Source: Agelas oroides
Taxonomy: Eukaryota > Porifera > Demospongiae > Agelasida > Agelasidae
Reading direction: 5' to 3'
NCBI GenBank assembly: GCA_949130485.1
Contig: OX422185.1
Location: 14,817,011-14,881,010 of the forward strand
DNA: 64,000 bases
Positions 1 to 64,000 of the stretch are shown piece by piece. The notes below the pieces were generated by a model, which was not told where the DNA came from, made no database searches, and was given only the letters and a program-made list of their open reading frames with translations. Every line of letters starts with the position of its first letter. Within the stretch, counting starts at the first letter, position 1. The position numbers and the translations under genes were made by a program.

Positions 1-36
1 GAGTCCATTCACAAGAAAAACAGTATTTTGAACATG

Positions 37-345
37 TACCGTAGTGTCCCGCAAATAGGCCCCCCCTCGCACATAACCCCCCCCCCCTACATTTTTAGCA
101 CAAAGTCTTGCAGAGGTATTTTTATCCCGTGCATAAACACCCCCCCCCTCCCCCCCCCCCCCCCCCTCCCCCCCCCCCCCCACCAGCGAATGGCAGCGCA
201 AGAATGGCAGCGCACCGGAAGGGAGGGCGTAATCGCAAGAGAAAATGTCACATCCCACATATAAGCCCCCCCCCCTGCGCTTTGCACTAAGGCTAAGGTT
301 GCAAAAGGGGGGGGGGGGGGGGCGTATTTACGGGACACTATGGTA
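37..345. mobile_element. Poly-C-rich MITE with TA target duplication
   Basis: The ends are inverted repeats of about 23 bp, starting CCGTAGTGTCCCG on the left and ending CGGGACACTATGG on the right. Each is flanked by TA, as expected of Tc1/mariner-type non-autonomous elements. The interior holds long C tracts (about 61-182 and 266-275) and a matching G tract (307-322), so the arms pair in poly-C/poly-G. The short proline-rich frames in it are products of the C tracts and not genes. The ends resemble those of the 26.5-27.0 kb element. Confidence 0.75.
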
Positions 346-1020
346 TATATATTCAACTCTCATTCATGAAAAGGGTGTCACTGGATGTGACCTTGCATTG
401 AATGTGTCAAAATTTTAGTGGCATTGATGGATCAAATGCAGAACATCGAAAAACGTTTTAGTTAATTTCAACAAGGGATGCTCAGACCTCCCTCCAAACC
501 ACCCACTTAATTCTGATGAGGGTGGGCTAAGGCTAGGACTACATTCCAATCGTAGTACCATTAAGACTGATTAAGTGTCATATCTATATGCTCTAGCTAG
601 CCTAGTACTTAGGAAGTGCACATTATGCTTGCTTAATTTTTGAGCACAATCGGCAGCTGTGTAAGAAAAGAGCACAAAGTGTCCTCCTATCAGGGTTTCA
701 TCTACAGGTAGATACACAGAATTTCATGGAAATAGTCAACGACTAGCCATATGTACTGATAAAGATCTTTAAAATGAAACATTTGCAATTACCTATTGTG
801 CATTTGCCATGGCCAATTGCTCACAGAATTACTGCACATCTGATTGTGACGTAACAGTTAATCAGTTCAGTGACCTTTGTACTGCACATGCACAGTAACC
901 GTCAGTCTTCTAGGTGCTACTAAAATCAGGAATACACTGTTATTTAATGGATGAGACGGCAATATGGCTGGATATTACACTCCTGTGAAAATACAGCCAT
1001 GTACTTGTGCAATATCTAGC
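346..1020. other. Non-coding stretch, no gene seen
   Basis: AT-rich unique-looking DNA. I see no convincing exon, RNA gene or element end here. Confidence 0.4.
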
Positions 1021-1029
1021 CACATTGCA

Positions 1030-1280
1030 CTCCCACACACAAATAATATTCATCATACGTCAACCTCACACAAATGTATGGGAGTCAATGGAGAAGCCTT
1101 GCAGCTGCATGCAGTCTATAAAAAGCTGTTTTTTTGTACTACAAGTCACATGAGAATCCGTATCAGGTACTGTAAGTCACGTGCACTACGTCTGAACATG
1201 CAATGAAATCGAAGATCACATAAGAAAATCATTATCACCATAGCGCCAAGCTATATCAGAAACCATATCAGTTGTTGTTG
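1030..1280 (-). repeat. Dispersed repeat A, copy 1 (inverted)
   Basis: This segment is the reverse complement of sequence found at about 9,800-10,125 and 27,090-27,375. Shared landmarks are the runs around ATGGGAGTCAATGGAGAAG, ACTACAAGTCACATGAGAATC and AAATCATTATCACCATAG. Its end lies directly beside the 49-bp minisatellite, whose unit also contains ACTATGGTGATA. It is a mobile-element family of unknown class. Confidence 0.7.
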
Positions 1281-1793
1281 GCATTGTGTTGTACTATGGT
1301 GATACTTACATAGTATATACACGATATGGGCATTGTGTTGTACTATGATGATACTTACACAGTATATATACACGATATGGGGATTGTGTTGTACTACGGT
1401 GATACTTACATAGTATATACACGATATGGGGATTGTGTTGTACTATGGTGATACTCACATAGTATATACACGATATGGGGATTGTGTTGTACTATGGTGA
1501 TACTTACATAGTATATACACGATATGGGCATTGTGTTGTACTATGGTGATACTAACATAGTATATACACGATATGGGGATTGTGTTGTACTATGGTGATA
1601 CTAACATAGTATATACACGATATGGGGATTGTGTTGTACTATGGTGATACTTACACAGTATATACACGATATGGGCATTGTGTTGTACTATGGTGATACT
1701 AACATAGTATATACACGATATGTGCATTGTGTTGTACTATGGTGATACTAACATAGTATATACACGATATGGGGATTGTGTTGTACTATGGTG
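1281..1793. repeat. 49-bp minisatellite, about 10 copies
   Basis: A head-to-tail array with a period of 49 bp (one unit of 51 bp) and few substitutions. The unit includes ATTGTGTTGTACTATGGTGA and ACATAGTATATACACGATAT. The array is interrupted on its right by the hAT relic. Degraded array sequence (CTAGGTGATACATAGTGATA) resumes at 2,557 after the insertion. Confidence 0.9.
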
Positions 1794-2556
1794 TAGTGCT
1801 GAAACAATATATCGATATATAGCGATATTGCAATATTTAGTTCTGCAATACACAGCAATACACTTGGTTCTGAGTATTGATATATTGCGTGTCAATTATT
1901 TATCAAACTATTGTGCTATTAGCTATACATGCATAAGTTCTGGAGATGGGTTGCACATATGTAATTAATTGATTGACCGCAAGTCCTCGTGTGTTCAGGC
2001 TAAAGTCATGGAAGGTTGTATCGTCCTGAATGCTACAGCTAAGAACCCAATTTGGGCTCATTTTGGGTTTCAAGGGAATACAGATGGAACTGTCTGACAA
2101 AGAAGCATGTAATTTGTCATATCTGCAGCCAAGAAATGCTGTATAAGAACAACACTTTGAATTCGTTTTCTTTCTCACTTGGAACGCCATCACCGAGATG
2201 AGTAAGTAAAGCTCCGTAAGACAGAACCCAGTCAATCTACCTCAAAAGAGGCACGGCAGCCTTCAATTTTCGCGAGTCTTGCTAATGCGGTACCTCCTAG
2301 GGGCAAGTTCAACTCGACACAAGCAGCTAGATGATGCTGTTGGAACGTTTGTAATCCAGGACTTAAGAGATCCTGTCTTTTTCCAGAAACTGTTGATCAT
2401 CTTTTTTCGTATGAAAACATGAGTCATTGAGTTTTCCCTTCCTAATATTGTATTGTTCATTACTTGTCAAAAATGTGGGGGTCAGAGTTCACATCATATT
2501 GCAATACTAAAAGTACAATATGCAATATTAAAAATGAGCGTATTGTTTCAGCACTA
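1794..2556 (+). mobile_element. Decayed hAT transposon copy with BED-finger remnant
   Basis: The ends are inverted: TAGTGCTGAAACAATA on the left and TATTGTTTCAGCACTA (one mismatch) on the right, typical of hAT elements. The flanks are CTATGGTG and CTAGGTG, an 8-bp target duplication with one base lost, both derived from the 49-bp array. On the plus strand around 2,034-2,205 one can read, with frameshifts, a BED zinc finger: NPIWAHFGF, then a CxxC-type VIC region, YKNNT and HLERHH. The minus-strand open frames at 1,903-2,460 are shadows. No intact transposase remains. Confidence 0.7.
2034..2205 (+). pseudogene. BED-type zinc finger of a hAT transposase, frameshifted
   Basis: BED fingers bind DNA at the N-terminus of hAT (ZBED-like) transposases. 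The tryptophan/phenylalanine motif (IWAHFGF), the second cysteine region and the closing HLERHH are all present but fall in different frames with stops between them. It is therefore a dead copy. The dimerisation and catalytic regions were lost, since the whole element is only about 760 bp. Confidence 0.6.
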
Positions 2557-5280
2557 CTAGGTGATACATAGTGATATGGGAATAACTCATTAAGATTTGA
2601 TGATTGAAATTTTCAACAAGATGTGTTCTACTGTTAGCCTCAGACATTTTAGGACTGCAAACCTGGAGGTGCTGTCATTGTGCAACGAATGGCAAACACA
2701 AAAGTGCTTATGGAAAGCCATGTCTGAGACGGAGGCTGAGGCCACTTTTCTACAAGCTGACTGAGCGGCTCAAGTACATCATTGTCCTCCTTCTTGGACA
2801 GTGAGCCCAATGCCCAGTACTAACATTTTTTACAAACACATCAAACATTGAGAAGCTCCGGAGCAAAGGTGTGTAGTGGCATGGTGCTGCTACATTCCAT
2901 AATTTCCTGAAAATACACCCATGGGCGATGAACTTAAAAGAGGGGTGGGCGTATTTTTGAGAGTTAATATTTCTCTAGAAAATACCCCACATTACACACA
3001 ATTACTCTAACCTTACAGATGTATGCATGCAACGATTCTGCGTCTCTCTTGTCATGTGTCTGCTTGTTACAGAGGCAGCAAATGGTGCCTGCCTTTATTT
3101 GTTAGTACCACCTCTTCACAACAGTGCTTCTTGAATGGTTCTACTACAGCATTGTACTACAACATATTAGTAGGTGGGTGTACTTTTGAGAGGAAAGCAC
3201 CCTTCACAATAACTGTTCAAATAAGGGGGTGGGCCTACTTTCATGAGACTGTATATAGTACATACATACTTCCGAGGGTGGGTCTATTTTCGGGAGATTA
3301 CAACACATACATGCTTATATGTATGTTGTTCATGTCTGTGCATACATTTTGGTCGCTTGCAGTTCAAAATGCCTGTTCTATTTTATCACATGAGTAGTGT
3401 AGAGGGTAAAAAGAAGATTGAGTGACATAACTGAAGATGTGTTGCTTGCTGATTGTGTTAATAAGTACCTTGGTCGTTCATGTGTCACTGAGCAGTGAGA
3501 AGGTTCAATAGAAGCACAAGACGTTACCTCTGTACAGCTCACACAGGACCCTATTACATGTACCAGAATCTTACAGAGGCAGTAATGATGATCCTAAACC
3601 TGGGCTTACAAGCAGTGGTGTTAGCACAGAGACGAATGCAGGATAACGTTAGGACCATCACAAGTACAGAAAGTTACATGATTGAAGCAGCATGTCCAAT
3701 AATATCATATATATAATAAAAAAGCCAACATCCAAGATGAAGTTTGTGACTGCGCTCATATCACGGCTACTTCAGGAGGGAGATGAAAGATGAACACATG
3801 TGTAAGCACACAGTATCTATGGGAGTCTGATGGCATGCCACCCTTCCTTCATCAGGACAATTAGAGGCTGCGAGATCACTTCTGAAGCTGTTTTTTGATA
3901 AGAAACTGCAGTTTTACCTGTAGCAATTGTTGTACTTCATTTCGCAACTGATTAAAGGACCACTGTGATGGACATCACTTTTACATTGCAACTTTATTTA
4001 TACCAGCCATTACCACTCCCTATGGTGTGAGCAAGCTGGTGCCGGCATTCTGAACAGATCAGGATGGGGGTTGTTTATACTAAACAAATGAATCTCCACT
4101 AGAGTCTGATATCTACATATTGACATAAAGTAGCTTCATACTTAGGGTATCAAATTGGGGCTTAGTTTTGCCACCCTTGTTACACAGAGACAGTAACTCA
4201 AAAGTGAACCATTGATCATCTTCAGAAAGGAGAGATTGGCCCACTCCAGTACCGACCAAAGCCTTTCTACAGTCAAGGAATGTGCTTTACACCAGTAGAT
4301 GACCTATCTCCCTTTGTCCCTGACGCAGAATCTGCACACAGACACACAGAGGCTATCTTTTCTGCAGACAATGCACTGCTGAGGTAACCAAAGTACAAGG
4401 GTTAATCAACTTAACTAAATTAATCACACAGACAATCTTTGAGCCAAATCTCTAACAACAAGCTGGGCAGGTAGTGAAGAATGACACTACTTTTCGTGGC
4501 TTGTCTTTAACGGAATATGTTTGCAAATCTTGTTCACTAACGTCTTGACACACCTCTTTCTGGCATCTGATGAGCACTACAAGCCATGTAGCAGTAGCAG
4601 AAACACTATTGAAGTATTCTTCAGAAACTCAGCCAAAAACAAGTTTGTCCAAGAGTCCAGCAAGTAAAGAATGTTGCAATGATGTTACCGTGTGATGAAT
4701 ATGGTGTGTGTAGGTTGGTGTGTGTGCTAAACACAACCTGGAATAGTGAAGTGCAAGAGTACTTCTAGAGGCTCAAAAGTCCGTCGTGCATGCATCATGA
4801 ACATTTGTTGTAACCATCATGAATGGAATCCATGATCAGTAGTCAGATAAGGCATGAGACACCTAAACCAAGGGTACATGTTGTGCTGTCATCCCATTAC
4901 AGACCTGACATTCCTTATCACTGTTATGTATATTTAAATTGTTGTTAGCCATGCCCATTACTTTCTGTAAACATACAATGCCATGGCTAATTGTTGACAT
5001 AACACAAAACCACTACAGACTTTGCGCAGGGTGGACAATTAACAATTCCTTTTTCTTGAAAGCTAACAAGGAGAAGTAATTTACATTCTCACAATATACA
5101 TGTATTTTTTCATTTCGCTGTTGTGTTCTCCCAGGATGGTGGGGGGGTGCGGGGTGCGTGTGGTAACTCCAGGCAGAATGTAGAACCACCCTGTATGCAC
5201 TCATTTTACACATGAACTTATCACGGTGATTCAAGTTTCTCACCATGGAGATTTCAAAAGAACACAGGTGCTGAGTTTTA
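2557..5280. other. Repeat-rich non-coding stretch
   Basis: It contains decayed element pieces: GTGGGCGTATTTTTGAGAG-like segments at 2,940-3,000 and 3,170-3,300, and a dispersed repeat at 3,023-3,140 that recurs at about 63,570-63,680 and inverted at 17,265-17,370. A possible 66-codon frame at 2,604-2,804 is not supported by any recognisable motif. I see no gene I would defend. Confidence 0.4.
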
Positions 5281-5287
5281 TGCCAAT

Positions 5288-5463
5288 ATTAGTCACAAAG
5301 ACGTAACCATTTTAGCTCTTAAACAGTAACAGTCTGACCCACTGTATAGTACTGCATGCCACCTATCACTCATACATTAGTCACAAAGACGTAACCATTC
5401 TAGCTCTTAAACAGTAACAGTCTGGCCCACTGTATAGTACTGCACACCACCTATCACTCATAC
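5288..5463. repeat. 88-bp tandem duplication (2 copies)
   Basis: Two nearly identical 88-bp units start near 5,291 and 5,379 with AGTCACAAAGACGTAACCAT and share TCACTCATAC at the end. A few substitutions separate them. The neighbouring sequence shows no coding signal. Confidence 0.85.
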
Positions 5464-5720
5464 AGCCTGCATGCCATGGTACAGTCAACAGCTCTACTAA
5501 ATGGCTAAGAGAACAGAAACTTGCAACTCTCAACATCATAAGTGATTTCATTCCCAAAACACCTCACCACAATTTTCTGTATATACTCTTCCATTACACA
5601 TATCTTCACTGAACCATGCTGTGAGAGCTATGTTATACCCCAAACAACAAGTGACTTGGCAGAGTATAAACAACCAGTAACTCAAGTACCATCATGTCGG
5701 ACCCACTACATGCAGGGTGG

Positions 5721-5792
5721 TACCATAAATCAGGATAATAGGCACCCACAGAAAGTAAGCACTGGTGCTAAATACCTCGAGTTTACAGTACA
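5721..5792. mobile_element. Short MITE related to the 28.2-kb element
   Basis: It begins TACCATAAATCAGGATAATA, followed by GGCACCCA, and ends TTTACAGTAC, the same ends as the larger element at 28,188-28,772. It is a minimal internally deleted copy flanked by TA. Confidence 0.55.
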
Positions 5793-6087
5793 CTATCATG
5801 ATCACATGTACCGAGCAAGAGAAAACACAATGGCACAGTGCACAATAAAATGTTTGCCATTGCCCAGATCTGGAAACAATTGAAGAGTATCATATGAGTT
5901 GCATCTGAATGTTTATCAAGAAGTCTTGCTAACACAAGGTACAACCTTCCTGAAACTGAAAAATATACCAGCTTTCAGAAACCAATTCTGATCTCTAGCG
6001 GCTTGTTACTACTGTTTGACTACAGAAAGTGAACTACCAGCTGAAACACATGTGGTATGGATCAACACTCTGTGGTCTTTTTACTAG

Positions 6088-8318
6088 CTGGAGCTGGCCC
6101 AACACTGCTATACACAACTGCAACGGATTTCAATAATCGAGAAATGATTTTTCTAGAGCAGATGGAGAACGTACAGAATCATGTGGCGCTACCTTATGTG
6201 CATGGACATGGATGTGGCGGCAAAAGTGGCTGCATTGTTTGGCAGTACAGACTTAAGCATGTTCGAAAGAACTGTGGAGCCGGCCACCAGAACCCACATG
6301 TAAGTTACCTTTAGTACACATAGCTCTGTAATTGTCTTTTCTGACTGACCTTAAAGCATAAAACCATAAACTGTATTTCAAGGGTACACCAAATAATCAT
6401 GAGCCCTCCCGTGCTACTGTACAAGTTGAAGTTTAAATATACCAAAGGACCACCTGATGAATTCTAGCCCATTTCATGCCTAAAGCATATAAATTTGAGT
6501 ATAATGTTTTGCATACCAACCACATAGTAGTGTAAAGGTTTTTGTTTTCCAGGGGTTATGTAGCATATTACATTGCATATGTGTGTTCAAAACTGCTCAG
6601 CATTGTGCAAACTGGATGGGACAATGAGAGCTAGTGACATAGCTAGTCTGAGAATGAGTCTGTGAATTTGCCCTCCTAGTATTGAGTTTGCAGGTGTTCT
6701 TGTAGTAGTCCTTGGCCAATTCTGCTCAAAAATTAGGCTGTTATGCTATGCTCCTATACTTTTATGACTAGCTCACACCAATTTTTGAAACCCCGCTCTC
6801 TGGCTTAGTTTGTCAAATGTCATGACTTTATTTTCTGCTGTCAGTTTGTAAACACAGTGTACTACAAAACAGCTATAAGAGGCACTCTCTTTCATAGGGA
6901 GCAAGGCCTCACGAGTTCAGGAGTCAAACATTTTTGTGGTTGATAAATGTGGGGCAATAGCTGCCCACCCACATGAACTTAGGGAGAGCCCCTGATGAGG
7001 AACTCATATGCAACAACCAGTGGGTCTAAGCTAGTTAGGTACCAATAGCATATTCATAACAAACACACAGCAACAGCATAATTTATACACAAGCAGACTA
7101 TAGAAGCCAGTTGTTAACACACCCTAGGGACAGACGAGGGAGGACATGACATCACGTGTTCCAAGAGCCAGCTATATACAAGGATGGCTCTATGGACTAA
7201 GTCACAATTGGGCACACGAGGTTTTTAACTGAGCTGAAGCCATCTGGCTAGTCAAAATTGGTTAACTTGCATGTTGTTGGTTCAACACTAGGCGAGTCAC
7301 AAGAGGGTACTTTGACTGCCATACATCTTCAGCTTGTCATAAACCTCATGCGCCCATCACCCTCCATTCCACTTTATCGTCCCTGTATCCCGGCTTCTTG
7401 ACTTTGGACTGTCAGTTAATTTTCACTATCACACCACCATGTCCTCCCTCCCCTGCCCTAGAGCTTCAGTAAACTTCAACCCCAGCCCTTGGCTGGAGTA
7501 CTATTGTAAGTGGTTAACAACTATAACATAATTATGTATTTCACCTGTCTTGTTCATCCAGGTCAGTCTTGGAGTACAAATAACAGCATCCTGAAGTATA
7601 GATATGGGAGTGAAAGTGAAGGTAAGTTGAAGAGGTTACTTGTGTTAAACACCACAGGTCTACATGGTATCAAATCCATCTTGAAGAAAAATATGTTGTA
7701 TATACAGTGGTCTCGTCCCCAGACCCCACCCTCTAACGAGGAGAAACAGTCTGGTGAAGCAAGTCGAATTTCTTGGGCTAGCGCACGCTTTTGCGACAAT
7801 GTAACCTAGCAACATTCAAAACATTTTGCGGCCAACCTGTAAGGGAAGTGCTACGTCATAATTACCAAACTTTTAATCTCATTGGTTCTTATCACTTTTG
7901 GGGAATACGCCCAAGAAATTCAACTTCGTTCACCAGACTGTTTCTCACCGGGAGGTGCACGTGGGCTGGGCACGAGATTATACCAACATCTAGCTGACTT
8001 GGGGGCTTCAACAACTCTTTTGTGACATTACTAAGTTTAGACCACCCCCTTCCTTATAATGTCATATCTAAATACGCAATTGTCCAAGGTACTCTTTGTA
8101 CGCACAAGTTTTATCAAACAGTCTACCCTCCTTCCCCCTCAACGTCACAAAGACATTGTTTGGAACAAAAATAGTTTGCAGGTACAGGACTGCTTATCCT
8201 TATAAGTCTGAACTGATAATCATTTTTTCTTCCTCTCTTGCCCTCATACAGGTACAGAATCCGCAACAATGCCAAGCGCACACAGCTACGTGGCCAGGCA
8301 CATGATATTGATGATTAG
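6088..8318 (+). CDS. Possible plus-strand gene, three candidate exons, unrecognised
   Basis: Three segments have good splice signals. 6,088-6,299 follows TTTTTACTAG, is open for 212 bp and ends before GTAAGT. 7,562-7,621 is a 60-bp exon between CATCCAG and GTAAGT that reads GQSWSTNNSILKYRYGSESE. 8,252-8,318 follows CCTCATACAG and in one frame reads YRIRNNAKRTQLRGQAHDID, then D and a stop. The second exon's phase does not join cleanly to the third in that frame; an alternative frame also stops nearby. Exon linkage is therefore unsure, and no domain is recognised. The intron between exons 2 and 3 holds a MITE. The three segments may belong to different transcripts. Confidence 0.25.
7705..7978. 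mobile_element. MITE with TGGTCTCGTCCCC-type ends
   Basis: The inverted arms are CAGTCTGGTGAAGCAAGTCG/AATTTCTTGGGC at 7,749-7,780 and their complement at about 7,910-7,941. The outer ends TGGTCTCGTCCCC and GGGCACGAGATTA are also inverted. The element at 28,035-28,958 has the same ends. Confidence 0.7.
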
Positions 8319-8539
8319 CTAAATATGACTATGACTGAGCTGTAAATCTTGTATATAGTTTTTCCTCCCCACCTGTCCTGATATGGCAATATCACTACCT
8401 ATCTGACCTGGGGTTGTCTGCCTGCAAAATTTCCTCCACAGCCAGCAGCGAATCAACACTCCTCACGCGTGGTAATCGTCCTGGCGTTGAACGACTGATT
8501 AACCGAAATCTTCAAAGTATTGATAATGTTTCCGGTAGG

Positions 8540-8659
8540 CGTGGCCTCGTGGTATAAACGCGCACGAGACTAGTCACATCGCCTCGCGCGATCGCGAGAA
8601 CCTAGTGTATCTGCGAACAAGAAATCGACCTAAGCAGATCTCTCGAAGCGGCAACGTAC
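8540..8659 (+). promoter_or_regulatory. TATA-containing CpG-rich promoter and 5' leader
   Basis: This short stretch is distinctly richer in CpG than its surroundings (GCGCACGAG, CGCCTCGCGCGATCGCGAG). It has a TATAAA at 8,553-8,558, so a start site near 8,585 and a leader of about 75 bases would precede the ATG at 8,660. This is inferred from base composition and spacing only. Confidence 0.45.
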
Positions 8660-8674
8660 ATGGCTAAGAACTTG
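8660..8674 (+). CDS. Candidate first coding exon (5 codons: MAKNL)
   Basis: ATG GCT AAG AAC TTG is followed directly by GTAAGC, a good phase-0 donor, downstream of the TATA/CpG block. Very short first coding exons are common in animal genes. I could not identify the next exon, which must lie further right, so the product is unknown. A chance ATG is possible. Confidence 0.35.
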
Positions 8675-9219
8675 GTAAGCTTACCGGTGCACTTTTATTT
8701 AGCAATATAACGGTTTAATAACTGCACATTAAATATTCAACAGTAGTTCTCTCAAGATTGCTCCTGCATGTTTCATCCTTGTGGAGCAAGCCCTAGCGAG
8801 GAGTACACTGCTGATTTTACAGCTTGTGTACTAGTTGTAGGCAAAGACAGTTTGCTCACAATCTCAATTGCAATGTCTCTGTGAGCATGCAGCCTGGCTT
8901 GTCGTGCATATTCATACAGACACTATATGAAGCTACCAGGTTAATCTCAGCTTGAGAGAAACTCTGCCACCCACTGGGTTTTGTGTGTGAGCAACCTTGT
9001 TTGTCTACACAACTGCCTTAGTGGGATCAGTTGGAATATACGGCACCTGAAATCCTGTTCACCTGCCCAACCCTAACCCTTACCCTATACCTGTGCGCTA
9101 ACTAATCCGAATTTCCGGTGCCATGTATTCCAATTGATCCCCTTAGGGGACTTTTGTGGGTGTGCATACTGTCAATGCTTGGCGGGCTTTCGTGGGTGTG
9201 CATATACTGTCAATGCTTG

Positions 9220-9692
9220 CACTGTAAAAAATTGGAGGTTAATTTAACCCAGAAAAGGTCATCTCAGTTGCACTCTGGATTCATCATTCAGTTTAAAATG
9301 GGTTACCTCAGTTGCAGGATCTATACCACCTCCCACTTTTACCACAGTGTAGGGTTACAGTGTTTGTGTACTCAAAGTTCCAATAATTATGGCATGAATA
9401 CTTGCATAAATGCTGCCCAAAGGTTAGCCAATAGTACATGAATATTTTTCAGAGTCAATCCAATAATACATGAATATAGTGAGAGTTCCACCCCCTTTTG
9501 GCACAAACATGCAATAACAAATTGAATTTCATTTGCAACCCAATTCATTGTTTGCTAGAAACCTGCACTGGACAAGGGGTGTAACCCTAAACCCTGGCAA
9601 AAGTAGGTGAGCCACTGCCTGGACCTAGATGAATCCAGACTGCAACTGAGATGACCTTTTCTGGGTTAAATCAACCTCCAATTTTTTACAGT
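9220..9692. mobile_element. MITE with 66-bp terminal inverted repeats
   Basis: The left arm begins CACTGTAAAAAATTGGAGGT and runs to about 9,285 (CTCTGGATTCATC). The right arm at 9,627-9,692 is its near-perfect complement, ending TTTTTTACAGTG. It is inserted in a small array of imperfect 40-bp repeats (GTGGGTGTGCATACTGTCAA...), two units lying left and one right of it. The interior is not coding. Confidence 0.8.
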
Positions 9693-9799
9693 GTGGTGGG
9701 CTTTCGTGGGTGTCAATGCTTGGTGGACTAGAGAGTGTGGTGTGGACAGATGAGTTTGAGTGGAGACTCACCAACAAGCTGATCAGTTGTATTATTTAC

Positions 9800-10125
9800 G
9801 CATCACCATAGGACAGTTTGTTGCCATCTGTATTGTTACAAGTGTGCAGCACAAGTAACAATACCAACGGCAACAAATGAGTGATATTTTTTCTGGTATA
9901 GCTTGATACTATGGTGATAATGATTTTATCACACAAACCTTTGATTTCATTGCATGTTCAGATGCAGTGCACGTGACTTGTACCTGATACAGATTTTTAC
10001 GTGACTTGTAGTACTGATACAGATTCTCATGTGACTTCTAGTACAATAGACGACTTTTTATATACTGCATGCAGCTTCAAGGCTTCTCCATTGACTCCCA
10101 TACATTCGCGTGAGTTAGACATATG
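9800..10125 (+). repeat. Dispersed repeat A, copy 2
   Basis: Same family as 1,030-1,280 (inverted) and 27,090-27,375. Shared blocks include TTTTTTCTGGTATAGCTTG, ACTATGGTGATAATGATTTT, ATGTGACTT and the ending around ATTGACTCCCATACATTC. The left end is a partial palindrome (TGTATTGTTAC...GTAACAATA). Confidence 0.75.
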
Positions 10126-10202
10126 ATAAAAAGTGTGAATGCCAAAATGTAGACCCATATTTTTGCTCAGTGCCTGGTTCCTTCAGGATGTGTGGATAAT
10201 TG

Positions 10203-10801
10203 GGGCGAGCCTGAGCGAGCCCCACACTAGCGGGACTGCATTGCGGAAGTGTGTTACGTACGTACGTGCTTGCTTGCGGCCATATACCATAAATTTTAAA
10301 TGAACGCATTTAAATATTTCACGAAGACTGAATGAACGTCGGATACTCGGTGAAGGACTACCGCCAGAACGCAGCGTCGACGTGAAAGAAACTCAGAATG
10401 AAGACGACTCAAGTTAACGCACGAATGGCAACTGCGGACCGTGACAGACAAGGGCAGGCTACTCACAGACGGTACAAATTACGCCCAGTAGAGTTTAGGT
10501 CGCTTGAGGAAGGGCCATGCATAATCAACACTCATAATTAAGCTCCAGAGATTCAGTTCATGACTTCAGTGTGAAGTTTAGTCCAAGTTTTGTGTGTAGC
10601 CGTAGTAGCTTCCTTGACCTGAGAAATGACTGCAATTTGGCAACATGTATGATCATCTATATCTGGTGACAAGTAAGTGCTTGGCTACATGAAGTTTTGC
10701 TTACCACGTGCGCTCATGGAACAGCAGACGTGACAAACCCTCCTGTTATGCATGGTTTGTGTGCCATGAAATCAGCAATGTATTGCTCGCTCAGGCTCCC
10801 C
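10203..10801. mobile_element. Element with GGCGAGCCTGAGCGAGC ends
   Basis: It starts ATTGGGGCGAGCCTGAGCGA and ends TCGCTCAGGCTCCCC, inverted to the start. The same type of end occurs at 36,426/37,172 and in decayed form near 44,755 and 47,105. No transposase is present. Confidence 0.6.
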
Positions 10802-11328
10802 CCACGATGATGATATCATCTTACTAGTGAATATGTATGGTTGTTTTCACAGTTGATCTTATAATACAAATCTTTGACACAATCAGGGCCAGTACTAAAA
10901 AATTTCAAGTGCACTTTTTGTGCTTGTGTAGCCTAATCTTGTCTGGGCTCTCACCTAACGCATGTGTGCATGTGGTTCAGCCAGCATTTGTAGGATTGCT
11001 GCACTGAAACACAGTACACCAGCAGTAGTATATCTTGACTTCCTGATGATTGTAAACTGCATGTGTGTACACCTTGTTGTATACAATTAGCCTTATCACT
11101 TCTGTGTACATGTATGTGTTGGTTTGTGATACTGATTGATCATAACATTATGGTATACCTCCTTATAATGAGCAATTAATTGAGCAAGATTATGAGTGAA
11201 CAATAAATTATTTGGCAAAATTAGGAGTGAGCAATAAATTTGGCAGAATTGCCAAAATAATAGTTTGGCAGAATTTTATTTCGGGTAATTTTGTCACAAA
11301 CACATGACATATGTACAGCGCATTGCAA

Positions 11329-11472
11329 CGTCTTGCAACAAGCAAGTTGAACAGTGGAAAACCACAATTGATTTACCATGTTTCTTTCCTGCCTCAGCAG
11401 ACCCTTCCTCTTGGTTCAAACACAATAAATTAATTGTGGTTTTCCACTGTCAGCTATGCTTGTTGCAAGATT
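11329..11472. mobile_element. 144-bp foldback MITE
   Basis: The left arm TCTTGCAACAAGCA...CAGTGGAAAACCACAATT is inverted at AATTGTGGTTTTCCACTG...TGCTTGTTGCAAGA. The arms differ by a few bases. The small open frame over it is the hairpin itself. Confidence 0.75.
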
Positions 11473-11479
11473 TCTGCAA

Positions 11480-12540
11480 TCTGCTGTAACCATCTCACAT
11501 GACGCAATTGTTTCACGTAACTATAATCAGCTCAAACAATTGAGAGTGTGAAGGTGCTGGTAGTGTATAAAGTGGAAAGTTCCATCTGAAGCCGTCACGT
11601 TAGTGGAGTACTACAGTCTGAGAATGACTAAACTGCAGAAGAGAACATTGCAAATTTGATTGTTACGAGTTGGCAGTAACATGTGTAGTGTTAGTTTTCT
11701 CAAGAGTATGTATTTGCCCTTTGTGTTACTTGGAAGATGAAGAAACCCCAAGGGTGTACGGTACAGGTCCACCTTGCCTTGACAAATACTCGTACAGTGA
11801 TATAGTGTCTGCTAGTATCACGTGCAACTTCATACCTGACTGGCTGGCTGACAATGTGAAAATTTAACAAATGGTGTCTTTGTCTTGTAACCCAGTTATA
11901 CTGCTGATTATAATGTTTGCACACTTCAAAGTGTTGTATCTCGCCTTCGCCTCTAGTTGTGCCGAAAATCAACAATGGCACAGAATTTAGCCTGTGTCTT
12001 GCGAATAAACAGTTGCTAGGGTATGCTTGCTATATATGGTCCTGCAGTAGTTCTGTGGTCAGATAATTGAATTAGTGTCTTCATATTTTAGCCTCGTTCC
12101 AAAGCTCTCGTGTGGGTGGAGAAAAAAACAGCCTGGTACACACTGTTTGCGCATGCTCAGTTCCCCCATGATTTCAAGGGAAATTGAAAATTTCCATAAA
12201 ATCTGCTCCGTTACACTAATCTCTACGAGCCACGCCGACTTCTCCCATGTGAACGATGCCTGCCGCTGACAATGCTCTGTGTAGACGATGAATGAGTGAT
12301 TAAGATACTCAGCTCTTTGCTTGCAAGAATTGTCCACGCATTCAGCTAAACACTGCAGCATGTAACTGTCGCAATCTCTTTTTCCTCCCCCACCCCCACG
12401 AGAGCTAACATATTTATGATCCTAAAAAACATTCTTGTGGCCATAATTAGACATGCAGTGCATGTGGTTAATATCTGATCATCAGCAAAGTGCAGACAGC
12501 TGTGAAACGTCAGCACCAAGAAAACACACTTAGTCACACT
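11480..12540. other. No defended gene
   Basis: Overlapping short frames occur on both strands at 11,670-11,981 and 12,059-12,537 with no recognisable motif or consistent splice sites. This may be the upstream or 5' region of the ORF at 12,547. Confidence 0.35.
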
Positions 12541-12546
12541 TGAACT

Positions 12547-13146
12547 TTGTATGAAAATGACGAGCGTATAGCTAGCTGCAGCATGGACTCCATGTTGTCT
12601 GACAGTACCCTAGAAATTCCTAAAGATGTACTTGCTATCTTGGCTGCTGTTGATGGCAAACCTTACAGTAAAGCTGTATGGACGCTTGCCAAGCACAGAA
12701 GTGGCTACAGTCTGAAGCTCTTCTGGGGTGTTGAGCAGAAGTCTGTTACTAGAGGCCATGACTCTGAATCTTCTTCTCATGATCGGTCTTGTACTGTGGT
12801 TGAATCTACCTCATTGAAGGAACCTCCAAGTGAAACCTTCGACACTACCACTAATTCTGCGACCACTCTTAAATTGACTCAAGTTGATGCTAGTTCTACT
12901 GGTGGCCATGAATCAGGACCTTCTACCCTGGCTAGTTCAGATGAAGTCAGTGCTTCTCAGGCTCTTCCTACATCAAAGGTGTTACACATTGATTGTCCTG
13001 TTTCCAGTCGCACAAGGAGTAAAGTCAAGAAACACCAGTCAGATCAAGATCTTGGCAATGATTCCACTACAGTTCTACCAAGCAATCCCAAGTCTTCAGT
13101 GTCTAATGCTAGACCACCTAGTGTTAGAACTGGTCTTGCCAGCTAG
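12547..13146 (+). CDS. Uncharacterised 199-residue Ser/Thr-rich protein (or terminal exon)
   Basis: The frame runs from ATG at 12,547 (a second ATG lies at codon 13) to TAG at 13,146. The only ordered-looking part is residues 20-62, with EIPKDVLAILAAVDGKP and KAVWTLAKHRSGYSLKLFW. It resembles the short tryptophan-containing N-terminal modules seen in uncharacterised repetitive invertebrate proteins; that resemblance is from memory only. The remainder is rich in Ser, Thr and Asp and looks disordered, with basic TRSKVKK near residue 155. AATAAA stands at 13,469-13,474, about 320 bases past the stop, so this could be an intronless gene or the last exon of one. No function can be given. Confidence 0.5.
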   Translation: MYENDERIASCSMDSMLSDSTLEIPKDVLAILAAVDGKPYSKAVWTLAKHRSGYSLKLFWGVEQKSVTRGHDSESSSHDRSCTVVESTSLKEPPSETFDTTTNSATTLKLTQVDASSTGGHESGPSTLASSDEVSASQALPTSKVLHIDCPVSSRTRSKVKKHQSDQDLGNDSTTVLPSNPKSSVSNARPPSVRTGLAS

Positions 13147-13468
13147 TCTCCAAGGAGTAACTCAACATCACGTGGACTTCATAAGGTGTGACGATATAGA
13201 TACAGCCAATACAGCAACAGTGGTCAGAGCTAGTGAAGCCAGGATGTAGTCAAAGTTAAAATAATGGATAAATTTGTTGATGCTGTTGTTGAGATGACAC
13301 ACTTTATTTCAAAACTTTCTTTTGACTGCTGTTACTTCTTTGCAACTGCTAAGGCTGAAGTAAAAGTGTCTGGGTCAGACTAAAATAGGATGTATCAGTT
13401 CAGAGATTTATCGTTTCAATATTATTCCTCTAATTTAATGTATGCACCTATTTATTGGTGTGTGTAAT

Positions 13469-13474
13469 AATAAA
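13469..13474 (+). terminator. Polyadenylation signal AATAAA
   Basis: AATAAA lies 320 bases downstream of the stop of the 199-residue ORF, in AT-rich sequence. It would end that transcript. Confidence 0.45.
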
Positions 13475-13689
13475 CATTTGAAGGTGATTTAGTCATAGGA
13501 AGATGATCACTTTCTTTTGGTGCCAAAGTTTCACAACTGTCTGTACCTTTCAGAGGATGCTGTTACTCGCAAGCACTGTTGTGCATGGCTGCAGAATAAT
13601 AGGATCATAAACAAGTTCTCCATGGAAACACTAATGCTTGGCAGCTGCTCAGGATGCAGCAATTATCTGACCACAAGTACACACTGCAT

Positions 13690-14087
13690 GGACGAGCTCC
13701 TTTCCCAGGCCTTCTCTTTGTCCAGTTTTTAATCACAGTATGCAAAGATGGATGGAGAAAGCCTGGTCCATTAATTTTATCACATGAATGACAACATATA
13801 GATACACAGAGAAGAGGGCGGGGTTCCCAACTGGAAAAAATGAGCTTGAGGCCTCTTGTAGTGTCTGTGCAAGTCCTGAGGTTCTGAATGTTGGCAAGCA
13901 GAAAACTTGCCACTCATTGTTCAGAACAAAGAATGTTTGTGCAAAAAGTGTTCTTTTGGTCAGGAACCCATCCTCCCCTCTGTCTACCATGGTAGACATT
14001 GACACCATTCATGTGATAAATGTAGACCAGGCCTTCCCCCTCCATGTTTGCATGTTGTAAGCAAGCAAAAACTGTGGGGGTGAATAG
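13690..14087. mobile_element. hAT-type MITE, TAGCCTCGTTCCC family, decayed
   Basis: It contains the family hallmarks: CCCAGGCCTTCTC, GTCCAGTTTTTAATCAC, GCAAAGATGGATGGAGAAAG, TCTACCATGGTAGACATTG and TCATGTGATAAATG, arranged as inverted halves. It closely resembles 48,088-48,422 and 24,568-25,175. The overlapping open frames on both strands are hairpin shadows. Confidence 0.6.
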
Positions 14088-14420
14088 CCAAGATGACTTG
14101 AATATTGGAGTAAAAGCTCCTTCTCCACTTCAGACACAAAGAGAAAACAAGGAAGCACATTAGACATAGTGAACTTGCTTACGGGATGATGAATCAAGCC
14201 ACAGTCAATGCCGCTTTCCAGAAGGACTCAGAGAGTATGTACTCAGATCTGTCATTGTGCTTTACAGTGGTTTTTGTTGGCTAGCACTAACGAATGTGAC
14301 ATGCCACTAACCAAGCCATGAGCCTACACATCAACTGGCACTCTCAGATTAGTTGCTTCATGCTAAAGTGCTTGGCAATAAATACTGTATAAATTGGGAT
14401 CCCCTCATACGAACTAGATT

Positions 14421-16840
14421 GCTCCTTAGTCTTTAAATACCAATACTGTACTCATCCATTGCACTATGCTTATATCTTAATGGGAGGAAATGAGGGCCTA
14501 ATAGCAAAACACACCTGACAGCAAAGTGATTTAACGGATCTTAGTCTTTAAATACCAATACTGTACTCATCCATTGCACTATGCTTATATCTTAATGGGA
14601 GGAAATGAGGGCCTAATAGCAAAACACACCTGACAGCAAAGTGATTTAACGGATCTTAGTCTTTAAATACCAATACTGTACTCATCCATTGCACTATGCT
14701 TATATCTTAATGGGAGGAAATGAGGGCCTAATAGCAAAACACACCTGACAGCAAAGTGATTTAACGGATCTTAGTCTTTAAATACCAATACTGTACTCAT
14801 CCATTGCACTATGCTTATATCTTAATGGGAGGAAATGAGGGCCTAATAGCAAAACACACCTGACAGCAAAGTGATTTAACGGATCTTAGTCTTTAAATAC
14901 CAATACTGTACTCATCCATTGCACTATGCTTATATCTTAATGGGAGGAAATGAGGGCCTAATAGCAAAACACACCTCACAGCAAAGTGATTTAACGGATC
15001 TTAGTCTTTAAATACCAATACTGTACTCATCCATTGCACTATGCTTATATCTTAATGGGAGGAAATGAGGGCCTAATAGCAAAACACACCTGACAGCAAA
15101 GTGATTTAACGGATCTTAGTCTTTAAATACCAATACTGTACTCATCCATTGCACTATGCTTATATCTTAATGGGAGGAAATGAGGGCCTAATAGCAAAAC
15201 ACACCTGACAGCAAAGTGATTTAACGGATCTTAGTCTTTAAATACCAATACTGTACTCATCCATTGCACTATGCTTATATCTTAATGGGAGGAAATGAGG
15301 GCCTAATAGCAAAACACACCTGACAGCAAAGTGATTTAACGGATCTTAGTCTTTAAATACCAATACTGTACTCATCCATTGCACTATGCTTATATCTTAA
15401 TGGGAGGAAATGAGGGCCTAATAGCAAAACACACCTGACAGCAAAGTGATTTAACGGATCTTAGTCTTTAAATACCAATACTGTACTCATCCATTGCACT
15501 ATGCTTATATCTTAATGAGAGGAAATGAGGGCCTAATAGCAAAACACACCTGACAGCAAAGTGATTTAATGGATCTTAGTCTTTAAATACCAATACTGTA
15601 CTCATCCATTGCACTATGCTTATATCTTAATGGGAGGAAATGAGGGCCTAATAGCAAAACACACCTGACAGCAAAGTGATTTAACGGATCTTAGTCTTTA
15701 AATACCAATACTGTACTCATCCATTGCACTATGCTTATATCTTAATGAGAGGAAATGAGGGCCTAATAGCAAAACACACCTGACAGCAAAGTGATTTAAT
15801 GGATCTTAGTCTTTAAATACCAATACTGTACTCATCCATTGCACTATGCTTATATCTTAATGGGAGGAAATGAGGGCCTAATAGCAAAACACACCTGACA
15901 GCAAAGTGATTTAACGGATCTTAGTCTTTAAATACCAATACTGTACTCATCCATTGCACTATGCTTATATCTTAATGGGAGGAAATGAGGGCCTAATAGC
16001 AAAACACACCTGACAGCAAAGTGATTTAACGGATCTTAGTCTTTAAATACCAATACTGTACTCATCCATTGCACTATGCTTATATCTTAATGGGAGGAAA
16101 TGAGGGCCTAATAGCAAAACACACCTGACAGCAAAGTGATTTAACGGATCTTAGTCTTTAAATACCAATACTGTACTCATCCATTGCACTATGCTTATAT
16201 CTTAATGAGAGGAAATGAGGGCCTAATAGCAAAACACACCTGACAGCAAAGTGATTTAATGGATCTTAGTCTTTAAATACCAATACTGTACTCATCCATT
16301 GCACTATGCTTATATCTTAATGGGAGGAAATGAGGGCCTAATAGCAAAACACACCTGACAGCAAAGTGATTTTAACGGATCTTAGTCTTTAAATACCAAT
16401 ACTGTACTCATCCATTGCACTATGCTTATATCTTAATGGGAGGAAATGAGGGCCTAATAGCAAAACACACCTGACAGCAAAGTGATTTTAACGGATCTTA
16501 GTCTTTAAATACCAATACTGTACTCATCCATTGCACTATGCTTATATCTTAATGGGAGGAAATGAGGGCCTAATAGCAAAACACACCTGACAGCAAAGTG
16601 ATTTAATGGATCTTAGTCTTTAAATACCAATACTGTACTCATCCATTGCACTATGCTTATATCTTAATTGGAGGAAATGAGGGCCTAATAGCAAAACACA
16701 CCTGACAGCAAAGTGATTTAATGGATCTTAGTCTTTAAATACCAATACTGTACTCATGCATTGTTAGGCACATGTGCTTATATCTGGGAGGGAAATGAGG
16801 GGCTAATAGCAAATGCACCTGATGGCAAAGAGATGTAATG
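14421..16840. repeat. 115-bp satellite, 21 head-to-tail copies
   Basis: Units start at 14,421, 14,536, 14,651 and so on every 115 bp (two units of 116) to a degenerate last copy at 16,723. Each begins GGATCTTAGTCTTTAAATAC. Copies are almost identical except the last. Three units, starting at 15,456, 15,686 and 16,146, carry two linked changes: GAGAGG for GGGAGG, and TTAAT for TTAAC at the unit end. No frame crosses the array, so it is non-coding. Confidence 0.97.
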
Positions 16841-16849
16841 GACTATTAA

Positions 16850-17420
16850 CTTTGGACTGTGCTTTATTGAGAGTATAGGGTTAAATTTAGAGGCAGCTCA
16901 GCACACACACAATACTAGGTTGTTTCTATGCATGTCTTCACGTGAGTGGAACTTTACCAGTAGTTGTGAACATTTATGAAATACCATACTCGATCACGCA
17001 GTTAGTGCATCTGCCTTATAAAATTGTTACTGTGTAGATTTAAGCAGTTTTGATTCCGTCCTGCTACCTTACCTGCATCATGGCTTTTAGCAACATAATT
17101 TAATGGGTCTAGAGATCTAGACTGGCTATAACTCACTACTGCAATCTCTGGACAATAGACCCACCCTCAAAGATAAGTCCACCTCCCTTTTTTGAATGAA
17201 GTTGCTGCAAAGGGTGTTTTTCTCTGGAAAGTACGCCCACCTGTTTATGCCACAGTACATGTTAAGCCAGAAACACCGAAGAAGCAGCACTGTGCAAGAG
17301 GAGGAACTAAAAAATAAAGGCAAACACAATTTGCTGTTGCCTTGAGTCTCTTTCGCTGCCAGTCCTTGTCCCACATTTGCAGCTGTTCAAGAACAGTCAG
17401 CGATTGATTAACTTTCACCA
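16850..17420. other. Non-coding, decayed repeats
   Basis: At 17,150-17,250 there are inverted relatives of the GGTGGGCGTA-type segments of 2.9-3.3 kb. At 17,265-17,370 lies an inverted copy of the dispersed repeat at 3,023 and 63,570. No gene is seen. Confidence 0.4.
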
Positions 17421-17499
17421 AGTGTCGTCACCAGCCACACCTCTGGAAGGAAATAGATGGCTCTCTTGAATAGTTGCTATGTATAGTACCACATAGCAT

Positions 17500-17890
17500 G
17501 AAATTTTCGATGGGTACTAAGCACCAGTGCCTGTTTTCAGATTTTACAGACAGAGCGGGTGCTTATAATTGTGGGGTATTTATATTCATAGGGTGCTAAT
17601 GCATGTAATATTGTGGTAGCGTACAGCTGTATGGGAATGTATTAGCTGTGGTATAACTAAAGTCTATGTTCCTGCTAATTCCACTCCAAAGTTTGTAGCT
17701 TTTCTAGAACCAGAGATACAATCAGCAATCAATGATTGTTGCTGACTCCACCCACCAAAGTAAATCACTTGGAACTAATGAATCCCTGAGAGGTTTTTGA
17801 TAATGCCTGAATACACATGTTTTATCAAGAGGCCTTGCATGAACGTTTTCATTCCATGTCGATAACTTGTTTACAATCGGAGATATATAC
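17500..17890 (-). repeat. Inverted partial copy of the 28.2-kb element
   Basis: The segments GCACCAGTGCCTGTTTTC, TAGCTTTTCTAGAACCAGAG and ATCAGCAATCAATGATTG are the reverse complement of parts of 28,188-28,772. It is a truncated copy in the opposite orientation. Confidence 0.6.
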
Positions 17891-17899
17891 TAGCAAAGA

Positions 17900-20380
17900 C
17901 TGAATCAGCATTTCACTTTCATTTATGCAGAAATGTGTGCCTTTTATGTGGGCTGCCTATTTTTGTATGGGTGCTTGTAAACAGGATGATGTGGTTGTTG
18001 TAATAAAAATAGTTGCCTTATTAATGGATGGTTGTTTTGTATGGGTGCTTACTCTATCATATGAAACACACCACATCTGTTATTGGCACTGTTTTCATCT
18101 CGCCAGACCCTCACCCCATGCGTGGTAGGAGACTATTTTATGTCCTGTGTACCATGGCAAGGGCATACAGTTAAATTTTCCTTCAGGATAAAGCTGTGTT
18201 AGAGGAAGATGGACAAGGTTGACCTTTGATAACCTCACTGATTGAATCTTGAAATTGCTAGAGAGAAGCAGCTTTAGCCTTTTCCACGATTGGACCAAGC
18301 CTTGAATTATGATTTGAAAAGTGGGACTCCTCTTGGTAGAGACGAAAGGTTTGTCCGTTGAGATTCAAAAATGAATTGGTGATGACCCCAGATATTTTAC
18401 TTAGCAGAAGACAACCATGTCAACCATGTGAACCTGTGCTGCCAGGAATTAGCAGTGACCTCTGTTTGCATAAGAGTTTGCAGTTGAAACCCTGCCACTT
18501 GCTGTAGCTATAGGATATAACCACAGTAGACAAGCTCAAAATGGTAAACATCTGCTTAACACCTACAAGAAGACCCTGATCCTTCATTGCCCCATGTTCT
18601 ACGTCCTGTGGCCTGTGTGCTTTCTTCCCATGTCCTTTGGTCCCATATGTCTTGTGTGTCCCATGTCCTCTGTCTCACTATGTCCTATGCACTCTACGTC
18701 CATGCCCAATGTGCCAAATACCAGAAATATCAGTAAGTGAAGCCACATGTAAGATGGTGGGTTACGCTAGCTTCAAGGCTTGCTTGTGCTAGCTATACCT
18801 ATCAAAGATGAATGTATTTGCATACAATAGATTGGGAAAATTAAATAATTTCGCGGTCAAGAGCAACCGCCAAAATCTAACACGCGAAAAAAAATTATGT
18901 GACGATCATCAATGAATAAGTGTGCGCGGAATTCCACACCCCCTGAGGTAAATGTCTGATCAACAACTACAGCTAGCGATACATGGCTCTCCGGATACCT
19001 TGTAGTAGACTAAATGCTAGGAGTGCTCCAGGCGTTCGTCCCTATTGCAACTGTCAACCATTAAAAAAGTTTCGCAGACCAAATGAAACCGTGAAAATGT
19101 AACACCACAAAATTTTTCATGCAGATATTAATATTATTTTTAACGTGAAAATTTCGTGATCTACAGTAGTGTGTACATAGCTACATAAAGCCCCCTTCCA
19201 ACTTTGGGGGAGTGTTAGTGAGTTCATATAGTGTGGTATACCACCCTTGAGTAGTCGCCATCCGCCACACCTCTGGAAGGAATTAGATGCCACTGTTGAA
19301 TAGTTGCCATGTGTAGTATTTATGTAACACATAGTGACCATTTGCTAGAAGTCCTTGAGAAAAATGTTGATTGTTGTCCTACGTATCTGCTTCCTCTACA
19401 TAGGGAAGGCTTTCCTATGTACAGGAAGCAGATACTCTGCCTCAAAACAAAGCAATGGGTGTACACATGCAAGTAGTGCTAGTTTCAAAGTCCTTGTTTA
19501 TGGAGAATTCTCCTTCAAATTTTGAATATCTCCCTTCCTCCCCCATATACATATAATGCAATATACGGTTGTTGTCACAGAGCCGACTTATCCAGCAAAC
19601 ATGTTTTAGTTTATACTGATTTTAGCTGAGTCCCATCTTTGAATGACCAATATCCACATCAAAGTAAATGCTGAAGTGTGTACCATATAATTTCTAATAA
19701 CTCGTACAAAATTAAATAATTTCAATTTTAGCAGTACGATTTGATTAGAGGATGAAAATTACCAAATATTCCAAGAAACGGAGGGGTGTACGAATAAATA
19801 GAGTATTTGTACGAAGTGAATAGAAGAAAAACACATGCAAGTTTTCGACACCAAGAAAACCGATCAGCAGGTACTTTACTAGCTTCAGTTAGCTGCCATT
19901 ATGCATAACAACTAGTAACAAGTAACTTTGGCTTCGATCTACGTGCATGCATATGTACATATATGCCTACGCTGGGCGAGCAAGATTACGAGGCTCCACA
20001 ACTTACACTTCACATAAGCATGTCAGTCGCACTAAGACTCTTAGCCGACATCGAAGAATGAACTTACAGCATGCTGTACAGCATTCGCTGAACATTAACT
20101 TCACACGAACAAACCTGCGGGAACGCAGCGGACTGACCCCCACCCTGGCTTATTCGACATCGTGCACACCCTTACGATCAGAACCAAGACCCAAAAGAAC
20201 ATGTTCATTCGCATTTGTGGACATTGGAAATGCTCTCGCCATATTTGCGTCAACTCAGAGTGCTTGTGCTCAAACACGCTTCCGCTATATGGACAATAGG
20301 ATAATAATTTCTTTTTTACGCGTGCAAATAAATTAGAGTGCGTAGATTACCGTTTGTTTTTTTCCCCCAGAAAAGGGGGT
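17900..20380. other. No gene identified
   Basis: AT-rich with small hairpins (for example GTATCTGCTTCCTCTACATA inverted at 19,382-19,435). A degenerate run of CCCATGTCCT/ATGTCC motifs lies at 18,590-18,715. A repeat shared by 17,440 and 19,258 contains CCACACCTCTGGAAGGAA. The short plus-strand frame at 19,947-20,336 has no recognisable motif. Confidence 0.35.
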
Positions 20381-20426
20381 GTACAAATTATTAGAAATTC
20401 TATGGTAGTTGCAGCATCTGTATCTG

Positions 20427-20646
20427 GAAATATTACTGGTGTGTGCATGGATTTTGTTGACCTGCACATCACCATGTATGAAGACCTACAAAGTTTACCT
20501 AGTGCAACCACCCATGTGCACTTCCTGGTGTGGCCAGTGTTGTGGAAATATTGTGCATGGATTTTGTTGACCTGCACACCACCATGTATGAAGACCTACA
20601 AAGTTTACCTAGTGCAACCACCCATGTGCACTTCCTGGTGTGGCTA
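20427..20646. repeat. 110-bp tandem duplication (2 copies)
   Basis: Two units share GTGCATGGATTTTGTTGACC, ATGAAGACCTACAAAGTTTA and CCACCCATGTGCACTTCCTG with few differences. They lie within a repeat family also seen at about 22,020-22,210, and at 26,175 and 47,300 in diverged form. Confidence 0.85.
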
Positions 20647-20699
20647 GTATTCCCCCTTCCTCCACATAACCCCAGTATTGTGAAAGTACATCAGGGTCA

Positions 20700-23600
20700 A
20701 CATGTGTCAGGTTAGCTCTGTAGTGTAATCTACAGCCAGTTCTGGGGCCAGGGCTATGATGGCCTCTCCTGTTTGAGTACACCATACACCTCTTGGTTAG
20801 TCAACAATGAAAGCTGGTGTAAGTCCAGTTACTAAGCCTACTGACTCATTGTGTAAAGCATTTCCTCCTCACTCCCATAGCACAAAGCAATGGCTGATAC
20901 ACAAAGCTTGAGAAAAGCCAGTGAATTAATCTAGATGAGTCTGCCGCCACTTGTTACTGAAACAATGTTATTGCCATTTTGAATAGTGATGACCTTGAAT
21001 AGTATCCACACAAACCATGTGCTGAAATACGTAGTTTCAGCTCAGCTTGTGAGAATATGGATTACTGCTCAAGTGAACTAAGACATGAGACTTGTAGCCT
21101 CATATCCCAGGCCCACCCAAAATTTTGGGAAAAGGGCCTGGTCACAATTACAAAATTTCTCGTATGTGCTGAGTCAGTGTATTATTTAGCAATTATGTGA
21201 TCGTGTTGTAGCCAGCTACTGTTGACATTCTGTGAAGAGTGTGATAGCCTCATTCTCATTCTCAAATGGTCTTGGAATGAGGCTACTACTTTCACGTGGT
21301 CAAGAATTTCGTAACTGGTAATGGAGGAATGTGATTCGTCTACCCCAAATTCCTGATTTTTTGGATGGGGCCTGGGGACAAGGCTTATGAAACATGTAAT
21401 TTTTGCACTAGATACACAGGTATACATATAAATTAACATTGTGTAAGTGGAACTAATTGTGGACATGGCTGTCAATTACTGTTAACATGCCAGTCTATAT
21501 CATGAAACACAGAACAGATGGTGTTTGCTCGCTACCAAACTTGTTTACAAGTTCAACTGAAGGGAACATACGTATCTGGAAGAAACCACAGTCTCCTGGA
21601 AGACATATATGGATATTATTGATACACTATACACACTACAGAAGCAGCATCAACCAGCAGCTTTCTTCTTCTCATGTTAAGTAATCCACCAAGCCACATC
21701 CAATCGTTGTTTAGCATTCTTCTTTGGAGAGTGCAAAGGTCACTTGTGGTTGAAGCGCACAACTGCTGAAAGAGACGTAGACCACACTTGGTTGTCCTAC
21801 GTACATATAGCTGACCAAAGAGTCGTTCATGGGGATTTCAGGACGATATGGTCGTAGAGTACAATGTAGAAAGCCACAATACCTCGTTCACATTTTCCAG
21901 TTATGCCCACTTCTGTTAGTCACGTGACCCTACGTTGCGATCACATGAAAATTGAATCCCATGCCTTAGTCGCCCTGAGTGGTATATGTGCATGGATGCA
22001 GCAGTGTCTATAAAGGTATATGAGTCCCACTCTTAACAAAAGTTCAGTGATATGGCACTTTGACATTGGTGATGCACTCGAAATATTCCACAGAATAATA
22101 TTCAGTTTCTATCAGGGACTGTCACATATGATTTTTGTTAACCCACACACCAGCCCATATAAAGACCTGCAATGTGGAATGGTGGGTGCACCCACCCATG
22201 TGCATGCACTTGCAGGTATAATAACAGTACTCAACATGCCTAACATATAGACTAGTATCCCCCTCCTCCCCCACTGTTAGATCGTACATCAATTTCAGAG
22301 TCTACTGCCATGTCTCCTGTTACCTCAGTGGTAGAATCTACAGCTGCATGGTTCTGGTACCAAGCCTATGATAGCCTGTCCCGTTTGAGTACACCATACA
22401 CCTCTGTCTTTGTTAGTCAACACAGAAGGCTGGTCGACGTAGGTCCAGCTACAAAGCCCACTGACTTATTGGTGCCCATATTTCATGTACATACATTTAC
22501 TTTGTTGTACCCATGTTTCATATGATTGTAGCTTGGGCCATTCTGAATTAATTGGTTGAACTAACATGACCACAAGAATGTTATGTCGGGTAATTTAGGC
22601 CCACCGATGTATTAATAACTACAACACGTGGCAGCCAGTTTGGCTCTGAAATGGTAGCCTACATGGCCTATGCACATCACACAGGCTACTGCATGTTACT
22701 ATGGCTTGTGTGGTAGCGATAGTGACTTGTCTGGGTATGGAAATACTGAGAACAGTTGTGAGGACTGAACCTGAGTGGACTTTTGGCGATTTGTATGCGT
22801 ATACTTTTTGGCATCAAACAAGTTTATCCTAATTGTGCTAAAATGTTTCAGGCGGTGCATATAACAATTGTTACCCAACTATGAGGCACTTTTAAAACTT
22901 CAGGTTGGTCAGGTTAGTTCAAACAAGCAGAGTGGCCTTGTGTAAATACAGGAAGCTCACTCTTAAGAGATCTTGAGATAGTTTATGTTCACGTGCGCAT
23001 GTCTGTGGATCTTGTATAGTCTTATATCCTGACCCAACCGAGAAAGGAAAAGGGTCTAGTGTCGAAGCCTTGTAATTGTATGTAAATGTAAAATTACGAA
23101 TTTGTCAGTGTTGAAGAGTGAATTTTATACTGTCCCTTTGAACGGTATGATTGAAGTACTTGTTCTTGCTTCCACATTATTTCATAAACACTGGTCTGAA
23201 AGTTTATGGTTGTTGCTCTCATTTCTGGAGTGAACCCAAGGATTCAGGCTTGTGTCACCTGAACTCTTTCCTCATGAGACTGAGAGGGTGGAGTACAAGA
23301 CTAGAACATGTACTAGCTACTCCATCTTCACAACACTCATGCAGATGGGTTAAGGCAGTCTCTGGTTGTGGACAAGTGTAGTTCAGAGTGCTGACCACAG
23401 AAAGTTAATATTGCAGACAGGAAGCACACTACCACTTTATTGTATTGTGTTAGATGATGTTAACAAACAAATTGGTTTCCATGGAAATGTCCCACCCTCT
23501 CAACCAAGGTGCACTAATTAACACTGCCTTAATTGTATTTCAGTGAACAATATCCTTTGTAAGTTAGCATTCTAGTTACTGTTTGAATGCTTTTCATACG

Positions 23601-24550
23601 CAGAATTCAGAACTGGAGTATCAGCTGTAGCTCGTGTCACAAATAACGCCTTCCAATACACCAAAATGGCAGCTAATCACAATTTTTACTAACTCTCCTG
23701 CTTTTCAAAAGAGGTGGAGACTGTCACTCCATCCAAATTATGAACAATGCATGACAGCTGTTGAACGCCATCCTACTTATCAATACTAGACACCAACTTC
23801 TCTCAAATTCGGCACTGCATTGGGTATCATAGGTCAATAATGGACAAGCTTGATTGAGCCTTTTGTATGTCTCCTCCTCTCTGTCCCATTTGTAGCCATT
23901 CTGTGAGTTAGACATGTCTAGTTCACAACCAGTGATAGCACAAAACTGTACAGTACATGGTAAAGGGTCATAATCATAGCTAAGAAGCCTACACAAAGCA
24001 GCCACTCAGTTTCTGTACATTTTAACACCACTTCCACAAATTACGGCAATACCTTCACATACCTACTATGTAAATGATACATTCAGAACCTGCCTGCCTT
24101 GACTTACCTGAGCATTTGCTTCCCACTCAGGGTAGCTGAGACATTGGTCAGTTAAGTATGGCATTAATTGTGTGTGTGGTGTGTGTTTACCTATGGCATC
24201 AGCACATTATGTAAGTGAAGATTGTTTACGCTTGTGCATTATGTGCAAGGGTGTGGTGACACAAGTTATGTCACTAATCGATTTCCTCTTTCACTACAAG
24301 AGCGCATGATGATGTCATTTTTTATTACATCATCATGCACTCTTGGCTTCTATGGCAGTCTGTATGATTACATCATGTAGCACTAATTGCTACCTCACAC
24401 ATGTCACTGATTACTAGCTTCTAACCTCCACTGAGCACACACTCCTTCTGCCAGTCTCTTGAGGGGCTGTTTCTCTTGTTGAGTATATGCCTTCTGCAAG
24501 TAATTTCACTATCTACCATGGTGATGTATGATTAGTCAAGTATATGTTGG
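20700..24550. other. Repeat-rich, no defended gene
   Basis: It includes a decayed MITE around 21,080-21,150 (CCCAGGCCCACC...GGGCCTGGTC) and one at 21,253-21,400 with inverted GGTCTTGGAATGAGG-type ends. A copy of the 20.4/26.1-kb repeat family lies at 21,960-22,250. A hairpin at 24,296-24,346 is formed by GCATGATGATGT and ACATCATCATGC. Upstream exons of the LRR gene should lie here or further left but were not found. Confidence 0.35.
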
Positions 24551-24567
24551 AATGGTGCCGTTAAAGT

Positions 24568-25175
24568 TAGCCTCGTTCCCAGGCCTTCCCTGGCTCCAGT
24601 TTTTGATCACTTGCAGTATGCAAAAACGAAGGGAGAAGGCCTTGTGAATCTTACCACGTGATCCGCGGCAGAGGCATCTCATGTCGTCGCTCTTGTATAT
24701 GTATAGCTGTGCTTTGGAGAAGACCGATCTTGCATTCTGTACTAGTTACGAAGACCAGACAAGTACTGACGGAGAACAACATCAAGCATACAAAACATAT
24801 CCAAGCTAGAAGGAATAGCTCCGAAGGGTTGCCGGACGACAAGTGTAAAATATCCGCAAGGACAAAATTTTGCTAACGTAGTGAAAAAGAAGCCGCTTTT
24901 GGATTTGCAACGCTTGCAGCGGAACCATCCTTCAGTGGTTCTGCTTCAGACTCGGGTATGTTCTAGAGGTAGGACTTGTCTCTTGGCTGAAACTTGTCTT
25001 GTTTCTCCAGCTCCTCTCAAGCTGGAGATATAAATGTGAATATGTCTTCGTGTCTAGAACCTGTGACGTCATGTGTGCCGCGGATCACGTAAGATTCACC
25101 AGGCCTTCTCCCTCCATTTTTGCATACTGCAAGTGATCAAAATCTGGAGCCGGGGAAGGCCTGGGAACGAGGCTA
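24568..25175. mobile_element. hAT-type MITE with perfect 8-bp target duplication
   Basis: Inverted ends TAGCCTCGTTCCCAGGCC and GGCCTGGGAACGAGGCTA extend into arms of about 100 bp that close at CACGTGATCCGCGG / CCGCGGATCACGT. GTTAAAGT is duplicated exactly at 24,560-24,567 and 25,176-25,183, the 8-bp signature of hAT elements. The roughly 400-bp centre is non-repetitive in this window and carries no recognisable transposase. It is the best-preserved member of a family present at least five more times here. Confidence 0.9.
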
Positions 25176-25399
25176 GTTAAAGTCACTTTAACCATCCATC
25201 ATAGTTTCTGCTCATGAGCTTGTTTGTTTGTTTATATTGATAATTGCTGCACTGCCCATTCCAGTCACGTGACACAGATGATGTGATTAAGGTGCGGGTG
25301 GTAGGGTAAATCTTTCAGTTTCATAATATCAACAAGCCATTAAAACACAGAAACACTGATGTATCAATGTATGGACAGTACTGATTGTGGCACACTAGT

Positions 25400-25712
25400 A
25401 GTCCCATTCCGAGGTCCCACCAGCTTTCCACCACTTGCAGCAAGGAAAATGGGAGAGAGCCTGGTATCTTTCCTACCGTGAGCGTGATGTAATCTGAAAA
25501 TGGGAAATATTTTCAGAATGAACAGCAACATTTTGTGTATTGTTCAACTCAATATCATGCTTAACGCTTTGTGTATGGCAGTCATCCCCCTCTAGCTAGA
25601 CACCCTTTCTACCATCCTTTCTATCACTCACATGAGAAGAGGTTCCATGCCTTCTTCTACTTTTCGTATTGCAAGCAACGAAAGCTGGACGTGGCCTGAG
25701 ATGAGGCTAGTT
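25400..25712. mobile_element. Decayed MITE of the same hAT-like family
   Basis: Inverted halves CCCACCAGCTTTCCACCACTTGC...GGGAGAGAGCCTGG and CATGCCTTCTTCTAC...GAAAGCTGG...GAGATGAGGCTAG have the same organisation as 24,568-25,175 but are more diverged. Confidence 0.55.
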
Positions 25713-25887
25713 CACACTAGAGTATCTCAAATGGCCTGACCCAGGGCTTAACAAAAAATGCACTTCTCACGCAACAAGAATAATGGTGTGCCATTCTATA
25801 CAGTTTTTGTTGTATATGTATAGTACATTGATACACTTTAGCAATGGGTCTGTACTGAGAATGACGTTCATATTCTCTCCCATTCAG

Positions 25888-25971
25888 CCTCTGGGACAAT
25901 CAGCTCACGGACAGCAGCGTGGAGCGGTTATGTCAGCTCATCAAGACAGCAAAGTGTCTCAAGGAACTATA
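25888..25971 (+). CDS. LRR exon (ribonuclease-inhibitor/NLR type), 84 bp
   Basis: This exon lies between CCCATTCAG and GTAAGTTATG and is exactly 84 bp, phase 2 at both ends, so it encodes one 28-residue unit. The peptide LWDNQLTDSSVERLCQLIK followed by TAKCLKELY fits the ribonuclease-inhibitor leucine-rich repeat (LxxNxLTDxxxxxL...LxxL) found in NLR immune receptors. One-repeat-per-exon, same-phase structure is typical of such genes. Splicing to the exon at 33,755 gives KELYLFHANQFT, which continues the repeat. Upstream exons, including any NACHT domain, were not found in the window. Confidence 0.65.
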
Positions 25972-26015
25972 GTAAGTTATGTTCTGATTGTGATCAGCTC
26001 CTAGTGACTCTAACT

Positions 26016-26288
26016 ACATATGTGACAGTCCCGTGTAGAAATCGAAGGTTATTCCGTTGCGTATTTCGATCGCATCGCTGTGTTCAAAGTGCCGTATCGC
26101 TGAACTTCCGTTAAGGGCGGGGCTCATACGCGCTTCGTAGATGCGTAAATAGCTAACGAGTCTACGAAGCGCGTATGAGCCCCGCCCTTAACGGAAGTTC
26201 AGCGATACGGCGCTTTGAACACAGCGATGCGATCGAAATACGCAACGGAATAACCTTCGATGTCTACACAGGACTACCACATATGTGT
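26016..26288. mobile_element. Near-perfect 273-bp palindrome (foldback element)
   Basis: Arms of about 127 bp are roughly 95-97% complementary around a short centre (about 26,142-26,160, TGCGTAAATAGCTAACGAG). Landmarks are GGGCGGGGCTCATACGCGCTT on the left (26,117-26,137) and its complement on the right. The outer ends are ACATATGTG/CACATATGT. It lies 44 bp past the LRR exon, inside the following intron. Related single-arm sequence occurs near 22,020 and 47,200-47,370. Confidence 0.9.
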
Positions 26289-26420
26289 ATTATATGGTGT
26301 TTGCTGGACTCAACAAACTTTATTATATGGTGTTTGCTGGACTCAAACTCTATTATATGGTGTTTGCTGGACTCAACAAACTCTATTATATGGTGTTTGC
26401 TGGACTCAACAAACTCTATA
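26289..26420. repeat. 33-bp tandem repeat, about 4 copies
   Basis: The unit contains TATATGGTGTTTGCTGGACT followed by CAACAAACTCTAT; one copy is 30 bp. The array abuts the palindrome. Because 30 and 33 are multiples of 3, long frames cross it on both strands; these are artefacts. Confidence 0.85.
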
Positions 26421-26536
26421 TCTGCTATTGATAGCTGAAAGGCAAAACACACTAAAGTTGAGCAAACATAGTATAGTTCTCAACACAAGAGTGTCTATAC
26501 TGAGATATGCATACTACAAATATAAACACATGCTAA

Positions 26537-27047
26537 TACCGTAAGTTCCCAAAAATACGTCCCCTTTGAGCAAACGCCCTTCCCCCTCTTTAACCCCCAA
26601 GTTCTTACATAGATATTTTTCCCGCGTGTAAATGCCCTGTATCGTGCATCTTCTCAGCGTGCTTTAGTGAGCTTTTGGTTTAGCTCTGTCGTTGATTGTT
26701 TGTAAACACGCACACAAAATACTATAGCCTCGTCCACTGCCAAGGTTTTTGCTGCTCACAGTGGAAACGCGAACTTATGTGGGGTCGATCCCTGTTACTA
26801 CTGATATACAAGTTGCTTCGATGCCTCTTGGCTTAGTTTCAACACAAGTGCCGCTGATTTCCTATAGTACACGTTCATCGAATCTGCTGTTCATCCATAA
26901 AGCTGCGGCAGTTGTTGCGATTGTGTGAGGAACAGAGTGAAGGGCGTATGCACGAGATGAAATTAATATTCGAGCAAACGCCCCCTCCCCACTTTTGCCT
27001 CAAAGTAGTGTGCAAAAAGGGGGACATATTTTCATGAACTTACGGTA
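26537..27047. mobile_element. TA-flanked MITE with TACCGTAAGTTC ends
   Basis: Inverted ends TACCGTAAGTTC...AAAATACGTCCCC and GGGGGACATATTTTCATGAA/CTTACGGTA have TA at each boundary. CAAACGCCC...TTCCCCC recurs inverted inside. A partial copy lies at about 29,139-29,320. It resembles the poly-C MITE at the window's left end. Confidence 0.75.
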
Positions 27048-27089
27048 TATAAGTATCACTAGCACTAAGCTATTCTGGAACATATTGAA

Positions 27090-27375
27090 GATATCACGAG
27101 TTTGTTGCTGTTTGTATTGTTACGAGTGCACAGCATGAGTAACAATACAAACAGCAACAAACTCGTGATATTTTTTCTGGTATAGCTTGGTACTATGGTG
27201 ATAATGATTTTATCATACGAACCTTCGATCTCATTGCACATTCAGAAACAGTGCACATGACTTGTAGTAACTGATACGGATTCTCGTGTGACTTGTAAAA
27301 ATACGGCTTTTGTGAACTCGGCGCAGCTACAAGGCTTTCCCATTGACTCTCATACATTCACATGAGTTAGACGTA
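27090..27375 (+). repeat. Dispersed repeat A, copy 3, with terminal palindrome
   Basis: It opens with an 80-bp palindrome (ATATCACGAGTTTGTTGCTG ... CAGCAACAAACTCGTGATAT) and continues with TTTTTTCTGGTATAGCTTGG and TACTATGGTGATAATGATTT. It is homologous to copies at 1,030 (inverted) and 9,800. Confidence 0.8.
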
Positions 27376-28034
27376 TGATAAACACTATTTCGTTCCTCTT
27401 CAACTAAAAGTGACCACATAGAGTTTGCTGAGTGTGTAGCTATCAAAAGCAGGTATAGAGTTGGCTGAGTCCACCAATGACAGTATTGGCTGTGGACATA
27501 TTCATAGTGTAAGAGCTTGTAATTTATGCTACAGTGGCTTAAGTACACCCAGCTAGTGATTACTGAATTGAGTTACATAGTTGAGAATGTTAGGTTCCAA
27601 CCCATCTACAAGAGTCATATCTGGTTTACAACCACAACACCTGACAGCATGTAGCTAGGAATGTGTATATGAGGTCACATGATTTCTGGAAATAATCTGT
27701 TCATAAAAGATAAGAGGGTATATAAAAACTGTTGTCATGTCTTGGGTGATACATGTACAAGCGAGTATACATGTACATTATGTCATCATTACAATCACAT
27801 GATGTGGACTGTCATTTTGTATAATTCTACATGAGCCAATTGTAATTAAGCACATGCACGAACGGTGAATACCAGGCCCATTAATTTCTCTGCATTTTCA
27901 AATCGGCCTAGGAATGAGGCTACACCAATAGCAGTAACCCATAACCTCCAGGCATTCACCTCCTTATATGGTAGCCCAAATAGTCAACAAAGTATTTACA
28001 CTGTGTAATTCAGTATCTTTTTCATACTGCTAGC

Positions 28035-28958
28035 TGGTCTCGTCCCCACACCAAACTTTCTGTGCATGCCCTGCAGACTCGTCGATAAATATGATCTGGA
28101 CACATTCAGTGGGAAAACCTGTCTTTGATTATAAAGTGTATCAGCATGTTGTTGCACCAATCACATTGCTCAAGATAAATTGTGTTTATACCCTAAATCA
28201 GGATAATAGGCACCCATAGAAAATAAGCACCTCATGAATGTAGGCACCATTTGATTACATCGTGTTTATAGGCACCCATACAAAAATGGGCACCCCACGT
28301 GAAAAGGCACCATTAACATGCAAAAGGAAGTGAATTGCTGATTGGCTCTTCGAATGTAGCGGGTAACTTTTGCCGGTGTCTATATCCAATTGTAAGCAAG
28401 CTATTGACACGGAATGCAAGCCAAAATTTGGGCAAGGCCTGTTGATAAAACATGTACAGGAATTAACAAAAACCTCTTATGGATTCATTAGCTTCAAGCG
28501 CTTTTCATTGGTGGGTACGGTTTGCAATGATCGTTTGATTGCTGACTGTATCTCTGGTTCTAGAAAAGCTACCAGTATGAGACAGGAATTGGCAGAAAAA
28601 GAACCTCTAGTATATCACAGTTAACCCATTCCCACACAACTGTACACTACCAGACGATTACATGTGTTTATTAGCACCCCATGAATATAAGCACCCCATG
28701 ACTATAAGCACCCATTCTTGTTGCTAATTTCGAAAATAGGCACTGGTAGTTAATATCCTGATTTTACAGTACATCATTGAAGCCAGCTTGTAGATTTTTT
28801 GGTGCCAAAGCTTACGCTGCTGGTAGTGGATAATGTAATTAACAATTACTGACCACTTTATCTCAACTAGCCCCAGTTTCCCTAGTGAAGGTGTCTAGAC
28901 CCTATTTTTCAGCGTGGCCGCAGGGTGCGTGAAAATTTTGGTCTGGGGATGAGACTAA
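28035..28958. mobile_element. 924-bp element with TGGTCTCGTCCCC ends
   Basis: Left end TGGTCTCGTCCCCACACCAAA and right end TTTGGTCTGGGGATGAGAC are inverted. The flanks CTGCTAGC and TTGCTAGC match 7/8, an hAT-like 8-bp duplication. Same family as 7,705-7,978. A second element (28,188-28,772) is nested inside. Confidence 0.65.
28188..28772. mobile_element. Nested element with TACxxTAAATCAGGATA ends
   Basis: It begins TACCCTAAATCAGGATAATA and ends TATCCTGATTTTACAGTA, inverted, with TA at the boundary. It contains scattered GGCACCCATA/GCACCCCATG motifs and an 84-codon frame at 28,370-28,624 that I do not recognise. That frame may be a remnant of a coding region or chance. Confidence 0.55.
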
Positions 28959-29404
28959 TTGCTAGCAGAATTCTTGTAAGTGAATAATTAGAGCAACAAC
29001 TGGGAGACATTTGCCTATGAGATATCATTGTGCTATGACAAACTACGACCTACTCACTATGGTAACATTCATGGCTGTCATGAACATCATGTGATGCTGC
29101 TGGTGACAGTTTTGTATTGTGGTATGTTCTTGCAATAATACATCCCCTTCAAGCAAATGCCCTCCCTCCTTTTTACCTAACAAGTTCTTACATGGATAAT
29201 TTTAATGCCTTGTGGTGAGCGTCTACGGGGTGTGCTTTTAGTGAGCTTTTTATTGAATGGTTTCGTAAACAGAGTGTATTGTTACTGTGCAGTAGACACT
29301 ATAGTGTTGTGAAGTTACAGACTGATCAAGGCACAACCACAAGTAGTGTGTTCATACCATGGTCTATTGTACTGTGATATATGGTACCCACCATCCCATA
29401 TATT

Positions 29405-29764
29405 CAGGGTTTTTTCTAGAAATGTAGTCTAGGGGGGGAAATTGCTTTTGTAGGGAGAGAAAATGTGAAAAAACATCCAGTTGGCCGCTTAGCAGGCACC
29501 CGCCTAGGGGGGTCTGAGGGCATGCTCCCCCAGAAAAGTTTTGAAATTTAGGTGTTTGGGGTCACATTTGGTGGGTTCTCAGACCCATTGTAACTATAGA
29601 GCCAAAAGCAATAAAATACTAGAACTTTTCATGACCATGGTCTACATTCGGAGAGGCAAACAATTCTAGTGTCTACTGGGTTAAATTTGTTATTGTTTGG
29701 GGGGGATTTAAAACTTAAGGGGGGATATTTCCCCCCCTAAAGGCCCTGAAAAAAAAAAACACTG
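29405..29764. mobile_element. 360-bp hAT-type MITE, CAGGG/CACTG ends, perfect TSD
   Basis: It starts CAGGGTTTTTTCTAG and ends AAAAAAAAAACACTG. CATATATT is duplicated exactly at 29,397-29,404 and 29,765-29,772. Internal G tracts on the left pair with C tracts on the right. CAGGG ends and 8-bp duplications are characteristic of hAT. Confidence 0.85.
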
Positions 29765-30632
29765 CATATATTGTTACTTAAGTTAACCCTTTAAAACTGG
29801 TAGCACCAGTATGCACCTGAAATTTTGACAAACAGCATCCATATGTGCCCAGGTTAGCTTCTGGCTATTTATCACCACGGCTACATATTTTTGAGTTTTT
29901 ACTTGCCACAGGAAGTCACTGATTGAAGCATGATTAGCTGAAGGTACTTCCCCAAGAAATCACACCAGCATTACTTGTTCTATAAAGTTTCGTGTGAATC
30001 GCAGTGGAAAACTACCTTAGTTGAACTGTCAACCAAATTTCACCATGGGAACATAGCAGCAAGTATGTACCCTCACTGTTGTATCTTATTCCAAGTTCAC
30101 TATCAATTCTTATCACTACTTCCTGAGTAAAACAGGTTTGTTTCAAACTAAGGATACCATTGCCTGAACTCAGCTAGTTCACAAATCGCCTTTCCTCATT
30201 ATCTTCTCTTGTAGTCACTAGCTAGATTGGTTTCTGTGCATGCACCCTGGGGTTAAAAGAGGTCACATTTGAGGTCACATTAGTCCATGATCTAAAGCAC
30301 TATCAGGCCAAATACGTTTAGGTTCAGAATCCTAGATAGTATGGGGAAGTGTTCAGACATCTTGTAATTTTTTTGTTTTCGCTATTAAAGGTACAGCTTC
30401 TTGGTGCTGGATGTGCCCTTGTTGCTATGGTACCCTGTGTACTCTATGACAACCCATTCATCAATACTGCCAGCTGTGGCATGTAGGGAGTGATCTATTC
30501 TGAACCATGAATTCCATTTCCTTGCACTGGCTTTAGCAAACTTGTTTCCTCCAAACATGATACAATGGAGTACCAGTAACTTTGTTAGGCCATGGGTTTC
30601 AGCATAGATTGCCACTATATACTGTATAGTAT

Positions 30633-30879
30633 TCATGGAATACTACTTTTCATTATTTTTGTGCTGAAATTTTTCACCCATGAAGTTTCGTAGATACTGC
30701 CACTTAGGTTTGGTTCTGTTTCACTACCTGCACTTTGTTGACAGTGCCCTTGATCCATGGGGTCCTCTTTTTTAAGCTGTCTTGCATGTGTTGATGATGA
30801 AGTGAATAGAGGACTAATGACAGACACACGAGCAAATAAGTGAGGCCATTTCCTCTCATTTACTGCAAAAGACAACCAC
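30633..30879 (-). CDS. Possible minus-strand terminal exon, unrecognised
   Basis: After the acceptor TTTGTTTCAG the frame reads WLSFAVNERKWPHLFARVSV and stays open for about 80 codons to a stop. It contains KKEDPMDQGH and ETEPNLSGSIYET. It lies antisense inside the long intron of the LRR gene. A second open frame follows at 30,385-30,636. No domain or upstream exon was found; transposon-derived or chance coding is possible. Confidence 0.2.
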
Positions 30880-31167
30880 CTGAAACAAACAGATCAGTAC
30901 AGTTGCCATTCTCACATTGACGTGGTAGTTCTTCAACATTGACTTTCCAAATCTCATTATAGATGGGGTAACTTCTCACGCATGACTCATTGCTAATGCA
31001 CTCCACGTTGTTGAAAAGAAATTTTATTCATTTGCACATGTGCTCCAAGTTCAAAGCTCTTATTAGCCTATCACTATTGCACTATCAAATATAAAACAAT
31101 GATTCTGGGGGCTTCTTGAGCTTTTCTTTCCACCACGAAGATAACCTGCTATACAGTAGGGTAAAGT

Positions 31168-31752
31168 AAAGAATACTCTTAACATTTACTGTACTGCAGA
31201 CCGCAAGGAGAGCTTCCAAGAACCAAATAGTGTACTATATACTGAAAGTTAGTAATTTTCACAAGGGATTTATTTTGACATTTTTTTGCGAGTGAAGAGC
31301 TATTCACGAAAATCAAAATCACAAAATTTGCAGTGCCCATGTGCGCCGGTGAGCAAATCGCATTTCAATCCGGCACTAATTCAAACTATCTAGCCATCCT
31401 AGCTCCAAGAGTGGAAGCAATCGCCTCTATGAACACCCTGGGTATGAGGCTATATTATGCTCAGTCTGGCTGTGCCAGCGTATCTTTTTTCCCCATACTG
31501 GAAAAAAGAGTTCTGTAGACAATTCTAGACATGCGCTTAGCTTTTAGCCGTACAGCTAACATGCAGGTTTCAAATTCAATGACCATGAAAATTAAAACCA
31601 CAAAAATATCTGAAACCCGGATGTTGACCTGTTTTGCGAAATTTGTACCCACAAAAATTACCAACCATACAATAGTAGGAAATGTTCTTAACATTAACTG
31701 TACTGCAGACCACAGGGAGAGCTTCCAAGAACCAAGTAGTGTACAATATAGC
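31168..31752. repeat. Direct repeats about 75 bp long, 506 bp apart
   Basis: ACTGTACTGCAGACCGCAAG and GAGAGCTTCCAAGAACCAA near 31,190 recur almost unchanged near 31,695. They may be the ends of a small element or two copies of one family. Confidence 0.65.
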
Positions 31753-32287
31753 GGGAAATTCATGGCACAAGTATTTCATGGTTGTTATATTAGCTAAATG
31801 AAGATTTCATGGTTGCTAGCTCTTTAGCAAAGTGTTGTTGGGTGTATAACAGTCTTGACAGTCTTGCTGATGTAAGCAGTTACCACAATACAAGATGCAA
31901 GCAATCCAACAATACCAGGCACTATTCAGCTAGCCACAGTAACTGTAAAATTATGAAATCAACTTGAAAATTTTATATTCATGGTGGTAACATCCTCAGT
32001 TGTTGCTTAGCAACCAAATTTTAACCAACCTTTGTGCTCAGCTGCTCCTTCTGGGAATGCAACTTATTTGTTGAATGTTACCTCCAGCAACCCACTGCTG
32101 TACCCCATTATCCCCTCTCCTCTTTCCACTTCATGTTATTCATGTTGAGGGATTTGGTGGCTAAGTAACATCCAAAACTGTTGCTAGGCAGCCGACATAG
32201 CATTGGAATTTTGAAGCCATTTGTTGTACAACATGCACACACAGTGTTCACTTGTATTCAGCTAATTTTGTGCAGCTGCCAGGGATT

Positions 32288-32411
32288 ACTGTTGGCTGTC
32301 AATATCACTGGACTGGACTACTGGACTGGACTGACCTTTTTGCACTAAAAATCATTTTAATGGCCTATGCTGACAGTAGTCCAGTTCAGTGATTATTGAC
32401 AGCCATTACTG
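32288..32411. mobile_element. Small foldback with GGACTGGACT motifs
   Basis: TGGCTGTCAATATCACTGGA on the left is inverted in GTTCAGTGATTATTGACAGC on the right. The GGACTGGACTACTGGACTGG run recalls the ends of the element at 62,737-63,475. Confidence 0.6.
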
Positions 32412-33754
32412 TTTTAGTCAAATGCAATCACCGTTGAAAACATGTAGACTTCAGACAGAACTTTGTTGCAAGTTGCAGGTATTCGTAGATCTGTTCACCT
32501 AGTAGAATTACTCTATTTCAGTGTCAAGGCTGGAATGAAGGTGTGGGTAGGTACCTGCATCATTGTGGTATTCCACAATCCCTGTTTTCCTCATATTATG
32601 CTCCAGTCACCACTCGTGTGTCCAGTGATGTCATGACATGTGTGGTTGTCCAACTGTTGTTGAGAATTCCTGTTATCAAACCACCACTCAATATGCTTGT
32701 GAATATTGATTATCAGCCCGTCTGTAAGAATCCCCAAATCTTTGTCTACAAACAGCTAACATCCATATATCAAAAGTCACTACATTGTGAATGTCTCCAT
32801 GTGGTTTTGTGGTGCATTACAGGTTGTACATTATACCACTGAAATAATGGTGCAGACTGTCTTATTTAATTAAATTCCAATTCTTTTTCATATGCCTGTA
32901 ATAAGGTTCTTCTCCTTGAGGTGGGTTATGGCTGCGCATGAATGCTTACCTTGTGTTCAGCAAGTAGCCCATTATACTATTTCCATTTCCCTCGTACTCC
33001 ATTGATATGCTTGAAATCATTATGCTCGTAAATATTGGTATCAACCTGTAAATGAGGAGCAAAACTGTAAACATCTTCTCTGCATTGTCTCTCTCCAGGT
33101 AGATTTCTCACACTGCACCTCATATATTTGGGACATAATTTACACACAGCATTAATAGAATTTATTATAGACATCATACACATTTCCATCCCACACTGCA
33201 CAAACAGTACCTTATTTTCCTCACGGCAATACTGTATGGGGTAACTAGAACATGTAGAAACACAGTGAAGTAGGAACTTCTAGTCTAAACAGAGGTCTCT
33301 GAATTCCATCAGGACACTTGTAATTATGGGATACCTTACCCTACATGTGCTCTTGATTTGGTCCTCATGAAATGATGAGGTATAAAGTACCTAATCTTAG
33401 GTTATGTACTCACTTTGTACCAGATTGTGCATGGTGACTCCTGGTAGTGTATGAAAACTCAAAGGTCATGCATATTTTACTGTTGTACAGAACAAAAAGG
33501 TATGGTTTTACATCCACCTCCTCTTGACACATCCATTGTTGCTATAGCATCCCCACCTTTTCCACCACTAGTATATTTCCTTATAAGGCAACTTCACCTT
33601 TTGTATTCCTCGTATCCTCTATCCTGCCTGATCAGGAACATCCCATAACAATCAAAGTGTTACACTGATCATAACACAATTATCTTGTTTCCCCATGTTG
33701 ACAATGATATGGTGAGCATTATAACATTACTGTGATCTCTTTCTTGACCTCCAG

Positions 33755-33863
33755 CCTTTTCCATGCTAACCAGTTCACTAGGGAGGGAGAAACACAGCTA
33801 CGAGAGGCAACAGGAGAAAGAAACCGTTACCCTGGCTTTGTTGAACTTAAGCTTTATATATGA
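33755..33863 (+). CDS. Terminal exon of the LRR (NLR-like) gene
   Basis: The exon follows TTCTTGACCTCCAG and reads LFHANQFTREGETQLREA, then TGERNRYPGFVELKLYI and a TGA at 33,861-33,863. It enters in phase 2, exactly matching the exit phase of the 84-bp LRR exon at 25,888-25,971. The joined peptide (CLKELYLFHANQFTREG) keeps the leucine-rich pattern, with one extra residue before the conserved Asn. A final partial repeat with EG...LREA followed by a short hydrophobic tail fits the C-terminus of ribonuclease-inhibitor-type LRR proteins. The implied intron is about 7.8 kb and full of mobile elements. Confidence 0.55.
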
Positions 33864-33869
33864 TAATAT

Positions 33870-35870
33870 GATTACTAGTATAGGTAACTTTACGGTAAAG
33901 TAGTTGTTGAACCAGACTGTTGTGGTACCAATGTTCTAGCTATATATTTATAGACACCCTTATATTTTGTTGAAAAACTACATATCGTTAAGTAATACTT
34001 TGAAATTTGTGCGAGTATTATTGTGCTGTAAAACTCTAGTTATATTTTACATTTGTAGCCGAATTGTGTTGTGTAACTCATTTTAAATACTTTTCAGTGT
34101 CTTTCACATTCAGTGACACAATTGTTTTATAACTATGGTGTTTGGGGTATGTAACTTCACGGGCTGCAGGAATATAGTGATAATGCCATACATGTTTGTT
34201 TGGGGGTCCTGAAAAAGCTATACATGCTTTCAGGAGGTATGTGCACAATCACAACAGCTGCTGCATAACTAGTTCCATAGCAACTTTTGATTACTGCATG
34301 CACCTACTATTGGAGATGTGATAATGTAAATAATTGTAGGATGTACTGCATAAAGGGGAACTGGTTGAAATAACCATGGCTATTCCCTGAAATCACAAGC
34401 TGCTAAGGGTAACTCCAATATTTTTTGTTTTTGATTACAGCATGTGCCCACTATAAGAATGATTTGTACATGAGTAATACAGCAACATAATTCGTGTGGA
34501 AAGTTCAAAGTTCACATAATTTGCTGATATACTAGGTTCCACTCCAAAGTGGGGATGACTTCTGTGACATGTTCTTCATATCTGTTCCATGTCTATCATT
34601 TTCACACTGTCCATTCTCATGTACATACCTGTCAAAAATGAATCATCATATGCAGGTTGCCCCCACTTCTGGTTTGATAGGTGGTTCAAGAAGTTAATGG
34701 TTGTGTCATTGGGCGAAAAATGAAATTTTTATCATTGACAGCTTCCTTGTCTGAGTTACAGCATCAACTAGAAGGGGTATTTTCATTCCATGATGCGATT
34801 TTGTGTTAGTGGAAAGAATATTGTGCAGGAATTGGGACATTGCCATGGAGAAAAGTAGAGTGCTAATAGACTCACATACTGAGAATCCTTGACACAATCT
34901 TCGACTTACAAAAGAAACCTACATATTGGATGGTTACCATAGAAACCAGACACCTACATAAATGTTGATCTCTACACTCAAACAAGAGTGCTTTCAATTT
35001 CTGTCTGTGAGATATACAGTACCCAGACTGAAGAAACCCTTATCACCTTCTGAGGTCTTTGGGGGTCAAGTGGTGAAACCCTGCTAGTTGCTAAGGCTAC
35101 AACCAAAGCCAAATTTCTGGACACTGTTGACAATGTAAACAAACAGGATAACCTCCTGCTTCAACAGTACCAACACAATACCACAATTAACACTTCCTGG
35201 ATACACTTGTGCCAGGAACATACTTGTAGCTCATGGATTCATTTACGTGTGCAAAGTATATCAGCATTGGAATGAGCATAATAGGTATGCAAAAGCATCG
35301 AGCATAATGCAAGCATACTAGGCAGATTCTCTGAGAAAATTGCGTCATTTAATTAAAGTTTTGCAGAAAGTTGGCTACGTGGTGATTTCGTGATGGTAAT
35401 GTTAGAGTCAAGCGGCTGGCAGCAGCAGGTCATCACTTCTCCAACATCCTTACTAAGCAAACTTTGAGCCCCCACACAGTTGGAATTAATGCAGGGTAAA
35501 TCCACCACCACACACTGGTGCTAGAAGAAAAGGAACCAACTTGTTCAACCAACCTGAAAGGGGTGAGTGCAGCACAGAGAGATATGCATAGTTTGAGAAT
35601 TACAGGGGCATTTGTAGAGCATAGCGCGTAGTGCACATAGCTACTCCGACACAGCGCACATCTCTATATGAATCACTGCTTCATGTCCTGCAAACATAAA
35701 GCACTCAAATCCACAGCTCCCAAGAGACAGTTCTGTGGCAGTGTCTCACATACAAAGGCTGATTCCGAAGGGAAGGGGCTCTCCGAGAAACGACCATACG
35801 ATAAATCGCCTCAGTTACAGTCCAGTTGCCATAAATTTTGTGTGGTTATGGTGGTCTCCGACTGCCTCAG
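33870..35870. other. No gene identified
   Basis: AT-rich sequence following the LRR gene. A segment at 35,180-35,230 (CTTCCTGGATACACTTGTGC...) recurs near 45,130. The segment at 31,980-32,130 similarly recurs near 45,330. No splice-supported coding frame is recognised. Confidence 0.35.
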
Positions 35871-36295
35871 AAGCAGTGGCGTAGCCAGAATAGAGTAGTT
35901 GGTCGGGCACGTGATCCACTTTGTTCACCGCGCTTCATGCCCGATGACGTCATACTGACGTGTGACATCGACAATGCAGGCCATGCGCCAGGAGAGCACA
36001 ACAAATGATGTCCACCACATTTACAAAGAAGAAAAAAAAAAAGAAGGAAAGGATTCCATTCCCTGGTCCTAGCCCTAACCCTAACTGTAACACTAAGCCC
36101 TAACCATTCGGCTACGAAGCACTGCTGACGAATCCCTGCACTGCACCGCCGCTTAATGTGTACTGCGCTAATGCACCTACCAATATTATTACCGCTACAG
36201 CTAGCGCTACAGGGCAGACGACAGACGTCAGCATGACGTCATTGGGCATGAAGCGCGGTGAACAAAGTAAATACCCACACGTATGGTGCTGCGCA

Positions 36296-37456
36296 GAGGC
36301 GGCGGAAGGTACTTACGATTGGGGGGGACACCGATGATGGTGCGTGCGTAAGCACTAGGCCAGGGGGGTCTGGAGGGCATGCTTCCCCAGAAAAATTTTT
36401 AAAACTAGGAGAATGTAGAACATTGTTGGGCGAGCGTGAGCAAGCAATACACAGCTTTAACTTACATCAAAGGCTTTTCAGTGAAGTGTCAGATCACAGC
36501 ACACAGGTGGCGTGGCATGTAGCTGAACAAAGCTTGTCACACTACTCTCTACAAAAGTGCTTAACAGCTTAGAGGAGATGGTTGCAGAAACTAGCTTCTC
36601 ATGGGGTGGTACCATACAATGCCATTAGTGCAACCTAAGCATCTACTCTGGCTAACTGTAGGCTAAGTCTAAACACAGCCTGGCTTGTCGCGCATAGTCC
36701 TTACTTGAGTCTCAAGTAAGGACTATGCTAAGAAGCCTAAGATGAGGCATCTTAGAGATATAGCAGAGAGGGTTCGCCATCCACTCAGCCATGGATAGAA
36801 GGAGGGTCTCTGCCGATTTCTACTAACCTCTCTACACAACTGTTTACATACAGTAGACACTCACGCTCGATCCAGCTACCTATATATCCTGGGTGTCGCT
36901 GCAAACACAACTTCTATAGGCTATCCTTTCTTCAATAATTGCGCACGCTCCGCCTGCAATCCCTGGCTATCTTTCATAAGCGTCATCTTTCAAAGTCACC
37001 ATGGAGCTAGCTGGCTGCCAAGTTGTACGAAAATCTTACTGTCCGCACGCGGCCCGCGGCTATCGCGTTAAATTACAGTGTCAAGAATATACGGAACGAC
37101 GTACGACAGATAATATCGATGAAAAATCTCGATTCAACTCACTAGTGTGGGGCTCGCTCACGCTCGCCCAATTAGGTGCTATGAGATCGCTTCTGAGGCC
37201 ATATTTGTACTCAAATTTATATTTGGACTCGATGCCGCTAGAATACGGGGCCTGAGTGTTTTTGGAGCGCCGCTCGCCATGTTCAGGGACCGCTGAGCCA
37301 TCACTGCACGTGTTCCAGCGACGGGGTATGGTTCGAAAGGTATCAAAAAGGTCACCGTACCAGACAATTTGAAGGAGGGGGGCACTAAAGGGCAAATCCT
37401 TACCAAGGGGGGCACGTGCCCCTGGTACCCCCCCAACCCCCGGTTCCGCCGCCTAT
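36296..37456. mobile_element. Nested element with GAGGCGGCGGAA ends and 8-bp TSD
   Basis: Inverted ends GAGGCGGCGGAAGG and TTCCGCCGCCTA are flanked on both sides by GCTGCGCA (36,288-36,295 and 37,457-37,464). The insertion lies inside the outer CAGTGGCG element and contains a third one. Confidence 0.8.
36426..37172. mobile_element. Innermost element with GGGCGAGCGTGAGC ends
   Basis: TTGGGCGAGCGTGAGCAAGC on the left is inverted at GCTCGCTCACGCTCGCCCAA on the right. The family is related to 10,203-10,801 and to a diverged copy at 44,750-44,930. It holds a perfect hairpin at 36,691-36,728 (GCATAGTCCTTACTTGAG and its complement). Confidence 0.7.
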
Positions 37457-37639
37457 GCTGCGCAATGTGTGGAAGGTTAGCGTGCGGAAAACTAAACTAC
37501 GACAAGCGAATGCTCGGGCACAAGCAAAAGTTGCTCGGGCACGTGCCCGGGTGTGCCAGGCCTTGGCTACGCCACTGCTCAAAAGCACTCTCATATGGTC
37601 TAAATTTAAAAATTTCCTGTGGGAGCATGCCCCCAGAGC

Positions 37640-37760
37640 CCCCTAGAACGCTGTGCATTATTTATATACGTGCGGAAAACATAACCATGCACTCTATGTG
37701 TGCCCCCCCCCCCCCCCCCCCCCCCCCCTTCTTCAACCTCTGGATCCGCCCCTAATACCA
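37640..37760. mobile_element. Fragment of a poly-C MITE
   Basis: GAGCATGCCCCCAGAGCCCC, a C tract at 37,703-37,728 and the end CCTCTGGATCCGCCCCTAAT resemble one terminus of a G/C-tract element. The partner end was not found. Confidence 0.4.
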
Positions 37761-37769
37761 GGTAGATTT

Positions 37770-40490
37770 CTGGGGCAGTGTAGCGTAGCGTAGTAGGTAG
37801 ATTTTTGAGCATAATCAGCCTACCCCTAGGTTTCATACCGTTTCCTGGGAGATGAAAACGTTCACACCAGATGGACTAGACTGTGTGCATGTGAGCCACG
37901 TACACCTTCCTAGGGAGTCTGGGGCATGCTTTTCTACACAAATATTGGGTGCTCTGAGGTGAACTCTGATGGTCCAGGATTTTTGGCAGTAGCAGAGTAC
38001 AGAATAACAGTTCTACTTGTTTAAAAATGCCGCTGGACCGGTGGACCTGTGGTGGATGCTTTCACAGATTTTATGTGAGAGAATGCTCAAAGTGATAATA
38101 TTAAGATTCAGTGACATGTCATATGGTAGGAAAAAATATCTTGCACTCACTGGGCAGAAACCAAGGAGCTGGTGGTTATCTCAGAAGGTTATCTCAGCTA
38201 GATAATGGGTGCCATAAAGCATCCAAGTTAAAATATGAGTGTGCGCATTGATTTCAAAACAGTGGTTTCCATAAGAGCCCAGAAAGTAAGAAACAAGCCA
38301 CAGACTACCAAGACATGGGCCTAGTTATAGGATGAAGAAAACAACTTACCTTCACAGACCTAACATTATTACTCCCAGTCGTTTTTTAGTTTGCTGTGGT
38401 CAGTGGTCAGGGAATGAGGTAATTTACCTGTTACGGTAAAGTTCCAGTTTTGGTAACATGCCTCTCACAAAGTAAATGAGCCCCTGAAGTAGGTGGTCCC
38501 CCAGCCCATTTACTCCAGAGGAACCCCACTCAACTGCTCACACTAGAGTTTAAACTTTGGTATAGATGTTCACTCAGGCTCAAGTAAAGTCTACACACAT
38601 TCACCATCCATGTGAGTAAGTTTAAATGATAACTGTACAACTTTAATGCTAAAGGCTCAAACAGGTTTTGCTCTTGTTTGGTCCAGTCATTGAAGCTATC
38701 TGGTTGCAGCAAACTGCATCTGGTGACACAATTCGCACACAAATGTATTTTAGAACACTTTCTCTTTGCTAGTTGAGACCTCAATTGGTACAGAAGCCAG
38801 GTAGAACACATGTAACACTGATCACAAGGAGGGGGATAATTTACTTCAGGAGCGGACCATACTCCTAAGTGGACTGTCCTTGGGGACTACCTACTTTGGG
38901 GGTCCATTTACTTGGTGACATGCCCAAAATTTCAGGACATAGCTACTACTTCCAGCAACAATCTTGACATGTACACTTCATTCATTCATGGTTTCTTTCT
39001 GTGTGTGTGTGTTAAAACAACTGTTTTGGAATCAATGCATACACTTTCATATCTCAGCTTGGATACCCTAACTGTAGGGCACTTTAGTGTACTGTACAGT
39101 AAGTCTCTTTTCCTGTAATGAGCTACCATCTCCATACAGTATCGTAGACTCCTTTGTGAGCATTCAGTTCCAATACGTATACGGAGGTCGAGTGCTAAGT
39201 ATGGAGGTCAGTACTGGTCTGTTAGCATGCTGATGTGGGTGACATTGTTACAGCAATTTTTTTTGAAAATCCAGACAGGGAGCAGCTAGTCTAGGACTGC
39301 AACATGACATTGTTTTGCTGTATCAGAAGTGTAATAACCGTACTTTACAAGTCATAACCAGAGTATCCCTGCCCTTCCCAAACTAAAGGAATGGGGTTTG
39401 GTATGGTGACATTATATTTTACCTACTTAGCTTCACACTCTACAGAACTTAGCCATGTGCATACTTCTACTAAAGCAATCAACAGTATATATGAACATGT
39501 CACAAAATCTCCTCCTGAATACAAGGTAGATTTTTTACTGTTGTGTGAGGATGCCAAAAGATCAAGTATGAGACTGTCATGCAATGCTGTTGTACACCCA
39601 CTGGCACCTCAAGCCAGGGTCCTGGTCAAGACAACTGCCAGCTCTTGATTTCCCCTATACTTTGCCTCTTCCAACTTATGAAAGCCAAGATCAGAATATA
39701 AAGTCCCTGCATGGTGGTCTGCTGTTGGGTGAGGCTACAAGACCCCCTTCCTGGGTATGAGACTTGTGTGATATCACAAGACCTACCTTCTGCATGTGTA
39801 CCATTTGTTAGTTTATGAGGATTTCACCAAGACCTTCATCGGTATGTATGACTGCTGTTGGGTGAGGATGCGATGAGACACTTCCCAGTATGGATACACA
39901 ACAAGCCACTCTTTGCTATTGTGTGATATCCTCCACCATGTGTATGAGGCATTTGCTATTCAGCCTACTGTGACAACACTCTCCAGACCTTCGATTCTGG
40001 GTGCATATGAGACTATTTTGCTATTGTTTGGGGGTGGAACAATCTACTTATGATGGTTATATATTAGCTACCAGCTTTACTTGCACTATAACTATTATTA
40101 TAACTGATTTTTATATATCATGCAAGTTTTTCATGACTCTTGTGGCACCTCGTCAATCAGTTGACAAATTTCGAACAGTGACCATCATTTTTTGATGCAA
40201 GTCCTAGCTGTCTTGCCACGGTACGCACCAAAATTTCTTCAAATACGACACTTCACTAGACTCTCTTCTCCATGCAACTGTCAACTGGTACCAGCATGCA
40301 CCTATATAATTCTATAGGGTGTCCTAGTAACCATAGTTAGCCTCGTTCCCAGGCTGGTGGCGAGAATCTGGAAACAAGCTTAAGGCTACATTATTATCAT
40401 GCATGATAATATTGTGGGTAGTTATTATTAAAAACAGCTTGTATTATAATTACTCATACACAAAACTGTAATGGGAATTCAGCAGGTGGG
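37770..40490. other. No defended gene
   Basis: Short frames occur on both strands. One at 38,530-38,811 (minus) includes CSKIHLCANC, but none shows convincing splice sites plus a recognisable motif. A partial TAGCCTCGTTCCCAGGC end stands alone at 40,339. The region is 3' of the minus-strand host gene. Confidence 0.35.
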
Positions 40491-40502
40491 CAAAAACATA
40501 AT

Positions 40503-41697
40503 TACACATAGATTGCTGTACTAACATCCAAGGCTATAATGTGCATACACAAAATGCATACATAAACAGTGCTAACACCTCAGTGAGTTTGAAGTGAAAA
40601 TTGCTTAAAAATTGATGTTTGTGTGGATGGAGGTCAGTCTTGAGATCTCTGCAAACGACAAAAAGAAGATTAATATTACGTAACTTGAGTAACCCAAAGA
40701 TTTATTAGTACTTGCAATACTGTAGGACGGGAAATTTCCGCTATATTCACGGTTGGACTCATGCCGCGAATTTTCATGGATATGTTTTGTTGAGAGGCCT
40801 GAGCTACAAGCGGGCTTTTATCAAGTCACTTAAAAATAACTGGTTGGCTTGACAAAAATTTACCCCAGGAGGAAATTTCCCACAATACACTAATATCAGT
40901 GTTATCAGTTTCAGAATCAACATCACACTGTAATCATAAAATGAAAGTGATTGTAAATTTCTTGATTATTCTAGCGAATGAAACTGTTATTTTGCAAATG
41001 TTTCGGTAACTATACCATTATCAGTGCAATATGGAAAGACCACTGATACAAGGAGTAGGAGGTCTATTTAAAGTTTCATAAGAACATAAGATTGCTGTAT
41101 ATACTAACATCCAAGGCTATAATGTGCATACACAAAATGCATACATAAACAGTGCTAACACCTCAGTGAGTTTGAAGTGAAAATTGCTTAAACATTGATG
41201 TTTGTGTGGATGGAGGTCAGTCTTGCGATCTCTGCAAACGACAGAAAGAAATATTATGTAACTTCAGTACTGCATAACCCAATAAGTATCAATAAGTATA
41301 TTATTAGTATTTACAATACTGCAGGATGGGAAGTTTTCGCTATATTCTGCATTTCCTCTAACTTTCATGAAGATGTTTTGCTGAGAGGGCTGAGCTACAA
41401 GTGGGCTCATATCTCATGTCTACATCTTACTTGTAACCAAACACAATTTACTGGTGAAACTGTAGACAACAGACAGCAATAACCAGTTGGCTTGACAAAA
41501 ATTTACCCCAGGAGGAAATTTCCCACAATACACTAAATTTCCGAATCAACATCACACTGTAATCATAAAATGAAAGTGATTGTAAATTTCTTGATTATTC
41601 TAGCCAATGAAACTTTTATTTTGCGAACATTTCGGTAACTATACAGTTACCATCATCAGTGCAATATGGAAAGACCGCTGATACAAGGAGTAAGAGG
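40503..41697. repeat. 583-bp tandem duplication covering a terminal exon
   Basis: Two copies, about 40,503-41,063 and 41,089-41,697, share long near-identical blocks: CATCCAAGGCTATAATGTGC, GTGTGGATGGAGGTCAGTCT, ACAAAAATTTACCCCAGGAG and TGAAAGTGATTGTAAATTTC. They differ by small indels and substitutions. Each contains the acceptor TTTGCAG and the last five codons (RSQD-stop) of the minus-strand gene. Confidence 0.9.
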
Positions 41698-42434
41698 CCA
41701 AGAAATTTACAACCATGAGCCATCCTAGCCACACAGGACTTTTCTCATAAAACTAAAGTAGTGCCATGTACATACCTGGACCTCAATGGGCACCACGGTC
41801 ATCTGGTCAGCATAGCGGATCTCAACATCACACGAGAATGGCTTGTCTGAACAGCCAAACAGATCTCTGATCTCAAATTGAAACTGACGCACTTTGCGCA
41901 GAAAAAGATCCTATTAAGAGAAAAACAAAAGGAAATATTTGAATTCGAAGGTTCCATGAAACCATGTGATACATTAAGCTATAGATCATGCCACATCAGG
42001 TTCGATACCAAACTATAAGACTTAGCATCGTTCCCCAGTTTTTTTAATCTGTTACATGCAAGAAACAGCCTGAGAATCAGGCTATTGAATATGATATCGT
42101 GGATTTACTGATTGGTGGTCTAAAGATGTTACATATATCCTGATGGGTTTGCTGACAATGTCACCCTAATGTGCACCCCATAGAATGATCTATACTGGAC
42201 AATGGTGTATCAATGATGTCACAATAATGTCACCATGATGACCTTTGACCCTCACCTTCTCTGTACTAGTGACTACACTGAATCCAAACTCCAGGTCCTC
42301 TAGAGCTGTTGCCACGGTAAAGTCATCTCCAAATGTGGATACGTTGCTCCCTTGAAGCTCCTCACATTCCACCAGCCTGTAGCTCTCCAGAGATTTGAGT
42401 GATATGAGGTCCTAGGAAAGAGAGAGGAGGGTGT

Positions 42435-42481
<47 letters not shown>

Positions 42482-44473
42482 TGTGAATTTAATTTTACAT
42501 CAAACTCCAAATGTATCTCATAAGACAAGTGCTAAATCATTACCACCTGAAGTGGCGTAGAAACAACTTTAGATTGGAGTATGTACATTGTGTTTCTAAG
42601 TGCATGACTTTACCCACATTTCAACGAATCATGAAGTCTAAATTTGGCACAAGAGACTTCATGATTCTGATTGTCAGATAGCACTTGATATGTTGAATAA
42701 AACTTTGTCTGGTGAAGGTTGAAATATAAAGCCTAAACTGAATGGTGAACTATTTCTAAACACTAACATCACAGAAAGTGTTAAGTACCTTCACAAGCTC
42801 ATCTGAGTTCTCGACCAGGCAGACTTGGACTGCAAACAAACTGGCATCCTTGCCAACTCTCGCACAGAAAAATACCAGCGGAACATACTGTCGAATATTG
42901 TCAGTACTTGCACTTGAGAGTGTAGAAGTCTGACTTTGCTCTGTCTGGCTAGCTTGTTGAAACGTGTCCCTGATTTCTGGCAACTCAGAATCTTCATCAA
43001 ATTCATCGGTAACGCTGAGTTTGTGTCGGTCATGGTAGCCGGGGCTTGCACTACTGGTATATCCTGTATCATTGGATTCAGTGCTGTTGCGATCAGCTGT
43101 TGAGTTGGGGTTGTTAGTCTGCTCACTGCTTCTTCTCACTTCTGAGCTTGTGTCATCTCCTTCTCCCTTATCACCTGAGTCAAACATAGCCGGAGGATCG
43201 ACTAAAATGTTGTCAAGCGAATTCAGACTGGTTACCGAGTTGTACAGGAAGGAATCGCTGGGTGGGCGTGCAGGAAGCTCGAACACGTCTGGAGAGAAGG
43301 GTGAGGGAATTACTCTTTCCTGTGTTGCCTGATTTTCACCATCTTTGTCCTCTGGTACTGATTCAACAAGACTCAGTTTGGGTTCAGAAATACTGGCACT
43401 ATTGCTACCATTTTCTGACAGCGCCTCGGGACTCTTCAACCCCCCTAGCGTAACTTTAGAATAGCCTTGGTTTGCCCTCACTTTACAAAGCACACGAGGA
43501 GGACTGGATCCTGCACTAGGACCATGTCTCGTATTTATTTCAGAGGTACTACTTTGTTCCAGTGCAAAATTAGGGCCAACTTTTGTGACATACTCTTCAT
43601 TGATCGTCCCATTTGCTCCTCCATTCTCATTATCACCCTCCTCATCTGAACTATCAGCTCCATCCTGCTTGTTGACAAAGAGTGGTTTCTCGTGTCGTAG
43701 TGTGATTTTACGGTAGCGGAATGATCGTGTCATGTTTGAGCGTAGAAGAGTGGAATTATCATGCCCAGGTCGACCCATTTCTGGTACAACAGGTAGTTCA
43801 AGAAGTTTATGATCATTTTTCGGGCTTTGCTTTTGTTTCGACCGAGGGCATGATGATTTCATTGCCTTTTTGCGCTGAAGTCCAGCCGATTTCACAACGA
43901 ACAGCTTGCCTTCCATCACCCCACCTTGGTCAGTTTCATCACGTTCTTTTGCACTTGTGGTACTTTTGGCAGCCAAGGAGGGAGGCGGAACTTTACTAGG
44001 TAGATGTTCAAGTGGAAGAAAACTTGAGGCAGCTACATGTATGTCCTGTGGGCTACCGATACTCACTGCTCTTTTGTGAGTTGTATCTTTTTTTCGTTCT
44101 GAGATAGACATTGGTTTGATTGCAAGTGGAACGGATGCCAGAGCTCGGCTTCTATCTGGCGAGGACACCGCTGGTGGGTTGCTTCCAACAAAAGATATCC
44201 CATTGTGAACTGCGAATGAGCTGGGACGTTGAGGAGGGGCTGGAGACAATTCCACACTGCTGTCTTGTGATCCCCGCAGGTTTATTGTCTCTGCACTGTC
44301 TCGAATGTAGTGCAACAGGGTCATTGTGCTCTTTGATGCGCCACTTCCATACAGAGTTTTGCTTGGGGAGGTGACTGAGAACCGGTGGGTTGATACGGAT
44401 GGTTTCACTCTGTGGACAGCATTGTGGTCCTTCGAGTGCCGCAATCCAATGTCCAACAACTCAATGGTTTCAC
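40634..44473 (-). CDS. C-terminal part of a large Ser-rich protein, four exons, unidentified
   Basis: Exons on the minus strand: 44,473-42,789 (phase-1 start after TTGTGTGCAG, about 562 codons), 42,411-42,256, 41,910-41,776, then AGA TCN CAA GAC TGA at 41,231-41,217 or its duplicate at 40,648-40,634. All junctions are AG/GT and in phase; exons 2-4 join in phase 0. The first part is Ser/Pro-rich and disordered, with basic (SERKKDTTHKR, RKKAMKSSCPRSKQK) and acidic (DSSDEEGDNENG) stretches. The last 150 residues look folded: YVPLVFFCARVGKDASLFAV, ESYRLVECEEL, QFEIRDLFGCSDKP, VEIRYADQMTVVPIEVQ, possibly a PH/PTB-like C-terminal domain. A signalling or scaffold role is only a guess. Upstream exons to the right were not found. 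An ATG 13 codons before the acceptor is intronic. Confidence 0.8.
42431..42480. repeat. (GT)n microsatellite
   Basis: About 25 GT units with two GC interruptions, in the intron between the first two exons of the minus-strand gene. Confidence 0.95.
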
Positions 44474-44519
44474 CTGCACACAACAAAGGTGGAAAAGTAA
44501 ATATGTAACTTGACAATCA

Positions 44520-47100
44520 TGGTAGCAATGTTTCTTATATTCCGATACTGTGATCAAGGGGAATATACCAGGAAACCACCAATAACCTCCATCTTTCAAT
44601 TTCTATATGTGATATGGGAGGCGTCAATACCCTATTCCAATTACTAAATATTTGTTAGTTCTTTTTTGTGTATGCTATGAGATAGTATAGTCACAAGTAG
44701 TATGTGGGGGAAAAGATCTCTAACCTACTTAGTAACCATTGTCCCTCTCCTTGTTGCAAGTGTGAGCAAGCAATACACTTACTGAAATGTCATATAGCTA
44801 AGAGTTTACCAGTGAAGTATCAGATCACAGCACACAGGCTGTGGCATGTGGCTAAACAAGGTTTGTTACTCTACTGTCCACATAAGTATTTACTTGCTTA
44901 GAGAAAATAGTCATTTGCAAAGAATTGCTGATTATAGTTTGAAAGAAGGTACCATCACAGGATGTGATTATTTATAATAACATCTTAATTAGAGCAAATA
45001 CAGTGAACACAAGCAACATCAAGACAACTGAAGACCACTAAATGATCAACACACTTGTTAACTACCTAAACACACCCCCACTAACTTCGTTCATGAACAG
45101 TATCAAGTATTATCAGTTGAGTGCAGCTTCCTGGATATGCACACTTGTACCAGGAACATACTTGTACATACACACTACAAGGTTTCATTCTACGGTTTTC
45201 CTGGTAAGTGAAAACATTAGTATAAGGTTGTGTGACTTGACTGTGTGATTCTGTAACTAGTACCATACATAATAGTTGAGATGGAGCAGCATGAACCCAA
45301 AGGATAAATGCTGTTTTGTCTGGGGAAACAACTTATTTGTTCAATGTCACCTCTAGCAACTTATTGCAAATCAGATGTATGAGGTCACATCTTAAATGCA
45401 AAACTAACAGTTGGTCAGAGCATGTTCTTATTCCCCCCTTCCCTTGCTCCCCCCTACCCTCTCTGCCTTCATCATCCACCACCCTGTTTTCTAACCCAAG
45501 ATATCTAGCAAGTGACAGCAAAGTTGCTATGGACAACATCAATGACCTGTACGAGTGGATAACAATTGCTACAGTACTCATGCAAGTTTGAGTGGGTGGG
45601 AGAGTGGGCACTGAAACTGTCACAGGAAATTGTTACAACTTTCACTGGGACCAGCTGGGGACAGTTTTGTGGCTACTACAGATAGCCCAATGTTGGTATC
45701 AGCAGTATATATTCATAGCTTGTAGTGGTTTGGCTAAATAAAACAAAGCCCACTGATGACCACAGTGTGTTGACAGTTATTCCCCATCCCTCCCGTCCCT
45801 CCTTCTTCCCCCACCCTCCTCTCCCTCCCTCCTTCCCACAGGGTTAGTCATACCTACATTAAAGCAGGTACGCCTTCTTCCCACCCTTCTCTCCCAAGGC
45901 AACCAGCAAAATATTTACATGAGCTGGTAATTAGAAATGAGTTGCTATGTACAAATCCCTGACCTTAGGGAAAGTTAGGTAGGTGGATGTCAACATTAAT
46001 TTAGTCACATCAAAGAACTTGAGCCTCCTTTCCTCCCACTTGGGGATAGCACTGACTGAAACTGAGGTTTCTAGAAGGATGTCCCCCTTAACTGGTTTCA
46101 TAGTAACCAGTATGTTGCCTGTATGTGCATGGTTGTAGCAGTGATGTACGAAATGAGAAGAACGTGTGAGATGCTTCTACCAACCATATGGATATGGATG
46201 GCCACCTAACGGCCTTTCTTGCATGAAGTAGCAACTCAAATATCTCGTGTCAGCTAATAGCACAGCCAAGAACTAGTCTTGTTCCCAGGCTCTCCCTTCG
46301 CCCTTTCATTGGGGTGAGGGGAGAGCCTGGGAACGAGGCTAGCTAGAAACCTTGAAATGTGCTATGTGTGGTGGTTGACTTTGCATAACATCTAGGCCTA
46401 TCATTCTTCAGCGAGATGTGGTTCACTGATTGTTCACCGTCCGAGTAATTACCCAGTAGGCAAGACAGCTTGTCCATGGCATATGAGTAAAACTAGTGCA
46501 TGGTGATTGTAAAACTACCTATTGACTAGTCAACAGGCAAAGTTAGCTGGGCTTAATGACTAGGACCTGAGCACCCAGTGTGTACAACGGAACCCTTCTG
46601 ATGCAGACACCCTTGCCTTTAGAAGATTTAGGGATTTTGGGTAGTGAAATAGGGCCTAGGGAGGTCGGAAGGAATACTACTAGAGAATGAGGGAGTATAC
46701 TTCTTGCCTCTTAGGGAGTATGTGAGTTGAAAGGTGTTAAATGTATAGTGCTGAGGGTGGAGTAATTTCCACATGTACCCATTCTTTATAAAGTAAGTTC
46801 ATGTGTATATGTAGTTTTATAAGTAGATATGTAATATAATTATCTGCACTAATTAAAACAAATAGCTGTGCTTACCTTAAAATGTAATAGAAGCCAAATA
46901 TAGACTCTTTGTGTAAAGGTGTGGCTATAAATTAGTAAACATTGTTTGCGACGCTATGATGGCAATTTTGTTGGTAACTTAGAACCCAAATCTGAACTGT
47001 GTGGAATTCCTACGTTGATCTGTCCAATTTTGATATGTCCCGAGTCAACCACAGAAAACTTTATACTGTTACTGTTTAGTAATGCAGAAATTGTCCATTA
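44520..47100. other. Repeat-bearing intergenic or 5' intron region
   Basis: A diverged GGGCGAGC-family copy lies at 44,750-44,930 and pyrimidine-rich runs at 45,425-45,480 and 45,775-45,845. Segments are shared with 32.0 kb and 35.2 kb. Upstream exons of the gene at 44,473 are expected here but were not recognised. Confidence 0.35.
46274..46341. mobile_element. 68-bp hairpin MITE, TAGCCTCG family
   Basis: TAGTCTTGTTCCCAGGCTCT pairs with AGAGCCTGGGAACGAGGCTA around a short loop. It is a minimal member of the family at 24,568. Confidence 0.8.
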
Positions 47101-47507
47101 ATTGGCACAAGCCTGAGTGAGCCTCATACAACCTTGGACAAATTCACAATCTTCCGTAAAAATAATAATACTGCCCCTTTCTTTCTTTCCAGAGTGATGA
47201 TGTCAAAAAGTGTGGTCTGCGAAGTGCATACGAGCCCCACCCTCCACATAGCAGCTCTTTGTGCAGGTCTCTTTCTTATTTTGTAAACTACAGTGCGTCA
47301 AACTCGGTGATGCACTTATAATATGTGACGGAATAATATTCGATTTCTTTTAGGAACTGCCCCATATGGAACTTATATAGCCATCCAACATTGTTATTTC
47401 ATTCAGGCCGTTAAACGTTTGGTGCTTCAGGATACTAATCAGTTCAATTAAGCTGACATTGCAGCACCATGAATAGCCGTGTTCAGAACACAAGTTTGTG
47501 CAGCATC

Positions 47508-47560
47508 GACATAGTTTGACAGCACTATGTTTCGGCTGGTAGGGCCATCTTCAGCTGTTT
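47508..47560 (-). ncRNA. Hammerhead-ribozyme-like motif, probably a Penelope-type relic
   Basis: On the minus strand: CUGAAGA, a stem-loop with GGC/GCC, GAAAC, then a 7-bp stem III (ACATAGT pairing with ACTATGT across GCTGTCAA) ending in a U-C cleavage dinucleotide. These match the conserved hammerhead core, including A15.1-U16.1. Stem I is poor: the bases next to CUGA and after the cleavage site do not pair directly. Such motifs occur in Penelope-like retroelements. No reverse transcriptase is present. A partial inverted version (CTGAAGAAGGTATTCCGGCT) follows at 47,579. Confidence 0.35.
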
Positions 47561-47654
47561 ATTAGGCACAACTACATCTGAAGAAGGTATTCCGGCTGAA
47601 CTTACATTTACACTATGTCTGTGCTTTGTCTATGCTAAAATTTGTGTCCCACAG

Positions 47655-47860
47655 TGAGTGTATGGAATGGTCATATTTACAGCATAAACAAACAGCATGT
47701 TGTGAGCCACATGTTCCTTGTATGCCATAAACATGGCAATTCATTTACAATAAACAAAGCCTACAGCAGCGTCACACTGGTACCATTCATTGAAGATGTG
47801 ACAATTGAGTTGATTTGTCTATTGAAAGGACAAAGGAGGGAAAATGAAATTCTCCGATGA
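47655..47860 (+). CDS. Possible terminal exon, unrecognised
   Basis: After the acceptor GTGTCCCACAG the frame reads SVWNGHIYSINKQHVVSHMF...LVPFIEDVTIELICLLKG and ends QRRENEILR-stop. AATAAA follows at 47,939 and 47,947, about 80 bases downstream, which supports a transcript end. No domain is recognised and no upstream exon was linked. It could derive from a mobile element. Confidence 0.3.
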
Positions 47861-47938
47861 CATACAGTTAATATTTGTAAACTGTTTTCAGGGCTGAGTC
47901 AGCTCCATGTATACATAGAAGTTCAATTAGTTATACAT

Positions 47939-47952
47939 AATAAACTAATAAA
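47939..47952 (+). terminator. Two overlapping-range polyadenylation signals
   Basis: AATAAA at 47,939-47,944 and 47,947-47,952, just downstream of the candidate terminal exon. Confidence 0.4.
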
Positions 47953-48087
47953 CATTTAGTGACATTGGTAACATTACAAGTACAAATTCTTAGACATAAA
48001 TGGTTATAGGAAACATCCGGTCAACATGTAACTAATGTGTGTTTACAGGCATTAAAATTCTACTTTGGCAGAAAGTCATTGTTCAAG

Positions 48088-48422
48088 TAGCCAGGCCTTC
48101 CTACTGTCTAGTTTGTGATCACTTACAGTATACATAAACAATGGAGGAAAGCCTGGGAGCATTTGTCACGTGACATCAATTTTATCTTAGGTAGAGAGCG
48201 GGGAGGCCTGCAACTGAAATAACGATCTCGAAGCCTTTTCGTGGAGTGTGTATCCAAGCATCCAAGCACTGGAGTCTCGTCACAGGCCTCTGCCCCCTCT
48301 GTCTACCTAGGTAGACATTGATGTCACTCACATGATAAATGCTCCCTGTCCTTACCCCTCCATTTATCCATACTGTAAGTGATCAAAAACTGGACAGGGG
48401 GAAGGCTTGGGAATGAGGATAC
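48088..48422. mobile_element. hAT-type MITE with 8-bp TSD
   Basis: TAGCCAGGCCTTCC on the left and GGCTTGGGAATGAGGATA on the right bound inverted halves that share GTGATCACTTACAGTAT-type and TCACATGATAAATG blocks with 13,690-14,087 and 24,568-25,175. TGTTCAAG is duplicated exactly at 48,080-48,087 and 48,423-48,430. Confidence 0.8.
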
Positions 48423-49036
48423 TGTTCAAGGAGACCTTAGTTAACCAGGACACTGGACCAAGTTCTAACTGCACCTATTATCTACAATGTGTAGCATGCT
48501 ATGTCTGAGCGCACATTGAAAATGGCAATTCATACAAATACGACTATAGTACTGACCAAGTGGCAGTCCCAGATAGAAACCAAACACTATTCCATCACTT
48601 AATTTCTGTTTTGACACTTAAAGCTTTTTTGGGGGAGCAATTAAATTCAAAATTGGCAGGAACTCATTGTTACAGGACTAAGTTCAGATGTGGCAGCCCT
48701 GTGTCTGGGCACACAGCTATGTACGTTCTTTGTCATATTCCTGACTAATAGTCAATGTCTGACTGTGAAAGTTCCTGGATAGGTTGCTAAAGGCATTGTA
48801 ATGGACACACAGACAGGTAGTGGGCACAGCTATGCATTATGATGGTAGGAAAGCAGCTCTACAAGACAACAGTGTTGTGGTTAGAATCCGATTAAACAGG
48901 AAGAGACGAAGGCAGGGAGGGGAGTTCTAGTGTGCACACAGTCTGAATGTATGGGTGTATACACCTACACTAGCTATTAAAGTTATGGTTAGAACACAAT
49001 AGATGTGCTGAGAGAATTTGATAACTATAAGTGGGC

Positions 49037-49455
49037 CCACAGTGTATGTAGTACATACATAGCATACTAAGACCACAGTGTATGTAGTACATACATAGCA
49101 TACTAAGACCACAGTGTATGTAGTACATACATAGCATACTAAGACCACAGTGTATGTAGTACACACATAGCATACTAAGACCACAGTGTATGTAGTACAC
49201 ACATAGCATACTAAGACCACAGTGTATGTAGTACACACATAGCATACTAAGACCACAGTGTATGTAGTACACACATAGCATACTAAGACCACAGTGTATG
49301 TAGTACACACATAGCATACTAAGACCACAGTGTATGTAGTACACACATAGCATACTAAGACCACAGTGTATGTAGTACACACATAGCATACTAAGACCAC
49401 AGTGTATGTAGTACACACATAGCATACTAAGACCACAGTGTATGTAGTACACACA
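49037..49455. repeat. 36-bp satellite array, left part (about 11.6 copies)
   Basis: The unit begins CCACAGTGTATGTAGTACAC and continues ACATAGCATACTAAGA. The three leftmost units have CATAC where the others have CACAC. The array is cut at 49,456 by the Ginger-like element and resumes at 59,785. The long minus-strand frames (YIHCGLSMLCV repeats) exist only because 36 is divisible by three. Confidence 0.97.
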
Positions 49456-49490
49456 TGTAGGGTGCCCGTTAGTGGCCATGCCCGTTTGTG
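49456..49490 (+). repeat. Left terminal inverted repeat
   Basis: 35 bp beginning TGTAGGGTGCCCGTTAG and ending CCATGCCCGTTTGTG. 33 of 35 positions match the complement of 59,750-59,784. Its inner 15 bp recur in each 114-bp subterminal repeat. Confidence 0.93.
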
Positions 49491-49651
49491 GAAGACCCTC
49501 TACAAATGGATAATAATGGCATTTATGTCCGTATACTACTGGATATTAGTCTCACTAACCAGCATGGACAAAAATCAGAATGCCTGGTAGTGGCGCCCGC
49601 CGTAGAAGTCTGATTCTCTAAAGAAAGAGCTACAAAGAGAGGTTAGGGAAT

Positions 49652-49756
49652 TAGCCTCGATCCCAGGCTTTCCGTTGCGGATTTAGTCTCGCAGCTTTGG
49701 AGAAAATACCAAAGCTGCGAGACAAAATCCGGAACGGAAAGCCTGGGTTTGAGGCT
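49652..49756. mobile_element. TAGCCTCG-family hairpin MITE nested in the Ginger-like element
   Basis: TAGCCTCGATCCCAGGCTTT and AAAGCCTGGGTTTGAGGCTA bound a palindrome whose inner arms contain GTCTCGCAGCTTTGG and CCAAAGCTGCGAGAC. The flanks TAGGGAAT and TAGCGAAT differ by one base (8-bp duplication, counting the T after GGCTA). Confidence 0.8.
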
Positions 49757-50446
49757 ATTAGCGAATCATGAATGCCAGTGAGTAGCTACGGCAGCTAGTA
49801 CGGCACACACTGCATACGTAGCAGCGAACGAACTGACTTTGACTTGCAGAGTGCATAATTGTATGTTGAAAGCAAGAAGTCCTTGCTCAAGACTCAACCT
49901 TTCATCATAAAGTATCTCTGAGGAGCTAGCAGTCATCTAAGAAGTGCTGAGTACTGATTCTGGATTTTGTCCATGCCAGTTTCTAAACAATGTGAGGAAT
50001 CCTTGTGAAGGAGCAGTAAGAGATGAAGATGAGTATAATGCATTTGACCTTCATGTACCGGGTATGGCAAGGTCTACCTGCACTAGTTTTCAGAACCTCT
50101 GATTTTGAAGAAGCCGGCATGCAGTGTCTGTATTTGAGATGGGTATTAAGGTCAGAGTTCACAAACCATGAGACTCAACAGGTGTCAATTTGGTACTTGT
50201 ACATCATATGATGTCAGTGGACGTTTCTTGAAGAAATACCTTAAAGTGTGTAAAAACTGTGGTACTAAATTATAACAAACTGAAAGTATATTCAGTAGAC
50301 GAAACAGGAGAAGACAAACTATGATACCAGAAATCTCATGCAGAAACAGTGACTACTGCTGAGTTTGAGATGGCTAGTAATGCTGGTTTGACAAACCTCA
50401 GTGCGTACAGTTGCAGTGTTTGAGATGAGTTTTGAACTTCCTCAAG

Positions 50447-51640
50447 CATGGCAAGTCCTGCCCATGCCAGTTTGTGAAACTGACAAACCTTGCCATCATT
50501 GTGGAGAAATGGTGACTACAGCTGCTTTGAACATGGGTATTGTCCTTCATCACTAATGGGCATGGCTAGTCCTGTCCATGCCAGTTTGTGAAACTGACAA
50601 ATCTTGCCATCATTGTGGAGAAATAGTGACTACAGCTGCTTTGAACATGGGTATTGTCCTTCATCACTAATGGGCATGGCTAGTCCTGTCCCTGCCAGTT
50701 TGTGAAACTGACAAATCTTGCCATCATTGTGGAGAAATAGTGACTACAGCTGCTTTGAACATGGGTATTAAAATATAATTGTCCTTCATCACTAATGGGC
50801 ATGGCTAGTCCTGTCCATGCCAGTTTGTGAAACTGACAAACCTTGCCACCATTGTGGAGAAATAGTGACTACAGCTGCTTTGAACATGCATATTGTCCTT
50901 CATCACTAATGGGCATGGCTAGTCCTGTCCATGCCAGTTTGTGAAACTGACAAACCTTGCCACCATTGTGGAGAAATAGTGACTACAGCTGCTTTGAACA
51001 TGCATATTGTCCTTCATCACTAATGGGCATGGCTAGTCCTGTCCATGCCAGTTTGTGAAACTGACAAACCTTGCCACCATTGTGGAGAAACAGTGACTAC
51101 AGCTGCTTTGAACAATGATATTGTCCTTCATCACTAATGGACATGGCAACTCCTGCCCATGCCAGTTTGTGAAACTGACGAATCTTGCCATCATTGTGGA
51201 GAAATAGTGACTACAGCTGCATTGAACATGGATATTGTCCTTCATCACTATAATGGGCATGGCTAGTCCTGTCCATGCCAGTTTGTGAAACTGACAAACC
51301 TTGCCACCATTGTGGAGAAACAGTGACTATATACAGCTGCTTTGAACGATGATATTGTCCTTCATCACTAATGGACATGGCAACTCCTGCCCATGCCAGT
51401 TTGTGAAACTGACGAATCTTGCCATCATTGTGGAGAAATGGTGACTACAGCTGCTTTGAACATGGGTATTGTCCTTCATCACTATAATGGGCATGGCTAG
51501 TCCTGCCCATGCCAGTTTGTGAAACTGACAAACCTTGCCACCATTGTGGAGAAATAGTGACTACAGCTGCTTTGAACATGGATATTGTCCTTCATCACAT
51601 GGCTAGTCCTGCCCATGCCAGTTTGTAAAACGAGCCGTGC
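50447..51640. repeat. 114-bp subterminal tandem repeats, about 10.4 copies
   Basis: Units start at 50,447, 50,561, 50,675, 50,800, 50,914, 51,028, 51,142, 51,258, 51,376, 51,492 and 51,598. Each contains CATGCCAGTTTGTGAAACTG and GTGACTACAGCTGC. Some have 2-bp or 11-bp insertions. The motif CCATGCCAGTTTGTG differs from the inner terminal repeat at one of 15 positions, so the array multiplies a probable transposase-binding site. Confidence 0.92.
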
Positions 51641-51644
51641 CCAT

Positions 51645-52383
51645 TAGTGACAAATCTAATGAATTGAGTAGAAACTATAACTACATGGTGGCAATAGGGA
51701 TGGGTATTGACTTTCTTCATAAATCGTTACAAGCTGTTAGATTACACAAAATATGTAGGCATGTGGGTGTCTCATGCCTGTTAGTTTTCTAGCACCGAAT
51801 TATCAAGCCTGAACATGTACTTTCTTCATCAAAAGAATGTCTGCTCATGCCCAGTAAACAGCAGATACTCCAGATGATGAGAGCATTGCCTGGATTCCAT
51901 GTTATCTTATGGCTCAATAGGCACTAACATAATGCACCCTGTGTACATGACCATGTGGAAGGTTGCCATCATAGCTGAACATGCTAAAACTTCAGTGATT
52001 ATATACGTGCAGTTCATGTATGCTTGTTAGTGCATAATGCATCTAAAGTAAACTGCAAACGGGTGACAATCATTGCTTCTTCTGATGTGAGATTACATTT
52101 AGCTAGTAGCAATACAAATTCCAATTTGGCACAGAAATCATAAGGGTTAGACATATTGGGAGACTGGAGTCACTCTTTTGATGAAAGTACCACAGCTAGT
52201 TTCCCACAAAACTATAGCTACTTGCATGCATGCTTAACGTTACAAAGTGCAGCATAATACTGTTATTCATTGCAGAGACTATTGGTATTCATAGGATGGG
52301 AAATGTATGTGTGTCATAAGATCTTTGAGCTGTATCCCAAGGTATCGAGAATGCTTCACTGAGTATAGCCACCATTGCCTGTG
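51645..52383. other. Non-coding spacer and 3' flank of the transposon gene
   Basis: Between the 114-bp array and the protease gene's stop at 52,384. It has AT-rich sequence, one further TIR-like GCCCATTAGTGACAAA near 51,638 and no gene. Confidence 0.4.
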
Positions 52384-55300
52384 TTAGAGAAACATATATA
52401 CAGCTATAATACACATTTCCTGCATTTCATTTGTTGCAACAACAGCATTTACTTCTGGCCACAGCACTTGTCGGGTAAGCCATGATGAGGAGTAGCTTTT
52501 CTGTTGGAAAGCAATCTCACGAAGATAGTATAAAACTTCAGTAATCTGTGCAAGAACACAAATAGTTACACACTGTGGATGCAATGCACTACATCAAGAA
52601 ACTTACAATAATCGAGTCTTGTAGTGGCCATGTGACAGTCGGAATTGTCCTTTCCTTCGGTGATCTGGCATCCAGCAGGTGTTTTCCGTATGGGCTTGAC
52701 ATAGGTTTGTCAGCCACTCTTTCAAGATGTCTCTGCCAATGTTAATGGTTCATGTATGTATACTGAACTGTATATTAATGCATGTTAGTACTTGATGTTC
52801 ATACCTCAGCCTTTTTCAGAGCAGTATGAATCACTTTTCTTGGGATGTTGCCATCTCTATTAGGAGAAAAAAATTTAAGTCCAGTTTTGTGGAAGCCTAT
52901 GGTATAATGTTAACCTCAATGGGGGGCCAAGTGCTGTTGTCAACAATGTCTGTGCTGCATGTATGTAGTTTTTCTTTCTTGTTGCAAAGGTAAAGATTGG
53001 TTCATCACACACCAGACTTTCTGGCTTGTCTAGAGAGTCTGGAATAATCAGCTCAATGTTGTCTTTCTGCTGGTCTACATATATTGGAAAGTAAACATAA
53101 CTCCAGGCAATGCAACGTTAGCAGAAATTTATGCATTTTCCAGCTAAACTGTGCATTTGCCAGCTACACTATGCATTTTCCAGCTAAACTGTGCATTTGC
53201 CAGCTACACTGTGCATTTTCCAGCTAAACTGTGCATTTGCTAGCTACACTGTGCATTTGCTAGCTACACTGTGCATTTGCTAGCTACACTGTGCATTTGC
53301 TAGCTACACTGCGCATTTGCTATAGCTAAACTGTGCAATAATCAGTGAGATAAAGGTACCTTTCATAGTGATGTCAGTGACATCTTCATCCATGCTACTT
53401 GAATCTTCATCACTGTCTATGTCACTATGTGCTGAGAGTATAAGGACAGCAGGTACATAATATTGGTGCTTGCAAATGGCCACTGTACAAGTCTTACATT
53501 TTGTGTGCTCTTCTCTTGTGGACCCCTATATTGCGGTGAGATGTTAGAGGATGAAGTGATCATTACAGGTGTTTTTATGCATTCAATTCTGTGTATTCAC
53601 CTGGAAATTGATACACAGCTTCTTTCTTAACTGCTCCTTGACTGCACTGTATCCTTCCTTGGTTTCAACTGCATCTATCATACTTGAGCTGCAAAGTATA
53701 ATACAGCTGTATGTCATATAATCATGTAGTCGAGCACATTAAGGCAAACATATCCTGCTGCAATCACCATACCTCATCATTATCTCACATAGCAGCCACT
53801 TCCTTATTACTGTTGGTGTTGTCTGCATGAGATAATAAGGTCAACTAAGTGTGAATTTCAAACATACAGTTCTGAGTTCAATATTCAGTTACTTCCAGAG
53901 TACTTCTCACACCTCAAAATTGATCTTCTGACTCCTCACCAAGCAGGCTGCAAACTGTTTGCATGTAACTAGATTACTAATACAACACCTTGTTCACACA
54001 GCTAGTTGCAAACTAACCTTGCACACAAAGACTCCACAATCAGATGAATTTTCCTGTTGTGGAATATTCTGTAATATAAAGGATAATCATGCCGTGTAAG
54101 ACCAAAAGTATTTGTAGTCACAACAGATTTTACACTTACAGTTTTGTTTAGCATTCTCCATTTACAGACCGGTTGACTGTACCCACTTTTCTGGCAGAAC
54201 AGTGTGAGGATTTCCCTGCAAGGACCATTTAGTGTGAATTGGCTATCTTTTATTATACAGAAATATCACAGATGTACCCTATATTCATCATGATTGCAGT
54301 GTACTGTGGTTGCGGACATTGCCTTTCAACTTCACCCTGTTCTCCCACTAATGAGTCATATGAAACTACTTTTCGCTGCACAAAGTCAAACACCTACATG
54401 GTGTAATCAGCATTGCATATTTGTAAACACTCACACATGTAGTGTACAATGAGCAGACGTACCACTATGATCCAATGCACTCCTAGGTTCACTGGCACTA
54501 CAATCTTTCGGATGCTCTTAATATCCTCCTAAGCACAGAGATAATTGTAAGTCAAATTCTAAATTAAATTTGAATACACTCCTACCTTTAAGTAGCTGAA
54601 CAATCTTTGTTCAGAATACTCCTTGGCACCTCGTTTCCACCGCATCACAGCTTCATAGAAGAAGGATGAGACACACAGAACCTTGGTTGCAAAGGCCTGC
54701 TTAACCAGCGACAGCTGTAATGGTTGTATAGGCAGATCTTGTTTGTGACACAAAAATAATGTAGGTTATCTAACCTGTGAAATCTTCTGGTTTTGCTCCT
54801 CATTAAGATTATGCATAAAGAAATTTATCACCTATGATCATTAAGAACAGATTGCTACAGTTAGTATGGCACAAATACCACAACAGTTAATACATTATTA
54901 ACCTTGTCATTGATCCATAGCACATTGGCTATATTTTGGATGTCTCCCACAGTTAGTAAGTCACCAGTCAGTGCAAGAACTTCCATTGCAGGAGGTATGG
55001 CTGTAGAGTTTGGGGTTAGGAATTGCAATGGTTATGGTTGTAGGGAGTAGTAGTTCGTAGAAGCCACATGCAGTACCTTTGAGGTCAGGGAATCCTCTGT
55101 CACCAACTGCAGTGCTGATGGAGTATGAAACCATCATCGATTATAATAATTTGCACTGTGCCCATAATCACCTTATTAGGTTTGAGCACTGTTGACCAGT
55201 TCTGCCAACACGGTTTTGCACTTTAAGTGGTGTTATCAACACAGTAGCAGTGCACCTTCCAGGTAGACAGGTAGACATCTTTGAGTAATTACCTGAGGGA

Positions 55301-57350
55301 TGCAACATGGTTTGAGATGACTTAGGAACAGTTGCGTGACACATGTATACGGTAGATGTAAATACATTGCATTAACCTACAGCACACCTGCATGGTCTTC
55401 TACTTCTGTAGCAAGGGTGGTAGCAGCCACTTTAGAATGATCGGAATGTCCAACAGGATATTTAACTTTAAGAGGAGTGACTGACACAACAGCAGTGCGC
55501 TTCCCAGGAAGACAAACTCGAATTCCAGCCACAGGCTTCTTGATAGTAGTATCTGTAGATGCAGAACAAAATTACCCCTTTGCTTGTTGACTACTTATTG
55601 TGGAAACTGAAAAAATGTTGCAGACCTGTATGTTTTGCTGCACTTGCAGCTATAGTAGTTGCAGAGTTGTTAGACCAAAGAGCACATTTTACATCAGGAG
55701 GTGGTAGTTTGACAGGAGTTACCAATACACTAGCAGTGGATGTCCTAGAAGTAGATTGAGCTCCCACTACATGCTTTCTGGGAAGGGCTGCAAGACCAAA
55801 TTATCAATCATGACTAGTGACTTAACAAAAGTTCTAAGCGGTTTTACCTGGATTTTCATTACTGTCAGCAGATGGCCTGACAAGCACAAATGTATAGCAT
55901 GATTTGTCTATCATTATATCCTGTACAATTCTCATTGTCAGTTTTCTGGGCTTTCTTTGCTTGGAATCAAGATGCCACATGTTGGAAGTAGATTCAATAT
56001 GGATGGAAGTGTAGTGCAGACGTTCTTGCCAATAAACAATTAGTGTGCAAGGAAAGGAAGTCTTGCCTAAGGCAGCAGATACAAACTTCCCAGGAGAAGA
56101 AAAGTCAGATGGGACCAAGGGCTCTTGTACTAGTTCATTGAGATTAAGAAGTTGGTCACCAAAGCATTCAACTACTTCTCTTAGGACTTCAAAGGAGTAA
56201 AACCCATTCACATCTCTTTGAATTTGTAGCTCATCAGTGAGATCTAAGGAAAACTGCTCTATCTGACGAAGCCAAAGATCATCAGCAATGTTGTCAAGCT
56301 GATCCACAGTTAGTTTTTCATTACTGTATGCATTGTTGATGGCACAAAGTCCACAGTAGTTCGATTGTCCTTGGGATTGCATCCATGGTTTGTGATGAGA
56401 GATGTGTACCTGACTTTGAATGATAGAATCTGCATGAACACCAAGGACTTGAGCCATGTACCTCACATTGCAATACAGATTTTGCTTGGACTGAATAGTG
56501 AGCTGTTTCCACGAGGTCAGGTACGGGGTGATTTGGAGTTGCAAGCTTGATATTCTCTCCTTGAACAGCGATCCTTTAGCAGATAGAATAGGAAGGAACA
56601 CTCTGATGTCATTCTGTTTTGGAGGTTGAGTTAAATCCTTTAACTTTCCTTTTGTGGATGACTGTTTTCCTTTTAGAATACTTTTTTTGGAAGCCTTCTT
56701 TCGTTTTGCTGGAGGCAATCTATTTTCCAATGGTGGAATGGCTCTCTTGCTTTCTTTTTCTTTGTGGGGTGTGTTTTTGAAGTCATCAGTGACTACCATA
56801 TCAGGATTGTCTTGAAAATAGTTGCATTTGCTACCAACTTGTTGAAACCACTCTTTGCAGCATGGGTGGAAGCAGGGTTGCATCCGACGGGCACACTGGA
56901 AACATTCATGTGTAGCTTCAATGAAACAAGGCAGGGAATGCTGAGAAAAAGGGAGATGAAGAAGTACTGGTGACTGGGATCGGGATGTTTCCCATAGGCA
57001 TAAACCAGCAAAGTAGAAACGATATTCTGCCTCTTTCAAGAAATTCATGATGGACACAAAACGTCTGTTAAGCTGAGCTAATAGTTCAGTATCCTCTGCC
57101 ACAGTTGCAAGAAAGCTGCAGTCACATGCATAACAGAACAGGTCAACTTGTATATTTAAATCATTTGCTTTTTCTGTCAGACCTAGTTCATCTAGGAAGG
57201 AATATTCTGCAGAGTTTTCCTTGACAAGTTGACGAATGAAGTCATGTATACTTTCCCGCATCTTTACAGCATGTGACAACACTTTCTCTGTAACATTTTG
57301 CAAAGTCAGGGATTGAACTGGTGATAAATCATCAGTACATTGTTCATTTT
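52384..57350 (-). CDS. Transposon-encoded Josephin-like plus Ulp1 (C48) dual-peptidase protein, about 20 exons
   Basis: The long first exon (57,350-55,848) has a Cys-rich CFQCARRMQPCFHPCC motif, a basic PPAKRKKASKKS signal and a Josephin-like domain near its end: NYCGLCAINNA (Cys), GFYSFEVLREV, LHYTSI (His), WHLDSKQRKP (Asp). Linker exons 55,787-55,626 and 55,552-55,388 follow, then small exons at 55,106-55,077, 55,000-54,903, 54,831-54,775, 54,714-54,586, 54,528-54,463, 54,393-54,278, 54,215-54,140 and 54,068-54,018 building a Ulp1 domain: WINDKVINFFM, NLGVHWIIV (His), VSYDSL (Asp), PQQENSSDCGVFVCK (Gln, Cys). C-terminal exons run 53,954-53,913, 53,822-53,773, 53,688-53,601, 53,525-53,498, 53,431-53,360, 53,074-52,915, 52,856-52,805, 52,734-52,607, 52,545-52,384, with an acidic DSDEDSSSMDED stretch. 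All junctions are GT-AG and in phase. It should cleave ubiquitin- and SUMO-type conjugates in the nucleus; that role is inferred. Confidence 0.82.
53130..53338. repeat. 20-bp minisatellite in an intron of the protease gene
   Basis: About ten units of TGCATTTGCTAGCTACACTG and variants with TTTTCCAGCTAAAC. It fills most of the 53,075-53,359 intron. Confidence 0.9.
55388..55787 (-). other. Duplicated linker exons in the protease gene
   Basis: Exons 55,787-55,626 and 55,552-55,388 encode related 54-55-residue segments, both phase 1-1: VLVTPVKL...TTIAASAAKHTG against VSVTPLKV...ATTLATEVEDHAG. A third related piece at 55,276-55,175 (TCLPGRCTATVLITPLKVQ) lacks a usable phase and looks like a decayed exon. 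Tandem exon duplication is the simplest origin. Confidence 0.7.
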
Positions 57351-57360
57351 CTGTTAGAGG

Positions 57361-59624
57361 TCAGCCCAGAACCATTGTTGAAGCGTACAGTGTAGCTGTA
57401 CATTCTGTTCCTTCAAGTGTGTTATATGAAACACGATAGTAATTGCAAGGCAGTACTTCTGTTACTCTGCCTTGTATATTGGGCACTACAACCATGCCAT
57501 ACTTTTCAGGGTGATGAAACCATACTTCATCTCCACACTTAAAGTCTTGGTTCTTGCTCTTCTTGGCATGCAGCAAATAGTTCTCATAATACTTCTTTTC
57601 AGTACCTTCAATTGCTGTCAATTCAATAATTCTTCGTTCTGTATGCAGTTCTAACAAACTTCTCTGGATTTCTCCAATGTTCTCTGACTGAATTGGGTGA
57701 CAGTTTACTGTCTTCTGAAGTGCTTCTTTCCCCATGTCACCATCAGTTTCACTATCAGTTTCACTATCACTATTGCCAGAGCCCCAAAAATCAGTGGGGT
57801 ATGTGCTCTTCTCAAATTTTTCTGTTCTAGACTCACATTTGCTATGTGAGTCCTTCATAAAAGCCATAAATTCATCTGAAGGCCATACTGCAACATCACC
57901 TCTGTCTGCAATGCTGCAATGGCGGGATGACCTTCCAAAGAAAACTTCAAAAGGAGTAGCACAAAGTGCGCTGTGCCAGCTGTTGTTCAAAATGAAGGTA
58001 ATCTCTGGCAAAAGAAATGGCCAAACTGTAGATTGTTCCTCTGGGGAAAAATCAAGCAAACGATAGCGAAGAATTCTTCGGATCTTCTTGTTTAATCGCT
58101 CAACTTGCCCCTGACTTTGGGGATGATATGGCCTTCCATGAAATATTCTGATCTTTAGGGATGAACACAACTCTTCAAGAACATGGCTTACAAATTCACC
58201 ACCATTATCAGATTGCAGTTTTTCTGGGCAGCCATACTGGGTGAATATACTTAGCAGGGCCTTTGATACCATTGCTGAGGTCTTGGACGCAAGTGGAACA
58301 AGCCAACAATATTTTGAAAAGCAATCCATAACTGACAAGATCAGTCGGAAGCTGTGTGCTGATTGTTCAACAAATGGACTCTGTGAGCCATACATCTCCA
58401 GTAAATCAATCTGAATGCGTTCCATGACTCGAAAGCTACGGATCAGCTTAGGTGGTGGTTTACGTGTTTTTAGAGCTGCCATTCTTTTACAAGTACCATC
58501 ACAATTCGCTTTGACATCCTGAACAATTTTTCTCACACCTTTACAATCATATTGCTGGGAGAAACACTTTATAATTGCATTTATCCCATCTTTCCTACAT
58601 GCTCTGCCTTGTGGACGGTGAATGTTACTAATAATCTCCCGAGCTCTGTTGGCATGTACAACTTCCCTCCTCCCTTCACTGGTAAGCCGATATAAGGTTC
58701 CACTCCCTTCATCATAGCAAAAGTTAGGTTTGCTTTTGCAGCTACCAGAGTACATATAGCTCGTATTTTGCTTTATAAAATCATCTACCTCAGGGATCTT
58801 GTCTGGATTGCCCCGAATTGCTGCCACCAATAAATCATACCTCTCTTCAGAGAGTGGGCCTCTGTTGGCAGTGGAACGTTTCTTGTGGCAAGATTCTGCA
58901 CAAATTACATTATTGTACATTGTATTTACATGCATTGTACATAGTGTTGTCAAAGTTCTCAGGAGTATTCCCAGGTCTTTTGGTAACCCCACTTCATGCT
59001 GGGGGGTAGCATTGCAAGTGGTTAAGTCTAAGCCATTGAGCTTGCAGCAGTCAACAGACATGAGCTCGGTTGCCCTATGGCTACACAAACACCATTCTGT
59101 ATGGTAGTACTACCCTCATTCCCATGTTCCTCCCAGACATAGATACAGATGGGAAGTGAGGCTATGACAGTACTGTAACTAACAATGGCACATCCTTGTT
59201 GAGTACGTAATTACAAATTAACAGTAGCAGGATTTCAACCACAGTAAAAGAATGACATTGGCAGCCACTAACCATCCTGTCCACGAACTGGCAGAGCAGC
59301 CATCAAGCACCTTGCTCTTTCCCTATATAATATACATATGAAGAGTAACCATGCAGTGCAAGTGGTTTGGACGACAAACTATGAGGTTATGTACTGCTGT
59401 ATAGCCACGAATGATTACAATGCCAAGAATTACTAGGGAGTTAAACGATGTGGGTTATGGCTACCTGCTTGCAAAGTCACTTCTGCAGGTAATTCTGAGA
59501 ACCGTGGATCCCCGGGCCCAGTACCGTCAATGTCCTCGAGAAGGCAGACTAGACCAGACCGACGTTGGTTAGCAATACCAATCAGAAAGACTAATGGAAA
59601 AATGGAAACAAGCTTTCCATTCAT
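57361..59624 (-). CDS. Ginger-type DD35E integrase/transposase, two exons
   Basis: Exon 1 is 59,624-59,465 from an ATG (MNGKLVSIFPLVFLIGIANQ...). The donor GCAG|GTAGCC is phase 1 and joins the acceptor CATACAG at 59,097 in phase; exon 2 is 59,096-57,361. Counting from codon 1 at 59,088 (a TTG, not the real start), an HHCC zinc finger lies at H145, H157, C196, C200. The rve core follows with D228 (ERIQIDLLEM), D294 (LQSDNGGEF) and E330 (SQGQVERLNKKI), exactly 35 residues between the last two. An acidic Ser/Asp stretch and a C-terminal chromo/SH3-like segment (FKCGDEVWF ... GRVTEVLPCNYYRVSYN), like GPY/F modules, follow. The protein cuts and joins the element's TGT...ACA ends. All catalytic residues are intact. 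The hydrophobic exon 1 is unusual for a nuclear enzyme; an unseen alternative start, such as M10, is possible. Confidence 0.88.
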
Positions 59625-59749
59625 GTGTGGTTAACAGTTCGCAATTACTGTCCGCTGGCTGGCCGGCTGGCGATATGCAGACATGCGCGTGCAAATAGCA
59701 AATGCGCATGCGTACGTACCCTGATCTTAATTATCCGGGTACACTCATT

Positions 59750-59784
59750 CACAAACGGGCACGGCCACTAACCGGCACCCTACA
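59750..59784 (-). repeat. Right terminal inverted repeat
   Basis: The complement of the left terminal repeat with two mismatches, ending GGCACCCTACA at 59,784, followed by CACACA and the resumed 36-bp satellite. Confidence 0.93.
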
Positions 59785-59850
59785 CACACATAGCATACTA
59801 AGACCACAGTGTATGTAGTACATACATAGCATACTAAGACCACAATATTA
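59785..59850. repeat. 36-bp satellite, right part (about 1.8 copies)
   Basis: CACATAGCATACTAAGACCA and GTGTATGTAGTACATACATA continue the array interrupted at 49,456. More degenerate relatives (CCCACAGTGTAGTGCATGGG) extend to about 59,950. Confidence 0.9.
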
Positions 59851-62040
59851 TTGAGTGGTCCCCACAGTGTAGTGCATGGGTGCACACATGCTAAGTTGAT
59901 AGTATTAGTGACCACAATGTATACAGAAGCATGGTGCAACACTTAACCCACAATATGAGTTGCCCACAGTGCCGAATGTAAATGTGTGGGTGTGTATACC
60001 CACATAGAGTCAAGCTATATAGGTTATATGAAAACAATGGCTAAATTATGGTTGAGAGAACCAGTCCGCCCACAACAGCCTATACAGAGCTGCCTACAGC
60101 GTGGGTTGGTACATAGCCTACAGTGCATGTATATAGGCATGCACTGTACCCACATTAGCTGGAGGTAGGGCCAGGGCCATTCAGTTCAAGAAAACTTTGT
60201 CTTTTAAAATGGGAGAGAAGGCTAATGCTGCACCAACTGTGCTACCAAAGCAGCGCAGCTGGTTGGGCTCAAATCCTATGTTTTATCTAAATTGTTAACT
60301 CACCTTCCAAGCAAGGTAAGAACAAACTGACCTCTACATAATTTATGATTTATGTACACAATACCAATACACAAGGCTATGATTGGGGAAAAGCCGTGGG
60401 CCTGTAGTGTTTAGATGTAGTAAATGCATGGGTGGGTACAGCTACAGGTATGTGGTACATGTACAACAGATCTTGTGCTACAAGTGTGTGCTTTGCCTTG
60501 AAGAACAACCAGTAGCTTGTTCACTTTGTGAACATGTCCTTCAGCTTCCATCCCTTGAACAAACACTATAAAGAAAGGCCTCAACATGCATAATTGGCAG
60601 TTGTCCTCCTCTTCCTACCTACTACAACATGCAACCTTGGACAGCTTCCCTCCCCTAGTACATATTGACGACACTCACATGATAAATACTCTCCCTCCAA
60701 TTTTGCATGCCGTAAGTGAAGTAGAAGAGCTTGAAAATAAGGCTAGCAATTATCACTATAAGCCCACTCTATTTCCCATCAGCTTTTGTAGCTCTAGACA
60801 AAATGAATACCATCTCTACCCTAGTTAGCTATAAAAGTTTGGGGTATCTAACCGGGTGGGGTATTTACAGTGTGGCAAGGCATGTACAGGTGGCAAGATT
60901 TGCTTGTTGGTATGTAACTTTGGGATATACAGCTGGTTATATATTCAGCCTTCTAAGCAACAAAGATATGATATAACTGGTACGCATGCCAAACACAGCT
61001 GCCAGTATTGAACTGTTGCTTAGCAGGTGGAAGCTGAACTAGAATGAGATTAGTGAGGGTTTTGTTGGTACTGTAACAGGGTAGCTGGACATTCCTTTCT
61101 CACCAACTAGCCATGCATGCCATGTGACTATTAGCACTTGTTAAGTGGTGGAAAGCTGGGCGGGCCTGGGAACGAGGCTACTTCTACAGATGGTTGTAAA
61201 GATGTTATCCAGTTAGAAAGACCTTCACTGTTCTGTTCAGTGTATATAGGTTAGTGTTGTGCACTTCAAGAAGGACATCAGTCTCAACATTCTCATCACA
61301 CATTAAACCACATTCAGTAATGCTTTCAATAACACTCCTGTTCTCTGTCATTCTGCAACATATTTTTGAGCATCAAGAAATATCTGGTTTAACAGCACTC
61401 CATACAGCCTTGTACATACAGTAGTTGGCAGAATGCTTTCAACTTTGGCTAGCTGAAGCACTGATCACTGGATAAAATCCACGAGATTTCTGGATTCTGG
61501 GAAAATTGCTCGAATTGTGATCAGCAAAGTATACTATTAAAATGGAGAGAAAAAGAGAACGTTGAGATTTCAAATGTCAGATTTTCACAAAGACTTTTGT
61601 CTAGATTTCCTAAGATTTCAACCACAGGCATGCAAAATTTTAAGGAGCAAGGACCGATTGGGTAGCCACTGCTATTAAAACAATATCAGTTGACAGTCGT
61701 CTTGCAGCTCAACTGACCAAAAAAGAAAACAAAAGTGGGATTGAATTGTTTTTCTAGTGGATATTTCTATTTCAACAATTCTGGCTAGTTGCTGCAGAAC
61801 ATACAATACACTGAGCCTTTAGTGGAATTTACAAGTTTCCCACATAACATTCATGTATCTGTCTGCCTGTCTGTTGCAACCAATTAACACACAAGCACCA
61901 AAACACATCTAGTTAACTGTAGTTAGGCTTACCTTCAGCTATAGGTGGTCATGCCAGTGGTTCTTTACCTTTCTTCCTCTTCTGCTCAGTGGAGGGGCTT
62001 TCATCAAGTTTCCAGAGAATACGTTGGTCTTAGTCTTGGG
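59850..62040. other. No defended gene
   Basis: A short palindrome lies around 60,113-60,155 (TACAGTGCATG...CATGCACTGTA). The 60,383-60,571 plus-strand frame has several CxxC pairs (RCSKC, CYKC, CSLC) but no splice support. A half-copy of the hAT-like MITE lies at 60,640-60,750, and a lone GGCCTGGGAACGAGGCTA end at 61,164-61,181. Confidence 0.35.
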
Positions 62041-62047
62041 TGTGATC

Positions 62048-62330
62048 AAGATGTCAGCCATTCTGACGCTCACTTGCACTCAAGCAGAACGACTAGCTAT
62101 GTCAGCAGCACTGATACACTGCAGATGTTGGAAGGGATCAAGATATCAGTCATATGCATTCTGATACATGTACTAGCTTCTTGCATACAAACAGAACAAC
62201 TAGCCATGTCAGTAACACTGATACACTGCAGATATTGGAAGTAGTTTTTGTATAAGATGTCAGTCATACGCGCTCTGACGCTATCTGCATGGAAGCGGGA
62301 CAAGATCGCTAGCTACGTCAGTAGCACGAT
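62048..62330. repeat. Three diverged tandem copies, about 90-110 bp each
   Basis: Units start near 62,048, 62,139 and 62,250 and share ATCAAGATGTCAGCCATTCT-like starts, CAGAACGACTAGCTATGTCA and CTGATACACTGCAGAT. A perfect hairpin (ATAGATAATACAGTACG inverted) follows at 62,329-62,362. Confidence 0.75.
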
Positions 62331-62736
62331 AGATAATACAGTACGGCGTACTGTATTATCTATGGGAGCACTGGCAGACTGTTGATTTGTACAAAAGACA
62401 AGTATTACAAAGCGTGCGCGTGCCATCCCTGCTTTATAGAGCTGCTAGCTACCACCTTTGATACCTGAATTTATCCATTGGTTCAGCTGGGCTCTTGGAA
62501 TCGAAATGCTTGAGTTTTATGATGTTCCGTCTTCTCACAGTGCACAGCTAGCTGGTGTCGGCCGTCCTCTATCTCGGCCTAATTAAAATTCCTCGGCTGC
62601 GGAGGTACTTCCCCTGTTAGCTATGAATATTGTCTCGATCTGCCGGCATGACAAGACAGCTGCTGGTATGAGATGGCCTGATGTCGGAGTAATCTCATCC
62701 GCATCATGTGCATGGAGCCATGTAAGCTGACTGTAG

Positions 62737-63475
62737 CGGGTTGGTGTAAAACCTGGACTCTGGACTGGACTATGGACTGATTTTTGGACTGAGACGCTTG
62801 ATATTACCTGATGTAAGTGGCTAAACTGTTGTTTAAAGGGCCCTGGGCCTTGGCAAAGGCATCTTAGACCATGTGACATCATATGCATCCAGCAAGAGAG
62901 TGGCTGTGCATGTGGATTGATATCAGCATTGCAAGGTCCAAGACCCATGTTGGTACGCCTACTGTAGCCAAGGCACATTTGACAATTAGTGTAGTCTATA
63001 TTCATGCAACAACAGTGTGGCTCAGGTTGCAAGATATTTGCTTAAAAACATTGTAGGTTATAGTATGTGGCTGTAAACAGACAACAACCTTCTTATAGCG
63101 TGGTATGATTGGTCCATGAGTGGTATAGTCACAGTTCAGCCTTTCGGACCTCAGCCCATAGAAATCGACCCAGGTCCTCAGAGATCTTGATAAATGCACT
63201 ACCTCCGCTCTTGTGAAATACCAAGAGATACTCATGCATGTCTATGCTCACTCTGCCTTCTTGAACTGTTCTTGGGACAGAACCCAAGTCTCAGGTAACC
63301 TGTTGTCAATTACAAAGCACACAGAGAGCAACAGAACCTCTTCTATAGCTTAGATAACTGATTCGGAGTGGGAAATAGTCGTTGTGGAGCTCCGCAAGGG
63401 TCCAAAACTCAGTCCAAAAATCAGTCCATAGTCCAGTCCATAGTCCAGTCCAGAGTCCAGGTTTTACACCAACCC
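62737..63475. mobile_element. 739-bp element with perfect 8-bp TSD GACTGTAG
   Basis: Inverted ends GGGTTGGTGTAAAACCTGGA and TCCAGGTTTTACACCAACCC extend into GGACTGGACTATGGACTGAT-rich arms of about 60 bp. GACTGTAG is duplicated exactly at 62,729-62,736 and 63,476-63,483, an hAT-type length. The minus-strand frames at 62,583-63,235 across it contain no transposase motif. Confidence 0.9.
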
Positions 63476-63680
63476 GACTGTAGCAGTGTACGTGACCATC
63501 TGCATGTGATTCACAGTCTACGTTATTAACGCCCTAACGGGGTTAATATGGCTGCACATGCAAGGGCTCAGCATTGTCATGCGTCTGCTTATGCAATAAC
63601 AGCAAATGTTGCCTGCCTTTATTTGTTAGTCCCTCCTTTTTCACTGTGCTGCCTCTCCAATGGTTTCTTGTTTGCTGGCT

Positions 63681-63768
63681 TAGCCTTGTTCCCAGGCCTT
63701 CCCACTGTCCAGTTTTTGATCGCTTGTGATCAAAAACTGGACGGTCGGAAGGCCTGGGAATGAGGCTA
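63681..63768. mobile_element. 88-bp hairpin MITE, TAGCCTCG family
   Basis: TAGCCTTGTTCCCAGGCCTT pairs with AAGGCCTGGGAATGAGGCTA. The inner arms GTCCAGTTTTTGATC/GATCAAAAACTGGAC are nearly perfect. It is a minimal two-arm form. Confidence 0.85.
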
Positions 63769-64000
63769 GTTCTGGCTAGGCTTTAAAAAGCAGATGTTTT
63801 TGCCCTATTTGGTTACTTTCAGTACAATTTGAATTATAATGAACAAGCTGTTCACGCTGGTTTCATAATGATATTCATATTCCATACTAGTGGGCCCAAT
63901 ACTTTGCGTCAATTTAGCAAAGTAATTTTATTTGCTGCAGAAAATCACAGTTCTACAGCCTTTCGTACCAAGGTTGACTTGTTTAGTTTTGCCAAAAACT

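Follow-up and report, generated by a model that had tools for sequence, protein, structure and literature searches.

We identified in the sponge Agelas oroides a 10.3-kb cut-and-paste DNA transposon of the Gypsy-integrase-related, Ginger-like type, whose gene probably encodes one long protein with all of its domains, a reading to which we give a probability of roughly 0.6. The most likely order within that protein, according to the exon model, is an H2C2 finger, a DD35E integrase, a Cys-rich linker, a Josephin domain, a Ulp1/SENP-type peptidase, and a C-terminal domain. The element lies at positions 49456 to 59784 of the window, by which we mean the whole 64,000-nucleotide stretch analyzed, and its gene is read from the minus strand.

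The element is bounded by inverted arms of 40 nt each with 90% complementarity. The left arm (49456..49495, plus strand) starts with TGTAGGGTGCC, lies on the 3' side of the gene, and pairs with the right arm (59745..59784, minus strand). The initial annotation had claimed 35-bp inverted ends and proposed using them to find other copies. Searching the genome with the 35-bp pattern at up to 3 mismatches bore this out: it occurs 11 times in forward and 9 times in reverse orientation, 20 in all, and the backward control gave no hit. Six plausible left-right pairs, the window element among them, account for 12 of these ends, and several copies contain both peptidases. Of 15 loci examined outside the window, five (c5a, c3b, c1a, c2c, and c11b, the last with most of the linker missing) keep the two ends together with 90% or more of the stretches for integrase, Josephin, and Ulp1. 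Another, c3a, also has the three stretches but a slightly eroded left end, and the remaining nine are partial or reach barely beyond one end.

The window element is flanked by CACACA on the left (49450..49455, plus strand) and on the right (59785..59790, plus strand). Because these flanks belong to a CA-rich minisatellite and allow a duplication of 2, 4, or 6 bp, the target duplication claimed from the window is weak by itself. Firmer examples came from elsewhere: among seven first-family copies with both ends read, window included, two non-window copies have exact duplications, GACTAC (6 bp) and GACCA (5 bp), c11b has a 5-bp duplication with one mismatch (ACCGG/ACTGG), and three have none. 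The single copy checked from a second family has the 5-bp duplication CCACG.

The integrase/transposase and its H2C2-type zinc finger, with the H/H/C/C residues present, are encoded at 57364..59088 (minus strand; the 5' limit, with the start codon and any upstream exon, is provisional). The sequence matches Pfam rve (E 1.9e-13), and the three acidic residues previously attributed to it are D228, D294, and E330, the last two spaced by 35 residues. NCBIfam matches to IS481, IS30, IS3, IS21, and ISNCY all fell below their cut-offs. In the window copy an in-frame stop codon (57361..57363, minus strand) separates the integrase and Josephin frames. This position is a sense codon in all seven other copies covering it, and open frames of 929, 867, and 779 amino acids span the joint in three copies. 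Neither the stop codon nor the apparent sharing of one gene by integrase and peptidases had been mentioned in the initial annotation.

The Cys-rich linker and the Josephin-like peptidase occupy one exon (55848..57360, minus strand), assigned by profile and fold match. Within the Josephin domain (56403-55870, minus strand), the catalytic set corresponds to Gln11, Cys17, His130, and Asp146 of the domain piece, locating the Cys/His/Asp residues claimed earlier. Across 24 aligned rows, Gln is conserved in 22/22 and Cys in 23/23 of the rows covering them, and His and Asp in 18/21 each. The predicted structure from a 24-sequence run gave a strong fold match to Josephins (PDB structures 3o65, 6pgv, and 9fn4); it superseded a first prediction (260-amino-acid Josephin piece, 4 sequences), which was left unused at a pLDDT of 42. 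The proposed check against Pfam Josephin (PF02099, curated cut-off 26 bits) gave a split result for the window domain, which exceeded the cut-off when trimmed (26.7 bits) and in the genome scan (26.2 bits) but not in the spliced model (23.5 bits) or as an open reading frame (24.1 bits). Family 2 scored 38.0 bits, with 45.6 bits in its C13 copy (genome scan), and proteins P0003, P0001, and P0004 scored 34.5, 26.5, and 24.9 bits. Pfam Peptidase_C39 also matched two of three Josephin rows (best E 0.0073), and the Josephin reading frame had no match in NCBIfam. Searches of solved structures by sequence gave nothing significant, the best hit of the Josephin part being a Parachlamydia Josephin (E 0.029); a 3-row Josephin profile ranked unrelated chains on top, with ataxin-3 at E 1.2. 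The predicted domain shares its fold and catalytic arrangement with the ataxin-3 Josephin domain, JOSD2, and bacterial Josephins, from which it differs in sequence (13-20% identity in those alignments) and in its link to an integrase.

Downstream of the Josephin domain, splicing is modeled from hand-chosen exons, all on the minus strand. The linker (55077..55787) comprises exons 55787-55626, 55552-55388, 55292-55172, and 55114-55077; by eye, the first three resemble repeats of one module some 43 amino acids long. Nine exons encode the Ulp1/C48 peptidase (53773..55000): 55000-54903, 54831-54775, 54714-54586, 54528-54463 (His, VHW), 54393-54278 (Asp, YDS), 54215-54140, 54068-54018 (Gln and Cys, PQQENSSDCGVF), 53954-53913, and 53822-53773. 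The spliced model matched C48 (PF02902) with E 3.1e-25 and 89.8 bits against a cut-off of 20.7, and the same exons in family 2 scored 78.9 bits. The claimed His/Asp/Gln/Cys set is complete (VHW, YDS, PQQ, and DCG). Among solved chains the nearest are SENP1 and SENP2 (SENP1 E 5.3e-24), which by sequence suggests a preference for SUMO. Two exons (53688-53601 and 53525-53360; 53360..53688), the second acidic and with no confident family 2 match, lead to the C-terminal domain (52289..53074), composed of exons 53074-52915, 52856-52805, 52732-52607, 52545-52453, and 52378-52292 plus the stop codon. This domain is 45% identical to that of the second family, and its weak match to the PWWP3A/B C-terminal profile PF20886 (E 0.016, one of two sequences, below cut-off) is a lead only.

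The second family, distantly related and in the same genome, encodes the same integrase, Josephin, Ulp1, and C-terminal set. Since same-family copies are too similar, we compared across families rather than by codon position; within the family, a codon-position selection test found few, mixed differences, and only some copies showed third positions slightly in excess. Between families, the Ulp1 and C-terminal exons have retained 37-79% identity, whereas sequence outside exons shows almost no nucleotide similarity. For family 2, the exon comparison did not establish how Josephin joins Ulp1, where the tenth Ulp1-side exon ends on its 3' side, or the acidic exon. Presence of the set in a distantly related family suggests that the combination is an enduring feature of the element and not an accident. 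Together with the complete copies elsewhere, it upholds the earlier claim that both peptidases belong to the mobile element.

The initial annotation needs amending in that both peptidases appear to be parts of one spliced protein with the integrase. That the Ulp1 exons and C-terminal domain instead form an independently transcribed gene, unfused to the integrase-Josephin part, is unlikely: although no exon-by-exon match to the Josephin-Ulp1 linker was obtained in family 2, a GT donor closes the Josephin frame, the following window exons stay in open phase, and no stretch between Josephin and Ulp1 stays open on the coding strand for more than 69 amino acids, so that no evident candidate for the initial exon of a separate gene was seen.

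We tentatively propose, as a possibility short of an even chance, that a lineage of integrase-type DNA transposons has long kept the single protein as a "dual eraser" transposase, in which Josephin and Ulp1 fused to an integrase would locally cancel a SUMO-targeted ubiquitin response at the element's own ends; the C-terminal domain, weakly similar to that of the repair factor PWWP3A/B, may help placement on damaged chromatin. In our main reading, the integrase part would cut the element at its TGT...ACA ends, and its insertion would duplicate 5-6 bp of target. Ubiquitin would be stripped by the Josephin part and SUMO by the Ulp1 part, the substrates being the transposase or host chromatin and repair proteins at the element, and both marks of host SUMO-then-ubiquitin clearance would thereby be undone. 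Fusion to a DNA-binding integrase would bring both erasers to the transposition site. We infer both the division of substrates between ubiquitin and SUMO and the protective role. Simple SIM-like patterns were searched for in the peptidase model, and none was found.

By analogy with the Ulp1-related adenovirus and poxvirus proteases that process polyproteins, the main task of the peptidases might be to cleave the long protein of the element itself and free the integrase. All domains apparently share one protein, and the Ulp1 part has weak secondary matches to Peptidase_C5 (E 0.0029) and Peptidase_C57 (E 0.015), but it is closest to SENP1/SENP2 and matches C48 far better than either. Moreover, Gly-Gly is absent from the 1145-amino-acid Josephin-Ulp1 model and occurs once in the integrase reading frame, inside the core. 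We know of no processing role for a Josephin domain, and regard self-processing as quite unlikely. Transposons often capture host fragments and the intron-rich Ulp1 part looks host-derived, but decayed host genes captured by chance and useless to the element are highly improbable given the cross-family exon conservation and the retained Josephin catalytic residues.

The element also contains a 114-bp tandem array with its edge (50446..51649, no strand assigned), a candidate transposase-binding array. TRF reported 9.9 units at 50446-51598, and motifs resembling the core of the terminal inverted repeats (TIR) sit on both strands of the units. The window has 21 such matches, 19 in the array stretch and one per TIR, against 0.39 by chance, a figure to be read knowing that tandem units are not independent. 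Such an array would gather extra transposase. In the family 2 array, a search of the initial 700 bases of L052 with 14-mers, allowing 2 mismatches, found no copy of that family's own right-end core.

The Ginger-like label holds in part. Ginger1 elements (Bao, Kapitonov, and Jurka 2010; PMC2836005), in the accessible part of their description, share the Gypsy-type integrase with H2C2 finger and DDE core, introns, a C-terminal peptidase, and TIRs of about 40-270 bp starting TGTNR (here 40 bp, TGTAG). They carry an OTU or Ulp1 peptidase "but not both", several having Ulp1, and Josephin is not listed there. Our element has Ulp1 only, a profile search for OTU in the reading frame and spliced model at E up to 1 giving no match; the extra Josephin falls outside that definition. 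It differs from Ginger1, as described in that part, in lacking the GPY/F motif (by eye, the matching stretch reads QGRV, QGEV, TGVI, and KGTV in four aligned proteins), in its 5-6 bp target duplications (GACTAC, GACCA, CCACG) rather than 4-bp CCGG or CCGT/ACGG, and in length (10.3 kb versus 2.6-7 kb). From the same partial source, Ginger2/Tdd elements also have an integrase without GPY/F and TGTNR ends, with a 5-bp duplication in TDD-4/5, but they use AT-rich RTATAY targets with mostly 4-bp duplications, whereas the few targets here are not RTATAY, and no peptidase is mentioned for them there.

An integrase transposon with Josephin and Ulp1 was not found in the literature searched, which was mostly open-access; Repbase may contain Josephin-bearing entries. 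Viral contigs yielded 11 pattern-matching stretches, none encoding a relative, and plasmids yielded no match, in collections that may omit records from the same genome. As far as that literature goes, the earlier view that an element with two peptidase families is undescribed holds for Josephin with Ulp1, but two de-modifying peptidases in one transposon are not unparalleled, because OTU domains are also present in 121 Helitrons that carry VTD (PMC9741609, accessible part). In these, too, one transposon combines thiol peptidases from two different families, and ubiquitin is the proposed target of both; they differ, as far as that part covers, in being rolling-circle elements, in the peptidase families involved, and in having neither Ulp1 nor a transposon Josephin.

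Our element extends the peptidase repertoire of integrase-type transposons from OTU or Ulp1 to Josephin, and keeps two peptidases of different tag types together with one transposase. With it, catalytic mutants could directly test the loose idea that transposons carry such peptidases against the host's control by ubiquitin and SUMO. Should the single-protein model hold, the transposase is a natural two-eraser fusion that could counter SUMO-targeted ubiquitin clearance.

We found every part of the transposon that the initial annotation had placed at 49456-59784: inverted ends, a DD35E integrase, a Josephin-like (predicted ubiquitin-type) peptidase and a Ulp1-like (predicted SUMO-type) peptidase, encoded on the minus strand. 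The 35-bp inverted ends (TIRs) are present, with arms of 40 nt at 90%. A nucleotide search of the 259-Mb genome containing the window returned at least 108 matching pieces, a lower bound on matches that counts several pieces per copy and includes minisatellite and palindrome matches. Among the long matches, seven start exactly at the left end and four stop exactly at the right end; one more ends 3 bases beyond and another begins 4 bases inside. The 35-bp end pattern, proposed as a means of finding other copies, occurs at 20 ends in the genome with up to 3 mismatches, and the backward control gave 0.

We retrieved 15 other matching loci and scored them feature by feature against the window. Five of the 15 (c5a, c3b, c1a, c2c and c11b) have the two TIRs together with 90% or more of each of the stretches for integrase, Josephin and Ulp1; the linker of c11b is covered to 24% only. 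Locus c3a covers the same parts; its left end is covered to 88% and is 90% identical. The remaining nine are less complete: c11a, c2a and c5b are partial, c7, c1b and c2b hold the left end plus array or the array only, and c10, c8 and c22 hold little besides. Identity to the window in the coding parts is 97-99%, except in c3a (92-97%) and c10 (88% over a quarter of the integrase). Because several other copies with both TIRs carry all three stretches, the peptidases belong to the element in several copies; absence of the protease gene from other full copies, which would have spoken against its being an element part, did not occur.

The window copy is inserted in a 36-bp minisatellite (49037-49456 and 59785-59850; related arrays lie near C3:15.74 Mb and C3:15.96 Mb), so the CACACA of the target duplication originally described is ambiguous at 2, 4 or 6 bp. 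Among the seven copies with both ends (window included), two others have exact duplications, GACTAC (6) and GACCA (5), one has a five-base duplication carrying one mismatch, and three have none. Two element ends, flanked by little else that is similar, are possible non-autonomous relatives: position 379 of L049 (G000:C8:6561500-6571400), with no aligned stretch of at least 100 bp beside it, and position 9513 of L051 (C22), with one of 126 bp.

The integrase matches Pfam rve (E 1.9e-13) and has the expected D228, D294 and E330, with 35 residues separating the last two and an H/H/C/C set upstream of the core. Its best NCBIfam matches, all under their cut-offs, are IS481, IS30 and IS3 transposases, and those to IS481 and IS3 fit the likeness described for such integrases in passages of PMC2836005. 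No GPY/F motif was seen in the alignment, inspected by eye.

Integrase and Josephin share one reading frame, split in the window copy by a single stop codon (57361-57363) whose position is sense in all seven other copies covering it; frames open across the joint reach 929, 867 and 779 aa in at least three copies. The Josephin frame terminates at a GT donor. A hand-chosen splice model joins the Josephin exon to another 19, whose borders are GT-AG and whose phases agree, giving 1145 aa without a stop. Comparison with a diverged second family in the same genome gave the last of them a new end and supplied one more, so that the Josephin exon is followed by 20. The claimed Ulp1 peptidase is borne out on the 1145-aa model by Peptidase_C48 (89.8 bits, E 3.1e-25), and the nearest solved chains to this part are SENP1 and SENP2. 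The model predicts integrase, Josephin and Ulp1 in one protein; a rival reading is separate genes rather than one fused gene.

By eye, three exons of the linker joining Josephin to Ulp1 (55787-55172) resemble repeats of a single ~43-aa module with a pattern like CLPGKRTAVVSVTPLKV, which suggests exon duplication. The C-terminal domain (53074-52292) is 45% identical across the two families and weakly matches the PWWP3A/B C-terminal domain (E 0.016); it may be a fragment captured from a DNA-repair factor. The intron preceding it contains a 20-bp tandem repeat of about 10 copies (53132-53337).

The second family emerged from a genome protein search that turned up diverged Josephin loci. Its example, L052 (C23:3017000-3025500), has integrase, linker, Josephin, Ulp1 exons and C-terminal exons in the window's order, with a Ulp1 C48 score of 78.9 bits. 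Of the exons built by homology, ten on the Ulp1 side have the window's phases, the tenth having no GT donor at its chosen 3' border, and five C-terminal exons match when begun in the window's phase. The acidic exon between these two groups and the linker before Ulp1 had no matched counterpart in L052, so the running phase falls out of step. Since hand-picked exons could bias the result, we compared all open fragments of at least 12 aa in six frames (214 against 193). This gave 16 matches at E 0.001 or better, 14 of them coding-strand in both and strictly colinear (37 to 79% identity, one of them covering an exon in a shifted frame) and two antisense. At the nucleotide level, only two short stretches of the same regions aligned, with 108/115 bases exonic. 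Several copies terminate at L052 7921-7924 with the end sequence TGTAGTGTGTCCGTTATTGG, resembling the window's TGTAGGGTGCCCGTTAGTGG, and one copy of the family has a target duplication, CCACG. A genome-wide search for this end pattern gave 17 occurrences (control, 0), and 12 of the 17 form six plausible pairs 7.3-11.9 kb apart, one enclosing L052. Two families whose ends are related have therefore kept four parts, and their order, in common.

A tandem-repeat scan identified a 114-bp array near the left end. Allowing up to 3 mismatches, the window holds 21 occurrences of the TIR core GCCATGCCCGTTTGTG (0.39 expected by chance), none of them outside the element: one per TIR and 19 at 50461-51649, on both strands. 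Being repeats of one tandem unit, these 19 do not count separately; the independent observation is that the array unit contains the core, in most units with one copy per orientation. The simplest reading is a cluster of candidate transposase-binding sites. In the second family, too, a tandem array spaced at about 124 bp lies upstream of the gene; no copy of that family's right-end core was found in the first 700 bases of L052, so the binding-site reading gets no support there. A palindrome in the left part (49652-49757, 49-nt arms, 92%) looks like a separate foldback/MITE also sitting in other element copies, because on its own it matches 14 or more other sites in the genome at 92-94%. Outside the element, a Ser/Pro-rich open frame of 586 aa (42756-44516, minus strand) is perhaps a host exon.

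Two database proteins listed with rve and Josephin, P0003 (872 aa) and P0004 (1201 aa), are 29-30% identical to the element product; on rescan, the P0004 Josephin fell just below the cut-off. The P0004 search otherwise matched an integrase-only protein, P0006, and 14 reverse-transcriptase-domain proteins. The two-peptidase element had been thought undescribed. A passage of Bao et al. (PMC2836005) gives the Ginger1 transposase OTU or Ulp1 "but not both", and those Helitrons that carry VTD plus OTU (PMC9741609) offer an earlier case of two such peptidases in one transposon. Among the matches listed in the literature searched, nothing relevant tied Josephin to a transposon, transposable element, integrase or transposase.

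Beyond the anatomy and conservation observed here, the proposed mechanism is cut-and-paste transposition by the integrase part, accompanied by a Josephin that would remove ubiquitin, and a Ulp1 that would remove SUMO, at the element. A less likely rival is that the peptidases process the element's own long protein. Published backing for the general idea of such removal is indirect. Attachment of SUMO to the host factor HMGXB4 is described as weakening its aid to Sleeping Beauty transposition (passages of PMC10138897), and the VTD authors propose that transposon deubiquitinases may prevent breakdown of proteins needed for transposition (PMC9741609).
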